Shown here: positions 1 through 64,000 of the stretch, one piece after another
Position numbering within the stretch: the first letter of the stretch is position 1
Layout: each line of letters begins with the position of its first letter
NCBI RefSeq assembly: GCF_038900055.1
Contig: NZ_JBBMQM010000001.1
Span: 1,116,001-1,180,000 of the forward strand
Direction of reading: 5' to 3'
Length of the DNA: 64,000 nt
From: Henriciella sp. AS95
Lineage (GTDB): Bacteria; Pseudomonadota; Alphaproteobacteria; Caulobacterales; Hyphomonadaceae
Notes under the pieces: model-generated
What the model saw: only the letters and a program-made list of their open reading frames with translations
What the model was told of the DNA's origin: nothing
Database searches by the model: none
Made by a program: the position numbers and the translations under genes

Positions 1-1
1 T

Positions 2-268
2 GTCCGCAGCTTGGCGGACTCCGTCGACATGTCCTCGTTCAACTATTTACTTCAGATGATCACGGAGCTTCTTCCGGATATTCCAGAGCACACCATGCGG
101 CAGCGGCTCGTATTTTTCGCATGGTATCAGCTCGCGACACTTAGCGCATATGAAGCCTTCCTGGCTGACCCAAACGAGCAAGGAAGCGTCTGGATCAAAG
201 ATGATGCACGGCGGAATATTGTCGACACTTCGGTTGGCCTTCTGATGGCACCCGTCTCCTCGGAGTAA
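2..268 (+). CDS. TetR-family regulator, C-terminal part (5' end outside window)
   Basis: The frame is open from the window edge to a TAA at 266-268, so only the last ~88 residues are seen. They are helical, with a run around SFNYLLQMITELLP followed by RQRLVFFAWYQLATL, like the ligand-binding C-terminal domain of TetR repressors. The N-terminal HTH lies outside the window, so the family call rests on the C-terminal pattern alone. It sits just upstream of two PhyH dioxygenase genes on the same strand, with operator-like repeats between, so control of those genes is a reasonable inference. It could be another small helical protein. Confidence 0.5.
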   Translation, partial: VRSLADSVDMSSFNYLLQMITELLPDIPEHTMRQRLVFFAWYQLATLSAYEAFLADPNEQGSVWIKDDARRNIVDTSVGLLMAPVSSE

Positions 269-281
269 ACGTCCGAGCACG

Positions 282-333
282 ATTAATGCGATCGATTAAT
301 TCAATTGACTAATGCGATCGCTTAAACTATGCC
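282..333 (+). promoter_or_regulatory. Operator-like repeats overlapping a candidate promoter
   Basis: The element TAATGCGATCG occurs twice (284-294 and 310-320), 26 bp start to start. The first copy lies in an inverted repeat with ATTAAT arms (282-287 and 295-300) around GCGATCG. The second forms GCGATCGC flanked by TAA and TTA. A TTGACT (305-310) followed 17 bp later by TATGCC (328-333) could be -35/-10 boxes, so a bound repressor would overlap the promoter. The adjacent TetR-like gene is the obvious candidate binder (inference). Confidence 0.45.
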
Positions 334-396
334 TCTTCTCAAGTGCTCTCCAGCGCGTTGCGCAGAGTGGGCCAGATCAGGGAGAGGGCGTACGTA

Positions 397-1236
397 ATGC
401 CGCAGATGCAGACAGCCGACTTGCCACGATTGATCGGGCCTGGCGAACTCGAACAAGCAGCATCAAACGTTCGAAATCACGGCATCTGCCTTATTGCGAA
501 CGTCCTATCCTCCCAGCAACTGGAGAGAGCCCATCACGCTGTCTATGATGCCGCCGAGCATGACGAGACACGTGACCACATAGACCAGTTCGAACTCGAC
601 TATGACGACAAAAACCATCGGATATGGAATCTGCTAAGCCTTAACTCAGTTTTTGTTGAACTCGCCGAGCATCCTACAGTGCTGCATCTCTTGCGGGCCG
701 TGCTTGGCTGGCCCTGCCTTTTGTCCAGCTTCTCGGCCAACATAGCTTATCCAGGCGGAGATGCAGGCGCACTGCATGCCGATCAGTTCTTTGTGCCGGG
801 CGTCTGGGACCGGCCTCTAAGCCTTAATATCGGCTGGGCTATCGATGATTTTACGCTGGAAAACGGGGCGACACATTTCGTACCCGGCAGTCATCGCCTC
901 AAGCGTTCGCCAACAAGCCAGGAAAGCCAGAGCCAGAACGGCATTCAGGGGATTGTGCCTGCTGGATCGCTAATCGCATTTGAAGGACGTCTCTGGCACA
1001 AGACGGGCGCAAACAGGAGCAAGAACCAGGCTCGTGCCGGACTGTTCGCGAACTATGTGACCAATATCTACCGCACTCAGGAAAACATGTTCCTGTCGGT
1101 GAATCCCCTTGTTGTTCAAATGGCCTCAAGAGAGCTTCAGGTCCTGCTTGGCTATCGCACTCGCGGGCTTGGCATGGTGAATGGCCTTCCACCTCTTTGG
1201 CACGCAAGCGACGACAAAAAAGCAAAGCAGGAATAG
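397..1236 (+). CDS. PhyH-family Fe(II)/2-oxoglutarate dioxygenase
   Basis: A 279-residue phytanoyl-CoA dioxygenase-like protein. The iron-binding HxD is at H127/D129 (LHADQFF), the distal His at H201 (LWHKTG) and a likely 2-oxoglutarate Arg at R213 (ARAGLF). The strand INIGWAIDDF-type segment and VPGSH motif are typical of the family. The ATG at 397 is preceded by GGAGAGGG, which is better than a GTG at 343. PhyH enzymes hydroxylate acyl-CoAs or small hydrophobic substrates; this substrate is unknown. The next gene is a paralogue starting 4 bp downstream, so the two are probably co-transcribed and may act on the same molecule. Confidence 0.85.
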   Translation: MPQMQTADLPRLIGPGELEQAASNVRNHGICLIANVLSSQQLERAHHAVYDAAEHDETRDHIDQFELDYDDKNHRIWNLLSLNSVFVELAEHPTVLHLLRAVLGWPCLLSSFSANIAYPGGDAGALHADQFFVPGVWDRPLSLNIGWAIDDFTLENGATHFVPGSHRLKRSPTSQESQSQNGIQGIVPAGSLIAFEGRLWHKTGANRSKNQARAGLFANYVTNIYRTQENMFLSVNPLVVQMASRELQVLLGYRTRGLGMVNGLPPLWHASDDKKAKQE

Positions 1237-1240
1237 TATA

Positions 1241-2026
1241 ATGTTTAACGCCGAAGCCTTTGATCTGTCTGATGCGCTTTCCGCCTTTGATGAAGAGGGT
1301 GTCGCGATCGTCACCAATGTCCTGCTGCCAGCTGAGCTTCAGCACGTTCGCGACGCCGTAGAAGAGGTCATTGCCACGGATAGGGCGCGTGGCGAACAGT
1401 TGACCGGTTTCTCCTATGATCCAGATGATCGAAATATTCGGATACGAGATCTTGTCCTCAAGCATGAGGCTTTCCGTGCGCTGGCCGAGAATCCGCTCGC
1501 ATTGACGTTCGTTGAACATGCCATGGGCGAAGACTTTCGACTGTCAAACTTCAGTGGGAATGTCACAGGCCCAGGCTCCCAGCGGATGTATATGCATGCC
1601 GATCAGGGATTCGTGCCGGCCCCGTGGCCACCATACCCTTTCGCGATCAATATCGGCTGGGCCATAGATGATTTCACATTCGAAAATGGTGGAACGGTCT
1701 ATGTTCCCGGGAGTAATCACAAGAGCCACGGACCAGCCCCAGAGGGAGGTTATCCCGATGAGAAGGCCATCGAATGCCCAGCAGGGTCCTTCTTCGCAAT
1801 AGATGGACGGACGTGGCATCAGACGGGCGATAATCTGACGACGGATCAATCGAGAACGGGTCTGTTTGCTTATTATGTGCGACCGTTCCTGATCCTGCAG
1901 AGGCCTTGGTACCGCTTCGTTTCACCAGAACTCGAAGGAAAATTCACTCCCAGCCTGTGGAACATGATGGGCATGGATGTCGGAGAAATTCCAACACTTC
2001 GCTCCAGCAAGGCTGATGTGTCATGA
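1241..2026 (+). CDS. PhyH-family dioxygenase, paralogue of upstream gene
   Basis: A 261-residue second PhyH-type protein. It has H119/D121 (MHADQGF), distal H193 (TWHQTG), R205 (SRTGLFAYY) and the segment INIGWAIDDFTFENG, nearly the same as in its neighbour, so the pair look like diverged duplicates. The start at 1241 follows GCAGGAA. The stop codon overlaps the next start (ATGA at 2023), indicating translational coupling. All iron and 2-oxoglutarate ligands appear intact, so both copies should be active. The lack of PTS or TM segments suggests a cytoplasmic enzyme. Confidence 0.85.
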   Translation: MFNAEAFDLSDALSAFDEEGVAIVTNVLLPAELQHVRDAVEEVIATDRARGEQLTGFSYDPDDRNIRIRDLVLKHEAFRALAENPLALTFVEHAMGEDFRLSNFSGNVTGPGSQRMYMHADQGFVPAPWPPYPFAINIGWAIDDFTFENGGTVYVPGSNHKSHGPAPEGGYPDEKAIECPAGSFFAIDGRTWHQTGDNLTTDQSRTGLFAYYVRPFLILQRPWYRFVSPELEGKFTPSLWNMMGMDVGEIPTLRSSKADVS

Positions 2027-2403
2027 AGAGCGCCGCCGCTGAACGTACCCCAGATGACGCGCTCATTGTGGCAGAGGCGTTCACAAGAGCCATCGAGGAG
2101 CGCGATGCCGCAGCTCTTGCTGCCCTGTACACTGATGAGGCGCTTGTTTGGCATAGCCATGATCAGCAGTTGCAACCAAAAGACGATGCGGTCGAGCGAG
2201 CCCGGCTTTGGTTCTTGTCACTCGATGAGGTCTCAGTTCGGGTGGTTTCGCGAAGCCGCACGGAGCTTGGCTTTGTTCAAGAGCATCTCGTTACAACCAG
2301 GATGCGCGGTGCCTCGCAACAGGGCAGCACGAAACCGATCTGTCTTGTCGCAACCGTGCGTGGCGGGCGCATTTCACGGCTTAATGAGTATATCAGCGTA
2401 TGA
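2023..2403 (+). CDS. NTF2-like / SnoaL-like small protein
   Basis: A 126-residue alpha+beta protein. The pattern AEAFTRAIEERDAAALAALYTDEALVWHSHD at its N-terminus is typical of SnoaL/limonene-epoxide-hydrolase-like NTF2 folds. It starts inside the stop codon of the second PhyH gene (ATGA), so it is translated with it. Members are hydratases, isomerases or ligand binders acting on small hydrophobic molecules; no catalytic residue set can be assigned here. Its place after two dioxygenases suggests a later step in the same pathway (inference). Confidence 0.7.
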   Translation: MKSAAAERTPDDALIVAEAFTRAIEERDAAALAALYTDEALVWHSHDQQLQPKDDAVERARLWFLSLDEVSVRVVSRSRTELGFVQEHLVTTRMRGASQQGSTKPICLVATVRGGRISRLNEYISV

Positions 2404-2666
2404 AAAAGGGAGGGACATAAAGTCATACTATCAAATTCGGCATCACCCCCTTGAGATAAACAAAGGCAGGGGCTGAAGCCGTTTCAGTTAAAGACAAGTC
2501 CTGTGGCGATGCGAGAGCGCAAGCCACAAGTATATTGGAGCAAAGGCGCAGCCGCTCCTCATAGGAAAACGGATAACACCAATGCGCGGCATTAGCCGCC
2601 AACCCTTGGCTATGCGCTCAAGGTCGCACGTCCGCGCGCGCCGCTGAGGAATATGGGAGGAAATAA

Positions 2667-4886
2667 ATGAGAAAGATCACAGGCAAAGCTGTCTTCGCTA
2701 TCGCGATGGCCGCGATTTTAGCGCCGGCTGCTACGGCTCAGGTTGGCGATGATGACTCCGACCAGGCTGTAATGAAGGAAGTTGTCGTGACAGCCCGTAA
2801 ACGCGCGGAAAGCGTGCAGGATGTCCCATTGAGCGTTACTGCTGTCAGTGAAGAAGACCTTCGCGCAAAGGCAGTAGTAACAATCGAGCAGGTCACCGCC
2901 GTTACTTCGGGGCTGACCGTGTCACGGAACGCTAACAACATCCCGACATTCCGGATCAGGGGTCTTGGTACGGGAGGAGGTTCTGAGTCCTTTGAGCAGT
3001 CCGTCGCCCTGTTTATTGATGGCACATATCTTGGTCGTGTGAGTGAGTATAATCAGCCACTTTATGACCTTGAGCGCCTTGAGGTGATCAAGGGCACGCA
3101 GGCCGCTCTGCTGGCCAAGAACACCAGCCTCGGTGCCATAAGCCTGACCACGCGCAAACCTGGCCACGAGTTCAGCTACGACCTGTCGACACAGTACGAG
3201 ATGGAGTTGGGATCCAGCATCGTCGATGTGGGGGTGACCTTGCCGGTATCCGATACCTTGTCCTTCCGGCTTGCTGGACAGGCGATGAATGCTACCGGCC
3301 CAGTGAAAAACACCGCGCTCGGAACCGAGCAGAGCAACGACAGCCTGGCCGGCCGCTTTACGGCGGTCTGGACCCCTGCAGCCCGCTTCAATGCCATCTT
3401 CTCCTACAATGACTATGAAGTCGAAATGATTGGAAGTTCAGAGGAGGCCGCGTCGGACACATTGGGTATCCTTGCGGCCAGGGGTGCGCTGGAAGGCATT
3501 CAGACAGAAGCTCGGCTCAACTACAAAAATCAGGTACAAGGCTCGAACTTCGGCGATATCAAGGATCGAACCACAGGCCGCCGGGCCATCCTTACACTGA
3601 ATTACGACATCGGTGATTATACGCTGACCTCGGTCACGGCAGGTGCTGAGTACAACCAGGTGCGCTTCTTCGATACTGATATCGGGCCAGGCCTCTGGGC
3701 AGACCAGAACCCCGTCAAAAATGGCAACGAGCAATTCAGCCAGGAATTGCGGATTGCTTCTCCGGCAGGCGACCGCTTCAATTGGCTGGCCGGCCTCTAC
3801 TATCAAAACGAAGACTTCTACATTCATCGCAAGTACGACATCTATTCCGACCTCGCTGCGGGTATCGCCGGAGGGTCTCCCATAGCCGGGGCCAACCAGG
3901 ATAATTACGACCAGTCCACAGATACGTACTCGTTGTTTTCGCAAGCCAATTATGAGTTCAATGACCGCCTGACGGGCAGCCTCGGCCTTAGGGTCACAAA
4001 TGAAAAACGTTCAGCTGAATACATGCGGATTGCAAGCCGTTCCGGGCTTTTCACCACTTTCCTGTTTCCTGATCTCGTGGGCTCCCCACCGGAAATCGAC
4101 GAAACGTCAGTGGATGGGTCGATCGGCCTTCAATACGAGTTGAACGATGATCACATGATCTATGCGTCCTTCTCTAGAGGTTCGAAAGGAGAGGGCTTTA
4201 TTGCCCAGCCGACGAATATTCCAAACTCGTCGGCGCCAAAAGAAACGGCTGACAGCTTTGAGATCGGCGCCAAGATCAATTTCAATGGGGGCTACTTCAA
4301 TATAGCCGCATTCGACACGCAGATTGAGGCGCTGCAGCAAGCCCTGTTCAACGGAACCCGATTTGATACGAGCCCGTACGACCTGTCGTCTCGAGGCTTC
4401 GAGTTCGATACGCGATACCATTTTACACCAAGCTGGGGTATCAACGCGACAGCGACATATGCAGATGTTTCGTATGAGACAGATCTCAGTCCGCAGGCAG
4501 ATGGCCTCAGGCCACTTAACACGCCAGAGTGGTCGGGTAGTGCCAATTTGCGGTATGATGCTCCCATTAGCGATGATCTGGAAATTACCGCCGAAGCCGG
4601 GATCGACTATTCCTCAGAACTGTACTGGTCTTTGAGAAACCAGAACACCTGCACGGGGTCAGCGCCGAGCAATACGATACCGTGTACGGATGCCTACACG
4701 AAAGTGAACGCACGCATCATGTTGAAGAATGCGTCTCAGGGCTGGGATCTCGCCTTGGTCGGTCGCAATCTGACTGATGAGAAAACGATTGCATATGCGC
4801 GGGCATCAACCTTCATCAACGGTGTCGTCAATGCCTCTCTCGCGCCCCCTCGCACGGTAGCGCTTCAATTCAGCATTCACCGCTAG
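2667..4886 (+). CDS. TonB-dependent outer-membrane receptor
   Basis: A 739-residue receptor. It has a signal peptide (residues 1-24, cleaved near TAQ), a TonB box-like stretch (EVVVTARKR, about 37-45), a plug domain with VPLSVTAV and ERLEVIKGTQAAL, then a 22-strand-type beta barrel ending in a terminal aromatic/basic strand (LQFSIHR). A strong GGGAGGAAA precedes the ATG. Lengths and motifs match siderophore or carbohydrate/terpenoid receptors of alphaproteobacteria. Position between PhyH and CaiB genes suggests uptake of the catabolic substrate rather than iron, but this is inferred from context. Confidence 0.9.
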   Translation: MRKITGKAVFAIAMAAILAPAATAQVGDDDSDQAVMKEVVVTARKRAESVQDVPLSVTAVSEEDLRAKAVVTIEQVTAVTSGLTVSRNANNIPTFRIRGLGTGGGSESFEQSVALFIDGTYLGRVSEYNQPLYDLERLEVIKGTQAALLAKNTSLGAISLTTRKPGHEFSYDLSTQYEMELGSSIVDVGVTLPVSDTLSFRLAGQAMNATGPVKNTALGTEQSNDSLAGRFTAVWTPAARFNAIFSYNDYEVEMIGSSEEAASDTLGILAARGALEGIQTEARLNYKNQVQGSNFGDIKDRTTGRRAILTLNYDIGDYTLTSVTAGAEYNQVRFFDTDIGPGLWADQNPVKNGNEQFSQELRIASPAGDRFNWLAGLYYQNEDFYIHRKYDIYSDLAAGIAGGSPIAGANQDNYDQSTDTYSLFSQANYEFNDRLTGSLGLRVTNEKRSAEYMRIASRSGLFTTFLFPDLVGSPPEIDETSVDGSIGLQYELNDDHMIYASFSRGSKGEGFIAQPTNIPNSSAPKETADSFEIGAKINFNGGYFNIAAFDTQIEALQQALFNGTRFDTSPYDLSSRGFEFDTRYHFTPSWGINATATYADVSYETDLSPQADGLRPLNTPEWSGSANLRYDAPISDDLEITAEAGIDYSSELYWSLRNQNTCTGSAPSNTIPCTDAYTKVNARIMLKNASQGWDLALVGRNLTDEKTIAYARASTFINGVVNASLAPPRTVALQFSIHR

Positions 4887-4903
4887 GCCTTGGCAGAATG
4901 GCA

Positions 4904-4938
4904 CTTGGGGTACGGGCCTCAATAACCCGTACCCCAAG
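4904..4938 (+). terminator. Perfect 13-bp hairpin downstream of TonB receptor
   Basis: CTTGGGGTACGGG (4904-4916) pairs exactly with its complement at 4926-4938 around a 9-nt loop, 17 bp after the receptor stop. No T-run follows on either strand, so it may be an RNA-stabilising or attenuating hairpin between the receptor and the CaiB gene rather than a full intrinsic terminator. Confidence 0.55.
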
Positions 4939-5038
4939 CATTCTACGAATACGTGTCTTCTGAACTGCGCCGCCGGAAATCCGGCGATGCTGGCAGGGAT
5001 ACGGCACCAGGACCGCCGAACAAAAAAGGAAGTATAGG

Positions 5039-6199
5039 ATGAAACCTGGACCTTGTTCTGGACTTCGTGTGATTGATATGTCCGCGTTGATTTCCGGCCC
5101 ATATTGCAGCCAAATTCTTGCCGATCTCGGCGCTGAAGTAATCCGTGTGGAAACTCCGGGAAGCGATGTCATACGACATGTCGATCCAATCCACCGCGAT
5201 ATGTCCGCTTACTTCGAGCAGGTGAACCGGGGTAAAAAAAGCGTATCAATTGACGTAAAGTCCGAACAAGGGCGTGAGCAGGTCAGGGCCTTAGTACGAA
5301 ATGCTGACATCTTTCTGGAAAATAGCCGCCCCGGAGTAATGGAGAAGCTCGGTTTCGGTTACGAAGACCTCAAGGCTCTGAATTCAAAGCTGATCTATGT
5401 GTCAGTCTGCGGCTTTGGTGCAGATGGCCCTCACAAGGATCGCGCGGCCTATGATCCGGTTGTGCAGGGCGTTGTGGGCTTCATGCCTTTGCAAGGTACT
5501 CCTGGCGCACCCCAGGCAATCCACACCGTCATTGCGGACAAAATCACAGCCATCTGGGCCGCAAACTCGGTAATGGCGGCCCTTCTCGACAAGGAGCGGA
5601 ACGGAGAGGTTGGCCAGAAAGTCGTTGTGAATATGGTCGCGGCCTACGCGGCCTTCATGCTACTGGAAAACATGGATCACCATACGTTCCGGGACGCTGA
5701 ATTCCCTGTGGTCGACAGGCCTGTAGGGATGTTCAGCACGCTCGATACGCGCGACGGGCGGGTGATTGGCATGATCCTGCAGCCGAAACAATGCCTGCAA
5801 TTTTGTACAGCCCTCGGAGTTCCGGACCTTGCACTTGACCCCCGCTTTGGCGATGCGATGTCGATCGTGCGAAATACTCCATTGCTTTACAAGGAGGTGG
5901 CGCCCATCGTTTCAGCGATGTCTACGCAAGACTTTCTGGCGTTGATGTCCAAACACAGTGTTCCCTTTGGGCCTGTAAACGATATCGCGACGTTCATGCA
6001 GGGCGAAGAGGCGCTGCATGCGGGGGCTTATACAGAACTCGAGGACGGCGAGTACGGCGCGATCCGCCATCTGAACTTCCCGGCTTCATTCAGCCGTTCA
6101 GCTGTAGGTCCGAGAGGTCGGGCCCCCAGGCTCGGAGAACACAACGCCGAGCTTCTTGGCTCTCCGGGCGCCGGAGATAAAGACAGTCAAACCGGGTAG
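5039..6199 (+). CDS. CaiB/BaiF family CoA-transferase
   Basis: A 386-residue class III CoA-transferase. It has N-terminal GLRVIDMSALISGPYC, the nucleotide-fold segment GAEVIRVE, NRGKKSVSIDV, and the expected catalytic Asp at D167 (VIADKITA), aligned with the Asp of formyl-CoA transferase. It lacks the His-Asp signature of alpha-methylacyl-CoA racemases, so CoA transfer between carboxylic acids is likely. The ATG follows GGAAGTATAG with modest RBS strength. It probably activates or swaps CoA on an acid derived from the imported substrate; donor and acceptor cannot be named. Confidence 0.85.
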   Translation: MKPGPCSGLRVIDMSALISGPYCSQILADLGAEVIRVETPGSDVIRHVDPIHRDMSAYFEQVNRGKKSVSIDVKSEQGREQVRALVRNADIFLENSRPGVMEKLGFGYEDLKALNSKLIYVSVCGFGADGPHKDRAAYDPVVQGVVGFMPLQGTPGAPQAIHTVIADKITAIWAANSVMAALLDKERNGEVGQKVVVNMVAAYAAFMLLENMDHHTFRDAEFPVVDRPVGMFSTLDTRDGRVIGMILQPKQCLQFCTALGVPDLALDPRFGDAMSIVRNTPLLYKEVAPIVSAMSTQDFLALMSKHSVPFGPVNDIATFMQGEEALHAGAYTELEDGEYGAIRHLNFPASFSRSAVGPRGRAPRLGEHNAELLGSPGAGDKDSQTG

Positions 6200-6333
6200 G
6201 AGCGGCTCAGTACGTAGAACCTGGAATTTCCCCTGAAACAATGCCCGTTCATCGCATTTCCTCATGACTTCCTGAGGTCCCAGGTCACCGATTAAATTAT
6301 ACAAGTGTTTTAATTGTAAAAAGGATATTCGCT

Positions 6334-7398
6334 ATGAGTGAACTCATGCTGCCACACGCCTTCGAAGACTTTACAACCGATTGGTTCACCGAAGCGCTTT
6401 CAGTGAAATTCCCAGGCGTAAAGGTCAGCAATTTCACCCGCAGCGGGGACCGGATCGGGACGTCCGCCTCGTGTACGTTTTCGCTGGAATACTCAGACCG
6501 CGGAAGCGTCGGCGATCCGCCCGGCTCCGTTTACATCAAGGGCGGGTTCACGGAGAAGCAGCTAAATCGGTACTGGGTCGTCCTGCAGCAGGAAGTCCGC
6601 TTCTTCAACGACATGGCGCAAGATGTGCCGATGAATATTCCACTCTGCTACTTTGCCGCCTGCGATGACGAGCGGCAGGGCCTCACAATGCTGGAAGATA
6701 TCGTGGCCACGCGCGGCGCGAGGTTCGGCAATTGGGGCGCGCTCACCGTCGACGAGGTCGCGGCCCTGCTGGAGCAGTTCGCCCGCATGCACGCGCGATG
6801 GTCGGATGACTCCCGGCTCAAGGGGCTAGACGGGTTTGAAAAGCCGCAGAGAGAGTTCTTCCAGTACGTGCTCCGCGACAAGCACTGGGAGGAATTGAAG
6901 ACACGCCAGTTCGGGCCTCGCCTCGATCGGGTGTTTCCGGACCCCCAACTGCTGCGGGACGCGCTGACACGGCTGTGGGAGCTGAACGATGCTGCGCCCA
7001 AAACGCTTTGCCACGGCGACGCGCACGGCGGAAACATGTTCTTCGAGCGCGATGGAACGCCCGGTGTTCTCGATTTCCAGCTCTATTTCGCCGGCACACA
7101 CATGCACGACGTCTCCTGGCTGATTGTGAGCGCGCTCTCGGTCGAGGATCGCCGGAAGGAAGAGCAGCGCCTTCTGCGGCACTATCTCGACGCCGCGCGT
7201 TCTGCCGGCATGGACGTCTATTCCTTTGATCAGGCCTGGCTGATCTACCGCCAGCAGATGGCCCATGCGGTGCCGAGCGGCGCGTGCAACCCGATCGAGG
7301 CGGGTCCAATCGACATGATCAATGCGGCGGGCGAGGTCGTGACCGTTGCCGCAGAAGATCATGATGTCCTCGACGCACTTGGTATTGCCCGCAGGTGA
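6334..7398 (+). CDS. EcK/CHK-like small-molecule kinase (APH fold)
   Basis: A 354-residue phosphotransferase of the aminoglycoside/choline kinase fold. It has the catalytic loop CHGDAHGGN (H227, D229, N234), the metal-binding VLDFQ (D247), and a candidate ATP lysine and glutamate at K69 (VYIKG) and E87 (QQEVRFF). The sequence HGDAHGGNMFF followed by LDFQ resembles the ecdysteroid-kinase-like/DUF1679 group, which often lies in bacterial catabolic clusters with acyl-CoA enzymes. The ATG is preceded by AAAAAGGA. It probably phosphorylates a hydroxylated intermediate or substrate alcohol; the substrate is unknown. Confidence 0.75.
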   Translation: MSELMLPHAFEDFTTDWFTEALSVKFPGVKVSNFTRSGDRIGTSASCTFSLEYSDRGSVGDPPGSVYIKGGFTEKQLNRYWVVLQQEVRFFNDMAQDVPMNIPLCYFAACDDERQGLTMLEDIVATRGARFGNWGALTVDEVAALLEQFARMHARWSDDSRLKGLDGFEKPQREFFQYVLRDKHWEELKTRQFGPRLDRVFPDPQLLRDALTRLWELNDAAPKTLCHGDAHGGNMFFERDGTPGVLDFQLYFAGTHMHDVSWLIVSALSVEDRRKEEQRLLRHYLDAARSAGMDVYSFDQAWLIYRQQMAHAVPSGACNPIEAGPIDMINAAGEVVTVAAEDHDVLDALGIARR

Positions 7399-7684
7399 CG
7401 TTGCTGGGAACCTGGCAGATCATGAAGAGGATTTTGTGCGCCAGGAGGTGATGAAGTCAGCATCTGTCAGGACTGGCCCACCGCATTGTTCGGAACAGTA
7501 GGAAGTATCCGGCCAACTGAGCTGGAGATGACCCTCGCGCAAGTCATAACACGAACGTCTGTCGCCTATGGCATATTCATTGTCGTGTATTCACAACGCG
7601 CTCTAGCCTCGTCCTCTTATCGTCTCATCGCATAATGGCGGCCCTGATTTGGCCGGCAACAACTTCTTTATGGCGAGGGCGGCG

Positions 7685-9658
7685 ATGCTGAACTGGATGA
7701 AAAACAAGGCCGGAGACAAGAGCAAGGAAAGTGCTATCGCTCCAGAGACCTTTTACGCCCTGCCGCAGGATGAGCAGGTCGAGAGGCTGGTAAAACTCGG
7801 CCGCGCAGCGCTGGGCGAGTGGGGCTTCGAGGATGCCGCGGTCACGCTTATAAAATACCGCGAGAATGCAGTCTTCAAAGTCGAGCCCAAGCAGGGCGGC
7901 CGCTTCGCCATGCGCGTGCACCGCGCCAATTATCATTCCGACGCTGAACTTGCTTCGGAACTCGTGCTCATGGACGCCCTGCGCCAGGGCGGGATTGCGA
8001 CGCCCGAACCCATTGCGACAGAAGAGGGACACCAGTTCGTCACGCTTCAGCATCCTGAAGTGCCCGAGCCGCGCCAGATCGATATTCTTGGCTGGGTCGA
8101 CGGTGCGCCTATCGGGGCGATTGAAAGCCAATCGGGTGAAGCGGACGGCAATCTGCGGGAGAACCATGTCCTGGCAGGCAGGCTGGCTGCGCAGATCCAT
8201 AATTTTACCGAGCGCTGGACGCCGCCTGCCGGTTTTACACGCCGGCACTGGGATGAAGAGGGCCTGTTTGGCGACGACGGCCATTTCGGATGTTTCTGGA
8301 AGTATGACCTGCTGAGCGATGACCAGCGCCGCCTCCTCCTCGCCGCACGAGAGAAATTGCGCGACGAACTCAGCGCATATGGCAAGAGCGCTGACCGCTA
8401 TGGCCTGACGCAGGGGGATTTCCTGCCGGAGAATTTGCTCAAGGACGGCAACACGCTGCGGATCATAGACTTCGACGATTGCGGATTTGGCTGGCACCTG
8501 ATGGATCTGGCGACCTCGCTTTTCTTCCTCGCGGGCGAGCCGGGTTTCGATACCGCCCTTGATGGCCTGCTTGAGGGATATCGCTCGGAACGCTCCTTGC
8601 CGGATGACCATCTGGCGCTGCTTCCCGGGCTGATTCTGGCGCGCGGCTTCAGCTATATGGCATGGGCCCAGAGCCGCGCAGAAACCGAAGCGGCGAAGGA
8701 GCTTGGCCCAGCCCTCGTCGAAGGCGTCTGTGCGCTCGCGTCTGAGTATCTGGCCGATGCCGGGGCCCCCGCTGAAGCGACGACGCCCACAACGGAAACA
8801 CGCCCGGCGAGCTCAATAAAGGCGGCGCGTCCGCTGGAGGGCAAGGTGGCGCTGATTACCGGCGCGCGCTCTGCGCGCGGTATGGGCTTTGCCGCCGCCC
8901 TCAAGCTGGCTGAGGCGGGCGCCGATATCATCATGACAGCGCGCACCAGCGGCCAGATTGATGACCGGCTGGCCGTCACCGGCGACGAGCGGTTCAAGGC
9001 ATTCGAGGATCTGGTGCCTCAGGTGCTGGCTCAAAATGTCCGCTGCATGGCGCTGCCCATGGACGTTGCAAAGCCCGAGCAGGTCAGGGCGGTCGTGGCC
9101 ACTGCCGTCGAAACCTTCGGCGGTGTCGATATTCTCTTCAACAATGCAGGCACCGCTTTCGCCAACGCCTTTACCGAGACGACCCCGGAAGACTTCCAGG
9201 ATGCCTTCAACGTAAATGTCCTCGGACTGATCGAGGTCAGCCAGGCGGTGATCCCGTCCATGATCGAGCGGGGCGGCGGCAATATCATCAATAACGCCTC
9301 CATCTATGGCCTCGGGGCAGCGCCCTTTGTGTCGGCTTATGTGATGACCAAGCACGCCATTGTCGGCCTGACCAAGACCATGGCGCTGGAACTTGGCGAA
9401 GCCGGCATTCGCGTGAACGCGGTCTGTCCCGGCATGGTGCTCACCGAAATGGGCGACAAGGAATACGAAATGATCGCGGGCCTCGAAGGATGCTCGTTCG
9501 AGGAGGCGCGGGACGCCCTCGCCCAGCAGAATGCTCTGAAACGGGGCGCGCAGCCGGAAGAGGTCGCAAGCGTGGTGACCTTCCTCGCCACAGACGCCGC
9601 GTCTTTCATGACCGGCGTCGCGCTTCCGGTGTCGGCCGGCCAGCCAGCCGGGCTGTGA
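7685..9658 (+). CDS. APH-type kinase fused to short-chain dehydrogenase/reductase
   Basis: One open frame of 657 residues with two enzyme domains. Residues ~20-340 are a homoserine-kinase-II/APH fold with QGDFLPEN (Q243, D245) and IIDFDD (D262). Residues ~380-657 are a classical SDR with TGARSARGMG (392-401), NNAG, catalytic Ser539, and YVMTK (Y552, K556). A Pro/Thr/Ala-rich linker (~355-380) joins them. GAGGG precedes the ATG at 7685; a TTG at 7649 and an ATG at 7670 are alternatives. The usual catalytic-loop His of APH is Gln here, while Asp is kept. The class III aminotransferase gene follows at once, so all three activities may act on one amino-alcohol-like substrate (inference). Confidence 0.8.
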   Translation: MLNWMKNKAGDKSKESAIAPETFYALPQDEQVERLVKLGRAALGEWGFEDAAVTLIKYRENAVFKVEPKQGGRFAMRVHRANYHSDAELASELVLMDALRQGGIATPEPIATEEGHQFVTLQHPEVPEPRQIDILGWVDGAPIGAIESQSGEADGNLRENHVLAGRLAAQIHNFTERWTPPAGFTRRHWDEEGLFGDDGHFGCFWKYDLLSDDQRRLLLAAREKLRDELSAYGKSADRYGLTQGDFLPENLLKDGNTLRIIDFDDCGFGWHLMDLATSLFFLAGEPGFDTALDGLLEGYRSERSLPDDHLALLPGLILARGFSYMAWAQSRAETEAAKELGPALVEGVCALASEYLADAGAPAEATTPTTETRPASSIKAARPLEGKVALITGARSARGMGFAAALKLAEAGADIIMTARTSGQIDDRLAVTGDERFKAFEDLVPQVLAQNVRCMALPMDVAKPEQVRAVVATAVETFGGVDILFNNAGTAFANAFTETTPEDFQDAFNVNVLGLIEVSQAVIPSMIERGGGNIINNASIYGLGAAPFVSAYVMTKHAIVGLTKTMALELGEAGIRVNAVCPGMVLTEMGDKEYEMIAGLEGCSFEEARDALAQQNALKRGAQPEEVASVVTFLATDAASFMTGVALPVSAGQPAGL

Positions 9659-9698
9659 TCTCGATTTCCCAATTCCCACACTTCCAAGGATGCCCACG

Positions 9699-11009
9699 AT
9701 GACGAGCCGCGACGAGACCGTTCAGCTGCACGAGACCTATCTTTCCAAGCACAAGCTTCCCCTGTTCAAGCAGTTCGGCTGGGACGTGGTGGAAGGCAAG
9801 CGCGAGGGCGTTTTCTTCTGGGATCTCGATGGAAAGCGCTATTTCGACTGCCATGTCTGCGGCGGGGTTTACAATCTCGGCCACCGCAATCCGAAAGTGG
9901 TGAAGGCCGTGCGCGACGCGCTCGACCATGTCGATCTCGGCAACCACCATCTCATGTCGTCGGAACGCTCGCGCCTTGCCAAGAAGCTCGTCGAGTCTGC
10001 CGGCGAGACATCCTCTGGCGAGCGCATGGGGCGGGTGGTCTTCGCCTCGGGTGGCGGCGAAGCCATGGATTTCGCGTTCAAGATGGCCAAGGGCTACACC
10101 GGAAAGTCGACAATCCTCTGCCTTGAAGGCGGCTATCATGGCCATACCGGTCTCTCCATGGGCGCAGGCGATGAGAAGTACACCGATGCCTGGAACTACA
10201 AACCCGAAGGGTTCGTGAAGGTCAGCCTCGAGGACCTCGACAGGATCGAGACCTTCTTCGACGAGGATACGGCTGCCGTGTCGCTGGAGACGATCCCGGC
10301 AACGCTCGGCATGAACGTGATCCCCAGAAAGACGATGCAACACATCCGCAAGGTGACGCGCGAGCATGGTGTCCTGCTGATCCTTGACGAGATCCAGACC
10401 GGTTGTGGCCGGTCGGGGCGCACTTGGGCCTTCCAGCATTACGATATCATGCCGGACATCTTCGCGACCGGCAAAGGCTTCTCAGGCGGCATCTATCCCA
10501 TCGCCGCGACCGTCTACAGGGATGAGATGGAACAGGTCTACGAGCAGAATCCGATGATCCACTTCTCGACCTTCGGCGGCAGCGAAATCGGATGCGCCGC
10601 CGCTGAAACCGTGCTCGACCATGCAACCGATCCTGACTTCCTGGCCCATGTTAATGCGCTCTCCGACTTTTTCCGGAACGCCGTGGAAGAGCTCGCCGAA
10701 CGGTCCAACAAGGTGGCCGGGCTACGTCAGATCGGCATGTTCCAGGCGATCGAATTCGTCGATGTCGCGACCTGCATTTCGGCTGTCGCCCGCCTCAACG
10801 AAAACGGCGTCTTCTGTGTCTTCTCCAACAATGACCGGGTCTGTGCGCAGTTCATGCCACCTCTGATCATGACGATGGAGGAGGCCGAGGAGTTGATGGC
10901 GCTGGTCGAGAAGAGCATCAGTGAGGCGGACGCGGTCGATCTGACCTCCTCGGAGTTCTTCAGCACCCAGACGGAAGCCCGGATCCGGAACGTCAATCGC
11001 CGCCTCTAA
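9699..11009 (+). CDS. Class III PLP-dependent aminotransferase
   Basis: A 436-residue fold-type I aminotransferase. It has the PLP Schiff-base Lys in TGKGFSGG (K259), LILDEIQTG with the pyridine-binding Asp (D230), GGGEAMDFAFK near the phosphate site, and GYHGHT. The ATG at 9699 is chosen because AAGGA ends 8 nt upstream; an ATG at 9690 would overlap that RBS. Members include omega-aminotransferases and glutamate semialdehyde aminomutases, and relatives occur next to or fused with APH kinases (as in ethanolamine-phosphate phospho-lyase-like proteins). The 40-bp gap after the kinase-SDR gene supports a functional pair. Confidence 0.88.
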   Translation: MTSRDETVQLHETYLSKHKLPLFKQFGWDVVEGKREGVFFWDLDGKRYFDCHVCGGVYNLGHRNPKVVKAVRDALDHVDLGNHHLMSSERSRLAKKLVESAGETSSGERMGRVVFASGGGEAMDFAFKMAKGYTGKSTILCLEGGYHGHTGLSMGAGDEKYTDAWNYKPEGFVKVSLEDLDRIETFFDEDTAAVSLETIPATLGMNVIPRKTMQHIRKVTREHGVLLILDEIQTGCGRSGRTWAFQHYDIMPDIFATGKGFSGGIYPIAATVYRDEMEQVYEQNPMIHFSTFGGSEIGCAAAETVLDHATDPDFLAHVNALSDFFRNAVEELAERSNKVAGLRQIGMFQAIEFVDVATCISAVARLNENGVFCVFSNNDRVCAQFMPPLIMTMEEAEELMALVEKSISEADAVDLTSSEFFSTQTEARIRNVNRRL

Positions 11010-11016
11010 CGGCAGA

Positions 11017-11051
11017 CATACGGGAAATTCGGCTCAATCCCATTCCGTATG
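11017..11051 (+). terminator. Imperfect hairpin after aminotransferase gene
   Basis: CATACGG(G)AA at 11017-11026 pairs with TTCCGTATG at 11043-11051 with one bulged G, 7 bp after the stop. No T-run follows, so it is a weak terminator candidate or mRNA 3' hairpin. Confidence 0.3.
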
Positions 11052-11168
11052 ACGCGTATGGACCATTTGTTGTCGCAAAAGTCCTAATCCCCTTGTCCAG
11101 CCAATCGTAGCCTCTCCTCATCGCGCCCGTGGGATTGGGTCGCCGCAACCAAACAAGGGGTCTTAGAT

Positions 11169-13460
11169 ATGTACAGGTCTGTTCTTCTGCTGAGCGCTGC
11201 AGTGTTCGCTCTCGCACCCTCCGTCCTCGCGCAGGCGGCGGCCCCCGAAACGCCGGTGGAGGAAGACGCAACCAACCGGCTCGGCACGGTCACCATCACC
11301 GCGCAGAAGCGGGAGCAGTCGTTGCAGGATGTCGGCATCTCGGTCACGGCTTACACCGGCGAACAACTGAATGATGCGAACCTGTCTGATTCAAATGACC
11401 TTGCCCGGCTCGTGCCGGGCCTGAATATCGGCCTGCCGACCGGCGCCGGGAACCAGCCTGCCATCTTCCTCCGGGGGATCGGCCTGAACGACTTTGCGAC
11501 AAACAATCTCGGGCCAGTCGGCGTGTATGTCGACGATCTCTTCATCTCTTCGCCGGGCGCGCAGGTGATGCAGGTCTTCGACCTTGCGCGCGTCGAAGTG
11601 CTGAAGGGGCCTCAGGGCACGCTCTATGGCCGCAACACGACGGGCGGCGCCATCAAGTTCGTGACAGCCCGGCCAACCGACACGCTCGAGGCTGGCCTCA
11701 CGGGGCAGTATGCCGAGTTCGGAACCACGAAACTTACCGGTTTCCTCTCCGGACCGATCTCAAGCGCGGTTCGCGGCCGGGTCGCCTTCGAGAAGAACGA
11801 CTCCGACGGTTACATCACAAACCGTTTTGACGGATCGGATGCCGGCGGAATGGACAATCTGTCATTCCGCGGCCTGCTCGACGTCGACTTCTCTGACACG
11901 CTTTCAGGCGAGTTCGGTGTTTACGGATCGCTTGTCGATCAGCCGGGGCCACGCTACCGCAGCCAGGGCGCGCTCAGCCCTCTCGATGCCGCGACCCCGT
12001 GCGATACAGCGGCCATCATCGCCAATGATTGCGTAAATGTTCTGGGCTTCCAGAACCCTGACAGCTTCTACGCCGTCGACCAGAACACGCCGGCATATCT
12101 CGACGCCGACAGCTATGCCGCGCAGGCCAAGCTGATCTGGGACTTTGACGGTTTCAGCATCACCTCGATCACTGGCTATCAGTCTCTCGACAAGGTCTTC
12201 CTTGAGGACAGTGACTCGTCGCCTGCAGATATCCTGACCGTCCAGTACGGCGTGGAATCAGAGGACATCAGCGAGGAGATCCAGATCGCGGGCAGCCAGG
12301 ACAGGCTGAACTGGCTGCTCGGCGGGTTCTATTCCAATTCCACACTCGACCAGGACCAGAGCCTCGACCTCTACAAGGAGTTCCGGCCCCTGATTGAATC
12401 GGTCGACCCGCAGTCGTTTCCCGGCGGGTTCGATCCGGTCGGCGCCGCGATCGGCGTGCCAGCGCTCGATTACCGCACCGTCAATAGTCTCGAAACAACG
12501 GTCTATGCTCTCTTTGGCCAGGCCGACTACGAATTCACCGACCAGTGGCGAGGTACGCTCGGCCTGCGCTACACCAAGGAAGACAGGGACTTCACGCAGG
12601 AAGCGAGCTTCGATGAAGCCGCGCTGGGTGCCATTCCGCTCTTCGACTTCAGTGACGAGCAAAGCGATGAAGAAGTGTCCTGGAAGGTCGGGCTCGACTA
12701 TCTGCCCTATGAGGGCGGGCTGCTCTATGCCAGCGTCGCCAATGGCTTCAAGGGCGGCGGCTATAATGGCGGCTTCCTTTTCGACGTCAGCGAGCAGAAG
12801 CCGTATGACCCGGAAACGGTGACGGCTTATGAGCTCGGTGTGAAAACAGACCTCGCAGACGGTCTGGCGCGCCTCAACGCCGCTGTCTTCTACAATGACT
12901 ATAGCGACATGCAGATCTTCACCGTCGTCTCTGGTGGCGGGCCGGTTGCGTTCGCGGTGCTCGACAATGCGGCCAATGCCGTGACGCAGGGCGCCGAGAT
13001 CGAACTGACCGCGCTGCCAGCTGAAGGGCTGAACCTTTCCCTTGGGCTCGCCTATCTCGATACTGAGCTCAAGGATTATCAGACAGATAGCGGGAGCGAT
13101 TTCTCCGGGAACGCGCTGGTCCAGGCGCCGGAATGGAGCGCCAATGGCATGGCCCGGTATGAGCGGCCTCTCTTCGGGTCTCTGCTTTACTCTGCCCAGG
13201 TCGATTTCAGCTATCAGGACAAGGTCTACTTCACCTCCGACAATGCCGAGCCGCTCTCCCAGGATGCCTACTGGCTATGGAATGCGCAGCTCGGCGTGGA
13301 AAGCGAGTCCGGGCGTTGGCACGCGGCTCTGTTCGCCAAGAATATCGGCGGCGAAGAGTATTATTCGCATGGTTTCGATCTGGTCGATACGATTGGTGCG
13401 AACCAGCTGATGCTTGGCGCGCCAAGCCAGATCGGCATAGAGCTCGGCGTGCGTTACTGA
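11169..13460 (+). CDS. TonB-dependent outer-membrane receptor
   Basis: A 763-residue receptor. It has a signal peptide (1-~21, cleaved near LAQA), a TonB-box-like segment (LGTVTITAQKR), a plug with VGISVTAYTGEQL and VEVLKGPQGTLYGRNTTGGAI (a canonical plug signature), and a beta barrel ending in GIELGVRY with terminal aromatic. It begins 159 bp after the aminotransferase. The last 7 bp overlap the convergent AraC-type gene, so the two may affect each other's transcription. Probable role: high-affinity uptake of the substrate of the upstream enzymes. Confidence 0.92.
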   Translation: MYRSVLLLSAAVFALAPSVLAQAAAPETPVEEDATNRLGTVTITAQKREQSLQDVGISVTAYTGEQLNDANLSDSNDLARLVPGLNIGLPTGAGNQPAIFLRGIGLNDFATNNLGPVGVYVDDLFISSPGAQVMQVFDLARVEVLKGPQGTLYGRNTTGGAIKFVTARPTDTLEAGLTGQYAEFGTTKLTGFLSGPISSAVRGRVAFEKNDSDGYITNRFDGSDAGGMDNLSFRGLLDVDFSDTLSGEFGVYGSLVDQPGPRYRSQGALSPLDAATPCDTAAIIANDCVNVLGFQNPDSFYAVDQNTPAYLDADSYAAQAKLIWDFDGFSITSITGYQSLDKVFLEDSDSSPADILTVQYGVESEDISEEIQIAGSQDRLNWLLGGFYSNSTLDQDQSLDLYKEFRPLIESVDPQSFPGGFDPVGAAIGVPALDYRTVNSLETTVYALFGQADYEFTDQWRGTLGLRYTKEDRDFTQEASFDEAALGAIPLFDFSDEQSDEEVSWKVGLDYLPYEGGLLYASVANGFKGGGYNGGFLFDVSEQKPYDPETVTAYELGVKTDLADGLARLNAAVFYNDYSDMQIFTVVSGGGPVAFAVLDNAANAVTQGAEIELTALPAEGLNLSLGLAYLDTELKDYQTDSGSDFSGNALVQAPEWSANGMARYERPLFGSLLYSAQVDFSYQDKVYFTSDNAEPLSQDAYWLWNAQLGVESESGRWHAALFAKNIGGEEYYSHGFDLVDTIGANQLMLGAPSQIGIELGVRY

Positions 13461-14515
13461 TCGCCAGTCGCGCCGCCAGCCGGTCCGTCCCCTTGCGCAT
13501 CGCGGAAGCGTGACGGTGTCGTGCCGGTCTGCTTCCTGAAGGCCTTGATGAAGGCGCTCGTGTCGCAATAGCCGAGCAAATAGGCGATCTCACTGATCGA
13601 CATGGATGTTTCGGCAAGGTGATGGGTGGCAGTTTCGTGCCGGACCCGATCCAGAAGGTCGGTAAAGCTGACGCCGTCCTGCTTCAGTCGCCGCTGCAGG
13701 GTGCGAGACTGAATGCCCATGACGGCGGCGATGTTCTCAAGGGTTGCCGTGCCGCGCGGAAGAGACTGGCGGATGTGGTAGATGACATCGCCCTCAAGGC
13801 TTTCGCTCTTGGGTACGGCGGATGCCATGTCCATCAGATGGCGCTTGATGACGGGGAAGAGCTGCAGGTCCGCGAACGCGATCCGCCTGTTCTCATAGAG
13901 CCGGGGATAATAGATGGCATTTGTCGGCTGATTGAAGAGGGGGCGTACACCGAAAACCTGTTCGTAGGCGTCCATGCCTGCGATAGGATCATGCTCGAAG
14001 AAGACATCGGATGGCGTGGCCGGACGCTCGTTCAGCCGGTCGACGATGTTTTTCACATAGGCGATTGAGAACTCGGCGTCCTGCGGCCTGTCATCAACAG
14101 CAGGATGTGTAATCGCATATTCGACGCCGATATCTTCTTTCGTCTGCCGGAAGGCGAAATGGGTCCCGGTCTGCCATATCGTGGCGTGGGAGACGACGTT
14201 TCTGAGCGCGTCGCCAATCGTCGGAGAATTGAGGACCAGATAGCCGAAGGCCCCCCAGCGGGCCGGGTCCTGACGGCCGCCCACTTGCATTCCAATTGTG
14301 GCGCACTGCGTCGTTTCCTCAGCAGCCTTGAGTAGACGGGTAAATTTCGCCAGTTCGATCAACTGGTAGGGATCGGTGGAAACCCTCACATCCAGTCCGG
14401 CATCCCGAAAGACCGGTTCGGCATCCAGTCCGCACTTGCGAATGAAGGCCGCGATGTCACCTGTGGCGGCAGCACTGACGACAGGTATGGAGGAAGGCGC
14501 GGCCATGGCTTTCAT
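13454..14515 (-). CDS. AraC-family transcriptional regulator
   Basis: A 353-residue regulator. The N-terminal ~200 residues resemble the arabinose-binding-type (OruR/ArgR-like) domain. The C-terminal ~85 hold two HTH units (LENIAAVMGIQSRTLQRRLKQ and ISEIAYLLGYCDTSAFIKAFRK, the latter the classic AraC signature), ending in a Gly/Ala-rich tail. GGGGGAGGAAAC precedes the ATG at 14515. It is convergent with the TonB receptor and ends inside it. It likely controls the kinase/aminotransferase/receptor genes in response to a pathway compound (inference from position). Confidence 0.88.
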   Translation of the reverse strand: MKAMAAPSSIPVVSAAATGDIAAFIRKCGLDAEPVFRDAGLDVRVSTDPYQLIELAKFTRLLKAAEETTQCATIGMQVGGRQDPARWGAFGYLVLNSPTIGDALRNVVSHATIWQTGTHFAFRQTKEDIGVEYAITHPAVDDRPQDAEFSIAYVKNIVDRLNERPATPSDVFFEHDPIAGMDAYEQVFGVRPLFNQPTNAIYYPRLYENRRIAFADLQLFPVIKRHLMDMASAVPKSESLEGDVIYHIRQSLPRGTATLENIAAVMGIQSRTLQRRLKQDGVSFTDLLDRVRHETATHHLAETSMSISEIAYLLGYCDTSAFIKAFRKQTGTTPSRFRDAQGDGPAGGATGDQ

Positions 14516-14821
14516 CGTTTCCTCCCCCTTTGTTCAAGGCTCGTGAAATGGAAAACCACCGACAGCGTACAGTCCAGCGCTAATTCCGTCTTCGCCCAAG
14601 GAATCGCTCCCGTGCGTGAGAACCGGCTTCGAACACACCGGTCAGCTTCCTATGACCAGCAATTATGCAATCGCGTCGACAATAGCTTTTGTCGTGCGAC
14701 TGGGAACATGCTTGGTGCGCCGGCCCAGTACTTCGGGTGCTCAACCACCGATTCAAACTAGCGGCTTGTTCACAATCGCTCTTCGTGCCAACAAATATGA
14801 GTGGGACCAAGAGGGGTGGGT
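14516..14821. other. Intergenic region, no gene seen
   Basis: This region separates the AraC-type gene (leftward) from the four-gene membrane operon (rightward), so it must hold divergent promoters, but no convincing -35/-10 pair stands out. A small hairpin (CGACAA/TTGTCG) lies near 14678-14695. GAGGGG at 14811-14816 is the RBS of the next gene. Short frames here have no protein-like composition. Confidence 0.4.
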
Positions 14822-16249
14822 ATGTCGATCAATGCGATGGCGAAGAAGGTATTTCGCCCGAGGCACGATTATATTCCAGGTACGCAAGTATTCTCAGCGA
14901 TTGATGTTGACCGCATCAAAGACGAATTGAATCTGGGGGAGAAAGGTCGACAAGACGGAGCGGAGAATGTGCCGCCCCACGATGCGACGTCTCCCTCTTC
15001 AACTGAGCTCGAAATTCGTCGACGGTGTGACAACTGGAGAGGCACGACCCTCGAGGAGGCTCGTCGAGCTCTTGAGATCTACTCTGGCCGGGTAAAAGCG
15101 AGTAGCGAGGGACTAGAAGTCGCCAAGCTCCGTACAATGGCAAAGCGAGCCGGCCTTGCTCTCGAGCAAGAGGCGACTGATGAGGTTGCGCTGCTCATCC
15201 AGCCAGAGCGCGAGGTCAAGCGAAAGACCGAAGATTTTCGGCGCTTTAAAGAAGACCAGGGTATCGAGCGATCACCCCGGCCACCGTTAGATTTATGGAA
15301 GGCACTGACGCCCGTTGCGTTGGTTGCCCTATTAGAGATTGCGGCTAACTCCTATTTTTTCTTCGAAGCCGGAAACGACGCAGGAATATTAGGCGCAGCC
15401 CTGGAGGCGGTGCTCATTCCTGCAATCAACATTTCCATCTGTTGGCTGATTGTCTTTTGGAGCGTCCGCCAGCTTTGGAGACGCGAATTTCTCAAGAAGG
15501 CGATTGGGCTATTTGGCTTGGCCGGCTTTTTAGGGTTTGCAACGACCTTTAACTTGGGGGTCGCTCATTTTAGGGATGCGTTGTCGAGTTTCGATCCGGA
15601 TGCCGCGAAAGCGGAAGCTCTTACCACGCTGCTCAATGGTCCTTTTGATCTAGCATCAATGCAATCTTGGGTGCTCTTTGCGATCGGGTTTGCTGTCTCA
15701 GTCGTCACGATGGTCGACGCGCTTGCCTTTCGCGATCCGATCCCAAGCTACTCGCGCTATGACGCGTATCGACAGGAAGCCCAAGACGAATTCAACGATA
15801 AGCGTGCAGAGGCCGTAGAAGCAATCGATGAGGCTTTTGAGGCTCACACAAATGAGCTAGTCGCGACCCGCCAGCGCATAGCTAATGCTCAATCTGAAGC
15901 GATTGAAATCCAAAAGCGTGTTGAGCATCTCCAATCTGATCTTGCCGACTACGGGAACTATCTCCAGGCAACGGCAAATGAGTTGGCCGCAGCATACCGA
16001 GAGCAAAACGTAGCGGTTCGCACCGACCCTAGACCCGCGCATTTTGATCAACCGCTCTGGGAGCTAGAGCCTATGATACTCGTCGCCCCAGTTCGCGAGC
16101 TCGAAGAAGACATTAGTCAGCTCCGCGATGTCGAGAGCGGCCAGGATGTTCTCGAGAAGGGCTTAACTGAGCTCAACGGTCACTTGGATGCCGCTTACAA
16201 GCGCCTCAATGAACTCTCCTCCTTTGAGCTCGATGAGGCGGACTTGTAA
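14822..16249 (+). CDS. Four-TM membrane protein with coiled-coil tail (operon gene 1)
   Basis: A 475-residue protein of no family I recognise. The N-terminal ~160 residues are hydrophilic and helical. TM segments are at about 161-181, 193-216, 226-247 and 281-302, followed by a charged helical region (315-400) with coiled-coil character and a short acidic end. The ATG at 14822 follows GAGGGG; a GTG at 14801 is less likely. Its stop overlaps the next start (TAATG at 16247-16251), so it is coupled to the VWA-like gene. Grouping with a MotA/ExbB-like channel suggests a membrane-complex subunit (inference). Confidence 0.75.
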   Translation: MSINAMAKKVFRPRHDYIPGTQVFSAIDVDRIKDELNLGEKGRQDGAENVPPHDATSPSSTELEIRRRCDNWRGTTLEEARRALEIYSGRVKASSEGLEVAKLRTMAKRAGLALEQEATDEVALLIQPEREVKRKTEDFRRFKEDQGIERSPRPPLDLWKALTPVALVALLEIAANSYFFFEAGNDAGILGAALEAVLIPAINISICWLIVFWSVRQLWRREFLKKAIGLFGLAGFLGFATTFNLGVAHFRDALSSFDPDAAKAEALTTLLNGPFDLASMQSWVLFAIGFAVSVVTMVDALAFRDPIPSYSRYDAYRQEAQDEFNDKRAEAVEAIDEAFEAHTNELVATRQRIANAQSEAIEIQKRVEHLQSDLADYGNYLQATANELAAAYREQNVAVRTDPRPAHFDQPLWELEPMILVAPVRELEEDISQLRDVESGQDVLEKGLTELNGHLDAAYKRLNELSSFELDEADL

Positions 16250-17064
16250 TGGCTCGTCGCTCTTCAAGAAGTCGTCGTGCCCAATCGAAGGGTTCAAATC
16301 TTCACAAATTTGTTGTGGGTGGCGCGGCCATAATTGCTGTTTTGGTGCTTTTCGGAAGCGCGTTCCTGCGAGCCAATGCGCCAACCTTGGACGAGGAAAC
16401 TCTTTGCTCAGGTGCGGCCCCACCCCGCGTAACGCTGATTCTGGTCGACGCTACGGATAGCCTAAACGCAGTACAGCGAGCGTCGATTTCTAATCAAATC
16501 GATAGGCTCGTTGGTTCTTTGTTGGAGGGCGAGCGCGTTGAGCTGTTTGCCGTAAGTGACAAAGCTGACTTGCTAACGCCGCTTTTCGAAAAGTGCCGGC
16601 CTGGCGACGGCAGCAACGCAAACGTGGCGATTTCAAATCCTGAGAAGATCAAAGAGAACTATCAGTCGGCCTTTGTCGCTCCGCTGCAAAAGGCCTTCAA
16701 TGACTTAATCGTAGACGAAAGCTCCAACCACACGCCGCTGATGCGGGCTATCCAGGCTGCTTCGGTTAAGGGGTTTGGTCGGTGGCCCGACACGACCGAC
16801 CGCCGCCTCATCGTCGTTTCCGACATGCTCGAGTATGACGCAGAGCGTAGCCACTACAGCCCAGCAGGAATCGAAGAGACGGATTTTGATACGCCCTCGT
16901 ACAGCCGTCTAAAGACCGATCTGAAGGGCGGCCAAGTGGAGCTTTGGTATATTCGCCGCACCACACGAAGCGACGTTCAGGGTGCCAAGCACATAGAGTT
17001 TTGGCAGTCCTACTTCGCGCACCTGAACGGTTTGGTGTCTCGCGTATTTCCAGTTGAGGGATGA
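16249..17064 (+). CDS. Membrane-anchored VWA-like protein (operon gene 2)
   Basis: A 271-residue protein. It has a basic N-terminus (RRSSRSRR), one TM segment (about 20-41), then a Rossmann-like region starting with VTLILVDATDS (61-71). D67-x-x-D/S71, T162 (HTPLM) and D192 (VVSDMLE) sit where a von Willebrand factor A domain places its MIDAS metal ligands, though the first motif is DATDS rather than DxSxS. Topology by the positive-inside rule puts the domain in the periplasm. It overlaps gene 1 and is 3 bp from gene 3. A metal-dependent adhesion or assembly role in the complex is plausible but unproven. Confidence 0.7.
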   Translation: MARRSSRSRRAQSKGSNLHKFVVGGAAIIAVLVLFGSAFLRANAPTLDEETLCSGAAPPRVTLILVDATDSLNAVQRASISNQIDRLVGSLLEGERVELFAVSDKADLLTPLFEKCRPGDGSNANVAISNPEKIKENYQSAFVAPLQKAFNDLIVDESSNHTPLMRAIQAASVKGFGRWPDTTDRRLIVVSDMLEYDAERSHYSPAGIEETDFDTPSYSRLKTDLKGGQVELWYIRRTTRSDVQGAKHIEFWQSYFAHLNGLVSRVFPVEG

Positions 17065-17067
17065 AGG

Positions 17068-18264
17068 ATGGCGATTTCTGAAGCTCAGAAAGTTTCGCGC
17101 TCCACTAGCCGGTTCCAGGACAGGACAGGAAAGTGGATGTTTGCAGTTTTCGCAGTGGTGGGCGCTCTAACGATCTCGGCCATCGAAGTTACTGAGTTCA
17201 ACAAGCTCTACTCGATGTCGATCTGCGTGGCACTGTTGCTGGCATACGCGATGGGTACCTACTTTATACCTTCGATGCGGGCGCGCGCCGACCAGATCGG
17301 TGACAACGTTTATTATCTCGGTTTGCTCTACACATTGATGAGCCTGGCCGCAGCCATTATCCGGCTTTCCAACGATCCAAACGCCGCAGACGCAATTCTC
17401 CGAAACTTTGGTGTCGCACTCGTCACGACGATTGTCGGATTGATGCTCCGAGTCGTTATTTCTCAGATGCGCGATGACCCAGCAGATGTCGAACGAGAAA
17501 CGCGTGCAAGCCTCCTGTCGCTCTCTCGCAGTTTTCGGACGGAGCTTGAGCATAGCGCGAGAGAGCTTCGCAACTTTCAGGTTGGCTTGAAACAATCAGT
17601 CGACGAAGCGATCGAAAGCACACTCGCTCGCACCACTGAGGCGATGGAAAAGACGCTCGACCAACACAAGCGAACGGTCGAAGCGCTCGATATGGATGAG
17701 GACTCCTTTGTCGGTCCAGTTCAAGCTGCCATGGACAAGCTTAATGCCGCATTTGAGCGCCATGCGGATGAGTTAGACAAGCAGTCGGACCGAATAAAGC
17801 AAGCGATGGACGGCACAGAAAAGCTCGGCGAACAAGCAGAAAAGTTCGACGCTGTTTCCAGCAACCTGTCCAAGGCAGCACACGACCTCAAAGACAGTCT
17901 TGGGAATATAGCGGCTCTCGGAACGGCAACAGAGTCAATGACCGCTGCAATTGCTGGGCTTTCGGAGGATTCCGAGAAAGCCCGAACATCCATCGTCGCT
18001 CTGGGGGAGACAGCTCAAAGTCGTCTCGATCACGCCTTCGACCAAATTGACCAACGAAACAAAAAAGACTTGTCGGAGGTCTCCGATATTCTGTCCTCCA
18101 TCAAGAAGACGGTTGGCGAATTAGACGCCGTGTCTGAGAAGTTTATGAACAGCGGAAATCTTTTCGCCGAACGCATGGCGGAAAGCGAGAAGTCTGTCGC
18201 CAAAGTTCGTTCGGATCTTGCGGACATGGCCGAGTACATTGTTAAGCGCATTGAGAAAGCATGA
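17068..18264 (+). CDS. MotA/TolQ/ExbB-like (ZorA-like) channel protein with long coiled coil (operon gene 3)
   Basis: A 398-residue protein. TM segments are at about 24-39, 48-68, 81-99 and 113-132, the last with ALVTTIVGL (117-125), the kind of Thr-rich pore motif seen in TolQ/ExbB/MotA and ZorA proteins. Residues ~140-398 are continuous charged helix with coiled-coil character, as in the cytoplasmic tail of ZorA. GAGGG precedes the ATG. The stop overlaps the next start (ATGA at 18261). Expected role: pentameric inner-membrane stator coupling ion flow to movement of the partner. The family assignment is by pattern, not alignment. Confidence 0.72.
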   Translation: MAISEAQKVSRSTSRFQDRTGKWMFAVFAVVGALTISAIEVTEFNKLYSMSICVALLLAYAMGTYFIPSMRARADQIGDNVYYLGLLYTLMSLAAAIIRLSNDPNAADAILRNFGVALVTTIVGLMLRVVISQMRDDPADVERETRASLLSLSRSFRTELEHSARELRNFQVGLKQSVDEAIESTLARTTEAMEKTLDQHKRTVEALDMDEDSFVGPVQAAMDKLNAAFERHADELDKQSDRIKQAMDGTEKLGEQAEKFDAVSSNLSKAAHDLKDSLGNIAALGTATESMTAAIAGLSEDSEKARTSIVALGETAQSRLDHAFDQIDQRNKKDLSEVSDILSSIKKTVGELDAVSEKFMNSGNLFAERMAESEKSVAKVRSDLADMAEYIVKRIEKA

Positions 18265-19490
18265 GCTCGGAACTCATCAACGAAACGCGCCAGTCCTATC
18301 GCCGCGGACTTGTTTTGGGCTTTACCGTGGCAGAGGCTCTTTTGCTAATTCTCTTTGGAATTCTGCTCGCTCTGGGATCAATTATCGTCACGAAAAATCA
18401 GGAACGCGATGAACTGAAAGCGGAGCTCAATCGTGCGCAACCAAAGCTTGCGGCAATCGACACTCTGAAGGCTTCTTTTCCTTCGGACGCTGAGCAAACC
18501 TTCGACGATTTTTTTGGAGAACTCACACTAGCTATTGAGCAACGAGACAGGGCTCAAGCAAAGCTCGCTAGTTTGACGGAGAAGGTCAACAAGCAGCAAA
18601 GAGATCTTGAAGAGTTACACCGTACCAAGCGGATTGTGGAACGGGCGTCGGAGAATGGCAAGAGCTCTGCGGATGCTCTGCAAGAGTCAGCTGCACGCGG
18701 AGAGGTTCTGAACGAAGTTTTTCCTTCGGAGGTGTCTCCCGATCAGGTGCAACAAGTGCTCAATATTGCCAAGCAATTGGAAGAGCTTTTACCGCCAGCA
18801 GAGAGTGCCGAACGACAAGCGGCGGAAGACGCTGCTCTAAAAGAAAAAGCCGACATCGAAGCGATGCGCAAAGCTCTAGAAGACGCCGAGCGGGCTCAGG
18901 ATCGACTCGAAGGACAATTAGCCAACGCATCGAGGCGATTGAAGCAAGATGGGTTGGGGTATCCTGCCTGCTGGGCGCGAAAAGTGGGAACGCCAGACTA
19001 CATATTTGATATCGCTCTGCGCCCCGACGGCATCGTGATTTATGACAATGCGCTACCTAGATGGGAAGCAGAGCAAGAAGCTTTGCCGCTCTCCAGCTCA
19101 ATGTATGATCAGCCTCTATCTTCAAGCCAATTCCGGATGCTCACAAAACCGCTTTTCGATACCTCAGAAGCACGAGACTGCAGGTTCTTCGTGCAAATCT
19201 ACGACATGACAGGGCCTCAGGATAAACTGCGCTATAAGCAGTTGATGCAAGCCGTGGAAAGCCACTTCTATAAGTATGAGGTTTCTAACAGAAGCACCTG
19301 GAAGGGACCTCGCTACAGTGCACCACAATCAGTTGCTCAAGAAAGTCATTCAGATGATGCAAGCGTACAGGCAGATGGTTATAAAACTCAGGATGGCCAA
19401 GGAGCGCCGACGTCTTTCGAAATCGATGCAGACATTACAGGCGACCGTCCGTCGACTAGCCCGCCAGCGATACCCGACGAACAAGATTAA
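18261..19490 (+). CDS. Single-TM coiled-coil partner of the channel protein (operon gene 4)
   Basis: A 409-residue protein. One N-terminal TM (about 16-43, FTVAEALLLILFGILLALG) carries an acidic residue (Glu25) inside the membrane helix, as MotB/ExbD/ZorB partners carry Asp. Coiled coil runs ~45-110 and ~180-230. A compact C-terminal domain (~233-342) has Cys237, Cys307 and a CRFFVQIYDMTG strand; the end is a Pro/Asp/Ser-rich tail. I see no OmpA-type peptidoglycan-binding signature, so it is not a canonical ZorB. Start overlap with gene 3 (ATGA) suggests fixed stoichiometry. No terminator hairpin is clear, but a T7 run follows at 19549-19555. Confidence 0.7.
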   Translation: MSSELINETRQSYRRGLVLGFTVAEALLLILFGILLALGSIIVTKNQERDELKAELNRAQPKLAAIDTLKASFPSDAEQTFDDFFGELTLAIEQRDRAQAKLASLTEKVNKQQRDLEELHRTKRIVERASENGKSSADALQESAARGEVLNEVFPSEVSPDQVQQVLNIAKQLEELLPPAESAERQAAEDAALKEKADIEAMRKALEDAERAQDRLEGQLANASRRLKQDGLGYPACWARKVGTPDYIFDIALRPDGIVIYDNALPRWEAEQEALPLSSSMYDQPLSSSQFRMLTKPLFDTSEARDCRFFVQIYDMTGPQDKLRYKQLMQAVESHFYKYEVSNRSTWKGPRYSAPQSVAQESHSDDASVQADGYKTQDGQGAPTSFEIDADITGDRPSTSPPAIPDEQD

Positions 19491-19564
19491 GCTACTTGGC
19501 CGAATAACGAAACAGATATGGCGAACGATCAGAGCGTAAGCCGACAGGGTTTTTTTCTGAGAGC

Positions 19565-19648
19565 TGGTGCCAGAAGAGGACTCGAACCTCCACGTCGGGA
19601 GACACACGGACCTGAACCGTGCGCGTCTACCAATTCCGCCACCTGGGC
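19565..19648 (-). tRNA. tRNA-Leu(CAG), with apparent one-base deletion in the acceptor stem
   Basis: On the minus strand the 84-nt sequence starts GCCCAGGTGGCGGAATTGG, has anticodon loop TTCAGGT (CAG), a long variable arm, T-loop TTCGAGT and encoded CCA. The 3' acceptor strand has only six bases (TCTGGC) between T-stem and discriminator A, so base C4 is unpaired; the expected strand would contain GGG. Either the gene is impaired or one base of a homopolymer was lost in sequencing. Its 3' end faces the four-gene operon. No integrase is nearby. Confidence 0.8.
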
Positions 19649-19806
19649 AATCCGGTTGCGAAGGCGGGTTGATACGGCCCGCGTGAGACAAGGTCAACGG
19701 CGAATTCCAGCGAACTTTCGGGTCTCTACAACTCAAAAGACGTCGGGCCAAATTTTGTTACTGGGGTCGGTCACCCCGCGCGCAGTCGAATACACTGCAT
19801 TGGTAC

Positions 19807-22800
19807 CTAAGTGATGGCAATTACTAGCAAGATCGCCATGATAGTGGAAACCATCCAAGCTAGGTAAAGTGGCCAGTCATGGAACTTGCGCGGTGTTGCT
19901 GAGTCGGAGGTACTGGGCTTTTCAGTGGTACCAGCGTGGGAGTTGCTTCCAAGCCCCGTAGGTGTTTCTTCAACTAGGTCCAGATCTTCAGAAATCTTGG
20001 CCTGGTCCACAATGCCAACTTCCTGATCCCCAATCTCTTTTAAGTCGTTCTGCGCAGTTTTCAGCTCGACGTCCGCCGGAAATCCCAATTCAACGAGGTT
20101 CCTCATGATTTGCGATTGCTCACCAAATATTGCGAAGCGAATACAGGTCGCCGCAAATGCCGGTTCATCTAACGCGAATTGTCTCAATCGACGCTTGTCC
20201 ACCAGTTCGATAATCGATTTGCGCCCAGACAGGATCGCGTAGCACAACGGAGATGGTCTATTTCTCTTTGAATACAGCAAGATATCGGTGTCATCCTTAA
20301 CTAGACGGCGGACAATTTCGACCGAACCAGAAGCACACGCAGTCTCCAAAACAGATCGATTGTATCGATCAAGCTTTTCATAATCTTTTTCTTCAGCGAA
20401 CTTCGATAGTAGGTCGAACGCTTCAAGTCTGTTGAAATGAGCAGCCGTGTGCAACGGCGACGCTTTGGGCGGAGCGACGCTAACTTCTGTCATGCCGAGC
20501 TCAATAAGCCGCTTTAAAGTATCCAGATCATTCTCAGCGACAGCGCCAGACAAGGCGCTCGGATCAGAGCAGATCCTGTTTGAGTTCGCTTGCTGGTCCA
20601 AGACCGGATAATCTTCGAGGGGCGTGTTCAACTGGCGCTTGAGCAAAGCCTCAAAAGTCGCCTTTGCTTCGGCCTCCGCAGCTTTGCCATTCTTCGACGC
20701 TTTCGGTATCGCCCGGATAGCCGAATGTAATGGTGTTCTACCCGCTGAATTACACGACCTCAGGGCTTCGTAGGCAGCCGTTGGTTCGGTCTCGAACAGA
20801 ACATCAACACACGCTGAACGTCCGCCCGCGGCCGCACTGTGCAAGAGGGAATCACCTGATTGTGGGGACCGGATAGCTGCCACCTCGGGATGTGCCAAGA
20901 CCATTTGGCGAAGGGTATCTGCATATCCGTTATACGCGGCAATGTGGGCTGGCGTACGTCCAGATTCCAACTTTTTAACCTGCGGCGTGTTTTCTTGAGG
21001 GCTGGCCGGATCGGAGCCTATATCGAGTAGTCTGGCAATAACATCTGGGGAGGACATCTCAGCGGCTACATGCAGCGGGGTCTTCCCCACTTCATCAGCT
21101 TGGGTAACGAGCATTCTTAGCTCATCTGCAGTGGCGCCTTCCAACAGCGCATTCATAGCCAAAATGCTGTCCTTGATAATGCAGAGATGCAAAGCATTGC
21201 GTCGGCCTTGCTGAACGGCCGTCCGGCGAGCCCCTAGTCTCGTCAGCAAGCGAATTGAATCATCAGCATCAGCTTCAGCGGCAGCAATCAGGGGCGTTCG
21301 ATCATACCCCCCGCCGTCCTCGGTGGAATCGGACTTTTCAACCAGGTCCGGAATACCCCGCCCAACTTGGATTGCGCGCCCAAGGAGCTCGGTATCATTC
21401 ATCCGGGCCAGCTCATGAACAAGGCTAACCTCTTCGCCAAGTGCAATGTAAAACTGTTCATCGGTCGCAAGGTCAAAAACGCGATGCCTTGCCGTTTCAT
21501 TGGGAAGAGAGGCGGCTTGTCTTAGTCGCCACGGTGTAAGTTGAAACCTTCCGCCGTGGACGTGATCTAGGATCGCTAGGAGTGCTTCAACGTTTCTTGA
21601 CGCTAAAGCCCAGTCCAACGGTGTAAAATCGTTGTCGTCCTTGGCTTCGAAATCAGCGCCAGCTTCGAGAAGCCGACGAACAATTCCGCGTGTCGCTTCT
21701 GCGGAGTCCGCGTGCCAGAATTTCGCGGCGAGGTGAAGGGCGGTAAGCCCTCCGAGCATTCGGCTGGGCAAAATCTCGGAGACGTCTGGACGGCCACAAA
21801 AATAATCTACGAACGCTGCTCGGCGGTACTGGGCCGCAAGATGCAGAGGGTTGCGGTTCTGGGAATCCAAAGCATTGCCCTGCATTAGTTGCGCGATACC
21901 GGTCTTGCTCAATCGCTCTTGCATGACTTCCAACACCCTGTCAGCGCCATAGCCAGCGGCAATTCTGAATGCTTCAGGGAAAACTTTCTTGCTATCTAGG
22001 AGTCCGAAGCTCTTGAGCACTTGCATGCAGTGAGAAGCATCTCTGCGCGCCGCAAAAATCGTCAACGTGTCGTCTTTGTTAGGCTCGCCTTTCGTTTGCG
22101 AGTTCTCGAGCGGGTATCGTGCGCCCAGTTTCGCCTTCAACACACCCTTGCAGAGTTCGGCTAACGCGGGGGCATTATCATTCATGATGGCATGATGAGC
22201 CGGCAGATACCCTCTCTGATCCGGCGACATCCGCTTATCGTCGAGTTTCGCTAGCGCGCGGATCATTCTCGTTGCTTGCCAGCGGGGTGCATGCGCCGCT
22301 AGATGAAAAGGATTCGCTCCCGGTAAGGCATTTGCATAGTTGTTGATCTTTGAAACGTGCTTGATACCTAGCGCGCTGTATATCCGCAAAACGCTGTTAA
22401 CCACCGCAACGGATCCGCCACGAGCTGCATAATGAAGTGGCGTCCAGCCTCCACGAGAAACCAGCGGCGCGCTTCCAAGCTCGGATGATCTCACGAACCT
22501 TATGCGTTTCCAGTGCATGGTCTCCAGCTTGTCAGAAGCGACCTGTAGCAATCGGGCTTTCTGGGAGAAAGCTAGCAAGTGAAGGATACTCTGACCGCGA
22601 AGATTCCGACTGAATGGCTGCGATAGAGTATTGATCAAGAGCTCAACTGTATTGTCCATCCCGCGCTCAGCAGCCTGCATGATGAAAGGTGGGTTCATCG
22701 GGTTCGTGGTCTTCGGCACGCGCGAAGACAGAATGGTGATAGCGTCGCCTTTAACGTTTTGGGCTTGCTGAACAGCCTGGAATGCGACGAGATCGTCGCC

Positions 22801-25128
22801 CGCCTCTAACGCGCTCTGCAGTATTTTTTTTAGAGTCGCAGGGTCGCTTTCAGAGGAGATGGAGCCAAACAATTCAAGTCGCAGCCAGTCCAAATCCGTG
22901 AGCCGATCCTTTCCGCGCGCCGCGGTGTCCCAAGGCCCTGCCGCACCCCAAGCTCGATACAAAAAAGCCCAAGACTCGCGCTCTTCGTCAGTAGGAGTTA
23001 CCCCATCTCGTTCTCTGTGATTTCTAAGTCTCCGATAGGCCGCCAGTCTTTCGATTTCCATCGACGCCGCCTTTTCGGCAATAGGCCAATGTTCCAGCAG
23101 CAGGCGGTGGGAGAGTCCGATATTGCGCTGTTTGTCACGCCGGAGGAGCCTGACGTTCACGAAGCGTTGAACCAGAGCCGGTCCGTCTGCTCCTAGTGCT
23201 TTCTCAACACGCCTTTGATTTGCGGTACGGCAAGCTAGGCGCCGTGCCGAAAATTCTTGCTTAGCCGATAAGCGCCCCGAAGCGGCGGCACCATTGTCCA
23301 CGACCAGCCAACTGAGAAGACTCGACAACATTCTGAGGCCTTCCGCCTCAGCTTGGGGGCGATCGGATACGCTATCGTAGCCAAGATCGGTTCTGAGAAA
23401 GCCAAAGAAAGCCTGGTCAGCCAAGTGCGCGATAGCTTTTTCTGGCTCCACCATCATATCTGGAGCAATCTGCACTGGAGGGCGGTCTTGTAGAAATTGT
23501 TCGCGCCACATTCGGCGCGATCTGCCATCACGCCGGGCTGGCACGAGGCTACTCATTTCTTTACTTATTCTCTTCTGGCTCGCCTCCGCGGTCATCTGCA
23601 TAGCAACTGCTACGAGTGTTTGAGTCGATCCATCCCGATCTTGGTTAGACTGAAAGAGGTACTGAACTTTTTTCTTAAGGATGTCTTTCGTGTCGTCCCG
23701 GAGCACCATGCCGCAGGCCAAAAAGCACGCCTGGTGTGCAGAAATTATCGGTGTCGGCTCTAATGGAAAAATTTCCATTGGTCGCGAGCCTTCAAGAAAT
23801 CCTAGTTCTTGCCACTTATGTACAAAGCCCGAGGAAACGTCATCAATACGGTTAGTGTCGGAAATCGAAACGACTAACCAAATCGCATGCGCTTTCGTGA
23901 GATAGTCTAATAGGTCAAATATCTGCTGCCAACGCGCCGCCGTCGCTACGTCTTCGCTCTGAAAGGCTTGTTCGACCTCGTCTAGAAGGAGAAGAATCTT
24001 GGACGGGTAATTTTCCATTCTTTGTTTGATCTGGTCGAGGTCCATCGTCTCCGACAGATCCATATCGAAACCCTGCTTTAGAAGCTTCAAGAAAGCAGGA
24101 AGGCGTGTCGCATGGCGTTTCGAGTGACCGTCAAAGCTGGCTTCTATGTCTTGTACTGAAACTACGAGGGGTTCTACCGAAAGCTCATCGGCAAGCGATC
24201 TCAGCCTCGAATTCGGGTTCAAAGCCGTCGCGGAGAGGCCCGCATTAAGAAATGAGGTTTTCCCAACGCCGCTCCTCCCCGACAGAAGAATAGACGTTTG
24301 CAAGGTATGCGAACTACTCTCGCCACAGCTTTCGAAGAAATTGAAAACGTCGCGGATTTCCTCGTCTCGACCGAAGAAAAGCGCCGCATCAGATATATCG
24401 AAGTGCTCCAGGCCTTTGAACGCCGCTTCCACGTCCGCAGGTCTTGTGCCACGAAGGTGCTTGCCTAGGTCGGCCTCAAGCTGAAATTGAAACTGCTCAG
24501 GGGTTTCAAAGTACCGCGTAGCGCGGCCAACCAACCAGTTCTGGACCCTAGCCATGCATTCGATTTGAGAACCGTAATAGGCCTGCTGTTCTGCATTCAA
24601 GAATCCGCCGCAGCGCTCGGTATAGTCACGTAAATAAGACCCAAATCCAAATCGCCTCGCCGAGGCCACCAACTGGGGAGCAACATCGGATGGCGGAGGA
24701 GCCTTAATGTAAATCAGACATTTTACATGGTCAGAAGCGAGCGCATCTATCAGTTCATACAAGGTGCCGGTGAGCGGAACCTTATGAGGCGAGGGGTAGC
24801 CAGCCTGGCCCGGCCAATCGAATAGTTCCGATAGCGGTTCAAGATATTCGGCGACTTGTGTCGGTATCGAGGCATCCGGAGGAAGCGGGAGACCGACCCG
24901 TTCGCCAAGTATGAAAACCGCGACTTCGGTTGAATCCCCTCCGGCGCGAGGGATATTTTCTTGGTAGACATCCGAATAATCTGAAAGCCGATCGTCTTGT
25001 TCCCATACGTAAGGACTGAAAGACTTGGTTCGGGGGCCAAATTCGGCACTGATACGATTTACGGCGCGACTTGCTCGCTGTCGTTCAAGACGCATGTCGC
25101 CGGACGAACTGATGAATACCGCGCCCAA
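19807..25128 (-). CDS. DUF4062-like / STAND NTPase / ankyrin-repeat protein with C-terminal TM anchor
   Basis: A 1773-residue protein. Residues 1-~150 begin VFISSSGDMRLERQRA, like the DUF4062 (TIR-related) N-terminal domain of conflict-system proteins. Next is a STAND-type NTPase with FFGRDEE (251-257), Walker A GRSGVGKTS (284-292) and Walker B KILLLLDEVE (D383, E384). From ~890 to ~1680 there are many ankyrin repeats (e.g. GGWTPLHYAARGGS, KTPLHVAAEMSSPD). A single hydrophobic helix near 1750-1771 ends the chain, suggesting tail anchoring in the membrane with the rest cytoplasmic. The only start that keeps VFISS is TTG at 25128 after AGGGGGAGG. It is convergent with the four-gene membrane operon. 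A sensor/effector role is inferred. Confidence 0.8.
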   Translation of the reverse strand: MGAVFISSSGDMRLERQRASRAVNRISAEFGPRTKSFSPYVWEQDDRLSDYSDVYQENIPRAGGDSTEVAVFILGERVGLPLPPDASIPTQVAEYLEPLSELFDWPGQAGYPSPHKVPLTGTLYELIDALASDHVKCLIYIKAPPPSDVAPQLVASARRFGFGSYLRDYTERCGGFLNAEQQAYYGSQIECMARVQNWLVGRATRYFETPEQFQFQLEADLGKHLRGTRPADVEAAFKGLEHFDISDAALFFGRDEEIRDVFNFFESCGESSSHTLQTSILLSGRSGVGKTSFLNAGLSATALNPNSRLRSLADELSVEPLVVSVQDIEASFDGHSKRHATRLPAFLKLLKQGFDMDLSETMDLDQIKQRMENYPSKILLLLDEVEQAFQSEDVATAARWQQIFDLLDYLTKAHAIWLVVSISDTNRIDDVSSGFVHKWQELGFLEGSRPMEIFPLEPTPIISAHQACFLACGMVLRDDTKDILKKKVQYLFQSNQDRDGSTQTLVAVAMQMTAEASQKRISKEMSSLVPARRDGRSRRMWREQFLQDRPPVQIAPDMMVEPEKAIAHLADQAFFGFLRTDLGYDSVSDRPQAEAEGLRMLSSLLSWLVVDNGAAASGRLSAKQEFSARRLACRTANQRRVEKALGADGPALVQRFVNVRLLRRDKQRNIGLSHRLLLEHWPIAEKAASMEIERLAAYRRLRNHRERDGVTPTDEERESWAFLYRAWGAAGPWDTAARGKDRLTDLDWLRLELFGSISSESDPATLKKILQSALEAGDDLVAFQAVQQAQNVKGDAITILSSRVPKTTNPMNPPFIMQAAERGMDNTVELLINTLSQPFSRNLRGQSILHLLAFSQKARLLQVASDKLETMHWKRIRFVRSSELGSAPLVSRGGWTPLHYAARGGSVAVVNSVLRIYSALGIKHVSKINNYANALPGANPFHLAAHAPRWQATRMIRALAKLDDKRMSPDQRGYLPAHHAIMNDNAPALAELCKGVLKAKLGARYPLENSQTKGEPNKDDTLTIFAARRDASHCMQVLKSFGLLDSKKVFPEAFRIAAGYGADRVLEVMQERLSKTGIAQLMQGNALDSQNRNPLHLAAQYRRAAFVDYFCGRPDVSEILPSRMLGGLTALHLAAKFWHADSAEATRGIVRRLLEAGADFEAKDDNDFTPLDWALASRNVEALLAILDHVHGGRFQLTPWRLRQAASLPNETARHRVFDLATDEQFYIALGEEVSLVHELARMNDTELLGRAIQVGRGIPDLVEKSDSTEDGGGYDRTPLIAAAEADADDSIRLLTRLGARRTAVQQGRRNALHLCIIKDSILAMNALLEGATADELRMLVTQADEVGKTPLHVAAEMSSPDVIARLLDIGSDPASPQENTPQVKKLESGRTPAHIAAYNGYADTLRQMVLAHPEVAAIRSPQSGDSLLHSAAAGGRSACVDVLFETEPTAAYEALRSCNSAGRTPLHSAIRAIPKASKNGKAAEAEAKATFEALLKRQLNTPLEDYPVLDQQANSNRICSDPSALSGAVAENDLDTLKRLIELGMTEVSVAPPKASPLHTAAHFNRLEAFDLLSKFAEEKDYEKLDRYNRSVLETACASGSVEIVRRLVKDDTDILLYSKRNRPSPLCYAILSGRKSIIELVDKRRLRQFALDEPAFAATCIRFAIFGEQSQIMRNLVELGFPADVELKTAQNDLKEIGDQEVGIVDQAKISEDLDLVEETPTGLGSNSHAGTTEKPSTSDSATPRKFHDWPLYLAWMVSTIMAILLVIAIT

Positions 25129-25274
25129 CGCCTCCCCCTAATGATAGTCTTTTTCTCTACCTCTCATTACTACCAGCTGCCGGAGAAGGCACAACCGCCA
25201 ATCAATTTTAAGTCTTCATTACTTGTTAGCACGTTAATCTACTGCCGCTCGGGGCCAGGGCGTCGATCTACTCA

Positions 25275-25464
25275 TAAACCGCATTCTGCGATCAAGTTCT
25301 AGCAGATCTGACGAAAATGGCGGTTAGAGACTTTCGACGAAAATTGCGGGAGGTGCAGGGAAAATCGGGCGCGCTGAGACTCGAGTCCATGAAAAAGCCC
25401 GCCAGTGGCGGGCGATTTGGCGACGTCCCGGATCTGGTCTTCAAATCAGGGGCCCAAGTGGCGG
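25275..25464 (-). repeat. 190-bp direct repeat, copy A (tRNA-Ser downstream sequence)
   Basis: Identical by eye over 190 bp to 62537-62726, in the same orientation. In copy B this is the 3' flank of tRNA-Ser(CGA) plus its last six bases, including the intrinsic terminator (here 25392-25413, reading leftward: GCCCGCC/GGCGGGC stem then T5). The tRNA itself is absent here; an IS6-type end takes over at 25463. A third, diverged copy is at 42526-42710. Confidence 0.9.
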
Positions 25465-26277
25465 TGTTGTCAGACTAATGCGAAGTCGTCTCTGTTTTCG
25501 AAGAAGCAAACGCAATTAGGCGGCCAGAAGCTGGCGCCATTCGAAGAGGGCGGCATCCCGGTTCTTTTTGAAGCGGGTTCTTGAATTGAGGTGACGGTCT
25601 AGATTGAAGTGATTGTGAAACGAAGCGTGGGTCGAAGCGAACTTTTGTAGATTGCCCATCTTCGGAATCGGGACATTGTTCGCTCCCGTCGTCGGAAGGG
25701 CAGGTGACTATTCTCAGCCCGATTGGAGAGATGTCGACCTACCTCCTGGCGATCGATATTTCCGATCTCCTTCATCGCTGCGCCGTACGATCTTAGCCGA
25801 TCGGTTACGACTGTCCGCGGTGCGCCGTAGCGCTTCATTGCTTTTTTTAAAAATCTCAAGGCCGCTGATTTATCTCGTGTTTTCGTGACATAGCTTTCGA
25901 GCACCTCGCCTTCATGATCGACGGCACGCCAAAGATAATGGGTCACGCCATTGATCTTCACGTAGACCTCGTCGAGGTGCCAGCGCCAGTGCGTGACCTG
26001 ACGAAGCTGCTGAGATCGACGTTTCCTAATCTCTCCTGCAAACATTGGTCCAAACCTATTCCACCAGTAGCGTATGGTCTCGTGACTGACTTCTACACCT
26101 CGTTCGTGAAGCAGGTCTTCTACGTTCCGGAGCGAAAGCGGAAACCGGACATACATCATCACCGCAAGACGTATTATTTCGGGCGAAGTCATGAAATAGC
26201 GAAAGGGGCTCTTGGATATAGACTAAACTTATCCAGATCCACCTAGGCGCTCAATGCCGATTTAGTCTGACAGTGCC
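25463..26277 (-). mobile_element. IS6-family insertion sequence, degraded copy 1
   Basis: An 815-bp element. The ends read GGTGTTGTCAGACTAA (25463) and, inverted at 26277, GGCACTGTCAGACTAA, matching in 12 of 16 positions. It holds a broken transposase gene very like the intact copy at 42.8-43.5 kb. No 8-bp target duplication is seen (CAAGTGGC before, TTTCATGG after). It appears inserted into an older IS6 element whose right part remains at 26278-26480, and its left end abuts the tRNA-Ser-derived repeat. Confidence 0.85.
25516..26219 (-). pseudogene. IS6-family transposase, start codon lost and frameshifted
   Basis: The product is ~90% like the intact transposase at 42783-43466 by eye: SPFRYFMTSPEIIRLAVMM-type N-terminus, HLDEVYVK, TDRLRSYG and RAENSH of the DDE catalytic core. 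Two lesions are visible. The expected ATG is ATA at 26217-26219, and one base is missing near 25660 (compare CCCATCTTCGGAATC with CCCATCCTTTGAAATC in the intact copy), so the last ~45 residues are out of frame. The catalytic core is otherwise conserved, so inactivation looks recent. Confidence 0.85.
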
Positions 26278-26480
26278 TTTCATGGCGGATGTCGATGCTG
26301 CGTTCGTGAAGCAGATCCTCCACATTGCGCAAAGACAGCGGGAATCGCACATACATCATGACCGCGAGTTGGATGATTTCGGGCGACGTCTTGAAGTAGC
26401 GGATGGATTTCGGGGTATTTAGATAGGCCAGCCTGATCTCGCCGCCCGCTCAATCGGCTTGTTCCACTGACAAGCCCCTA
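26278..26480 (-). mobile_element. IS6-family element remnant (transposase N-terminus)
   Basis: On minus, 26283-26420 encodes SIRYFKTSPEIIQLAVMMYVRFPLSL-like sequence (transposase N-terminus up to the HTH). The right end near 26480 reads GGGGCTTGTCAGTGG inverted, resembling IS6 terminal repeats. The rest was lost or displaced by the insertion of copy 1 at 26277. Confidence 0.75.
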
Positions 26481-26536
26481 TGCCCTTATTTCGCCCGAAA
26501 ATATTGTTTCAACCTTTGCTGATCGGTGGGGGATGT

Positions 26537-27178
26537 ATGCGATTCTTGATGAAACTCGGTGGCTTGAATAGAGGCGTCGTCGGTTTGGCGCTCATCTGTT
26601 TTATGGTGTCATGTTCGTCGACTGAAGTGGGAACAAACGAGAACAGCACGCAGTCAAGTGCAGAGTTCAATAGCTCTGCATCGAATTCACCCAGAGGCGA
26701 CTTCGTCGCAAGAGCTGATGAGGCAGCAAGACAGCTAATCGAGGATTTGGGAGCGCAACAAACGTTCGCACGCCTTGGGTGGCAACAGAACCCGGATTAT
26801 AAGCCGCCCCAGCATTGCTTTGACTATTGGCTGCAAGAGGGTGATCAGGCCCTTCAAGAAGCGGAAATAGGGGATTGCGAAGCCCATGCCAGCGATCTCT
26901 CTCGGCTTTACGATTCTTATGGCACGGATGCCGAGCCGATCGTTTTCAAGTCACGATATTATTGGGACGAACTTGAAACTTTCGGGCTTCAGTTTCCTGG
27001 GCTGGTCGCAGACTGGGAGGCAAAGGGGGGCAGTGAAGACGATCCGAGTTTTCTCGATCATCCGGTCTGCGCTGAGCCGCTTCAGGAAGGCTGGGAAGGG
27101 TCAGACTATTTCTATGACGGCGCCGAACACCCGCTTTGCAGACTGTTCAAGATCGACCCGGTTGCGGCGACTCAATGA
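26537..27178 (+). CDS. Predicted lipoprotein, function unknown
   Basis: A 213-residue protein starting at 26537 after GGTGGGGGATGT. It has a signal peptide with lipobox FMVSC (Cys near residue 27), then a Ser/Asn-rich linker and an acidic, Trp/Tyr-rich domain with several Cys (HCFDYW, GDCEAH, HPVCAEP, HPLCRLF) that could pair in the periplasm. Recognised family: none. It is the first gene of the small-gene array after the IS6 elements and is followed 13 bp later by another lipoprotein gene. Confidence 0.65.
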   Translation: MRFLMKLGGLNRGVVGLALICFMVSCSSTEVGTNENSTQSSAEFNSSASNSPRGDFVARADEAARQLIEDLGAQQTFARLGWQQNPDYKPPQHCFDYWLQEGDQALQEAEIGDCEAHASDLSRLYDSYGTDAEPIVFKSRYYWDELETFGLQFPGLVADWEAKGGSEDDPSFLDHPVCAEPLQEGWEGSDYFYDGAEHPLCRLFKIDPVAATQ

Positions 27179-27191
27179 TCTGGCGCGGCGC

Positions 27192-27632
27192 ATGACAAAG
27201 CTTGTCTGGCACAAACATGCGATCGCTGCTGTTGCTGCGACGGCAACTCTCGCCGCCTGCGGGCCGAAACCGTCTGTTCTCGGACAACATGGCTGGATTG
27301 ACGGCACCTGGTACCGAAGCTGCGATACAAAGGATGTCATGATCAGTTTCATCGTTTCAGCAGATGGCATTGAAGGTCTCACCGGCATGGAAGCCCAGGC
27401 GCAGAGCGATCCACCACGCAGGGGACGCGTACATGTCGAAGGCGTGTCAAAGGGGCATACCCGGTTTCGTCCGCAGAACTGGCTGAACTCCGAACTGCGC
27501 CTGAAGCCAGTCGGGGCTGGGCAAGCCGATGCGATCCTGGCAAGGCGCGATGCCACGGACATGATCTGGGACACGAGCGAGCGTTTCACGCTTTACAAAT
27601 GCTCAGGCACTTCCGGAGAAGGCGAAGAATGA
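27192..27632 (+). CDS. Predicted lipoprotein with WxDGxWxxxC domain
   Basis: A 146-residue protein: signal peptide with lipobox LAAC (Cys ~22), then a ~115-residue domain starting GWIDGTWYRSCDTKD. The motif and the following FIVSADGIEG recur in the C-terminal half of the LprI-like protein at 40380-41117 (WLNGVWFESCGSKQ, FYVDSDGV), so the two share a domain. Function is unknown; periplasmic binding or inhibitor-like roles are possible. ATG at 27192 lies 13 bp after the previous stop without a strong RBS. Confidence 0.6.
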   Translation: MTKLVWHKHAIAAVAATATLAACGPKPSVLGQHGWIDGTWYRSCDTKDVMISFIVSADGIEGLTGMEAQAQSDPPRRGRVHVEGVSKGHTRFRPQNWLNSELRLKPVGAGQADAILARRDATDMIWDTSERFTLYKCSGTSGEGEE

Positions 27633-27689
27633 AAGCCTTCGTGGACGGTCTTGATGTTTTCAGTCATTCGAACGCCTGGCTCGGCCGGC

Positions 27690-27959
27690 TCATTCAGGGT
27701 GCGTGGCCTTCTTGTTTTCCAGATACCACCAGTAGATCACATCCCGGAAATCGGTCTTTGCGGCGGTGACGAGATTTTTCAGTTCCCCGAGATCGCCCTT
27801 GCTCAAACTCAGAATGGCGCCGATGGCGTTGTCGCGATTGTGCTCGGAATCCATGGTCTCGGCAGTGGTGATCCGCTCCAGTTCCGCGATGACCCTGGGG
27901 ATGTCTTCCTCGGAGAAGTCAGTTCTGATGGTGGTCAGGTGCTGTTCTGAGAGCGCCAT
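27690..27959 (-). CDS. Small hypothetical protein
   Basis: An 89-residue, acidic, mostly helical protein. A strong RBS (GGAGAGGAAAT) precedes the ATG at 27959, which supports it as real. It carries an LSKGDLGELKNLV stretch and an aromatic cluster (VIYWWYLENKK) near the C-terminus, and no motif I recognise. It follows a 35-residue ORF on the same strand by 36 bp, and the pair runs against the surrounding + genes. Confidence 0.55.
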   Translation of the reverse strand: MALSEQHLTTIRTDFSEEDIPRVIAELERITTAETMDSEHNRDNAIGAILSLSKGDLGELKNLVTAAKTDFRDVIYWWYLENKKATHPE

Positions 27960-27995
27960 GATTTCCTCTCCTTGAAATGCCAGGCACGCCTTCGA

Positions 27996-28103
27996 TCAGG
28001 TGGCGCGGACGACCCTCATGGTCAGATCGAGTCTGGAACTTCCATCCGAGGCGTTGACGACGATTTCTTCCATCCATTTCGGCTGAAACTGGAATGTCGT
28101 CAT
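27996..28103 (-). CDS. Very small hypothetical protein
   Basis: A 35-residue frame starting at ATG 28103 with AAAGGTGA about 9 nt upstream. Its composition (MTTFQFQPKWMEEIVVNASD) looks protein-like and it lies just before the 89-residue gene on the same strand. No family recognised; it could also be a leader peptide. Confidence 0.35.
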   Translation of the reverse strand: MTTFQFQPKWMEEIVVNASDGSSRLDLTMRVVRAT

Positions 28104-28182
28104 AGCATGTTCACCTTTAGTATTTTGATTGTCGGTCAAGACTTGTCGAAATTCTGTCGCATTGCCCGTTAAGTAGAAGACT

Positions 28183-29004
28183 ATGCCGTACAAGAAACTG
28201 TCGAAAATTCTCCGATTGCTCAAGACTGTCTACAGTTATGACAATACCGATTATAACAAAAAGTACTTTGGTGAGATCGGATACAAGACGGACTGCTTGA
28301 GCTCGGATGACGCCGATTTGCTTCGCCAGCACAATCTGCAGCCGAACAATTTCCAGACGCTGAGCCATGACGAATTGCTTGGCGCGTTCCTGAAGCTCAG
28401 AGAGAGTACCAGCCTCACCTGGCAGTCCTGTTCGCGCTTTTTCATCAAGGGTCTGTCCGGCGATCTTCCGCGCTACCGGCAAACGCTGATGAGTTTTCAC
28501 TTCATGTCGGGGCTCGAAGCGCATGCGTTTGCGCCATCGCAGCGCCATGTGAATTGCGATGTCTGCGGCCTGCCTAAGCAGAGCGTCTTCGACAGGACCC
28601 ATGCGCTCTACACCTATTATCTCGGCCATAGCTGGAATGAGGCCCCCGCGAACTTCCTGCCGGAGCTGGAGGAGGCTTCCACATTCGAGCCGCCGGAGGT
28701 CACGAAGGAGCAGATTGCGCGGTTATCCGCGCTACTGCGCGCGATCAATGATGCGAGCGAAGATGAAACGCCCGGCCAGCTGGAAAAGCGTATCGCGTCT
28801 CTCAAACTTCTGCCCAAGGCCGACAAGTACAAGCGCTACGGCATGCTTCAGACACTCGCTGTCACGGGCGTTCTTCCGAGCGATCCTGAGACGGATGGCC
28901 AGCCCGCACGCTCCGATATCGTGCATCCGCTGGCCGGCTGGAGAGGCCGCATGGGGGTCGATTACGAGGTCGCGTCCAAGGTCTTTCCGGACCTGGCTGA
29001 CTAG
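28183..29004 (+). CDS. Hypothetical protein with CxxC motif
   Basis: A 273-residue soluble protein without signal or TM. A single CDVCG (residues ~125-129) could be half of a metal site. The N-terminus is basic and helical (KKLSKILRLLKTVYSY); the C-terminal third is charged with a LLPKADKYKRYGMLQTLAVTGVL stretch. I do not recognise the family. It begins a run of + genes (LRR, DKNYY-like, lipoprotein) with short gaps. The array context suggests an immunity-type or accessory protein; no direct evidence. Confidence 0.6.
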   Translation: MPYKKLSKILRLLKTVYSYDNTDYNKKYFGEIGYKTDCLSSDDADLLRQHNLQPNNFQTLSHDELLGAFLKLRESTSLTWQSCSRFFIKGLSGDLPRYRQTLMSFHFMSGLEAHAFAPSQRHVNCDVCGLPKQSVFDRTHALYTYYLGHSWNEAPANFLPELEEASTFEPPEVTKEQIARLSALLRAINDASEDETPGQLEKRIASLKLLPKADKYKRYGMLQTLAVTGVLPSDPETDGQPARSDIVHPLAGWRGRMGVDYEVASKVFPDLAD

Positions 29005-29047
29005 AGCGGCGCATGGATAGGATCAGGGGGACCAGAGGACGATGACG

Positions 29048-29941
29048 ATGAAGACGTTCACCACCAGAATAAATGGTGGCTACGAAATGCCGTATCTCGG
29101 CGTGTACGAGGGAGAGGTTTCGGTTGGCGATTTCGCGGAACTTGACCCGCAGGCCGAGCTGATCAGCTTCGGGTCGAAGGCGAAGAATTTGCATCTTCTG
29201 CCTGAGTTTAGATCGGTTCGGTATGTCGGGCTGGGCAGGAACACGTTTTCGGCTGAGCTGCTCGATAGCCTGTCCCGGCTGCCAAAGCTGGAAGTGATGC
29301 AGATCAGCCATGACAGCCAGGAGGATTGGCCGTCTCTGGCACCGCTTTCGGCGCTCAAATACCTCATCCTCTACGACGTGAAGAAGCAGGCCGATCTGTC
29401 ATTCCTGAGCGGCATGGCGCAGCTTGAGAGCCTGTTCCTGTCAGAGCTGCTGAAGCTCAGTGATATCAGTGCCCTCGCCACGCTTCCAAACCTCCGCGAG
29501 TTTGCGATTGAAGGCGACCTGCATGGACGTGGCAGTGTGCTGCCGGACATTGACGCGCTGTTCACCCTGACAAACCTCGAACACCTGAAATTCTTCAGCA
29601 AGAAGACGGTGTTCAACGCGGCGGACTTTCAGGCTTTCAGCAAGCTCCGCTATATCCACATCAGCCCGTTCCATCACCCTTTTGAATTCTATGCGGAGCT
29701 GGAACGGTATCTGCCGGAGGGGTGTGAAAAAGCAGTGCCGCATCTTCTGGCCAACTATGCCGAGGATGCGTGCGACAAGTGCGGCGCGATGGGGCTCATA
29801 AAGCCGATCGGTTCAAGACAGCGGGCCTTCTGCCCGGCCTGCAATCGCAAGAAGCTCGATACGCTTCTCAACACCTATGAGCGCCTGTCCGGAAAGCGGC
29901 GCGGCACGGCGGTTGCGCATATCGACTGGCTGGAGGCCTGA
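29048..29941 (+). CDS. Leucine-rich-repeat protein with C-terminal zinc ribbon
   Basis: A 297-residue cytoplasmic protein. The central ~170 residues show LRR spacing (LPKLEVMQIS, LSALKYLILY, MAQLESLFLS, LPNLREFAIE, LTNLEHLKFF). The C-terminus has two Cys pairs (CDKCGAMG and CPACN, ~22 residues apart), a zinc-ribbon pattern. ATG 29048 is 8 nt after AGAGGA and so preferred to 29042. LRR proteins of this short kind are common in polymorphic-toxin immunity arrays, but that role is inference. The next gene starts 3 bp after the stop. Confidence 0.7.
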   Translation: MKTFTTRINGGYEMPYLGVYEGEVSVGDFAELDPQAELISFGSKAKNLHLLPEFRSVRYVGLGRNTFSAELLDSLSRLPKLEVMQISHDSQEDWPSLAPLSALKYLILYDVKKQADLSFLSGMAQLESLFLSELLKLSDISALATLPNLREFAIEGDLHGRGSVLPDIDALFTLTNLEHLKFFSKKTVFNAADFQAFSKLRYIHISPFHHPFEFYAELERYLPEGCEKAVPHLLANYAEDACDKCGAMGLIKPIGSRQRAFCPACNRKKLDTLLNTYERLSGKRRGTAVAHIDWLEA

Positions 29942-29944
29942 CAC

Positions 29945-30712
29945 ATGACCTGGATCAAGCTCACTGATCTGCCGGACCAACGCGTGCCCATGCACATCGA
30001 CAAGGCGAAATCCTTCTGGGAAGTCACGGACGATAAGATCGTGCACCAGACGCGGGTGAATCGCTCAGCGGATGTTGAAAGCTTTGAAGTTCTGGAAGGC
30101 TCTGACTTCATCGCCCGTGACAAAGCCTTTGTGTACCATGCCTGGACGACGATGAAGACCGTCGATCGCGATAGTTTCACCCCGCTTAGAGATGGGTATT
30201 TTCGCGACAAGGACTGCGGCTATTGCGAGTTCGAAACCAGCTTGAAGCCCTTGAAAAGCGGCTCTGCCGAGGGGCTCAAGGTCATCGGCGCTGGATATGC
30301 GCGCGACGCCGCCTTCGCCTATTATTGCGGCCGGCCGATTGCGAGCTGTACCTCGCCGATGACCCTGAAGCTGGTCGAACAGACCGGGGAGTATCCCATT
30401 CCGGCCGCCACGACTGACACGCAGTGCTTCTACGAAGGCGCGCTCATCAAGGGCGCGGATGTGGCGACTTGGGAGATGGTGAGGAATGGCTTTTCGCGCG
30501 ATGCACAGAGCGTTTTCTATAACTCGAAGAAACTTGCTGGGGCTAAGGCGGATGACTGGGCGTTTCTCAAGCCGCCTTATTCGACGAGCGGCGACAAGAT
30601 CTACTTCATGAGTTTCGTCCTGAAGGACGCCGATAGTGAGAGCTTCGAAATTCTTGCCGACGGGACGGCCCGCGACAAACATTCCAGATTCTCCGGAAAG
30701 AACCGGATCTGA
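29945..30712 (+). CDS. DKNYY-family-like repeat protein
   Basis: A 255-residue cytoplasmic protein built of repeats of the form R-D-K/A-x-x-V/F-Y/F (ARDKAFVYH, FRDKDCGYC, ARDAAFAYYCG, SRDAQSVFYNSKKLAGAKADDWAFL, ARDKHSRF). This is the pattern of the DKNYY family, whose members are frequent in predicted immunity loci. It lies 3 bp after the LRR gene and 1 bp before a lipoprotein gene, so the three are one operon. Function is not known for any member I can name. Confidence 0.65.
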   Translation: MTWIKLTDLPDQRVPMHIDKAKSFWEVTDDKIVHQTRVNRSADVESFEVLEGSDFIARDKAFVYHAWTTMKTVDRDSFTPLRDGYFRDKDCGYCEFETSLKPLKSGSAEGLKVIGAGYARDAAFAYYCGRPIASCTSPMTLKLVEQTGEYPIPAATTDTQCFYEGALIKGADVATWEMVRNGFSRDAQSVFYNSKKLAGAKADDWAFLKPPYSTSGDKIYFMSFVLKDADSESFEILADGTARDKHSRFSGKNRI

Positions 30713-30713
30713 T

Positions 30714-31349
30714 ATGGGCAAAGCAAGTTTCAGCACACGCAAGTCGCCGCAGGCCATCGGCAAGTTGTTCGCTCAAGCGCCCCGCGCTCTTGTCCTGGCG
30801 GTCGCACTGTCGCTTGCCGCATGTCATGAGCCGGAAACGCCAAACACTGTGACCACAGCCACAACCGGAAGCGACACGCCGGCATCTCAAACAGACAATG
30901 CCGAGCCAGTTGCGCAGGCAAACGCACCGCTCGTCTTTCTAACGGAACTGTCCGAGCGCCTCGAGAACGGACAGCCTGTCTCAGCCTTCATGGCCCCCGA
31001 ATTCACCTTCGTCTACCACGTCGACAACCGGTGCGACGGAAATACGGATGGCGTGCTTGATGCGCTCCCCGCCAGTCGCGTTGACGGGCCATTCCGCCTG
31101 GAAGTCACAAATGACGGCGACGGTTGGGCATGTGAACGCAAGCCAGTTTCGAAATCTGAAATCACGTTTGACCTCCAGAAAATGCTGGCCGACTGGGACA
31201 GGTTTGAAGTGTATCAGCACGAAGACGATCCGTACCGGGGATCCATCGAAGGACGCGGCGTGTCTGACTATCTGGTCGTCCAACTTGCCGGTGAAGAAGA
31301 TGAGCTCCGCATAGACAGGCTCGAATATCGAAGCGAAGATCCGGGTTAA
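30714..31349 (+). CDS. Predicted lipoprotein, paralogue of 35354-35953
   Basis: A 211-residue protein with signal peptide and lipobox LAAC (Cys ~38), a Thr/Asn-rich linker, then a conserved block LVFLTELSERLENGQPVSAFMAP followed by FVYH. The gene at 35354-35953 (minus) has the same block (LVFINTFSERLRSGAAVADMMAP, FVYA) and a similar acidic C-terminal half, so the pair are paralogues, though that copy has a cleavable signal without a lipobox. No known family recognised. Start ATG 30714 is 1 bp after the DKNYY-like stop. Confidence 0.65.
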   Translation: MGKASFSTRKSPQAIGKLFAQAPRALVLAVALSLAACHEPETPNTVTTATTGSDTPASQTDNAEPVAQANAPLVFLTELSERLENGQPVSAFMAPEFTFVYHVDNRCDGNTDGVLDALPASRVDGPFRLEVTNDGDGWACERKPVSKSEITFDLQKMLADWDRFEVYQHEDDPYRGSIEGRGVSDYLVVQLAGEEDELRIDRLEYRSEDPG

Positions 31350-31451
31350 ACCGGACCAGCCCGCCCCCGATTGCTTTATGGAGAAGGCCCCGAATTCGCA
31401 TGGATGAATGCAGGGAAGCCAGGGAGGTGCTGCAGACCTATCAGCGCCATC

Positions 31452-31958
31452 TCATGAAAAATCATCCGGATTTGCTTCGAACGCATTGAGTTTGTCGACA
31501 TAGCTCCCGATCAGCTGCGTCTTGCGATCTTCACTGAAACTTCCATCAATCTCGACCGCCTCATGGGCTTTCGACCATTCCAGTGCCTTGAGGAGCAGCC
31601 AGATCACATGCAAGCCTGCCTGTACGCTGTCCTTCGACAAATTCGGGTCATCGGCTGCGAACGCCTCGGCTATTGCCGGATCATCGGTGAGGGCTTCGAA
31701 TAAATCACTCAGAAGAAGGCCAGACTTTCCAAGCCCCAATCCTTGCCTTTCAAGGTAGGGCGGTCGGCCTTCCGTATGATTGTGACTTTGGACCCATGCG
31801 AGATGAGAAACGGTTTTCCACATCTCGTGTGAGGTAGACCCGTGCAGGAGCAGGCCGGCCCTGATCCGTTCACTGGCGGTTTCAATCTCATCCTCAGCGG
31901 TTTGGCGCTGCGAGTATTCGGTCAGCTGAGATAGGAGAATCTGTTTTCCACTCGGCAT
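31452..31958 (-). CDS. Hypothetical helical protein
   Basis: A 168-residue acidic, mostly helical protein starting at ATG 31958, 9 nt after GGAG; a TTG at 31979 is possible. No signal, TM or known motif; the middle reads GLGLGKSGLLLSDLFEALTDDPAIAEAF. The family is not recognised. It is the last gene of a leftward group that includes a frameshifted small gene and the 271-residue gene upstream. Confidence 0.5.
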   Translation of the reverse strand: MPSGKQILLSQLTEYSQRQTAEDEIETASERIRAGLLLHGSTSHEMWKTVSHLAWVQSHNHTEGRPPYLERQGLGLGKSGLLLSDLFEALTDDPAIAEAFAADDPNLSKDSVQAGLHVIWLLLKALEWSKAHEAVEIDGSFSEDRKTQLIGSYVDKLNAFEANPDDFS

Positions 31959-31991
31959 GGGATGAAACTCCGCTAGCAAAATTGACCAGGT

Positions 31992-32244
31992 TCAGAAGGC
32001 AATGCCGGTCTCATCGATAACCAGTTTGGCGTTGTTCTCAATGCACCAAGCCTCAAGCGACTGCCTTAGCACGGAATGAAGGTTCTTTGCCAAGCCGGGA
32101 GCCTGCTCTGGCCAGTCTTCTTCAGTTAGCAGGAAGGCGGTCTGCGACTGTCTCCGGCAATGCGCGCAGACTGTTTTCAATCTGCTGCCGCGGAAGGCTT
32201 TGGGAGTAGGCCGGGTCACTGCCGATCTGGATGTAGCGGTACAC
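31992..32244 (-). pseudogene. Small gene with apparent +1 frameshift
   Basis: From GTG 32244 the frame reads YRYIQIGSDPAYSQSLPRQQ and stops after 40 codons. The next frame continues with protein-like sequence (TAFLLTEEDWPEQAPGLAKN) to a stop at 31992. The total of 253 nt is one more than a multiple of three, so a single extra base near 32150-32165 would explain the break. The joined protein would be 83 residues. Pseudogene or base-calling error; family unknown. Confidence 0.45.
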
Positions 32245-32250
32245 GGGCGC

Positions 32251-33066
32251 TCACGTGTCCCTGATCGCGTTTTCATGGGTGACGGAGATGTCCGCCGGAT
32301 TGTCGATGTTGATGTGGGCGATAAAGCCCGTCTCGCCATAGGCCACAATCGTCCGGCCGCGCATTTCTGCGCGCATGATCGGGTTCGAATTGGTGAAGAA
32401 CAGGCTCCAGTTGAGATCATTGTCCGGCGTCACGGAGGCGATGTAGCCTTCATTACCCATGCCACCATCACCGAAGACGATCTTCTGGCCTTCAAACTCA
32501 AAGGGATCGCGGAAGATATCGACCTCGGTCCAGATATCGTCATTATATTTGAGAAGCGAGGCGACGGTCGTATCGCAGAGAGGCGACCAGTAGAGCGTCG
32601 TCTCATGGGTATTCGGATCGTAGACGCTGTAGGCATTCGCGAAGACGATGTGCCCGTCGCCATAGGCAATGCAATCATAGCCGACCACAAAGCCTTCGCG
32701 CCATTTTTGCTGGATGGTGCCGTTCAGCTTGTTCGGGTTCGCCTGTGAGGTCCCACCACCGGCGAAGACTCCGCTCAGGGCAATTATGAGCTTCGTGGTC
32801 ATCTCGACGGTCAGGCCCTCGGGGCGGGAGACTTTCCAGTGGCCGGCACTCGCTGACAATGTGTCCCGCAAGGACATGATTTTATACGCCACGTCGCTCT
32901 CGATATGCGTTTGCTGGTCATAATGTTCAGCGAGCGTTTGAAGGGCCTCATGAAACCGTTCAAGTCGTTCGGTTTCGACATCGTCGCTCAAGCGAAACTT
33001 GATGAGCAGGCCGTCATCGGCCTCATACTCATGGTCAATCAGGGCGAATGCGTCTTCAGTCTTCAT
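32251..33066 (-). CDS. Hypothetical protein; parent of the collapsed copy at 37432
   Basis: A 271-residue soluble protein starting MKTEDAFALIDHEYEADD, with DVETERLERFHEAL in the N-terminal third, EMTTKLIIALSGVFAGGG near residue 95, then a mixed alpha/beta acidic half (WTEVDIFRDPFEFEGQK). No known family recognised. The short + frame at 37432-37566 carries the first three of these blocks fused with the intervening sequence missing. The stop lies 6 bp before the next small gene's GTG. Start at ATG 33066 has only a weak RBS. Confidence 0.6.
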   Translation of the reverse strand: MKTEDAFALIDHEYEADDGLLIKFRLSDDVETERLERFHEALQTLAEHYDQQTHIESDVAYKIMSLRDTLSASAGHWKVSRPEGLTVEMTTKLIIALSGVFAGGGTSQANPNKLNGTIQQKWREGFVVGYDCIAYGDGHIVFANAYSVYDPNTHETTLYWSPLCDTTVASLLKYNDDIWTEVDIFRDPFEFEGQKIVFGDGGMGNEGYIASVTPDNDLNWSLFFTNSNPIMRAEMRGRTIVAYGETGFIAHINIDNPADISVTHENAIRDT

Positions 33067-33139
33067 CAATCTCTGGCGGTTCTTCGCAAAGGTGGGAGGG
33101 TAGCAGGAACAGAAGGACCACAGAAAGACAGAGATTGCC

Positions 33140-33504
33140 GCGATTCGAGTAGAGCGGCGCCACGTTTCTGTCTGAATCGAATTCTGGAGTTGATGTGCCT
33201 TTCAAAGTTGAAGTGATTGTATACTGGCGCAGGGATTGAAACGAACTTTTGCAGACTTCGCATGCGCCGGAAACGGGACATCGCCCTCATGATCGATCGC
33301 GCGCCACAAGTAATGCCGTTCACCCCGGATCTTCACGAAGACCTCGGCCGGATGCCGCCGCCATTGCGGTAACTGCCTCATTTTTTCAGATCGACGTTTG
33401 CGGATCTCGGGTGATGTCTTGAAGTAGCGGAAGGGTGATTTCGTCACTTGCCGAAGCTACGCTTCCGAATTCACCTCCTAAACCCCGGTTCCGCTGACAA
33501 GGCC
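33140..33504 (-). mobile_element. IS6-family element remnant with internal deletion
   Basis: On minus, 33447 to ~33146 encodes KSPFRYFKTSPEI joined directly to RKRRSEKMRQLPQWRRHPAEVFVKI, then WRAIDHEG, then in another frame MSRFRRMRSLQKF and the C-terminal NSRIRFRQK-GAALLE. Thus the HTH region and much of the DDE core are deleted and the rest is frameshifted. The right end (GGCCTTGTCAGCGG inverted, at 33504) resembles IS6 termini. Left end not identified. Confidence 0.75.
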
Positions 33505-33577
33505 GTCTCGAAATACCTTGGCCTTGAGGTAACCCTAGTACAAATTTGGTGGCTGGTCTTGCCGACCGATGTCCGCA

Positions 33578-33853
33578 TCATCGGTCCGGACTCTGATAAA
33601 CGGGATTCCAACGGAGCAGATGGTCGTCCTTTGGGTGTTCCTCAACAGCGCCCAGAGTCTGCAGGTCACCAAGCAGCCGGAACATCAGATCGCCAAGCGG
33701 ATTGCTGGTCCAGAAAAGATCCTTCCGGCCACCGAAAGCAAACGCCGGTGCATCCGGCTGTGGCGGTTGCATCAAGCCCAGTGAGACGGCGAGGTGCCAA
33801 GCGGCCACGTCGATGTCCGTCCAGTCTGAAAGCTGCTCAGCAAGATACGACAT
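33578..33853 (-). CDS. Small hypothetical protein
   Basis: A 91-residue protein starting at ATG 33853 about 6 nt after GGGGG. It reads SYLAEQLSDWTDIDVAAWHLAVSLGLM with a Trp-rich middle (RKDLFWTSNPLGDLMF), likely a small globular cytoplasmic protein. It overlaps the end of the frameshifted EF-Tu-domain-like gene by 17 bp, which supports an operon running leftward from 35259. No known family recognised. Confidence 0.55.
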   Translation of the reverse strand: MSYLAEQLSDWTDIDVAAWHLAVSLGLMQPPQPDAPAFAFGGRKDLFWTSNPLGDLMFRLLGDLQTLGAVEEHPKDDHLLRWNPVYQSPDR

Positions 33854-34137
33854 GCACTGCCCCCACTGTTCGTGCGCCTTCCCTGATGGCGAACGCGCTG
33901 CCCGGCACAAGACCGGAATAGTCGACCCCGTCATAAAGCAGCTGGACGCTCACCTGCAAATCGACGCCAAAATCCACCGGATCGGCGCACACGACAAACT
34001 GCACGCCCAGGTAATCCGGGTTCACTTCGTCATCCAAAACCAGGTGCGGGCGGTATTGAGTCCGGCAGGGCCATCCGGCCGCCCTGGCTCGGAGGATAGA
34101 ATTGGACGCACAAGCGCAAGGTGCGAGCGTCAGTCAC
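33837..34137 (-). pseudogene. EF-Tu domain-3-like small protein with apparent +1 frameshift
   Basis: From GTG 34137 (GGAGG 6 nt upstream) the frame gives LRLCVQFYPPSQGGRMALPD, and a second frame continues QYRPHLVLDD to SGLVPGSAFAIREGARTVGAV and a stop at 33837. Together these match the layout of small proteins related to the C-terminal beta-barrel of EF-Tu (F-x-P-x-x-x-GGR, YRPxF, then PFxIREGxRTVGxG). The span is 301 nt, one base over, placing a single extra base near 34060-34070. Pseudogene or sequencing error; the joined product would be 99 residues. Confidence 0.6.
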
Positions 34138-34163
34138 AATCGACCTCCACCATCCAGACGAAC

Positions 34164-34454
34164 TCAATCCCCAACGAAGACAATCGCCCCGCCCTCGTCT
34201 CTGCGCGCCTCAAGCACGGTCAACAGATCCGTTTTTACTTTCAGTTCGGCAATTTCGGAAATCAGAACAGAAAGCTGCGAATCCACGATAAGATCTCCAT
34301 ACGGATCCACGAAACTTCCGGTGCGTTGCCGGAACCTGTCAAAGGCCGGTTGAAGGACACCATAGGTTTTATCATCGATCTGATACAAAAGCCGTCCCAT
34401 ACGGCCACCTCTATACGCGTGAACATCCAGTGCCATCGCTGCATTCAACTCCAT
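34164..34454 (-). CDS. Small hypothetical protein
   Basis: A 96-residue protein with ATG 34454 preceded by AAGG (5-6 nt). It reads as a small alpha/beta protein (AYRGGRMGRLLYQIDDKTYGVLQPAFDRF, then SQLSVLISEIAELK and a C-terminal GGAIVFVGD strand). It overlaps the upstream gene's end by 10 bp and so is part of the leftward operon. Not recognised. Confidence 0.6.
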   Translation of the reverse strand: MELNAAMALDVHAYRGGRMGRLLYQIDDKTYGVLQPAFDRFRQRTGSFVDPYGDLIVDSQLSVLISEIAELKVKTDLLTVLEARRDEGGAIVFVGD

Positions 34455-34840
34455 TCATAGCCTTGAATAAGGATGCCTTCGTCGGCCTCCGTGACGGGCC
34501 ATTTCCCAAACGCATTGAGGTGCTGGATCAGCTCCGAATTCGTGGCACGAAAATTAGAAACGCCCACAAAATCGATATGCGTGAACGGCACACAAGAAAC
34601 ACCGCCGCATTCACCGAAATGATCTTCAAACTCAAAATCCGGCCCGGGCGTAGGCACGCTGAGTACAGTAGGATGACTGATCAGTTTGATCCCCACCACA
34701 GCGCATCCGCCTGGCAATTTGTGCAAGGCAGAAAAGAGCTTCCGCCACTTGGCGTTGCTCATGTAAGCAGTCTTTGCCTGCGCTATCTTGCGTGCTGTAC
34801 GGCGGTCTTGCTCTCGCGGTTTCCTGCTCATGACTGACAT
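34445..34840 (-). CDS. Small hypothetical protein (SNxKWRxLF motif)
   Basis: A 131-residue protein. A basic N-terminus (KPREQDRRTARK) is followed by MSNAKWRKLFSALHKL, and later by ISHPTVLSVPTPGPDFEFEDHFG and HLNAFGKWPVTEADEGILIQGYEW. The SNxKWRxLF start resembles a family of small bacterial proteins of unknown function (possibly DUF6678), but I am not certain. It overlaps the upstream gene (13 bp) and the downstream gene (10 bp), typical of a tightly packed operon. Confidence 0.55.
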   Translation of the reverse strand: MSVMSRKPREQDRRTARKIAQAKTAYMSNAKWRKLFSALHKLPGGCAVVGIKLISHPTVLSVPTPGPDFEFEDHFGECGGVSCVPFTHIDFVGVSNFRATNSELIQHLNAFGKWPVTEADEGILIQGYEWS

Positions 34841-35259
34841 GCCGTTAAATTCGGAAAAGGATTGTCGATACCGGACTGGTGCCAGATAGAATTCGCAGCT
34901 CGAGTAACCTCATCTGTGTACTTCTTTTTCAGGCGTAATATTTCTTCCGCCGAAAAAGCGTGTCCATTTCGCTCAATCACCGCTCCGCAAGACAAATACA
35001 GATAGAGTGCCACGAGTTCCGCAAGCTCGGCGTCATCCGATATAACGGCAAATTTCAGCGGCTGTTCCGGTGCGGCGTATATTTCCACGCGAGGCGTATC
35101 ATGCTCGCGCTCGCGAATGTAAAGCTCGCGCCAGTCCCGGCTCCACACGTTGATAGCGTCACCTTCAGTGTCCACGTTGCGGTCCGGACCATACATAAGG
35201 TCGACAAACACCCGAAAGTCAGGGCGAGGTTTATCGACGGTGACAACCAACTCTGTCAT
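34828..35259 (-). CDS. Hypothetical protein, first gene of leftward small-gene operon
   Basis: A 143-residue protein: a beta-rich N-terminal half (LVVTVDKPRPDFRVFVDLMYG, RELYIREREHDTPRVEIYAA) and a helical C-terminal half (SAEEILRLKKKYTDEVTRAAN). No signal peptide or TM. Not recognised. It leads a row of overlapping genes (34840, 34454, 34137, 33853) whose products are all small and cytoplasmic, as seen in immunity-gene arrays. Confidence 0.55.
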   Translation of the reverse strand: MTELVVTVDKPRPDFRVFVDLMYGPDRNVDTEGDAINVWSRDWRELYIREREHDTPRVEIYAAPEQPLKFAVISDDAELAELVALYLYLSCGAVIERNGHAFSAEEILRLKKKYTDEVTRAANSIWHQSGIDNPFPNLTACQS

Positions 35260-35353
35260 CGAGCTTCTCTATCGATCGATAAGCAGCCGCTGGGTCTCGT
35301 GTCAGCGCACTGCGTGCATTGTTGCGCAAAACATGCGTCACTCGTTCTGTGCA

Positions 35354-35953
35354 TCACTTGAATACCCACCGATAATCGATCTGGGTGATCTCGTAGGTGT
35401 CACCAGAAGGCTCCGAATTCAACAACACATAATCATGGCGGCTTGGGTCCATCAGGCTGAACACGGTGTAGTTGGCATCCACGGCCTCAATATCTATCCG
35501 GTCCCAGCTAGAAACCGTATCGGAGAGATGAAACGGCAGAACCATGTTGGGATCGGGTGGGACGTCGCAGTCGTCCCCATCCCATGCAAAGGTCGCCGGA
35601 AACATGAAACGTCTGTCGATATCACTGGCGGGCATCGCAGGCTCAAACCCTGTCGTGTAGCCTGCACATTCATGTTGTTCCGCGTATACGAAGAAGAAGG
35701 TTGGCGCCATCATGTCCGCCACCGCAGCACCGCTTCTCAGGCGTTCTGAGAAGGTATTGATGAAGACGAGCCGGTCATACATACCGGGGTCATCAAAATC
35801 GTCCGGCGACAGTTCTGCGAAGGACGGATCAGATTCAGCGCTGTCTTGCACCACCGCCGCTTCGTCCATTGCTTCCGGCGGCTCAGCCTTTGCGTAGCCA
35901 GCGAGGCAAACACCAAGTGTGGCAATCGCTGCAGGTATCCAAAATCTCGACAT
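35354..35953 (-). CDS. Predicted secreted protein, paralogue of 30714-31349
   Basis: A 199-residue protein with a cleavable signal peptide (~1-24, cleaved after AKA), starting at ATG 35953 after GAGGAGC. The block LVFINTFSERLRSGAAVADMMAPTF plus FVYA repeats the pattern of the lipoprotein at 30714. It has three or four Cys that may pair. It lies 10 bp after a four-TM protein gene on the same strand. Function unknown; periplasmic. Confidence 0.65.
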   Translation of the reverse strand: MSRFWIPAAIATLGVCLAGYAKAEPPEAMDEAAVVQDSAESDPSFAELSPDDFDDPGMYDRLVFINTFSERLRSGAAVADMMAPTFFFVYAEQHECAGYTTGFEPAMPASDIDRRFMFPATFAWDGDDCDVPPDPNMVLPFHLSDTVSSWDRIDIEAVDANYTVFSLMDPSRHDYVLLNSEPSGDTYEITQIDYRWVFK

Positions 35954-35963
35954 GGGCCGCTCC

Positions 35964-36434
35964 TCAAGCACGCTTATGATTGTAAAACACTGACTGGTGC
36001 CACGCGACAAACGAGGCGGGAACAGAGATCAGTCCATATTGCCAGGACATATCGGCCCAGCCATTCTGGAACTCGAAGAAATAGAACTCCAGCCAGATGG
36101 CGACCGCCTGAATAGCAATCAGAAACAACAGCAAGGACGAGATGAGCCCCAGCCTTAATACTCCGACAATTGCGAGCAAAACTGCCCCGCCAATCAGGGC
36201 GACAACCAGCGCCACGACAAAGCTGAGGACTGCGATATAGGCGAGTTCCAGACCGAACGACCTCGCAGCGACGGCGACAAGCGCGGCATGCGCCAGTGCA
36301 GAGAAGGCGGCCGTCGCCACAGCCGCTGGCCAAAGGCGCCGGAATAAGGATGACGTTAAGTGTACGTCAGTCGTATTGACCGCTCTACTGTGAAGTTGTG
36401 TTTTTGAGTCCTTCAAATTCCGTTCGTCCTTCAA
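35964..36434 (-). CDS. Four-TM membrane protein
   Basis: A 156-residue protein with about four hydrophobic helices (WPAAVATAAFSALAHAALVAV; YIAVLSFVVALVVALIGGAV; LGLISSLLLFLIAIQAVAIWL; GLISVPASFVAW). The start is uncertain: the only upstream candidate is TTG 36434 without a good RBS. No family motif recognised. The next gene, encoding a secreted protein, starts 10 bp later, so they may function together in the envelope. Confidence 0.55.
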   Translation of the reverse strand: MKDERNLKDSKTQLHSRAVNTTDVHLTSSLFRRLWPAAVATAAFSALAHAALVAVAARSFGLELAYIAVLSFVVALVVALIGGAVLLAIVGVLRLGLISSLLLFLIAIQAVAIWLEFYFFEFQNGWADMSWQYGLISVPASFVAWHQSVFYNHKRA

Positions 36435-36457
36435 AAATGTCGGTTAGCGCAATGGCT

Positions 36458-36844
36458 TTAAGCCGACCCTTGATCGTCCTCTAATTCACCGAGAAACGCT
36501 GCGGTCATTTCGCGTAGAGCTGTGTCGTCATAAGTTTTTTCAAGCGCGCGCATAGCACTTACAATTGCGGCTGGTGTGGGAGCGACATCGCCGCAATGCT
36601 CATAGGCCTGCGCGATGAAGTTCGCCATTTCCAGATAATCCTTGCGGAAGAACCAGATCACCGGCGGCGACTCTTCCGTATTCACTGACAGTGAAATGGA
36701 GCTATCATTATCCACACCGCAATCGGCAAAAATGCGATCACTGAACTCCGGATACAAAACCCGAAATCCATAGTCAGTCTGCACAGCTTCGACCCCGCAT
36801 CGCTTTAAATAGGCGACAGCGTGCTCGAGCGACGCGTTGTCCAT
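36458..36844 (-). CDS. Small hypothetical protein
   Basis: A 128-residue acidic protein; ATG 36844 follows GAAAG, with GTG 36856 as an alternative. Sequence: an N-terminal helix (LEHAVAYLKRCGVEAVQTD), a beta middle with SSISLSVNTEESPPVIWFF, and a C-terminal helical segment (AAIVSAMRALEKTYDDTALREM). Soluble, no motif recognised. Confidence 0.55.
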   Translation of the reverse strand: MDNASLEHAVAYLKRCGVEAVQTDYGFRVLYPEFSDRIFADCGVDNDSSISLSVNTEESPPVIWFFRKDYLEMANFIAQAYEHCGDVAPTPAAIVSAMRALEKTYDDTALREMTAAFLGELEDDQGSA

Positions 36845-36980
36845 ATTATCTTTCACGCTCGGTCACCAAGAAAAGTAATGTGGCTGTGACAAGTGCTTTG
36901 AAGCTCAATGGATCCCCCCCTCTTCCATCACCCAAGCCGGTGATCTGACGCCTTGCTGCTCTATCGAATTCGGCGTTGCG

Positions 36981-37307
36981 TTAAGTGTCTTCTTTTAGTG
37001 CGACGATCAGATCGAAATCCGTCACGAACTGATCAATAAATGTTTTCATCTCCGAAGGCGCCTCGTCTTCCAGTCCGCCATGCATGGACTGTATGACATT
37101 CGTTGCCCTCTCGTCCGCTGTCTCAAGGCACAGGTAATTTCCTGCGGCATCTTCAAATATGCCAATCCCGCTCGCCGGATTAATGTAGGCCCAATCCTGC
37201 TCGTTCACCCTGGACAGGGCCAGATTGTAGATATGGTCCGCCAGAACGCCATTACGGGCATAGTCACTCCAAGAGGCTTCCGGATTTATATCAAAATGCC
37301 TGAACAT
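36981..37307 (-). CDS. Small hypothetical protein
   Basis: A 108-residue acidic protein. ATG 37307 has a strong GGAGGG 4-5 nt upstream, better than the GTG-type starts before it. It reads FRHFDINPEASWSDYARNGVLA, then a Gly/Ile stretch (YINPASGIGIFEDAAGNYLCLE) and an acidic C-terminus. Likely small and globular; not recognised. Confidence 0.55.
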   Translation of the reverse strand: MFRHFDINPEASWSDYARNGVLADHIYNLALSRVNEQDWAYINPASGIGIFEDAAGNYLCLETADERATNVIQSMHGGLEDEAPSEMKTFIDQFVTDFDLIVALKEDT

Positions 37308-37431
37308 GCATCCCTCCTGCGAGCGTGCATACACGCTTGAAAGGTAACAAATTATGGCGATCTGCGCCTTTATCCCGTCACCTTGTCAGGGCTAACCTTA
37401 CAACGAAGTCAGGAAAGCGATTCAAGGTACC

Positions 37432-37566
37432 ATGAAGACGGAAGACGCATTCGCATTGTTCGAACACGAGTATGACGCCGATGTGGAGACTGAGCGGCTC
37501 GAACACTTCCTGAAAGCGATGACCACAAAACTCATCACTGCCTTCAGCCGTGCGTTTGCCGGGTGA
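37432..37566 (+). pseudogene. Collapsed paralogue of the gene at 32251-33066
   Basis: A 44-codon frame, MKTEDAFALFEHEYDAD, then VETERLEHFLKA, then MTTKLITAFSRAFAG and a stop. Each block matches the N-terminal third of the 271-residue protein (MKTEDAFALIDHEYEAD, DVETERLERFHEA, MTTKLIIALSGVFAG), but about 12 and about 45 intervening residues are missing, in frame. It is probably a remnant made by internal deletions; expression as a mini-protein cannot be excluded. It abuts the next gene's ATG at 37569. Confidence 0.65.
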
Positions 37567-37568
37567 TC

Positions 37569-37976
37569 ATGTCAGAATCGAGCAAACTGATCACGCACTT
37601 TGAGGACTGTGCCTATCTCAAATCCTATTATGGGATGTCGCGAGATATCTATGTTTACCAAGGCCATGTGGAGATCATCTTCAGGATTATTCTCAACGAT
37701 CATGTCAGCTTTAGCTTTAAGCGTGTAGGCGCACATGATGATGCCGTTATTGCCAGCCTTCAAAAATATGTGGAACGCTCGACTTATCTGGAAGCCGGTC
37801 TGCCATACAGCTCCAAAGCCGTCATGAATTCGGCAATCAAAGGCTTTATTGGAGATGTCTTGAATGATGCCGTCCCCATGCCGGACAAGACTTATGTCTT
37901 TGCGGGCGACAAAGCACGTCTGAAACTTTTCCTGGAAGACGAAGACTGCGCCTTCATTTGGGAGGATGAAGAGTGA
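37569..37976 (+). CDS. Small hypothetical protein
   Basis: A 135-residue soluble protein (SESSKLITHFEDCAYLKSYYG; VEIIFRIILNDHVSFSFKRVG; a helical C-terminal half with YVFAGDKARLKLFLEDEDCAF). It follows the collapsed paralogue by 2 bp with little RBS, and its end overlaps the next frame, suggesting an operon with the lipoprotein gene downstream. Family not recognised. Confidence 0.55.
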   Translation: MSESSKLITHFEDCAYLKSYYGMSRDIYVYQGHVEIIFRIILNDHVSFSFKRVGAHDDAVIASLQKYVERSTYLEAGLPYSSKAVMNSAIKGFIGDVLNDAVPMPDKTYVFAGDKARLKLFLEDEDCAFIWEDEE

Positions 37977-38016
37977 TTGCACGCATGAATGCTTCATCAA
38001 GGATGTGTTGAGGGCC

Positions 38017-38508
38017 ATGAAGCGCAATAAGCGGATGGGTGGCCAACAGATACTGTCATGGCGCCCCTCAATCCCTTTCATCACCCTTATCGGCATTATG
38101 GTTGCCGTGACTGCCTGCACTGAACCGACACCTCCGACACATCAGGCCCCGGACAGTTTGCCTGCGGCTGAGCCGGTGTTCACGACGCCAACCGTCGCGC
38201 TTCCATTAGCAACTGGCGAGCCCGTTCTTTTCGGAATCAAATCCTGCAAGGTGTACAAATCTTCGTCGTCTGGTGGCGCACCGGAAAACTGGACGCTCCT
38301 GTTTGAGCCCGCGCCCTATCCCTTGCCGCAACAATGCGTCAGAGAACGCCTCGAATTTGACGGGGAGTATATCCAGATCGAAATCGGCACTCAGGCACTG
38401 GGCGCAGGCGGATGCTGCACCTCCTATGCGGCTTACCGCAGCCGCGACGGTGAGAACTGGGAGGTCCGCCCGGCGACTTCGATCACCGAGTGGCAGGTGT
38501 TGGAATAA
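38017..38508 (+). CDS. Predicted lipoprotein
   Basis: A ~163-residue protein with a signal peptide and lipobox TAC (IMVAVTAC, Cys ~34 from this start), a Pro/Thr-rich linker, and a ~110-residue domain with ESFGIKSCKVY-type strands, EPAPYPLPQQC and GGCCTSYAAYRS, giving several Cys. The start is unclear (37966, 38017 and 38035 are all possible); 38017 follows TTGAGGG closely. Role unknown, periplasmic face of a membrane. Confidence 0.55.
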   Translation: MKRNKRMGGQQILSWRPSIPFITLIGIMVAVTACTEPTPPTHQAPDSLPAAEPVFTTPTVALPLATGEPVLFGIKSCKVYKSSSSGGAPENWTLLFEPAPYPLPQQCVRERLEFDGEYIQIEIGTQALGAGGCCTSYAAYRSRDGENWEVRPATSITEWQVLE

Positions 38509-38519
38509 CGAGGCGGACA

Positions 38520-38726
38520 ATGTCTGATAAAATAGAAGTCGTGCATGAAGGTCGGGGTGGCTATGTCGAATACCAAAACGTTCGGTACAAAATCGATCAT
38601 GTGGGCGAAGGCTGTTTCTGCATTCATTTTCCAGATGGGAAAAAGCACAAAGATCTGAAGATCCACCAGCGCGCATTGACCGTTTATGCCGAAAGTCATG
38701 ACCCGAAATGGTATGTGGGCAGCTGA
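38520..38726 (+). CDS. Very small hypothetical protein
   Basis: A 68-residue protein, SDKIEVVHEGRGGYVEYQNV then GEGCFCIHFPDGKKHKDLKI: a compact beta-rich domain. ATG 38520 is preceded by GAGGCGG and lies 11 bp after the lipoprotein stop. No known family recognised; composition and spacing support a real gene. Confidence 0.5.
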   Translation: MSDKIEVVHEGRGGYVEYQNVRYKIDHVGEGCFCIHFPDGKKHKDLKIHQRALTVYAESHDPKWYVGS

Positions 38727-38883
38727 AAGCTACGGTGTCTACGCTCAAGAATTATTGGGGCAACAACGTCACGCTTAAGGCGTCTTCTACCGCGTCTTCA
38801 CGGTTCGCACTCTCAAGAAATCTGGATCGATTCTCATCTCTGAGCGTGATGATGACGCCTCACCGAACAAAGGTCACCCTCAA

Positions 38884-39345
38884 ATGATAACAGGTAGCAG
38901 CGACATAGCGCGTCTTTTCTCACTTTTTCACGACGGCGAAATTAAGCAACACGAACTAAGGCAGGACAAGCTCATTCTTGAAGTTGGCATCCTGTATCTG
39001 GCTCAAAGGATTTCTCCGGAACTAAAGGGATTTCATGTCGAACTCGAAATTTCCGGCCCGATCAAATTCGTGACCTGGCCAGACCATGAGACAAAAAAGT
39101 CGAGCACGCTGACGGATCTGGAATTTATTATGTCCACTGATCTGCAAATCCTCGAAGCAAAAGAAGATGATGGCACTGTGAAAGTCACATGTGCTCAACA
39201 TGCCTTTCCGTCAGACTTTATCGGGGGCGACCTCATTCTCCGGACACAAAGCGCAAACGTTTGGGACGCAAACCACACCTGCTATTCGATTGAATTTTTG
39301 GACAATCTTTGCAAGTCGTACTGGGAAGAATGGAGCCGTCGATAA
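38884..39345 (+). CDS. Hypothetical protein, immunity-like size and composition
   Basis: A 153-residue acidic protein: helical start (SDIARLFSLFHDGEIKQHEL), then alternating strands (DKLILEVGILYLAQRI, GFHVELEISGPIKFVTW, DGTVKVTCAQHAF) and a C-terminal helix with EFLDNLCKSYWEEW. It fits predicted immunity proteins in size and character only; no named family recognised. Confidence 0.5.
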   Translation: MITGSSDIARLFSLFHDGEIKQHELRQDKLILEVGILYLAQRISPELKGFHVELEISGPIKFVTWPDHETKKSSTLTDLEFIMSTDLQILEAKEDDGTVKVTCAQHAFPSDFIGGDLILRTQSANVWDANHTCYSIEFLDNLCKSYWEEWSRR

Positions 39346-39357
39346 AGTACTTCGAGG

Positions 39358-40383
39358 TCAACATTTCACTTCGTCATGCCCCGGCCTGTTCTGCCATGCC
39401 CGCAGAAGTTTTTCCCGCTCAGGCACGTCAAACAGTTCCGGCGCGCCGAGCGCCCAGACCGTTTCCAGCATGGCGCTTCCGGCCGCTGCCCACGGCCCGA
39501 TCAGCCAGCGTTCGTCCTCATCTTCCTCAAACGCCGCATCACCGTCAATTCGCTCGGCCGCATCCCAGACAGCACGATGAGCAAGCGACAGTCCGTGGCC
39601 GACAGGTGACTTCAGATTATTCGCCGCTGTCACGACCCCGCGCATGTCCCGGTCCCGCCTATTGTCTTTTCCCGTCACCAATGCTTGCCAGCGATGCCAG
39701 CCTTGAGAGGTGAGGTCGGCTGCGTCCGGGTGACGATGGCCCGCGAACCTATCAGCACCTCCGCGATCAAGGCCGGCTGCAAAACGCAGGACTTTCTCCA
39801 CCTGCTCTCCATGCGGACCAAACAGATTATGCGTAGGCATCTCCCGGACGATCTTCACGGAAACGCATCGCGTATAGTTTCCACGATGATCCTGCGGCTC
39901 CAGCCTGTCCAGAACCTGCGCCAGCCAAAGCCGGCCTGGCCAGCGAGCGACCGTCGCATCCCGTAAGCTGTGATCCACAATGATCCATGGCGGTTCGCGA
40001 GATGAGTTGGACACCACAGCCCCCTCCTTGGCATCCGCAAACCGGCCAAGCTTGTCATCGGAAAGATAGATGAAACCTGTCTCAAGCGCTTTCATGCGAT
40101 AGGCCCGCCAGGCGACGTCTTTGTCGGGAAAATACTCGGCGACACCTGGCATTTGCCGATCAAGGTGGTCGATATCCAGAACGCTGCCATCCGGAAGGCC
40201 AATCTCCACGATCCCGGCGAACTCACCGTTCCAATTGGATACTTCGATCGTCCAGCCATTGCTGGCGCGATATAAAATGTCGCCCTTGATGCGCTCCTGT
40301 GGATCGTGATCAGGCACGAGCGTTACACCACCCGTCTCGATCTTTTTCAGAACACCTAAAACATCATCTTCCGATACGCTCAT
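39358..40383 (-). CDS. Hypothetical two-part protein
   Basis: A 341-residue soluble protein. The N-terminal ~140 residues are mixed (ILYRASNGWTIEVSNWNGEFAGIVEI, a strand-rich core; then a helix AWRAYRMKALETGFIYLS). Residues ~145-341 are helical, Trp- and Arg-rich (ARWPGRLWLAQVLDRLEPQD, SVGHGLSLAHRAVWDAAERID), and could be a separate domain. Its ATG overlaps the TGA of the LprI-like gene (40380-40383), so the pair is coupled. No known family recognised with confidence. Confidence 0.55.
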   Translation of the reverse strand: MSVSEDDVLGVLKKIETGGVTLVPDHDPQERIKGDILYRASNGWTIEVSNWNGEFAGIVEIGLPDGSVLDIDHLDRQMPGVAEYFPDKDVAWRAYRMKALETGFIYLSDDKLGRFADAKEGAVVSNSSREPPWIIVDHSLRDATVARWPGRLWLAQVLDRLEPQDHRGNYTRCVSVKIVREMPTHNLFGPHGEQVEKVLRFAAGLDRGGADRFAGHRHPDAADLTSQGWHRWQALVTGKDNRRDRDMRGVVTAANNLKSPVGHGLSLAHRAVWDAAERIDGDAAFEEDEDERWLIGPWAAAGSAMLETVWALGAPELFDVPEREKLLRAWQNRPGHDEVKC

Positions 40384-41117
40384 TCATCTGAGTCCGGCGC
40401 GGCCGAGCATCGAACAAGATCAATCGCTTCAATCGGAGCGACGCTATTGGGAAAAATTTCGACCAGGTCTCCGATGATGTGATCTTCACCAGCTGATTTG
40501 ACCCGCAAGAACAGATTGTCCCAGCCATACGGCGTCACTTCTATAAAACCGTTGCGGGCAAGAAGAATGTCCACTTTCGTCAACTGGACTTGATCAAAAG
40601 GCATGTCCGCATCTGGAGCCACTTCGGCAAAAACTCCGTCGCTGTCCACATAGAACCGGAATGAAGCCTGTTTGGAGCCGCAGCTCTCAAACCATACGCC
40701 ATTCAGCCAGCTGAGATCGTCATCCGTAATAGCGTCCGTCGTCACTTCATAAAGCGACTGCAATTGCGTAGTCCGCGCCTCGGTCAGCTCTGCAAGGCAG
40801 ACCAGCTCATCCTCATGGCGGGTGGTGCCGCCGCTCATCAGGCGAAAGACGGCGGCGCAATGCGCATCTCGATAACTCGACCAGGATGTCTGCCCCAGCT
40901 CCAGACTGTCGCGGATGTCATCAGGCTCGACAAAGTAATCCTCGAACCCGTTGTTCTCGATTTTGGTCTCGATAGCTGCAAGCGTTTGTTCCATTTGCGC
41001 GTCGGCCGCTTCAAACGCTTCTTGCGCCAAGCACATGTCTTCCTGAAAGTCGCAAGCAGGTTCCGCCTGACTGCTCAGCGCGAGCATGGACAATGCCGCA
41101 ACAAATATAAGTCTCAT
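40380..41117 (-). CDS. LprI-like (DUF1311) secreted protein with extra C-terminal domain
   Basis: A 245-residue protein: signal peptide 1-~18 (ALSMLALSSQA), then an LprI/DUF1311-type helical domain (CDFQEDMCLAQEAFEAAD; SWSSYRDAHCAAVF; CLAELTEARTTQL), the fold of a lysozyme inhibitor family. The last ~100 residues begin WLNGVWFESCGSKQ and match the lipoprotein at 27192-27632. Start ATG 41117 is chosen for GGGGG upstream and because it gives a proper signal. A periplasmic role in envelope protection is plausible. Confidence 0.7.
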   Translation of the reverse strand: MRLIFVAALSMLALSSQAEPACDFQEDMCLAQEAFEAADAQMEQTLAAIETKIENNGFEDYFVEPDDIRDSLELGQTSWSSYRDAHCAAVFRLMSGGTTRHEDELVCLAELTEARTTQLQSLYEVTTDAITDDDLSWLNGVWFESCGSKQASFRFYVDSDGVFAEVAPDADMPFDQVQLTKVDILLARNGFIEVTPYGWDNLFLRVKSAGEDHIIGDLVEIFPNSVAPIEAIDLVRCSAAPDSDE

Positions 41118-41189
41118 GAATATAGTCCCCCTGATAAAACGTTCGATAAGCTCGATCCAGCTTATCAAGACGTAAAACAATGGCTTTTC

Positions 41190-41636
41190 CTAGGTCGGGT
41201 TTGGTTCGTCTTGCAGCGGGCACCACCGCTCGGCATCGAACCACCCAGCCCCCGCATCATCATCGGTAAACTGCGCAATGGCAGGCGAGCCTATCTCAGG
41301 GCCATTCCACTCCCGTAAAGCCAACCCTTGCACTGCGATCAGGCGTTCCTGTTCGGCTGTGTCGGCAATGTCGCGTCTTATCTTCCGGACTTGCGGCGCT
41401 CGGGTTTCGAACCATTCGCGCTTTTCTTCAAACCAGGCCAGACATTCCGCGACCTGTTCCGGCGTAAGTGCAAAAATCTCATACGTGCGGATCTCTTCCC
41501 CAGCATCGCTGCTGAGGTGGAACCAGACCTCTTTGCCTTCCCATAGCACGAGCCCGGACACCGGCCCGTCATACCAATCCCGCCAGCAGATCAGACGGAT
41601 CTCGTTGCCTTCCTCGAGTTTCGCTGCGGTGTCCAT
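41190..41636 (-). CDS. Hypothetical protein
   Basis: A 148-residue acidic, Trp- and Glu-rich protein (ICWRDWYDGPVSGLVLWEGKEVWFHL; ALTPEQVAECLAWFEEKREWFE). The first half looks like a small beta barrel followed by helices. It starts 1 bp after the stop of the zinc-ribbon gene, so the two are co-transcribed. No known family recognised. Confidence 0.55.
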   Translation of the reverse strand: MDTAAKLEEGNEIRLICWRDWYDGPVSGLVLWEGKEVWFHLSSDAGEEIRTYEIFALTPEQVAECLAWFEEKREWFETRAPQVRKIRRDIADTAEQERLIAVQGLALREWNGPEIGSPAIAQFTDDDAGAGWFDAERWCPLQDEPNPT

Positions 41637-41637
41637 T

Positions 41638-42225
41638 TCACGCTAGTCTCTTTCTCAAACGCTTCACGACGGTCTCTCGCGCCTGCCTTGTCAGGAAGAC
41701 GTGAGGAATTCTCATCAGGAACGGCCAATAGACAAAATCATCCTGCCTTCGGTGCGACGCGCAGATATAGTCTATCAACTCTGCGGTGCTTGCGCGATCA
41801 AATGCCCACAAATTCTGATTCCGATACTCAATTTGAAAATAGGCTTCCCTTGGCCAGTCCAGAATATGCTTGCTACGTTTGCCACAGGAGCCGCAGACAA
41901 GTGTCCCCCGCCAATCACTCAAGGGACGGAACTTATGTTCGGAATGTGCCCAATCCTCGATTTTATAGCCGCGCGGAAGATCGCTTATCATCGGGAGGGT
42001 ATTTCCCATAAGCTGATGGTAGTAGATCGCTGTACGATAATACTGCCCATCCAAACCTGCCTGCTTCAGGCAATCGAAGTATGTCGATTTTTCAAACCAA
42101 CGAAGATCATCGTTCGTCTTTATCCTGACGCGTTCCGCATACTCGAAAGCAGCTTCACCTCCACATTCGGGGCACGTGACAGCCAAACGGTGCGGCATGA
42201 CGCTATAATACGAATATGAACTCAC
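41638..42225 (-). CDS. Zinc-ribbon-containing hypothetical protein
   Basis: A ~195-residue protein with CPECGG early and CGSCGKRS in the middle, two Cys pairs that could bind one or two zinc ions. Between them lies an aromatic-rich stretch (WFEKSTYFDCLKQAGLDGQYY). GTG 42225 has GGGGAAG upstream; ATG 42198 is an alternative. The C-terminal part is basic (RQARETVVKRLRKRL). Function unknown; nucleic-acid or protein binding possible. Confidence 0.55.
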   Translation of the reverse strand: MSSYSYYSVMPHRLAVTCPECGGEAAFEYAERVRIKTNDDLRWFEKSTYFDCLKQAGLDGQYYRTAIYYHQLMGNTLPMISDLPRGYKIEDWAHSEHKFRPLSDWRGTLVCGSCGKRSKHILDWPREAYFQIEYRNQNLWAFDRASTAELIDYICASHRRQDDFVYWPFLMRIPHVFLTRQARETVVKRLRKRLA

Positions 42226-42399
42226 CTGAGCTTCCCCCACTCCCTTGCAGCTGATCCGAAATAACCAGGTCCGGATTGCATGAGACTGCTGACACAGCTT
42301 CAAGATGCAAGTTTGATGGGCTGATTTACAGACCGAATTCGCAGGTGGGTGTGGTTTTCTCTGTTATGAGGTCTGGCTGGCGGAACGGTCAGAACGAAT

Positions 42400-42510
42400 T
42401 CGAACCCGTCTTCGTTTTTCGCGGGCGAGCAGGTCTTCGACACTTCGCAGTGACCACGGGAAACGGACCTACATCATCACTGCAGGTGAGGGCAGAATTC
42501 GAAGCTGCCA
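42400..42510 (-). mobile_element. Degenerate IS6-like transposase fragment
   Basis: On the minus strand a stretch near 42400-42510 resembles the N-terminal transposase codons of the intact copy (compare GAGCAGGTCTTCGACAC with CAACAGGTCTTCTACG, and GGAAACGGACCTACATCATC with GGAAGCGGACATGCATCATC). No frame is intact. Low-confidence trace of a third or fourth IS6 element. Confidence 0.4.
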
Positions 42511-42525
42511 ATCTCTTTCGCATAC

Positions 42526-42710
42526 ACCGCATTATGAATTCAGATCCTAGGAGATCTGACTAAGATGGCGCTCAGAGACTTCCGCCGAATATTGCGGGAA
42601 ATGCATTGAAAAGTGGGCTGCACAGACTGCAGCCCAAGAAAAAGCCCGCCAGTGGCGGGCGATTTGGGGAAGTCCCAGATCTGGTCTTCAAATCAGGGAC
42701 TGGGTGGCGG
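42526..42710 (-). repeat. Diverged third copy of the tRNA-Ser flank repeat (copy C)
   Basis: It aligns with copies A and B over about 185 bp but with many substitutions. It keeps the same leftward terminator (42639-42660, GCCCGCC/GGCGGGC then T5) and the motif CTGGTCTTCAAATCAGG. Between, it has its own hairpin (GGGCTGCA/TGCAGCCC). An IS6 end follows at 42709, as for copy A. Confidence 0.75.
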
Positions 42711-43525
42711 TGTTGTCAGACTAATGCAAACTCGTCTCTGCTAGACCGGAGTTGAGTGCGTTTAGGCGGCCAGAAGATGGCGTCATTCGAGGAGGGCGGT
42801 GTCTCGGTTCAGCTTGAAGCGAATTCTTGAATTGAGGTGCCGATCAAGGTTGAAGTGGTTGTGAAACGAGGCGTGAGTCGAAGCGAACTTTTGTAGATTG
42901 CCCATCCTTTGAAATCGGGACATTGCTCGCTCCCGTCGTCGGAAGGGCTGGTGACTATTCTCAGCCCGATTGTTGAGATGTCGACCGACCTCCTGGCGAT
43001 CGATATTTCCGACCTCCTTCATCGCTGCGCCGTACGATCTTAGCCGATCGGTTACGACTGTCCGCGGTGCGCCGTAGCGCTTCATTGCTTTTTTTAAAAA
43101 TCTCAAGGCCGCTGATTTATCTCGTGTTTTCGTGACATAGCTTTCGAGCACCTCGCCTTCATGATCGACGGCACGCCAAAGATAATGGGTCACGCCATTG
43201 ATCTTCACGTAGACTTCGTCGAGGTGCCAGCGCCATTGAGTGACCTGACGAAGCTGCTGGGAACGGCGCTTCCGGATCTCGCCTGCGAAGAGTGGCCCAA
43301 ATCGGTTCCACCAGTACCGGACTGTCTCGTGGCTGACTTCGATTCCGCGCTCGTGCAACAGGTCTTCTACGTTTCTAAGCGAGAGCGGGAAGCGGACATG
43401 CATCATCACAGCGAGCCGAATGATCTCGGGCGAAGTCATGAAATAGCGAAAGGGGAACTTGGCCATGCCAAGCACAGTAGGGCGGTTAGCTATCCGCTCT
43501 CAAGCCAAGTTCTTCTGACGATGCC
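42709..43525 (-). mobile_element. IS6-family insertion sequence, intact copy 2
   Basis: An 817-bp element with ends GGTGTTGTCAGACTAA at 42709 and the partly matching GGCATCGTCAGAAG inverted at 43525. It encodes one full-length transposase. No 8-bp target duplication is seen (TGGGTGGC left, CTGCTGGG right), so the copy has probably recombined since insertion. It lies between the small-gene array and the TetR/catabolic block. Confidence 0.85.
42783..43466 (-). CDS. IS6-family transposase (DDE)
   Basis: A 227-residue transposase. The N-terminus FRYFMTSPEIIRLAVMMHVRFPLSLRN-type helices form the HTH, followed by the DDE catalytic core: HLDEVYVK (Asp), TDRLRSYG (Asp) and NRAENSHQPFRRRER (Glu). The length and spacing match IS6/IS240 transposases. 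The start is ATG 43466; a TTG three codons upstream is possible. It is complete, so this copy may still be active and can provide transposase in trans to the broken copy at 25.5-26.2 kb. Confidence 0.92.
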   Translation of the reverse strand: MAKFPFRYFMTSPEIIRLAVMMHVRFPLSLRNVEDLLHERGIEVSHETVRYWWNRFGPLFAGEIRKRRSQQLRQVTQWRWHLDEVYVKINGVTHYLWRAVDHEGEVLESYVTKTRDKSAALRFLKKAMKRYGAPRTVVTDRLRSYGAAMKEVGNIDRQEVGRHLNNRAENSHQPFRRRERAMSRFQRMGNLQKFASTHASFHNHFNLDRHLNSRIRFKLNRDTALLE

Positions 43526-43567
43526 CTGCTGGGCGGTATCGTCGACGGTAATTGGCAACGTGAGGTA

Positions 43568-44266
43568 TTAGTCGGCCTCTGTGAGAAAAAGGGAAAGCAC
43601 CATATCAATATGCTGCTCGACAAATTTGTTGTCGAAAGGATCTTGTTTTGACATGAATTTATATTCTTCAGCGAGAGTGAATACCGAAGTAGAGGCTCCA
43701 ATAAACAAATAGCGCAGATGCATCACGTCTCCGTCGCGCAACATGCCGGCTTCCTGCGCCTTCTTGAGCAATAGAAGATCCAGAGAAATGCCTGGTGCGA
43801 GGTGGTTCTCAATCAACCAGGACAAGCGCTCATTTGCGCTTTCATTTGCCTGAACCATGAAGCGGTGCAGTTGGGGCACTCTTGCGCTGAACAGGATGAA
43901 TTCCCTCAGCATCAGCCTCAGAAGGATCGGTTGGTCGACGCCGTCCAGTCCCTGATAGCGTTCGCGCTGCTTGATCACATAGGTTCCGAAGACCTCCTTG
44001 GCGGTTGCCTTCCAGAGTAGTTCCTTGCTGCCAAAATGATGGCCGATGAGCCGGTGGTTTACGTCAGCGCGCTCTGCGATTTCGCGCGTACTCGCCCCTT
44101 CAAAGCCCTTGTCCGCAAACTCTCGCAACGCCGACGTCAATATCGCCTGCTTTGTATCGATCGCCCGCTGCTGTTCTCGTCTCTTGCGCCGTTTGGGGCG
44201 CTTCTTTTCGCCCGTCGAGGTTGAAGCCTTGCCTGCAGCATCGTCCGGTTTCGATTTCAGGGTCAT
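43568..44266 (-). CDS. TetR-family transcriptional regulator
   Basis: A 232-residue regulator. A basic Lys/Arg-rich N-terminus (~20-34) leads into a TetR HTH (ILTSALREFADKGFEGASTREIAERADVNHRLIGHHFGSKELL, ~40-82), then a helical ligand-binding domain (LREFILFSARVPQLHRFM). It lies between IS6 copy 2 and the catabolic block, and may repress the divergent operons near 48.2-48.3 kb or its own promoter. The inducer is unknown. Confidence 0.88.
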   Translation of the reverse strand: MTLKSKPDDAAGKASTSTGEKKRPKRRKRREQQRAIDTKQAILTSALREFADKGFEGASTREIAERADVNHRLIGHHFGSKELLWKATAKEVFGTYVIKQRERYQGLDGVDQPILLRLMLREFILFSARVPQLHRFMVQANESANERLSWLIENHLAPGISLDLLLLKKAQEAGMLRDGDVMHLRYLFIGASTSVFTLAEEYKFMSKQDPFDNKFVEQHIDMVLSLFLTEAD

Positions 44267-44603
44267 GTCTTTCTCGTCCCTCAGATTTCCTGGCGCTGCC
44301 TGTTTGCCAAACGCTGGAGGCTAATTTCCTCACGCGACAAGGCTCGTTCAGCTATCACGGATGAGCCTGTAGCGCCTGGCAGCTGCCGATCCTGGTGCCG
44401 ACTAATCACCAACAATTCAACATAATGAAGAGATCAAGGTAAATTAAGCCCTTATAATTCTACACTGCGTGATACAGAGGCACTGTAGCATTTACAGTTT
44501 TGAACAAGTAGTCGGCGCCCCTTGCGCGAATGAGCCGTGAAAACGCGCAGTCGACCCAGGCTAGAGTGGCCCGGGGCAGAGAGCGCCGCCATTAACGCGC
44601 CCC
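44267..44603. other. Intergenic region, no gene seen
   Basis: 337 bp between the TetR gene (which starts at 44266 and runs left) and the terminator at 44604. It should contain the TetR promoter; an AT-rich stretch near 44400-44460 is the likely place, but I cannot define boxes. Only short shadow frames are present. Confidence 0.4.
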
Positions 44604-44638
44604 AAAAAAAGCGCCGCAGACCCGAAGGACTGCGGCGC
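44604..44638 (-). terminator. Intrinsic terminator of the leftward catabolic operon
   Basis: Read on the minus strand: a 9-bp stem (CTGCGGCGC pairing across a 10-nt loop, 44611-44638) followed by TTTTTTT (44604-44610). It lies 37 bp beyond the end of the hydrolase gene at 44676 and closes the operon that begins with the DUF35 gene at 48241. Confidence 0.85.
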
Positions 44639-44675
44639 AGGCATGGCGCGAGGAAAAACGCCCTTTGGTCGATCA

Positions 44676-45851
44676 TCAGTCAGGCAGGCCATCGAGCATG
44701 CCCGTCTTGAGCAGCCAGGAGGTGGAAAGATCCAAAGCGGTCTTCAGCTGTTCGCGCTGGCCGATGTAGTAGTGATTGGCGCCCTGGATGGTGTGCAGCT
44801 CCTTGGGGCCTCCAAGGCTCTGATAGATCGTCTCTGTATGGGAGGGTGGGCAGCAATCATCAGCCGAGTTGGCAATCACGATTGCCGGGACTTTCACGCC
44901 AGGGCCTTGTCGCTCAGTCATCGCGCGGGACTCGTCGATGCTCCACTGTGACAGCCAGCTGCGCAACGTGGCGAACCGGCCGAGCCCGATCGGGCCGTTA
45001 TTCACGACGGCAGGATCACCGAGATAACATTTGCCCGGAACCCGGTCATTCGCATCAATGCGCGGATCGAGCCATCGTGGATCGGCCATGGTGCCATGGG
45101 TGACAAAACATCTCTCCTGGTCGTCGCCGCCCTTGCGCTGAAGCTGGTCGAGCGTGTCTTTCACCCAGGCGGTGATCTGCCGGTTGCGTGCGATCTGAGC
45201 GGCCCGGTAAGCGGCGACAAAGTCATCGGAGTACGGAGGTTTTGGGCCGTTCTTGTCGTCGTAGAGATCAAGCTCCGGGTTTCGTTCACCGGGGTTGAGT
45301 TCGTTCAGGATCGAGGCGTCCATCGATTCGGTCATGATCCGCGCCCGCGCAGAATGGGCGGCCATCTGCATGATCGCATCTGCGGGTGGCAAGCTCGAAA
45401 GGTCCACCGGCTCACCGGACGGCGTTTGCGTAATATTGGGCGCTTCGGCCTGCGACTGATAGAAGACCGACAGTGACGCGCCGCCGCTCCACCCGGCGAG
45501 GACAACCCGTTTGTAGCCAAGCCTTTCACGCGCATATTTGATGTACTGGCCAAGGTCGACCAGCACCTTTTCCATGATGAGCGCGCTGTCATTGTGTGGG
45601 TAGCGGCTGCCACAGGTCAGAACCGGCACGCCGAGGCGGGCCAGATCACGCGGCAAAGGCAGCGTGTCGAGCGTCGCCGTTGGATGCATGAAGACGAGCA
45701 CGGTGTCCTTTGTCGCGTCGGGGCGGCGCATGTGCATGCCCTGAAGGATGACGTTGGAGACGCCGCCGCCATAGGTGTCGCGGGACTGGCTCTCTTCGGT
45801 AAACGCGATGAGGACGGGCGAGGTGGTAAATCGTGGGGCTTCCTTGGCCAT
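44676..45851 (-). CDS. Alpha/beta-hydrolase
   Basis: A 391-residue hydrolase. The nucleophile elbow is GWSGGAS (Ser122), with a later acid (SADDCCPP) and a His in GANHYYIG near the C-terminus completing a plausible catalytic triad. FMHPTATLDTLPLPRD carries the oxyanion-side HP motif. No signal peptide. The AAGGAC RBS precedes ATG 45851. It is last in the minus operon after the isomerase-like gene; ester, lactone or C-C bond hydrolysis of a pathway intermediate is possible. Confidence 0.82.
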   Translation of the reverse strand: MAKEAPRFTTSPVLIAFTEESQSRDTYGGGVSNVILQGMHMRRPDATKDTVLVFMHPTATLDTLPLPRDLARLGVPVLTCGSRYPHNDSALIMEKVLVDLGQYIKYARERLGYKRVVLAGWSGGASLSVFYQSQAEAPNITQTPSGEPVDLSSLPPADAIMQMAAHSARARIMTESMDASILNELNPGERNPELDLYDDKNGPKPPYSDDFVAAYRAAQIARNRQITAWVKDTLDQLQRKGGDDQERCFVTHGTMADPRWLDPRIDANDRVPGKCYLGDPAVVNNGPIGLGRFATLRSWLSQWSIDESRAMTERQGPGVKVPAIVIANSADDCCPPSHTETIYQSLGGPKELHTIQGANHYYIGQREQLKTALDLSTSWLLKTGMLDGLPD

Positions 45852-45869
45852 GGTGTTCTTGTCCTTTTA

Positions 45870-46652
45870 CTAGCCTTGAATGTCTTCGCTGGAAGCGGCA
45901 GCCGCAGCTTTCGCGGCTTCGCTCAAGATGAAGCCTGCATCAGGTGCAACAGGGTCGAGGCCGAGCGCGCGTAGCATCGACCGCGTCGTGCACGCAGCGG
46001 CGGAGGTGACGGGCAGTCCGAGCTTGTCTTCGACGACCGGGATGGCTTCGCGCGACGGCATTTGCACGCAAGCCGACACGACGACGAGGTCTGCGCCTCT
46101 GGTGTTCAGACGGTCGACATCGTTGACCAGGGCCATCGGATCGCGCCGGCCCACTTCGAGATTGTCCGGAATCGCCAGCGCGATGGAATCGATGACGTCG
46201 ATGCCCTGATCCTTGATATAGTCGACAACCAGATCCGTGAGCGCGGGCATGTAGGGTGTCACGATGGAAATCGAGCGGATGCCGGCGAGCTTCAGTTCGT
46301 CGACGAGCGCGCCGGCGGACGTGACGACCGGGGCGGCATGTCCTTCTTCTTTCATTCGGGCGTGAAGAGCACCCTGGCTGGTGCGGTGATATCCGAGCCC
46401 CATGCTCATGATGGCAACGAGGCAGGCATAGCCGACGACGTCCACTTCGGCATCCGCCAGTTCAGCAGCGCAGCGAAGGCTGTCACGGTCCATCGCAGCC
46501 AGTTCTTCTTTTGTGACTTTTTTCATCCGCATACGGCTTGAATGGAATGTGAATTGCTCGCCCGGCAGGGTGCGTTCGCGCCCGCGCAGGATGGCCGGAA
46601 TTTCCGTTTCCATCGTAGTGTTCGAGCTCGGTACGATTTGACCTATTCTCAT
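45870..46652 (-). CDS. Maleate-isomerase / Asp-Glu racemase-like protein
   Basis: A 260-residue protein. It begins MRIGQIVPSSNTTMETEIP, the usual start of maleate cis-trans isomerases and arylmalonate decarboxylase relatives. The two expected catalytic Cys are present (GYACLVAIM and SACVQMPS). The ATG at 46652 has GGAA 7 nt upstream and matches the family start; a longer start at 46682 is less likely. It sits between thiolase-like and hydrolase genes. Reaction possibilities: cis-trans isomerisation or decarboxylation of a dicarboxylate or malonate-type intermediate. Confidence 0.82.
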   Translation of the reverse strand: MRIGQIVPSSNTTMETEIPAILRGRERTLPGEQFTFHSSRMRMKKVTKEELAAMDRDSLRCAAELADAEVDVVGYACLVAIMSMGLGYHRTSQGALHARMKEEGHAAPVVTSAGALVDELKLAGIRSISIVTPYMPALTDLVVDYIKDQGIDVIDSIALAIPDNLEVGRRDPMALVNDVDRLNTRGADLVVVSACVQMPSREAIPVVEDKLGLPVTSAAACTTRSMLRALGLDPVAPDAGFILSEAAKAAAAASSEDIQG

Positions 46653-46691
46653 GACTGTTTCCGATTTTCTGTTGAGAGGCATGGGGCCGCT

Positions 46692-47849
46692 TCAGGCTGG
46701 ACCCGACTTGCTCAGGATGTGAACGAGGCAGACCGATCCGATCCCCACCATATGGGCGAGACCGAGCCGCGCGTCCGGGTGCTGACGTTCACCGGCTTCG
46801 CCGCGCAGCTGGCGGGTGATTTCGCAGACCTGTCCGACGCCGGTCGGGCCGATGGGGTGCCCCATTGCCAAGAGCCCGCCCGAGGGATTGACGGCGACAC
46901 GGCCGCCGATGTCGAAGTCGCCGCGCTCCAGCTGTTCGGCTGCCTTCCCCGGCGGGCAGATGCCAAGCGCTTCGACATAAAGAAGTTCCTCGATCGAAAA
47001 GCCGTCATGGAATTCGACAATGTCGAGATCGTCCGGGGCAATGCCCGCTTCCTCGCAGCTCATGGCGAGGGTTTCGCGGGTAAGTTCGGTATCCGGGTCG
47101 GCGCCGGGGCCGTAAACTTTTTCAGAGCGTGAGGTGGACGATAGAACCTGGATACAGCGCGCCGGATCGACACCAAGCCGCTTGATAGCTTGTTCTGAAG
47201 CAACAATGACGGCCGCGGCGCCTTCGCCGATGGGACAGCATTGCAGCTTGGTCAGCGTGCCTGAGATCGGCGGGCCCGCCATCACGTCTTCAATTGTGAA
47301 CCCCTGCTGACGATGCGCGTAGGGATTTTTTGATGCGTTCTTGTAATTTTTGACGGCGACGGCTGCGACCTGTTCGGCGGTCGTTCCGTAGGTCGTCATG
47401 TACTCATGCGCGAGCAGCGAAAAGTGTGTGAATGGAGAAACGTACTCATTGACGAGGTCCGGTACGCCAGCCTGCTCATGGGCCAGCCTCACACGACCAG
47501 GCTTGTCCAAACCGATGGCCAGCGAGACGTCGCAAGCGCCGGTTGCGACTTCCATGACAGACTGCCGAACTGCGGTCGATCCGGACGCTGACGCATTCTC
47601 GACCTGTGCAATAGGCAGGCCGGATGCTCCGAGATGGCGCAACATCGCCCGGCTTGGCGCCATCCCAAGAAAGGTCGTTCCTGTATAGACGGATTCTACT
47701 TCCGAAAACGCGATGTCGGCATCAGCGAGCGCTTCACGTATAGCGGTGAGGCCGAGTTCGACATAGGTCTTTTCGCTGATGGACTGATATCGATGGAGCC
47801 CGATTCCGATAACATAGACCGGCCGAAATTCATTAAGCGGCTTGCGCAT
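46692..47849 (-). CDS. SCP2/thiolase-like protein lacking the catalytic Cys (candidate aldolase)
   Basis: A 385-residue thiolase-fold protein. Where thiolases have NACASGS it reads ENASASGS, i.e. Ser87 in place of the nucleophilic Cys. The usual HDCF motif reads EFHDGFS, so the second Cys is missing too; GGLLAMGHPIG remains. The gene begins in the stop of a DUF35 gene (1-bp overlap). Thiolase-like proteins without Cys that pair with DUF35 proteins include Ltp2, a retro-aldolase of steroid side-chain degradation. This supports a retro-aldol rather than thiolytic reaction, but that is inference. Confidence 0.8.
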   Translation of the reverse strand: MRKPLNEFRPVYVIGIGLHRYQSISEKTYVELGLTAIREALADADIAFSEVESVYTGTTFLGMAPSRAMLRHLGASGLPIAQVENASASGSTAVRQSVMEVATGACDVSLAIGLDKPGRVRLAHEQAGVPDLVNEYVSPFTHFSLLAHEYMTTYGTTAEQVAAVAVKNYKNASKNPYAHRQQGFTIEDVMAGPPISGTLTKLQCCPIGEGAAAVIVASEQAIKRLGVDPARCIQVLSSTSRSEKVYGPGADPDTELTRETLAMSCEEAGIAPDDLDIVEFHDGFSIEELLYVEALGICPPGKAAEQLERGDFDIGGRVAVNPSGGLLAMGHPIGPTGVGQVCEITRQLRGEAGERQHPDARLGLAHMVGIGSVCLVHILSKSGPA

Positions 47850-48241
47850 CAGTCTGCCCCCGAAACTCGAAATCTAAGTTCGTCGACGGCGTCGCCTGTC
47901 GGAGCCTGTCGACCGACGAGAACGGATTCGACAGCATCGTTCACCTTCAACGCGGAGTCCGTCGGCGTATTCATAAGGGCTCGCACGACCGGTCCATCTT
48001 CGAGCGCAATTGAAGCGATCGTATAAGGCACAGAAATATCGCGCTGATTGGCGTGATGCGTCGTCACGAATGCAAGCAGTCGCCCCTTTCCTGCCAGCAG
48101 CTGTTCTTCAACTTGCGCACCGAAGGCACCACAAGTTTCACATCCATAAGGGTTGGGCGGAAACGCGACCCTGTCGCAGCTGCCGCAGCGCTGCCCCTTC
48201 AGGCGCGGCGGCATCTCCTCATCATCATAAAGCTTGTGCAC
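47849..48241 (-). CDS. DUF35 OB-fold/zinc-ribbon protein
   Basis: A 130-residue protein. A rubredoxin-like zinc ribbon with CGSC and CETC pairs (~19-37) precedes an OB-fold (LLAGKGRLLAFVTTHH, YTIASIALEDGPVV). This matches DUF35 partners of thiolase-like and acyl-CoA enzymes. GTG 48241 follows GGGAG. It overlaps the thiolase-like gene start by one base, so the two are made in fixed ratio and probably form a complex, as in Ltp2-ChsH2 (DUF35 domain). Confidence 0.88.
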   Translation of the reverse strand: MHKLYDDEEMPPRLKGQRCGSCDRVAFPPNPYGCETCGAFGAQVEEQLLAGKGRLLAFVTTHHANQRDISVPYTIASIALEDGPVVRALMNTPTDSALKVNDAVESVLVGRQAPTGDAVDELRFRVSGAD

Positions 48242-48332
48242 ACGCTTCTCCCCTCAAATTTGAAATATGTGTTGACGTGCATAATATGATGTCCTTAAAT
48301 TATCCAGTCAAGGAATTAAAGGGACGGATAAG
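48242..48332 (+). promoter_or_regulatory. Divergent promoter region between the two catabolic operons
   Basis: 91 bp, AT-rich. On + a TTGACG (48272-48277) is followed after 17 bp by TTAAAT (48295-48300), acceptable -35/-10 boxes for the ECH operon. The leftward promoter for the DUF35 operon must lie in the same short stretch, so a regulator bound here could control both. No clean palindrome found. Confidence 0.45.
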
Positions 48333-49139
48333 GTGAAAGACACCAAACCAATTCAGGTCCGATATGAGGGCGAGGTGGCGACCATTTTGTTGGACCGGCC
48401 AGACCGGGCAAACACGATCACACTGCAGCTCACAATCGACTTCAACGATGCGCTTGACGAGCTTGAGCGCGACCCGAATATTGCTTGCATTCTAATTATG
48501 GGCGCTGGCGAAAAGCACTTTTGCGGCGGTGCGGATCTTCGCGAGATCGAGAATATGATGACCGAAGAGGGCGTCACAGGTGATCCGCGGCGCGACTTCA
48601 TTCGACATATAGAAGAAGTGTCGAAGCCAGTGATCTGCGTCATCAATGGTGCGGCTATGGGCGGGGGGTGCGAGATCGCGCTAGCCTGCGATTTTCGAAT
48701 AATGTCCGAGGACGCGAAGATTGGGCTGCCAGAGATCCGCTTTGGAGCTCTGCCGGGGGCGGGGGGCACCCAGCGGCTACCGCGTATCGTGGGTTTGGCC
48801 AAGGCCAAGGAAATGATCCTGCTCGGGAATCCCCTATCCGCAGATGAGGCTCTGAGCGCCGGACTTGTGACGGCCATTGTGCCTCGCGAAAAGCTGCTGG
48901 AGGCGGCTCGGGATCTCGCATCAAAGCTTGCTGATAAGGCGCCATTTGCTTTGGCCGCCGGCAAACGCCTCATGAATGAAGCGCTGAGTATTCCTTTAGA
49001 TGAAGGCCTGACGCTGGAGCGCAGGGTCATAAGGGATATGGCGTCGGATGAGGAGCGGGAAGAATTCCGGGCGCGATCGGCAGCGAAGAGCTCAGTTTAC
49101 GCGGGAATTTTTTCGGCAACAAAAGCCAAGTCAAATTGA
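48333..49139 (+). CDS. Enoyl-CoA hydratase/isomerase family protein
   Basis: A 268-residue crotonase-fold enzyme. Oxyanion-hole segments are HFCGGADL and GGGCEIAL, and both catalytic glutamates of classical enoyl-CoA hydratases appear (E114, E134; PEIRFGALPGAGGTQRL). GTG start with a GGATAAG-type RBS. First gene of the rightward operon, 12 bp before an SDR gene. Expected role: hydration of a trans-2-enoyl-CoA in degradation of the imported substrate; the acyl chain is unknown. Confidence 0.9.
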   Translation: MKDTKPIQVRYEGEVATILLDRPDRANTITLQLTIDFNDALDELERDPNIACILIMGAGEKHFCGGADLREIENMMTEEGVTGDPRRDFIRHIEEVSKPVICVINGAAMGGGCEIALACDFRIMSEDAKIGLPEIRFGALPGAGGTQRLPRIVGLAKAKEMILLGNPLSADEALSAGLVTAIVPREKLLEAARDLASKLADKAPFALAAGKRLMNEALSIPLDEGLTLERRVIRDMASDEEREEFRARSAAKSSVYAGIFSATKAKSN

Positions 49140-49150
49140 AAGAGAGAACC

Positions 49151-49942
49151 GTGGAAAAGCAGATACTTAGCTTGAAGGGGCGTGTGTGCCTCGTGACCGG
49201 GGCGGGGCAGGGCATCGGCCGACAGGTCGCGCTACACTTTGCCAGCAGCGGTGCCGATGCGGTCGTCGTGAATGATTTTCATCAGGACCGCGCGGACGAT
49301 GTCGCTGAAGAAATCAAGGCGATGGGCGGCCAAGCGATGGCGATCTCAGCAGACGTCACTGACCGCGCTTCGGTTAACGAGATGGTCAGCAAGGCCAGCA
49401 GGGAGCTCGGCACGATCGGCGTTCTCGTCAACAATGCCGGCAATATGGGGGCCAAGCCCGATGAAGTGGAAATGGCGCCCTTCTGGACGGCGTCGACAGA
49501 CACCTGGGACGCGTTTCTGGCGGTGAACCTGTACGGTGTATTGAACTGCACAAGCGCGGTCATTCCCGGAATGATCGAGGACAAATCGGGGCGACTGGTC
49601 ACGATCGTGTCGGATGCCGGGCGCGTCGGTGAGTCCGGCCTTGAGATCTACTCGGCGGCGAAAGCTGGCGCGGCAGGCTTCATGCGAGGCGTGGCGCGGT
49701 CAATGGGGCGCCACGGCATCACCGCAAACAGCGTTGCGATAGCCACCACGAGGACGCCCGGCGTTGCTGACGTAACGGAAGATGCGGAACGCGCTAAACG
49801 AATGTTGAGCCAGTACACGATCCGTCGATTCGGAGAGCCAGAAGACGTTGCCAATATGGCGTTGTTTCTGGCGTCGGACGCGGCGAGCTGGATCACAGGA
49901 CAGACCTACCCGGTGAATGGCGGATTCTCATTCAACTTGTAA
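49151..49942 (+). CDS. Short-chain dehydrogenase/reductase
   Basis: A 263-residue classical SDR: TGAGQGIG (16-23), NNAG, a catalytic Ser (IVSDAGRVG region), YSAAK (Tyr/Lys) and a C-terminal PVNGG. The start is GTG 49151 with AAAGAGAG upstream; a TTG at 49136 overlaps the previous gene's end and seems too early. It follows the enoyl-CoA hydratase gene by 12 bp, so 3-hydroxyacyl-CoA oxidation is the natural guess. Confidence 0.9.
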   Translation: MEKQILSLKGRVCLVTGAGQGIGRQVALHFASSGADAVVVNDFHQDRADDVAEEIKAMGGQAMAISADVTDRASVNEMVSKASRELGTIGVLVNNAGNMGAKPDEVEMAPFWTASTDTWDAFLAVNLYGVLNCTSAVIPGMIEDKSGRLVTIVSDAGRVGESGLEIYSAAKAGAAGFMRGVARSMGRHGITANSVAIATTRTPGVADVTEDAERAKRMLSQYTIRRFGEPEDVANMALFLASDAASWITGQTYPVNGGFSFNL

Positions 49943-49981
49943 CGCAACAGCTCCGCAAGAGAGCAGATTCGGAGGAACAGG

Positions 49982-51196
49982 ATGGAAAAGGCAGACTTCT
50001 ACAGGAACGCACGCACCGATTGCACGGGGCCCTGTCAGGGACTGGTGGTTATCGAAATCACGACATCCTGGGCGGGCCCAATGGCGGGGTGTCTTCTGGC
50101 TGATTTCGGTGCGGAGGTGATCAAGGTCGAGCACCCGGCCGGCGAAGTCATGCGCCGTCAGCCGCTCGGCATTCCGGATTCGCAGCTGATGATCATGCAC
50201 GAAACGGTCAATCGAAATAAGCGGAATGTATCGATGGATTTGCGCGATCCTGACGGGCGGGCCAGTTTTCTGAAACTCTGTGAGCGCGCCGATGTTGTGA
50301 TTGAAAACTTCCGACCGGGTACGCTGGCTTCGTGGGGCATCGGTTATGACGACGTTGCGGCTGTGAAGCCCGACATCGTGTACGTTTCGATCAGCGGATT
50401 TGGCCAGTTCGGGACGTTATCCGACCGCGCTTGCTATGACCCGGTTGCTCAGAACTATTGTGGCTGGACATCAATCGCCGGCGACCCAGACCAACCGCCA
50501 ATGAAGGCCCCGACGTTCCTGGGTGACGACCTTGCGGGAATGCATGGCGCTCTCGGAGCGCTAGCTGCGCTGCGACATCGTGATCGCACCGGCGAGGGGC
50601 AGCACGTCGATGTCGCCCTGATCGACAGTCTGCTTTATGCAAGTAATGGCCATCTCACGGCAGGCGCTTTTGGTATCGATATTCCAAAAACCGGTAACCA
50701 GTTTCCAAAAGCCATGCCGGCGAATGTATTTTCGTGCAGTGACGGGTCTGCCTATATTGCCACGCTGCTGGATTCCCACTGGGATGCGATGGCCAAGCTT
50801 ATGGGCCGGGCGGATTTGACCGGCTTGCGACTACCTGAGCGGCTGGAGCGGCGGGAAGAACTCAACGCGCTTCTGGCGGACTGGTGCCGTGCGCGTCCGG
50901 TCGAAGAGGTTGTCGATGCCTTCGCCGCGAAGGGGCTCGCAGCGACACGCGTTAATACGTATACGGATGTTGCGTCGGAAGAGCACACCGCTTCGCGCGA
51001 CATGTTGCAGACGGTGCGGCTGGTAGATGGCGTTGAAGCGCCCCTGACAGGGCCATCCGTGAAGTTTTCCAGAACACCAACGAGCATCAGACATCCTGCG
51101 CCGTCGGTTGGTCAGGACAATGAGGAATTATTGGGGGCGCTCGGTTCCTCCAATGAACAAGTCCAACAAGCCGAGAAAGCAAAGAGCCGCGGATAA
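49982..51196 (+). CDS. CaiB/BaiF family CoA-transferase
   Basis: A 404-residue class III CoA-transferase. It has GLVVIEITTSWAGPM, GAEVIKVEHP, NRNKRNVSMDL, and the catalytic Asp in FLGDDLAGMHG (D182/183). The His-Asp pair of methylacyl-CoA racemases is absent, so transferase activity is favoured. A strong CGGAGGAACAGG RBS. It follows the SDR by 39 bp and ends 57 bp before a TonB receptor. It probably loads CoA onto the substrate acid or recycles CoA from a product. Confidence 0.88.
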   Translation: MEKADFYRNARTDCTGPCQGLVVIEITTSWAGPMAGCLLADFGAEVIKVEHPAGEVMRRQPLGIPDSQLMIMHETVNRNKRNVSMDLRDPDGRASFLKLCERADVVIENFRPGTLASWGIGYDDVAAVKPDIVYVSISGFGQFGTLSDRACYDPVAQNYCGWTSIAGDPDQPPMKAPTFLGDDLAGMHGALGALAALRHRDRTGEGQHVDVALIDSLLYASNGHLTAGAFGIDIPKTGNQFPKAMPANVFSCSDGSAYIATLLDSHWDAMAKLMGRADLTGLRLPERLERREELNALLADWCRARPVEEVVDAFAAKGLAATRVNTYTDVASEEHTASRDMLQTVRLVDGVEAPLTGPSVKFSRTPTSIRHPAPSVGQDNEELLGALGSSNEQVQQAEKAKSRG

Positions 51197-51253
51197 ATAA
51201 CGGAACAAGAGCGTCCGGAAGAAGACCGTATCTGTTATTTTGGGAGGAATATA

Positions 51254-53539
51254 ATGTTTAGAAATGAAGGAAGGAAGGCGCGGCTTCGCGCTTTATACGC
51301 AACTGTATCCGCTATTGTGGTGATCACTGGTGTCACCGAGGCCAGCGCACAGGACGGCGATGAGGAAACTTCGGCCAGGACGCTGGATAGCGTGCTGGTT
51401 ACAGCGAGGAAGAAAGAAGAAAACCTTTTAACCGTTCCGCTCTCCGTCTCGGTGGTTGCTGGAGCCGACCTTGAGAAAACGGGTGTCCAGCAGCTGGGGG
51501 AAGCGCTTCAGGCGGTACCGGGGGTCAGCGTAACGCCAACACCGGTTGGAGACCTGCTGTTTATTCGTGGCATTGGGTCTGGTGAAAATCAGGGCTTCGA
51601 AATGTCAGTGGGGACATTCATTGATGGCGTCTATTACGGTCGAGGCCGGTCATCGCGTCATGCGTTTCTCGACATTGACCGGATTGAGGTGCTGAAAGGC
51701 CCCCAGCCAATCCTTTTCGGGAAGAATACGATCGGTGGCGCGCTCAATATCACGACGCGCAAACCCACCGACGCGTTCGAATTTTCGCTCGATGAGTATG
51801 TCGAACCCGAATTTGGGACGTTCAGAACCACCGCTGTCGTTTCAGGCCCCATTTCTGAAACTTTGCGCGGTCGGCTCGTCGCGCGTCACTACACGACCGA
51901 TGGATTTGTTGAAAACAACTTCCTCGGAACCGACGCACCATCAAGAGACGATTGGGTCGCCAGAGGGATCCTTGTCTGGGAGCCTTCCGATACATTCGAG
52001 GCAACTCTCAAAGCGGAGTATGGCGAGGCCGAAATGGAGGGCGGGCGATCACAGATCACAAAGGCTGTGCCGTCCCTGATCCAGCGCATTCTACCGATCG
52101 CTCCAAACGCCGAGTTCAATCTGGATCACGTAAAATCCGGACCCGGAACAAATCCGCCGTTCAATCGGGAATTCGAGGACAATACGACCTATAACGGGAC
52201 GTTGACCGCAGTATGGGATCTGGGGGCTCATGATCTGACGAGTGTTTCAAGCTATGTTGGTTATGATGTCGATTATTCATTCGACAGTGATTTCACGCCG
52301 CTCGATTTCATTCAGCAGGGGTGGGATCAGCGCTGGCACTCCTGGTCGCAGGAGTTGCGGATAGCGTCAACGGCGAGCCAGACGTTTGAATATCAAGCTG
52401 GTGTCTATCTTGCCAGCGAAGAGCTCGAGAGCTTCAAGGTCGAATCGCTGGACTTTGGCGCGGTGGGAATTCCGCTTGGCGACGGAAGCAGGGTTCGTGA
52501 CTTTCATCAGCAAACGGACAACTGGTCGGCGTTTGCGGAAGGCACCTGGAACGCCACAGACGAGCTCTCATTCATTTTCGGATATCGATACACCGACGAT
52601 AAGAAGACTTTGGATCGGGATATGTACTTTGCGGCCCTCGGGTCGACAGTGCCCAATCCCGATCTGCCGCCTTTCACTGCGGCCGGTCTCGGTTCGCCAT
52701 ATATTATTCGAGACCTGGAGCGCACAACCAGCAACGATTCGCTTGCTTTCACGGTTCGCTATCAACCGGGCGACCTGATGTACTATGCGTCCTATACGCA
52801 AGGCTTCAAGGCTGGCGGGTTTGACGAGGGCGACTCCAGCGGGATTCTCGATCGGATCATCTTCGACGATGAAACCGCTGACAGCTACGAGATTGGCCTG
52901 AAAGGCGAAACTTTGAATCGCAGGCTTCGCTTTGAAGCCGCTGCGTTCTATTCCGAATACGACGATCTGCAGGTCAGTATCTTCGATGGCGTCGCTGCGC
53001 TCCTGGTGGGCAATGCGGCTTCGGCAACATCTTCGGGACTGGAGTTTCAGAGCCAGTTTGCGGCCACTGATCAGCTCACTCTGGGCGTTTCCAGCACGTT
53101 TCTGAACTCCGAATACGACTCGTATGAGGCAGGTCCGTGCTCTTTCGGTCAGGGAACTGTTTGTGACCTGTCAGGTAAAACGCTGCCATATGCGCCGGAA
53201 TTCTCTGGAGCATTTAACGCGAGCTGGGCAGATACACTCTCTTCCGGCTGGGGTTATGAGCTTCAGGGCAAGGTCTTCCATACGACTGAGTTTTCGACCG
53301 CTGGCGACCTCGATCCGGCTGTCGCCCAGGACGCGTTCTCAAAAGTCGACGCGTCTCTGACATTTACGTCGCCCAACGACACATGGACGCTGGCTCTCGT
53401 TGGAAAGAATCTGACTGACGAAACAACAGCTCATTTTGGCGACGACATTCCGTTGTCGAACCTGCTGGGCAACAACTACCAGCAATACGTCGATCCACCG
53501 CGAACATTGGCATTTCAAGTCAAGTACCGGTTCCAATAG
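51254..53539 (+). CDS. TonB-dependent outer-membrane receptor
   Basis: A 761-residue receptor with signal peptide (~1-33, cleaved near ASAQ), TonB-box-like LDSVLVTARKKEE, plug signature IEVLKGPQPILFGKNTIGGAL, a 22-strand-type barrel with several Tyr/Asp-rich turns, and an aromatic C-terminal strand (LAFQVKYRFQ). GGGAGGAATATA precedes the ATG. Located among acyl-CoA genes, so uptake of the carbon substrate is likelier than iron. Third TonB receptor in the window. Confidence 0.92.
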   Translation: MFRNEGRKARLRALYATVSAIVVITGVTEASAQDGDEETSARTLDSVLVTARKKEENLLTVPLSVSVVAGADLEKTGVQQLGEALQAVPGVSVTPTPVGDLLFIRGIGSGENQGFEMSVGTFIDGVYYGRGRSSRHAFLDIDRIEVLKGPQPILFGKNTIGGALNITTRKPTDAFEFSLDEYVEPEFGTFRTTAVVSGPISETLRGRLVARHYTTDGFVENNFLGTDAPSRDDWVARGILVWEPSDTFEATLKAEYGEAEMEGGRSQITKAVPSLIQRILPIAPNAEFNLDHVKSGPGTNPPFNREFEDNTTYNGTLTAVWDLGAHDLTSVSSYVGYDVDYSFDSDFTPLDFIQQGWDQRWHSWSQELRIASTASQTFEYQAGVYLASEELESFKVESLDFGAVGIPLGDGSRVRDFHQQTDNWSAFAEGTWNATDELSFIFGYRYTDDKKTLDRDMYFAALGSTVPNPDLPPFTAAGLGSPYIIRDLERTTSNDSLAFTVRYQPGDLMYYASYTQGFKAGGFDEGDSSGILDRIIFDDETADSYEIGLKGETLNRRLRFEAAAFYSEYDDLQVSIFDGVAALLVGNAASATSSGLEFQSQFAATDQLTLGVSSTFLNSEYDSYEAGPCSFGQGTVCDLSGKTLPYAPEFSGAFNASWADTLSSGWGYELQGKVFHTTEFSTAGDLDPAVAQDAFSKVDASLTFTSPNDTWTLALVGKNLTDETTAHFGDDIPLSNLLGNNYQQYVDPPRTLAFQVKYRFQ

Positions 53540-53582
53540 CCATGCGCATAGCGTCGCCATCAAATCTAAAAGGAGAATACTC

Positions 53583-54782
53583 ATGACAGCAAAAGCAGCA
53601 GTGCTTCAAAAGGGGATCGATAGCAAAAGTTTGCCCACCAGTGCTGAAATGATCGAAAGGGCGCGTGATCTGTCCAAGCTCCTCGCTGCACAGGCGGGCG
53701 AAGCTGAAAAGCTTCGCCGGCCGACAGATGAGGTTATTCAGGCATTGAAGGACGCAGAGATTTTCAAGCTGATGGCACCAAAAAAATATGGTGGCTTCGA
53801 GATGGATCTGGACACGTTTTTCGAGGTTGGGCTTGCTCTCAGTGAGGGCGATGCCTCAATGGCCTGGGTTGCTAATTTCTATATCGAGCATGTGTGGATT
53901 TTTTGCCTGTTTCCAGAACAGTTTCAGGACGAATTGTTCGCAGACAATAGTTACGCTCTGGCGCCAGCCATGTTGTCGCCGACCGGACAGGTGACCAACG
54001 AAGAGGGCGGTTTCAGGCTCAACGGTCGCTGGTCCTGGAGCACCGGGATCATGCATGCCGACTGGGTGCTGCCAGCCGCTATCGTGACCGGTGAAGATGG
54101 TAAGCGGGCGCCTGTCTTCTTCGCGCTGCCGCGATCAGAGGTCGAGGTTGAAGACGTCTGGTTCGTAGACGGCATGCAGGGCACTGGAAGCAACGATGTT
54201 CTGATCAAGGATAAATTCATTCCAGAGCACAGAATGCTGTCCTTCAAGGCGATGATCGAGGGCGAAGCGCCCGGAGCCAAGGTACACCCGAGCCCAGTGT
54301 ACAAGACCCCGATGCTTCCGACGCTTGGCTTGGCCGCAGCCATGCCAGCCCTCGGACAGGCGCGGGCCTGCGTGCGGATGTTCCAGGAACGCCTGCACGA
54401 CCGGATGGAAATTCACGGAACGCGGCGGGTTGGCACCGCTAGCAAGATGCGCCTCGCCCATGCCGAAGTGCGGGTCGATCAGATTTATCTTCTGCTTCGA
54501 AATCTCGTCGAGGATGTCATGGAGCTGCGCGAGAATGCGACCCGGCTGGACCGGACACGCTGGGCCACCCAGCTCGCCTTCGCTGTTGATCAGTGCAAGA
54601 GCGTAATTGCTTATGTGTGCGAGGCCGCTGGCGCCTCTGGTCATTTCCAGTCGAGCCCGCTTGGCCGGGCCGCCCGGGATATCAACACGGTGGGCGCACA
54701 CATCGTGTTCGACCTTGATGCGCGCCTCGAACTTCATGGAGCAGCGATGCTGGGCGAGGAAATTCCGGGGATCCTGGTATGA
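53583..54782 (+). CDS. HsaA/acyl-CoA-dehydrogenase-fold flavin monooxygenase
   Basis: A 399-residue protein of the acyl-CoA dehydrogenase fold, with features of group D FADH2-dependent monooxygenases such as HsaA: an N-terminal helical domain (RDLSKLLAAQAGEAEKLRRP), KYGGFEMDLDTFFEVGLAL, a middle region with GRWSWSTGIMHADWV, GTGSNDVLIKDKFIPEHR, and a C-terminal helical bundle with SSPLGRAARDINTVGAHI. It lacks the catalytic Glu motif of acyl-CoA dehydrogenases that I can see. A small flavin reductase gene lies 2.8 kb downstream, fitting a two-component hydroxylase. AGGAGA RBS at 53571. Confidence 0.8.
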   Translation: MTAKAAVLQKGIDSKSLPTSAEMIERARDLSKLLAAQAGEAEKLRRPTDEVIQALKDAEIFKLMAPKKYGGFEMDLDTFFEVGLALSEGDASMAWVANFYIEHVWIFCLFPEQFQDELFADNSYALAPAMLSPTGQVTNEEGGFRLNGRWSWSTGIMHADWVLPAAIVTGEDGKRAPVFFALPRSEVEVEDVWFVDGMQGTGSNDVLIKDKFIPEHRMLSFKAMIEGEAPGAKVHPSPVYKTPMLPTLGLAAAMPALGQARACVRMFQERLHDRMEIHGTRRVGTASKMRLAHAEVRVDQIYLLLRNLVEDVMELRENATRLDRTRWATQLAFAVDQCKSVIAYVCEAAGASGHFQSSPLGRAARDINTVGAHIVFDLDARLELHGAAMLGEEIPGILV

Positions 54783-54825
54783 TCGTCCAGGAAATGCGGC
54801 TGGCTTCGCTCCGGGAGGTTGTGAG

Positions 54826-55623
54826 ATGGCGGTAGTCGATCTCGAAGTTCGCGGGTCGATCGCGCTGATCACCATGAACCGTCCAGAGCAGCTGAACGCG
54901 ATGGATGCCGAAATGGCGGTTGGACTGATCGATATCTTCGAACAGGTCCGTCAGTCGGAGGACATTCGCGTCGCCATCCTTACGGGGGCCGGCACAAAGG
55001 CCTTCAGTGCGGGCGGCGACCTTGGAGCCGTCATTCCCCTGATGACTGGCGCCCGGCCGCCAGAAACAGAGTGTGAACGGCGGTGGCTCGAAATCCGCAA
55101 GTCCGGCGGTCCGTTCAAAACTGACGTCGGCAAGCCGGTCATCGCGGCGGTCAACGGGCATGCTGTTGCAGGCGGCATGGAGCTGGTTCTCAACACCGAT
55201 ATTCGGATTTGTGCACCGCACGCCACATTTGGGATTCCAGAAGTAAAGGTCGGCCTGTTTCCGGGCGGCGGATCGACAGTCCGGCTACGCGATCAGATCC
55301 CGTTTGCGCACGCGATGCACGCCCTTTTGACCGGCGACTCATTTTCGGCGGAGGATGCTCTCAGATATGGAATGGTGAACGCCATCGTTTCTGCCGACAG
55401 CCTGATGGAAGAAGCGATGAAGATCGCTGAGAAGATCGCGGCGAATGCGCCGCTGGCGGTTCAGGCCATCCGCAGTTCGTTTCGCGATTGTACGGGTGTT
55501 CCCGAACAGCAGGCTCTCGCAATCGAGTCCGAGTATTCGGCGCGCGTTCATGCCACCGAGGACGCCATCGAAGGGCCAAAGGCTTTCTTGGAAAAACGCA
55601 AGCCCGACTATCGGGGACGCTGA
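54826..55623 (+). CDS. Enoyl-CoA hydratase/isomerase family protein
   Basis: A 265-residue crotonase-fold enzyme with an oxyanion segment FSAGGDL, E119 (GGMELVL) and E139 (PEVKVGLFPGGGS) in the catalytic positions. GGGAGG precedes ATG 54826 by 7 nt. It follows the monooxygenase gene by 43 bp. Second crotonase in the operon; the two could act at different chain positions or one could be a ring-opening or isomerising enzyme. Confidence 0.88.
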   Translation: MAVVDLEVRGSIALITMNRPEQLNAMDAEMAVGLIDIFEQVRQSEDIRVAILTGAGTKAFSAGGDLGAVIPLMTGARPPETECERRWLEIRKSGGPFKTDVGKPVIAAVNGHAVAGGMELVLNTDIRICAPHATFGIPEVKVGLFPGGGSTVRLRDQIPFAHAMHALLTGDSFSAEDALRYGMVNAIVSADSLMEEAMKIAEKIAANAPLAVQAIRSSFRDCTGVPEQQALAIESEYSARVHATEDAIEGPKAFLEKRKPDYRGR

Positions 55624-55665
55624 GCCTCAGAGCGGGAATCAGACACAAATTGAAAGGAGTTGATC

Positions 55666-56358
55666 ATGGATAACAAAGTGCAGGGACTGCATCATCTCGC
55701 GATCAGTACAGCGGACATAAAGGCACAGATCGACTTCTTCACCGACAAGCTCGGCATGGAGCTGGTTGCCCTTTACTGGATGCACGGCGCCAAGGAGACT
55801 TGGCACGGCTTTCTCAGGATGAATGACGAAAGCTCGGTTGCGTTTGTGCAGAGCCCGCTGGTTGGAAAGGTCGCCCCGAAGCTTGGCGAAACGCATGCGG
55901 GCAACCCGACAGCGCCGAGCGCAGCTGGGACCACACAGCACATCGCCCTCAAAGTCGCCGATATGGACGAATTGTTCCGTATGCAGAAACGCTTGCGGTC
56001 CAAGGAGGTGCCGGTGCTTGGGCCGGTCGATCATGGCTTCTGCAAATCCATCTATTTTGCCGGACCTGAAGGCCTTGCGCTGGAACTGTCCTGTTCGGAA
56101 GGGCCGATTGAGCCAATGAGCTGGATCGACCCGGACGTCGTTTCGCGCGCGGGTATCAATGATGAAGAGTTGGCGCGTTACCTGAATCCGCCGGAATTCG
56201 ATGTGCCCGAGCAACCCGTCCGCCAGCCTGACACGAGCGGGCCGGGCCCGCACATGTCGAACTATCCGCCCGGCATCTACGAAAAGCTGATGGCCGTGCC
56301 GGACAAGGATATCTGGGATGCGAGCGAAAACGAGCCACCCGTAAGTGGCAAATCATGA
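55666..56358 (+). CDS. VOC-superfamily (glyoxalase/extradiol-like) protein
   Basis: A 230-residue protein with two beta-alpha-beta-beta-beta VOC modules: module one starts GLHHLAISTADIKAQIDFF, module two TQHIALKVADMDELF, and the strand ALELSC carries a Glu. H9/H10, the His in TQHIAL and that Glu could bind a metal. Extra C-terminal ~50 residues are Pro-rich. AAAGGAG RBS. Its position beside an HsaA-like hydroxylase suggests either ring cleavage (extradiol type) or epimerase/dehydratase chemistry, unresolved from sequence. Confidence 0.78.
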   Translation: MDNKVQGLHHLAISTADIKAQIDFFTDKLGMELVALYWMHGAKETWHGFLRMNDESSVAFVQSPLVGKVAPKLGETHAGNPTAPSAAGTTQHIALKVADMDELFRMQKRLRSKEVPVLGPVDHGFCKSIYFAGPEGLALELSCSEGPIEPMSWIDPDVVSRAGINDEELARYLNPPEFDVPEQPVRQPDTSGPGPHMSNYPPGIYEKLMAVPDKDIWDASENEPPVSGKS

Positions 56359-57524
56359 GTGCCAGGAAAGGACCGCTGGCCGGCTTGAGGATTATAGAGC
56401 TTGCCGGTTTGGGGCCGGCCCCATTTGGCGCGATGCTGCTTGGCGATATGGGGGCGGAAGTCATCCGGATCGACCGGACAAGCGGCGGTGGCGGGATCGG
56501 CGTTAAGGCAAAATTTGACGTCCTGGCCCGCAATCGCAAGACCTTGCGGCTCGACCTCAAGCATCCGGATGGTAAACAGGCCCTGATGCAGATGCTCGAA
56601 CAGGCCGACGGCCTGATAGAAGGCTTCCGGCCAGGTGTGCTCGAGCGGCTCGGTTTTGGCCCTGAGGAATTGCTGAAGCGCAATCCGCGTCTTGTCATTG
56701 GGCGCATGACCGGTTGGGGCCAGGATGGCCCTCTCGCCCAGACAGCCGGCCACGATATCAATTACATCGCGCTGGCCGGCGCCCTCTACAGTATTGGCGA
56801 GAAGAATGGACCGCCTGTACCGCCCCTCAATCTGGTCGGTGATTTTGGCGGTGGCGGCCTCATGCTGGCCTTCGGGATGGTGTGCGCGATGATGGAGGCA
56901 AAGGGGTCCGGCCAAGGACAGATCGTCGATGCAGCGATGGTGGATGGTGCCGCTCTGCTGACAGCGGGCGTTCACGGCATGCTGGCCCAAGGCATGTTCC
57001 AGGAAAAACGCGGCGAAACCATCCTCAATGGTGGGGCGCCATTCTATGCGGTGTATGAGTGTTCTGACGGCGAGCACATCACGATTGGCTCCCTCGAACC
57101 GCAATTCTTTGCAGAGTTGATGGCCCGGCTGGACGTGGATGAAGAGACATTCGGCAATCGCAATGATCCGCGACAATGGCCCGACCAGCGCGCCATGCTT
57201 GAGGCGATTTTCAAGACCCGCACCCGGGACGAATGGACCGCGATCCTGGAGGACACCGATGTGTGCTTTGCGCCCGTCCTTCGCATGACAGAAGCGCCTT
57301 CGCATCCTCACAATAAGAGCAGAGGCGTGTTCGTCGATGTTGATGGGTCCGTCCAGCCGGCACCAGCGCCAAGGTTCAGCCGGACGCCAGCGGGAGACTG
57401 TACGCCGTCCATGGCGCCGGGAACGCATACGGACGATGTCCTGGCTGGGTACGGCTTTAGTAGCGAAGACATTCAAAGATTGCATGAGGCCGGGGCAATT
57501 GCCGGTCCCCGGGAGGCGAAATGA
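56355..57524 (+). CDS. Alpha-methylacyl-CoA racemase
   Basis: A 389-residue CaiB-fold enzyme carrying the racemase signature: AGHDINY (H133/D134) and NLVGDFGGGGLML (D163), the same places as the His and Asp of the Mycobacterium enzyme (H126, D156). It overlaps the VOC gene (ATGA at 56355). Epimerisation of 2-methylacyl-CoA esters suggests a methyl-branched side chain such as in isoprenoid or steroid acids. This gene is the strongest clue to substrate type in the block. Confidence 0.88.
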   Translation: MSARKGPLAGLRIIELAGLGPAPFGAMLLGDMGAEVIRIDRTSGGGGIGVKAKFDVLARNRKTLRLDLKHPDGKQALMQMLEQADGLIEGFRPGVLERLGFGPEELLKRNPRLVIGRMTGWGQDGPLAQTAGHDINYIALAGALYSIGEKNGPPVPPLNLVGDFGGGGLMLAFGMVCAMMEAKGSGQGQIVDAAMVDGAALLTAGVHGMLAQGMFQEKRGETILNGGAPFYAVYECSDGEHITIGSLEPQFFAELMARLDVDEETFGNRNDPRQWPDQRAMLEAIFKTRTRDEWTAILEDTDVCFAPVLRMTEAPSHPHNKSRGVFVDVDGSVQPAPAPRFSRTPAGDCTPSMAPGTHTDDVLAGYGFSSEDIQRLHEAGAIAGPREAK

Positions 57525-57582
57525 CGCTGATCGGATATGTCCCGGTAAAGAGTGTCGCCGCGCGCACCGACGGAGCGTGATC

Positions 57583-58104
57583 ATGGACCAACGCGATCTT
57601 CGCCAGATTTTCAGTGCGTTCGCGACAGGCGTCACAGTCGTGACAGCCTATGATGATGAAGGCGCGCCTCTCGGCATTACGGCCAATTCGTTCACTTCGG
57701 TTTCGCTTGAGCCGGCGCTGGTGCTGTGGTGCCTCGACAATCGCAGCCGGCACCTCTCGACCTTTTCAGACGGCACGCCGTTCTCGATCCATATTCTGAG
57801 TGAAGGGCAGGAAGACACAGCGATGCAGTTTGCCCGGTCCGGCGCATCCGGCCTGGAGCAGCGCGCAGACGAGGCCAGTGGGCTCACGCCAAAAATCGAC
57901 GGGGCAATGGCCCGTATCGAATGCCGCGTCGCAGACCTGCATGTGGCTGGCGATCACACGATCATCATTGGTGAGATCAGGGAGGCCGAGATCGCGGAAG
58001 CCGCGCCGCTCGTGTTCCAGAAAAGCCGTTTCGGGCAATTCACGCCGGCGAGCCAGCTTAGCGGACAGGAAGCCTGGCACATCCTCGTCGATATGTGGTC
58101 GTGA
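57583..58104 (+). CDS. Flavin reductase (HsaB-like) of a two-component monooxygenase
   Basis: A 173-residue flavin reductase-like protein: MDQRDLRQIFSAFATGVTVVTA, PLGITANSFTSVSLEPALVLWCL, then HIILSEGQ-type strand and FGQFTPA near the end. It fits the FMN/FAD-reductase domain family used with HsaA and HpaB. ATG 57583 has CGGAGCG upstream. It should supply reduced flavin to the hydroxylase at 53583 (inference from family and operon). Confidence 0.85.
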   Translation: MDQRDLRQIFSAFATGVTVVTAYDDEGAPLGITANSFTSVSLEPALVLWCLDNRSRHLSTFSDGTPFSIHILSEGQEDTAMQFARSGASGLEQRADEASGLTPKIDGAMARIECRVADLHVAGDHTIIIGEIREAEIAEAAPLVFQKSRFGQFTPASQLSGQEAWHILVDMWS

Positions 58105-58178
58105 GGACAGCAAAAAAATTCGTGTACAGAGCAAAAGAGTGGGCTTGAAAGCTGCTCGCACAGGGAAGAGGAACCGCA

Positions 58179-59804
58179 ATGAAGGGTATCATGCAGTCTT
58201 GGCCGCTGACGGTGAACAAGCTGATCGAACACGCCAATCATGTGAACCCGACAAGGGAAATCGTCACGCGACGCGTCGAAGGACATATCGAGCGAACGAC
58301 CTATCGTGACATCTACATCATGGCCAAACAGGTTTCGAACGCATTGATTGATGATGGGATCGGTCTTGGCGACCGCATCGCGACGCTGGCCTGGAATTCC
58401 GAACGCCATATGGCAACCTGGTACGGAGCCATGGGCATCGGTGCAATCCTGCATACGGTCAATCCGCGTCTGCATCCCGATCATATTGCCTGGATCGTAA
58501 ATCATGCCGAGGACAAGGTGCTGATCCTCGATAAGACCTTCCTGCCCATCATCGAGTCGATCCGAGAGAAGCTGACTTCAGTAAAGCGGTTTGTGATCTA
58601 TGCTGATGATGACACCATGCCCGACAATACGCTCGGGGCCGTGGCCTTCGATACCTGGGTTCGTGCCCGCCCGGCGGAAGCACGCTGGGGGGACTTTCCC
58701 GAAGATACCGCTTGCGGTCTTTGCTACACGTCCGGCACGACGGGCAACCCCAAGGGCGTTGTCTATTCGCATCGATCAAACCTGCTGCACACCTTCATCG
58801 CCCTGAACAAAGACGCGCTTGGCATCGGGACGCAGGACTCGGTCATGCCGGTTGTACCAATGTTTCACGCGAATGCGTGGGGTCTGGCGTTCGCGTGTCC
58901 AGCAGTCGGATCGAAGATCGTGATGCCGGGCGCCCAGATGGACGGCGCCTCGATCTATGAATTGCTTACAGTCGAAAAGGTATCGTTTACCGCCGCGGTT
59001 CCAACCGTCTGGCTCATGCTGATGACACATCTGCAAGAAAACGACCTTAAGCTGCCGCATCTGAACAAGGTTGTGATTGGCGGATCGGCGCTGCCGGAGC
59101 GCATCCTGCGCGCCTTTGAAGAGGATTATGACGTTGAGGTTATCCATGCATGGGGGATGACGGAGACGTCGCCACTCGGCACGCTCGGCACCTTGCCGGC
59201 AGACCTTGCCGAGGCAGACCTCGACCAGCGCATTCAGCACAAACTCAAACAGGGGCGCCCGCCCTTCGGAGTCGAGCTCCGGATCGCCGATGATGAGGGG
59301 CAGACCCTCCAGCATGACGGGAAAGTTTCCGGAAGGCTGCTCGTGCGCGGCGCGGCGATTGCCGCAGGTTATTTTCGCGGTGATGGCGGCGATGTTCTCG
59401 ACGGTCGCGGCTTCTTCGACACCGGTGATGTCGCGACCCTCGACGAGCAGTGCACGATGCAGATCACTGACCGCGCCAAAGATGTCATCAAGTCTGGCGG
59501 CGAATGGATTTCATCGATCGAAATCGAGAATATTGCGGTCGGCCATCCTAAAGTCGCCAACGCCGCAGCGATCGGCGTCTATCACCCGAAATGGGATGAG
59601 CGGCCCTTGCTGATCATCGAGCCAGTCAAGGATGAGCCCCCGACGCGCGAAGACGTGCTGGCTGAACTCGAGGGCAAGATCGCCAAATGGTGGACGCCGG
59701 ACGATGTCGTCTTTGTCGACGCCATCCCGCTTGGCGCGACTGGCAAGATCAACAAGCTAGCGCTGCGCGAGCAGTTCAAAGACTACAAGCTGAGCACAGC
59801 TTGA
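58179..59804 (+). CDS. Fatty-acyl-CoA synthetase (AMP-forming)
   Basis: A 541-residue ANL-family ligase: P-loop [12 protein letters not shown] (183-194), [10 protein letters not shown] (A5-type), [28 protein letters not shown] with the C-terminal catalytic Lys motif GATGKINKL. It activates a carboxylic acid with ATP and CoA. The 74-bp gap after the flavin reductase carries AAAAAAATTC, so the group may have a separate promoter or be read through. Likely first intracellular step for the imported acid. Confidence 0.9.
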
Positions 59805-59838
59805 TCCTTATCCCGAAACAGAATCGAGCGGCAATCCG

Positions 59839-61152
59839 ATGACCGGCCCCCAGCACCAGAACAAGTTCGTCGTTGTCGTCATTCTCAGCGCAATTTACGG
59901 CGTGAATTACGTTGATCGACAGATCGTCGCGATCCTGCTTGATCCGATCAAGGCTGAGTTTGGCGTGTCCGATACGGTGCTCGGCCTGCTTGCCGGGCCA
60001 GCCTTCGCGCTTTTCTACGCAACCGTGGGCGTGCCGCTGGCCATGTTGGCGGACAGAACCAGTCGCAAGAGGCTGATCGCCTGGTCGCTGGGATTTTTCA
60101 GTCTGATGACGCTAGCCTGTGGGCTCGCCGCCCAGTTCTGGCAACTGCTGATCGCCCGCGTTCTGACCGGCGTTGGGGAAGCAGGGACCGGCCCAGCATC
60201 CCAGTCGCTTATATCAGATTTGTTCAGGCCTCATGAGCGCGCGACGGCGCAGGCCGGCTACGCAGTCGGAGTGAATGTCGGGCTGATGATCGCCTTTTTC
60301 TGCGGCGGCTGGATCGCGCAGGAATTTGGCTGGAGGGTGGCCTTTATCGTGGCCGGATTGCCGGGGCTCGTTCTCGTACTGATATTGATGGCCTTCGTGA
60401 AAGAGCCTCTCCGCATCAGTAAGGACGATGAGCCCGACAATCCGACGCTTGTCGATACGGTCAAGGTACTCTGGCAGCGCAAGTCTTTCCTGTGGTTGAT
60501 CATCGGTGGCGGGCTCAGCGCTTTCGCTAGCTACGGCGTGACGATGTTCGTGCCGTCCTTTCTGATGCGGTCACATGGACTGAACCCTGCGGATGTGGGC
60601 TTGATCCTGGCGCTCTTTGTCGGGCTTGGCGGCGGCACCGCCACCTTCCTTTCCGGTGTTGTTGCCGACAGGCTCAGCCGGAAGGATATGCGCTGGAACA
60701 TGTATGTGCCGGCGATTGCAGCGCTCGTCTCGCTGCCATTCTGGCCGATCGTGATCATTCTCGACAACAGCTTGCTCGCCATCGGGGCGCTGGCTATTCC
60801 GCTGGCGCTGGGAATGGTTTTCATCGGACCGCTGATCGCAACAGTGCAGACCCTCGCGCCCGTCCGAATGCGGGCGAGGGCGGCGGCAATCCAGATGCTG
60901 ATTGGTAATTTGATCGGGCTCGGTCTTGGCCCGCTCGTGATCGGATTTGTGAGTGATGTATTGCGCCCATCTCTCGGCGAGAATTCCCTGCGGTTCGCAC
61001 TCCTGGCCGGCGTGCTGGCAAGTGTCCTGTCGATGATCGCCTATATCGTCGCGGCCCGATCGCTCCGCAAGGATATCGAAATGACCGGCGAAGTCCGGTC
61101 TGAGGAAACCGGACCCGCCGCGTCGGCATCAGCCGGCAGCATGCCAACTTAA
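59839..61152 (+). CDS. MFS transporter (spinster-like group)
   Basis: A 437-residue integral membrane carrier with about 12 hydrophobic helices. Family signatures: GVNYVDRQIVAILLDPIK at the start, LADRTSRKRLIAWSL after TM2, and GVGEAGTGPASQSLISDLFRPHERATAQ in the N-domain, all typical of the spinster/major facilitator group. A soluble Ser/Ala-rich C-tail ends it. The stop overlaps the convergent epimerase gene by 4 bp. It probably imports or exports the acid substrate. Confidence 0.9.
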   Translation: MTGPQHQNKFVVVVILSAIYGVNYVDRQIVAILLDPIKAEFGVSDTVLGLLAGPAFALFYATVGVPLAMLADRTSRKRLIAWSLGFFSLMTLACGLAAQFWQLLIARVLTGVGEAGTGPASQSLISDLFRPHERATAQAGYAVGVNVGLMIAFFCGGWIAQEFGWRVAFIVAGLPGLVLVLILMAFVKEPLRISKDDEPDNPTLVDTVKVLWQRKSFLWLIIGGGLSAFASYGVTMFVPSFLMRSHGLNPADVGLILALFVGLGGGTATFLSGVVADRLSRKDMRWNMYVPAIAALVSLPFWPIVIILDNSLLAIGALAIPLALGMVFIGPLIATVQTLAPVRMRARAAAIQMLIGNLIGLGLGPLVIGFVSDVLRPSLGENSLRFALLAGVLASVLSMIAYIVAARSLRKDIEMTGEVRSEETGPAASASAGSMPT

Positions 61153-62306
61153 GCGGACGTTTCCTTGGACGGTTTCCCGTCGTCAGCGCTTTTGGGATGC
61201 GCGTAGTAGTGAGACATATCGAATTCGGGGAAATCCATCGCCTCGATTTCGGACTTCGCCTTGTCTAACTGCGCCAGAATGCGGTCTTCCAAATCGTAGC
61301 TGAACGTGTCGCGTAGTTGTGATTCCACGGCTGTGCCGCGTTCTTTCGGATCTTCCAGGTACCACTCTACCGTGCGACGCAGCGCCGTGGTTGCTGTTAC
61401 GGGCGTATAGTTCAGCCGGTTCAGATTGCTGGTATCAAGAATGTGGTGACCAATTGTTAGGGGCCAGCGCGCATATGGCCAGGCAGGCCTGGCGATTGCA
61501 GCCGGCGCTGAAACCATGTCGACAGTCTTGCCCATGGTTTCAGCGATCAGACGGATCCATTTGCGGAGCGTGATTGGTTCTGGATCGGCGCAATTGAAGA
61601 TCTGGCCACCTGAAGCGTCGGGGTCTGCAACAGCTGCCAGAACAATACGAGCTGCGTTTTCAGCATAGAGGATGCTTTGAAGCAGAAAGCCGCCTTCGGG
61701 AACGATGATCCGCTCTCGTCCCTCGAGTAGACGGCGGATGATGCTCCATTCCGTGGCGCCAGGCTGGCGAGGTCCATAAATTTTCGGATATCGCAGGACG
61801 GTCCCTATAAAGTCACCATGGCGATGAGCCCACTGAAGCGCAGTGTCGGTTTCGACGACACGTTGGCCGAACTTTCCGACCGGATCGAGCGGCGTTTCAG
61901 GCGGCATGGCACCACCTTCATCAAGGTAGGTTGCTGTCCAATCGCGCTCCACGCCACTTTCCGAACTTGGGCGCATTGTGGCTGGCGGATCGATCCAGTT
62001 GGGATAGAAAGTAGAGGTCACGCCAATAAAGTGTTCGACATGACCTGTGAGGGCCTGCGCCACGAAACGCAGTCGGCCGTACGATGCAATGACTGTGTCA
62101 AAGTAGCGACCACTCACGACATCCTGTACAGGCTCAAGGAAATTCGGGTCTGCGATAATACGTTCGACCGGCGCGTCGTACTCGACGGGGTGACGTCCTG
62201 TGTTCATGACCGAGACCTCATGTCCTTCAGCGATGAGGGAGTTTACGATAATGGGCCCCGTCGGTCCGCCGCCGCCTACGAGAAGAATCCGTTTTTCTTT
62301 TGTCAT
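61149..62306 (-). CDS. NAD-dependent epimerase/dehydratase-like protein (extended SDR)
   Basis: A 385-residue extended SDR: RILLVGGGGPTGPIIVNSL (nucleotide-binding GxxGxxG at 11-17), a Rossmann core with VIASYGRLRFVAQALTG, SILYAENAARIVLAA (typical of isoflavone-reductase/epimerase-like proteins), and a C-terminal WYLEDPKERG. It lies opposite the MFS carrier, ends against it and has AGAGGATAA at its RBS. An oxidoreductase step on a pathway intermediate or a nucleotide sugar is possible; the substrate is unknown. Confidence 0.78.
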   Translation of the reverse strand: MTKEKRILLVGGGGPTGPIIVNSLIAEGHEVSVMNTGRHPVEYDAPVERIIADPNFLEPVQDVVSGRYFDTVIASYGRLRFVAQALTGHVEHFIGVTSTFYPNWIDPPATMRPSSESGVERDWTATYLDEGGAMPPETPLDPVGKFGQRVVETDTALQWAHRHGDFIGTVLRYPKIYGPRQPGATEWSIIRRLLEGRERIIVPEGGFLLQSILYAENAARIVLAAVADPDASGGQIFNCADPEPITLRKWIRLIAETMGKTVDMVSAPAAIARPAWPYARWPLTIGHHILDTSNLNRLNYTPVTATTALRRTVEWYLEDPKERGTAVESQLRDTFSYDLEDRILAQLDKAKSEIEAMDFPEFDMSHYYAHPKSADDGKPSKETSA

Positions 62307-62536
62307 TTTATCCTCTTATCCTTCACCGTTTGATCTAGCGTTTGGCGGTGTAAGTCGCTTTTGGTCGTTATTCGGGTGGGTCTAATTTCTCTCGACGACA
62401 CCATAATTATATTACCGATATGAGTAACATAATTCTTTTATATTATGCAATATTGGAAATTGTAGCGTCGGCGAATAAAGACAGGGGGGAGCAACAGAGC
62501 TGTGAGGCGAAATCGAAGCTGCTGAGCTGTTTCTCG

Positions 62537-62726
62537 TAAACCGCATTCTGCGATCAAGTTCTAGCAGATCTGACGAAAATGGCGGTTAGAGACTTTCGAC
62601 GAAAATTGCGGGAGGTGCAGGGAAAATCGGGCGCGCTGAGACTCGAGTCCATGAAAAAGCCCGCCAGTGGCGGGCGATTTGGCGACGTCCCGGATCTGGT
62701 CTTCAAATCAGGGGCCCAAGTGGCGG
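62537..62726 (-). repeat. 190-bp direct repeat, copy B (native tRNA-Ser 3' flank)
   Basis: The sequence immediately 3' of tRNA-Ser(CGA), including its last six bases and its intrinsic terminator. It is identical by eye to 25275-25464, 37,262 bp away, in the same orientation; recombination between the two would remove the whole region between. Confidence 0.9.
62654..62675 (-). terminator. Intrinsic terminator of tRNA-Ser
   Basis: Stem GCCCGCC/GGCGGGC with loop ACT on the minus strand followed by TTTTT, 46 nt beyond the CCA of tRNA-Ser. The same hairpin is kept in copies A and C. Confidence 0.85.
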
Positions 62727-62810
62727 AGAGAGAGGGATTCGAACCCTCGGAGCCCTTGCGAGCTCACTAGTTTTCGAGACTAGCCTATTCAACCACTCTA
62801 GCACCTCTCC
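62721..62810 (-). tRNA. tRNA-Ser(CGA)
   Basis: A 90-nt class II tRNA on the minus strand: GGAGAGG acceptor pairing with TCTCTCC, anticodon loop CTCGAAA (CGA), long variable arm, T-loop TTCGAAT and encoded CCA at 62721-62723. Complete and well paired. It reads TCG codons. Confidence 0.95.
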
Positions 62811-62973
62811 GTGGGGCGGGGGGATAGCGTGTGCGGGGAAGTGGCGCAAGCCCTGGATTTCATGCATATCGGGGTTTGACATGGGCCAGATGATAGTGTT
62901 TATCCGCGCCTTCATGTCCGGCGCCGTGCGCGTGCGGACAATAAACTAATTTCACCTTCCGGAAGGATGAGGC

Positions 62974-63708
62974 ATGTTCGCGGTCATTAAGACTGGTGGC
63001 AAACAGTATAAAGTCGCCGAAGGCGATGAGATTGTCATCGAGAAACTCGCTGCTGATGCTGGCGCAGATGTCACTTTTGACGTTCTGATGCTTGGCGACG
63101 GCAAGAACGTCACTGTTGGTGCACCGCTCGTGTCGGGCGCGAGCGTCGTCGGTGAGATTGCTGCCCAACGCAAGGGCGACAAGAAGCTGATCATGAAGAA
63201 GCGTCAGCGCAACACCTATCGCCGCAAAAAAGGCCACCGCCAGCTTGAAAGCGTTGTCACGATCACGTCGATCCTGACGGACGGCAAGAAGGCCCCGGCG
63301 AAGAAGGCTGCTGCGCCTAAGAAAGAAGACGCTCCGAAGACCGAAGCCAAGGCTGCACCTAAGAAGGAAGCGCCGGCTGCTAAAAAGGAAGCTGCTCCCA
63401 AGAAAGAGGCCGCTCCTAAGAAAGAAGCAGCACCGAAGGCTGAGGCAAAAGCAGACGCCAAGCCAAAGACGGACGAGCGCGGTCGCCTGAAGAAGGCTGA
63501 AGGCAAGAAGGATGATCTCAAAGAGATCACCGGTGTCGGCCCCGCCATGGAGAAGAAACTCAACGAAGCGGGTATCTTCCACTTCTGGCAGGTTGCAGAC
63601 CTTAACAAGACGCAGGCGTCTGAGCTTGATGACGAGGCCGGTCTCGGCGGACGCATCGAGCGTGACGAATGGGTCAAACAGGCCAAGAAACTGGCAAAGG
63701 ACGCCTGA
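62974..63708 (+). CDS. rplU: 50S ribosomal protein L21 with long C-terminal extension
   Basis: A 244-residue protein. Residues 1-~102 are normal L21 ([28 protein letters not shown]). ~103-180 is a Lys/Ala/Pro/Glu-rich low-complexity linker with APKKEA-type repeats. ~181-244 is a compact helix-hairpin-helix-like domain ([32 protein letters not shown]). This extension is seen in several alphaproteobacterial L21 proteins. It is followed by rpmA 42 bp downstream in the usual rplU-rpmA order. Confidence 0.95.
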
Positions 63709-63750
63709 AGTCTGGTATAGGCTTCAAGGAAAGATTGAAGGAACGCCCTC

Positions 63751-64000
63751 ATGGCACACAAGAAATCAGGCGGTTCATCACGTAACGGACGCGATTCGAA
63801 CCCGAAATATCTCGGCGTGAAGAAGTTTGGCGGCCAGCACGTTGTGCCCGGCAATATCATCATCCGTCAGCGCGGCACCAAGACCTATCCAGGCAAGGGT
63901 GTCGGCATGGGCAAGGACCACACCCTCTTCGCGCTTGAAGAAGGCAAGGTCGAGTTCAAGCGCTCGCGCGGTGACCGTCAGTATGTGTCGGTCGTCCCGA
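63751..64000 (+). CDS. rpmA: 50S ribosomal protein L27 (3' end outside window)
   Basis: 83 codons are present. It starts [20 protein letters not shown] and continues [11 protein letters not shown] and [15 protein letters not shown], the conserved L27 sequence near the peptidyl-transferase centre. GAAGGA precedes the ATG. Cut by the window end. Confidence 0.97.

Follow-up and report, generated by a model that had tools for sequence, protein, structure and literature searches.

Four adjacent genes of Henriciella sp. AS95, here called g1 to g4 (14822-19490, forward strand), form a real and conserved operon. Our best reading of this set, which we place slightly short of an even chance, is an undescribed Zorya-like trans-envelope motor that most likely serves as a defence system; no prior account of the four-gene set was recognised in the literature that was searched. 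The operon was studied within a window of 64,000 nucleotides, i.e., the whole stretch of DNA analysed (C1:1116001-1180000 of a 3.87 Mb genome), and coordinates given below are those of the window unless another locus is named.

The initial annotation had described four tightly coupled forward genes and a convergent ORF of 1773 codons, and the ORF list bears out both descriptions, including the overlaps and the gap. The first gene, g1, occupies 14822-16249 and encodes 475 aa (its frame is open from a GTG at 14801, which corresponds to 482 aa with the stop at 16249). It is followed by g2 (16249-17064), which overlaps g1 at 16249, by g3 (17068-18264) after a gap of 3 bp, and by g4 (18261-19490), which overlaps g3 at 18261. 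The reverse ORF spans 19807-25128. A tRNA-Leu (cag) gene on the reverse strand at 19566-19649, overlooked in the initial annotation, lies between g4 and the reverse ORF and outside the system. Genus relatives carry a similar tRNA gene with a short flank, and collinearity with a genus relative stops at 14494, just 5' of the operon.

An alignment of g3 was used to scan one genome per species over 84,980 species, which yielded 120 pattern matches. Relatives are encoded at 91 of these, of which 80 were kept as loci L007-L086. Four plasmid loci (L087-L090), drawn from the 24 plasmid records with a g3 match, were added, and g1 to g4 were located with iterative profiles at the resulting 84 related loci. 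The order g1-g2-g3-g4 is found at 77 of the 84, with spacings of at most 30 bp between g1 and g2 (77/77), g2 and g3 (77/77), and g3 and g4 (71/77); because ORF starts were set mechanically, overlaps may be overstated. These values indicate that the four genes are a single conserved unit, in line with the tight coupling described initially. Among the seven loci without the full set, L037, L051, L073 and L077 are interrupted by contig ends, and the profile search did not find g1 or g2 at L022, L086 and L082, the last of which also ends after g3. All four plasmid loci examined carry the four genes, as do all three loci from the viral collection, one of which lies on a contig of the same length as that of L021. 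At L022 (7396-11044, Sphingobium cupriresistens), phage capsid and prohead protease genes precede a shortened g3, an arrangement that would fit insertion of a prophage-like element into the operon.

The g3 protein has four hydrophobic segments, delimited by eye at approximately 24-44, 47-67, 81-103 and 110-133, and a long C-terminal coiled coil. It had been described as a MotA/TolQ/ExbB-like channel, for which the profile matches are borderline. The corresponding model, PF01618, scores 20.3 bits in the protein scan, under its cut-off of 22.9, and 22.9 bits in the genome scan, where it is marked as over the cut-off; it is matched at E<=0.05 by 9 of 26 g3 sequences. Yet a model of putative phage holin family 2, PF23778, scores somewhat better: coil models aside, it ranks first in Pfam for the window's g3, with 27.1 bits under its own cut-off of 32. 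It is matched at E<=0.05 by 7 of the 26 sequences and appears in the precomputed annotation of 3 of 27 proteins. Ten residues are invariant in all 26 sequences: D79, Y82, Y83, G85, F114, G115, A117, T121, G124 and R128. When a profile of the g3 membrane part was searched against 349 ORFs, two proteins that match ZorA_4 under its cut-off aligned in register (E 0.013 and 0.018); the best match in that search, L184 (E 0.0015), aligned mainly across the last helix. An hhalign comparison of the membrane part with a narrow set of TolQ sequences lent no support (probability 1.3). The ZorA models of PADLOC cover residues 129-393 of g3 only (best E 6.4e-6), and NF033917 matches residues 84-276 with E 8e-4 and 18.4 bits, its cut-off being 500; with neither is ZorA recognised over the membrane, MotA-like part. 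By its sequence, g3 is thus best treated as a weakly matching candidate for a channel of the MotA/TolQ/ExbB type.

The g4 protein consists of one TM helix, a coiled coil and, at about residues 230-350, a C-terminal domain that is not OmpA but of a kind we label 'CRF'. The glutamate noted earlier inside the helix, E25, is invariant in all 58 aligned sequences, which confirms that claim, and the protein is, as judged from its sequence, a MotB/ZorB-like one-TM partner. The further claim of a partner without OmpA describes the window's copy, in which neither OmpA (PF00691, Pfam, E<=1) nor a ZorB model (PADLOC) was found, but not the relatives, since 50 of the 81 g4 proteins at related loci have OmpA-type motifs. 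Classified by motif over the 84 loci, the C-terminal part is OmpA-type in 50, 'CRF' in 26 and neither in five (two of them short ORFs), and g4 is missing from three. PF00691 is matched over its cut-off by g4 of L087 (E 4e-7) and L064 (E 1.1e-7) and below it by g4 of L090 and L045; no match at E<=0.1 was found in g4 of L011 and L033, which have the same flavour as the window. Two further tips occur. At L055 (4976-6337, Halieaceae) g4 ends in TonB_C (PF03544, E 2.4e-12), and at L064 (11322-13010, Gemmobacter straminiformis) a natural fusion places the g4 TM and OmpA parts and then an SNase domain in one ORF; this SNase part scores 19.2 in Pfam, just under the cut-off of 21, and 4e-16 with our own profile.

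For g2, the initial annotation had proposed a membrane-anchored VWA-like protein, and the structural comparison agrees. An AlphaFold2 model built from 59 sequences has a pLDDT of 91.8 and comprises an anchor helix (16-42) and a VWA domain that is predicted to be periplasmic. Searching the PDB with Foldseek gave 167 matches at E<=0.001. The first of them bears the title B19V capsid (E 1.5e-6), and the matches to VWA domains include 1shu (E 4.5e-6), with TM-scores of 0.40 for the query and 0.56 for the target. On the strength of this model we are confident that g2 is a membrane-anchored VWA protein. A sequence-profile search of the PDB gave no match, and no PADLOC, NCBIfam or Pfam model matches g2 at E<=1, which accords with the earlier remark that a VWA subunit in such a set is not known from any named defence system. 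The complete MIDAS motif is DxSxS..T..D. In 62 aligned g2 sequences, D67, S/T69 and S/T162 are present in all and D192 in 60 (N in two), the window's own residues being D67, T69, T162 and D192; position 71 is variable. C53, D67, D70 and C116 are invariant in all 62. Because a basic N-terminus precedes the single helix, the sequence suggests that the VWA domain lies on the periplasmic side, and the invariant cysteines would fit an oxidising compartment. By eye, the alignment shows no conserved acid in the g2 TM.

Its neighbour g1 is an all-helical membrane protein, whose AlphaFold2 model has a pLDDT of 92.2. Judged by eye on the model, hydrophobic helices lie at approximately 158-183, 188-213, 223-256 and 280-303, and the fourth is followed by a 90-residue, coiled-coil-like helix (310-399). 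Foldseek found no PDB match for the model at E<=1e-3.

A predicted exported nuclease is linked to the operon, which is a new observation of this analysis. An SNase-type gene is found anywhere in the flanks at 34 of the 84 loci and is the sole frequent neighbour family, the next families reaching nine. Within 1 kb it is present at 32 of 85 loci (a count that includes the window, which has no SNase gene adjacent to the operon). Because L024 and L064, two special cases, are added to these 32, the relatives without an SNase gene within 1 kb number 50 of 84, and some of their contigs end early. In terms of density, there are 33 copies in 152 kb near the operon and 6 in the 921 kb of outer flank, so that the gene is 33-fold denser near the operon (binomial p 1e-22). 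The DGDT, R, PE and R columns, which we take to be the catalytic residues of staphylococcal nuclease, are well kept among 34 proteins, near and far (D in 34, R in 33, E in 33, R in 34), and 33 of the 34 have a hydrophobic N-terminus by our own cut-off. The gene also accompanies two of the three viral-contig loci. In the window's own genome, three SNase-domain genes are found elsewhere.

The reverse ORF at 19807-25128 does encode a STAND NTPase with ankyrin repeats (nSTAND1 E 4.2e-20, Ank_2 E 1.3e-55, both Pfam), as had been described, and a hydrophobic segment is visible by eye at its C-terminus; the DUF4062-like start also ascribed to it has no Pfam match at E<=1. It had further been proposed as the fifth member of the system, in which the STAND-ankyrin protein would be sensor or effector of the motor. 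Its position and the C-terminal segment are what speak for this. Against it, no STAND homologue occurs at the 84 related loci, the gene matching only itself among the ORFs of 90 loci and the window, so that co-occurrence elsewhere holds for g1 to g4 but not for this gene. Partial matches exist in 11 other genomes of 299 (best E 7.8e-12), which do not include any of the four further motor-bearing genomes, and in four plasmid records; a distant plasmid homologue stands without the operon, and in the window the tRNA-Leu gene lies between this gene and the operon. The STAND-ankyrin gene is best regarded as separate from the operon and unlinked to it, and we consider the five-gene system extremely improbable. 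The distant homologue, on a Sinorhizobium meliloti plasmid (L160, 6816-12998), lies beside a patatin-like phospholipase gene, with which it possibly forms an effector pair of its own.

The distribution of the four-gene set is patchy. Strong g3 matches occur in five of 299 genomes of the order, and g3 is found in 3 of 105 genomes of the family; other g3 matches in the 299 genomes have E 4e-9 or weaker and fall mostly on the coil, one of them (G171, E 1e-7) covering residues 75-129. By comparison, 120 of the 299 genomes have g1 and 122 have g2, the 120 lying within the 122 as read from the lists. Each of the 18 motor-less stretches inspected has g1 next to g2 and lacks both g3 and g4. Two of these are in the window's own genome (G000:C1:3492158-3494223 and G000:C1:2538443-2540754, L091 and L092), the latter very similar to a pair, L127, of genus relative G011. 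After another motor-less pair, at L132, lies a gene (9832-10278) for a 148-aa protein that is TerB-like by eye.

In a tree of g2 that comprises 48 copies from operons and 17 from motor-less pairs, a single supported branch holds 15 of the latter. Operons of alpha- and gammaproteobacteria are intermixed with starred support; the row of the window itself is long and uncertain. Given the motor-less pairs and this mixing, the sequences indicate that g1-g2 occurs as a two-gene module without the motor and that the four-gene form spreads sideways. Since g1-g2 is widespread without the motor, an older and possibly housekeeping role is suggested for it. No g3 match was found in 50,697 phage records, a result that is neutral for the defence reading, and 2.9 million viral contigs gave three related matches only.

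Proximity to known defence genes, a check proposed in the initial annotation, was assessed with a PADLOC scan that covered 285 of 346 eligible neighbours, counting as strong, by family name, matches with E<1e-50. Fifteen were obtained: ThsA, pAgo, IetA, IetS, AbiEi, AbiEii (twice), SduA, five PDC types and two methyltransferases; the IetA/IetS and AbiEi/AbiEii counts are not independent, because they are likely pairs from one system. Among 109 neighbours of motor-less pairs, used as control, there was one strong match, a methyltransferase. The difference (15/285 against 1/109) has a Fisher p of 0.037, or 0.014 without methyltransferases, with a single control set of other composition and a count in which one protein matching two families would enter twice. 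A modest enrichment of strong defence-gene neighbours is therefore suggestive only, at a borderline p. RepB and resolvase appear among the neighbours at 3/140 each.

In the excerpts of PMC11890865 and PMC8565338 used here, Zorya consists of ZorAB with ZorCD, ZorE or ZorFG, and the TM acid of ZorB is D24. The ZorAB-like layout attributed to the channel pair is supported: as in these excerpts, a multi-TM A-subunit with a long coiled-coil tail is paired with a one-TM B-subunit, which bears a periplasmic OmpA-type domain in most relatives, and Zorya resembles the present set also in having a nuclease partner at many loci and a patchy distribution. The differences are several. The TM acid of g4 is Glu where the excerpts give D24, the tip of g4 can be non-OmpA, the membrane part of g3 is unrecognised as ZorA, and g1 and a VWA protein stand in place of the Zor companions. 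The absence of ZorC and ZorD/E noted earlier was reproduced and extended: PADLOC assigns none of the five window proteins to ZorC, D, E, F or G at E<=1, and these families are likewise missing from the 25 listed with E<=1e-10 for each of two scans of the 285 neighbour proteins. The nuclease is an exported SNase here, as against the probable HNH ZorE or helicase-like ZorD of the excerpted accounts. In terms of sequence, the set thus differs from Zorya in both its ZorA subunit and its companion genes.

A second comparison is offered by motor-driven vWA force transducers. In the excerpt of PMC12204202, some of these sets combine tolQ with a TPR gene, a tolR-like pair and a vWA transducer, whereas in others tolQ is accompanied by vWA proteins that double as the B-subunit and carry a TM aspartate. 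Those sets and the present one have in common a vWA protein that is tethered to the IM and encoded next to a TolQ-like motor gene. Unlike the sets in that excerpt, the present one has a separate B-subunit, g4, a g2 TM with no conserved acid by eye, and g1 and often SNase as companions. The layout of an A/B-subunit membrane motor is shared more generally with TolQR-Pal, ExbBD-TonB and MotAB, and one relative's g4 even bears TonB_C; two extra subunits (g1 and the VWA protein), a patchy distribution and a long C-terminal coil on the A-subunit set the four genes apart.

From these features we infer channel function, sensing, activation and defence in the following way. The four proteins, encoded by genes that spread horizontally, would form a trans-envelope machine of the MotAB/TolQR/ZorAB type that is probably driven by protons, with g3 as A-subunit and g4 as B-subunit of an ion channel-motor in which the TM Glu25 carries protons. 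On the periplasmic side, g4 would end in a tip that can be exchanged, being OmpA-type in most relatives and a different domain in the window, and g2 would display its membrane-tethered VWA domain there, with g1 as its helical membrane partner. When an incoming phage or a conjugating element disturbs the envelope, g4 or g2 may sense the disturbance; ion flux through g3/g4 would then drive a conformational or rotary change in the coiled-coil tail of g3 and in the g1-g2 module, and this change would activate an effector, probably the exported SNase-type nuclease in roughly four of every ten relatives, where it would act in the periplasm. The earlier label of a conflict system is plausible because of the patchy distribution, the exported nuclease partner and some defence-gene neighbours, except for the STAND part of it. 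A more specific version of the mechanism is tentative and, as a whole, somewhat unlikely: a Zorya-like PMF-driven machine, to which a VWA/helical sensor pair has been added, would detect envelope penetration and release or activate the exported SNase, so that incoming DNA would be cut in the periplasm, ahead of its entry into the cytoplasm. The g4-OmpA-SNase fusion would then be part of the machine in one chain, and the g4 tips (OmpA, the other domain, TonB_C, SNase) interchangeable sensors or effectors.

The same genes could instead encode a general envelope force-transducer of the Tol-Pal or motor-vWA kind, used in maintenance, division, adhesion or stress rather than defence, with SNase as a co-transferred envelope enzyme. 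TolQ-like motors with IM-tethered vWA proteins are known across Proteobacteria and other phyla, according to the excerpt of PMC12204202, and both the abundance of g1-g2 pairs in the order, mostly motor-less, and the TonB_C end of the L055 g4 point the same way. We regard this as possible but not probable: a clear motor gene is present in just five of 299 genomes of the order and also on plasmids, the nuclease linkage is 33-fold over the flanks, and named defence genes lie nearby. That linkage can also be taken to suggest a nucleic-acid scavenging or DNA-uptake machine, in which environmental DNA would be cut by the exported SNase and taken up with energy from the motor, as an exported nuclease adjoins a probable energised envelope motor. 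Besides SNase, no neighbour family exceeds 9 of the 84 loci, and 50 loci are without SNase within 1 kb; the uptake machine is accordingly given little credence.

Mobility raises another alternative, namely an exclusion or competition module by which mobile elements (plasmids, integrative elements) act against rival elements and not in host defence. Plasmid records with g3, RepB and resolvase neighbours and the three viral-contig matches are consistent with it, but the phage records are without a match, only three related matches were found in all the viral contigs, and the proposal is mechanistically near our main reading; we consider it improbable. Finally, the better score of PF23778, which is matched by 7 of 26 members, would allow g3 to be a holin-like membrane protein, not a motor subunit, and the set a pore or killing module. 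The invariant TM Glu in g4 and the OmpA-type tips of most relatives fit a MotA/MotB pair, PF01618 also matches 9 of the 26 members, and the four genes are tightly conserved, all of which makes the holin-like protein very improbable.

If the reading as a Zorya-like defence motor is correct, it adds to Zorya a related branch with a nuclease that acts outside the cytoplasm, and it ties to defence the VWA proteins that appear in the excerpt of PMC12204202 as motor companions of unknown function. The relatives would also amount to a set of natural exchanges in which one motor bears different tips, and with these the sensing of an envelope breach by ion-driven motors could become testable, and the more widely spread motor-less g1-g2 pair would be a lead to an envelope process.

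Elsewhere in the window, two stretches about 17 kb apart (25459-26207 and 42705-43525) are both about 80% similar to the same IS6/IS240-like element of a relative, and the first contains DDE_Tnp_IS240 (E 1e-36). Between them lie a DKNYY gene and an LRR-like gene; the latter scores under the Pfam cut-off and is present in one of 29 genus genomes, its own.
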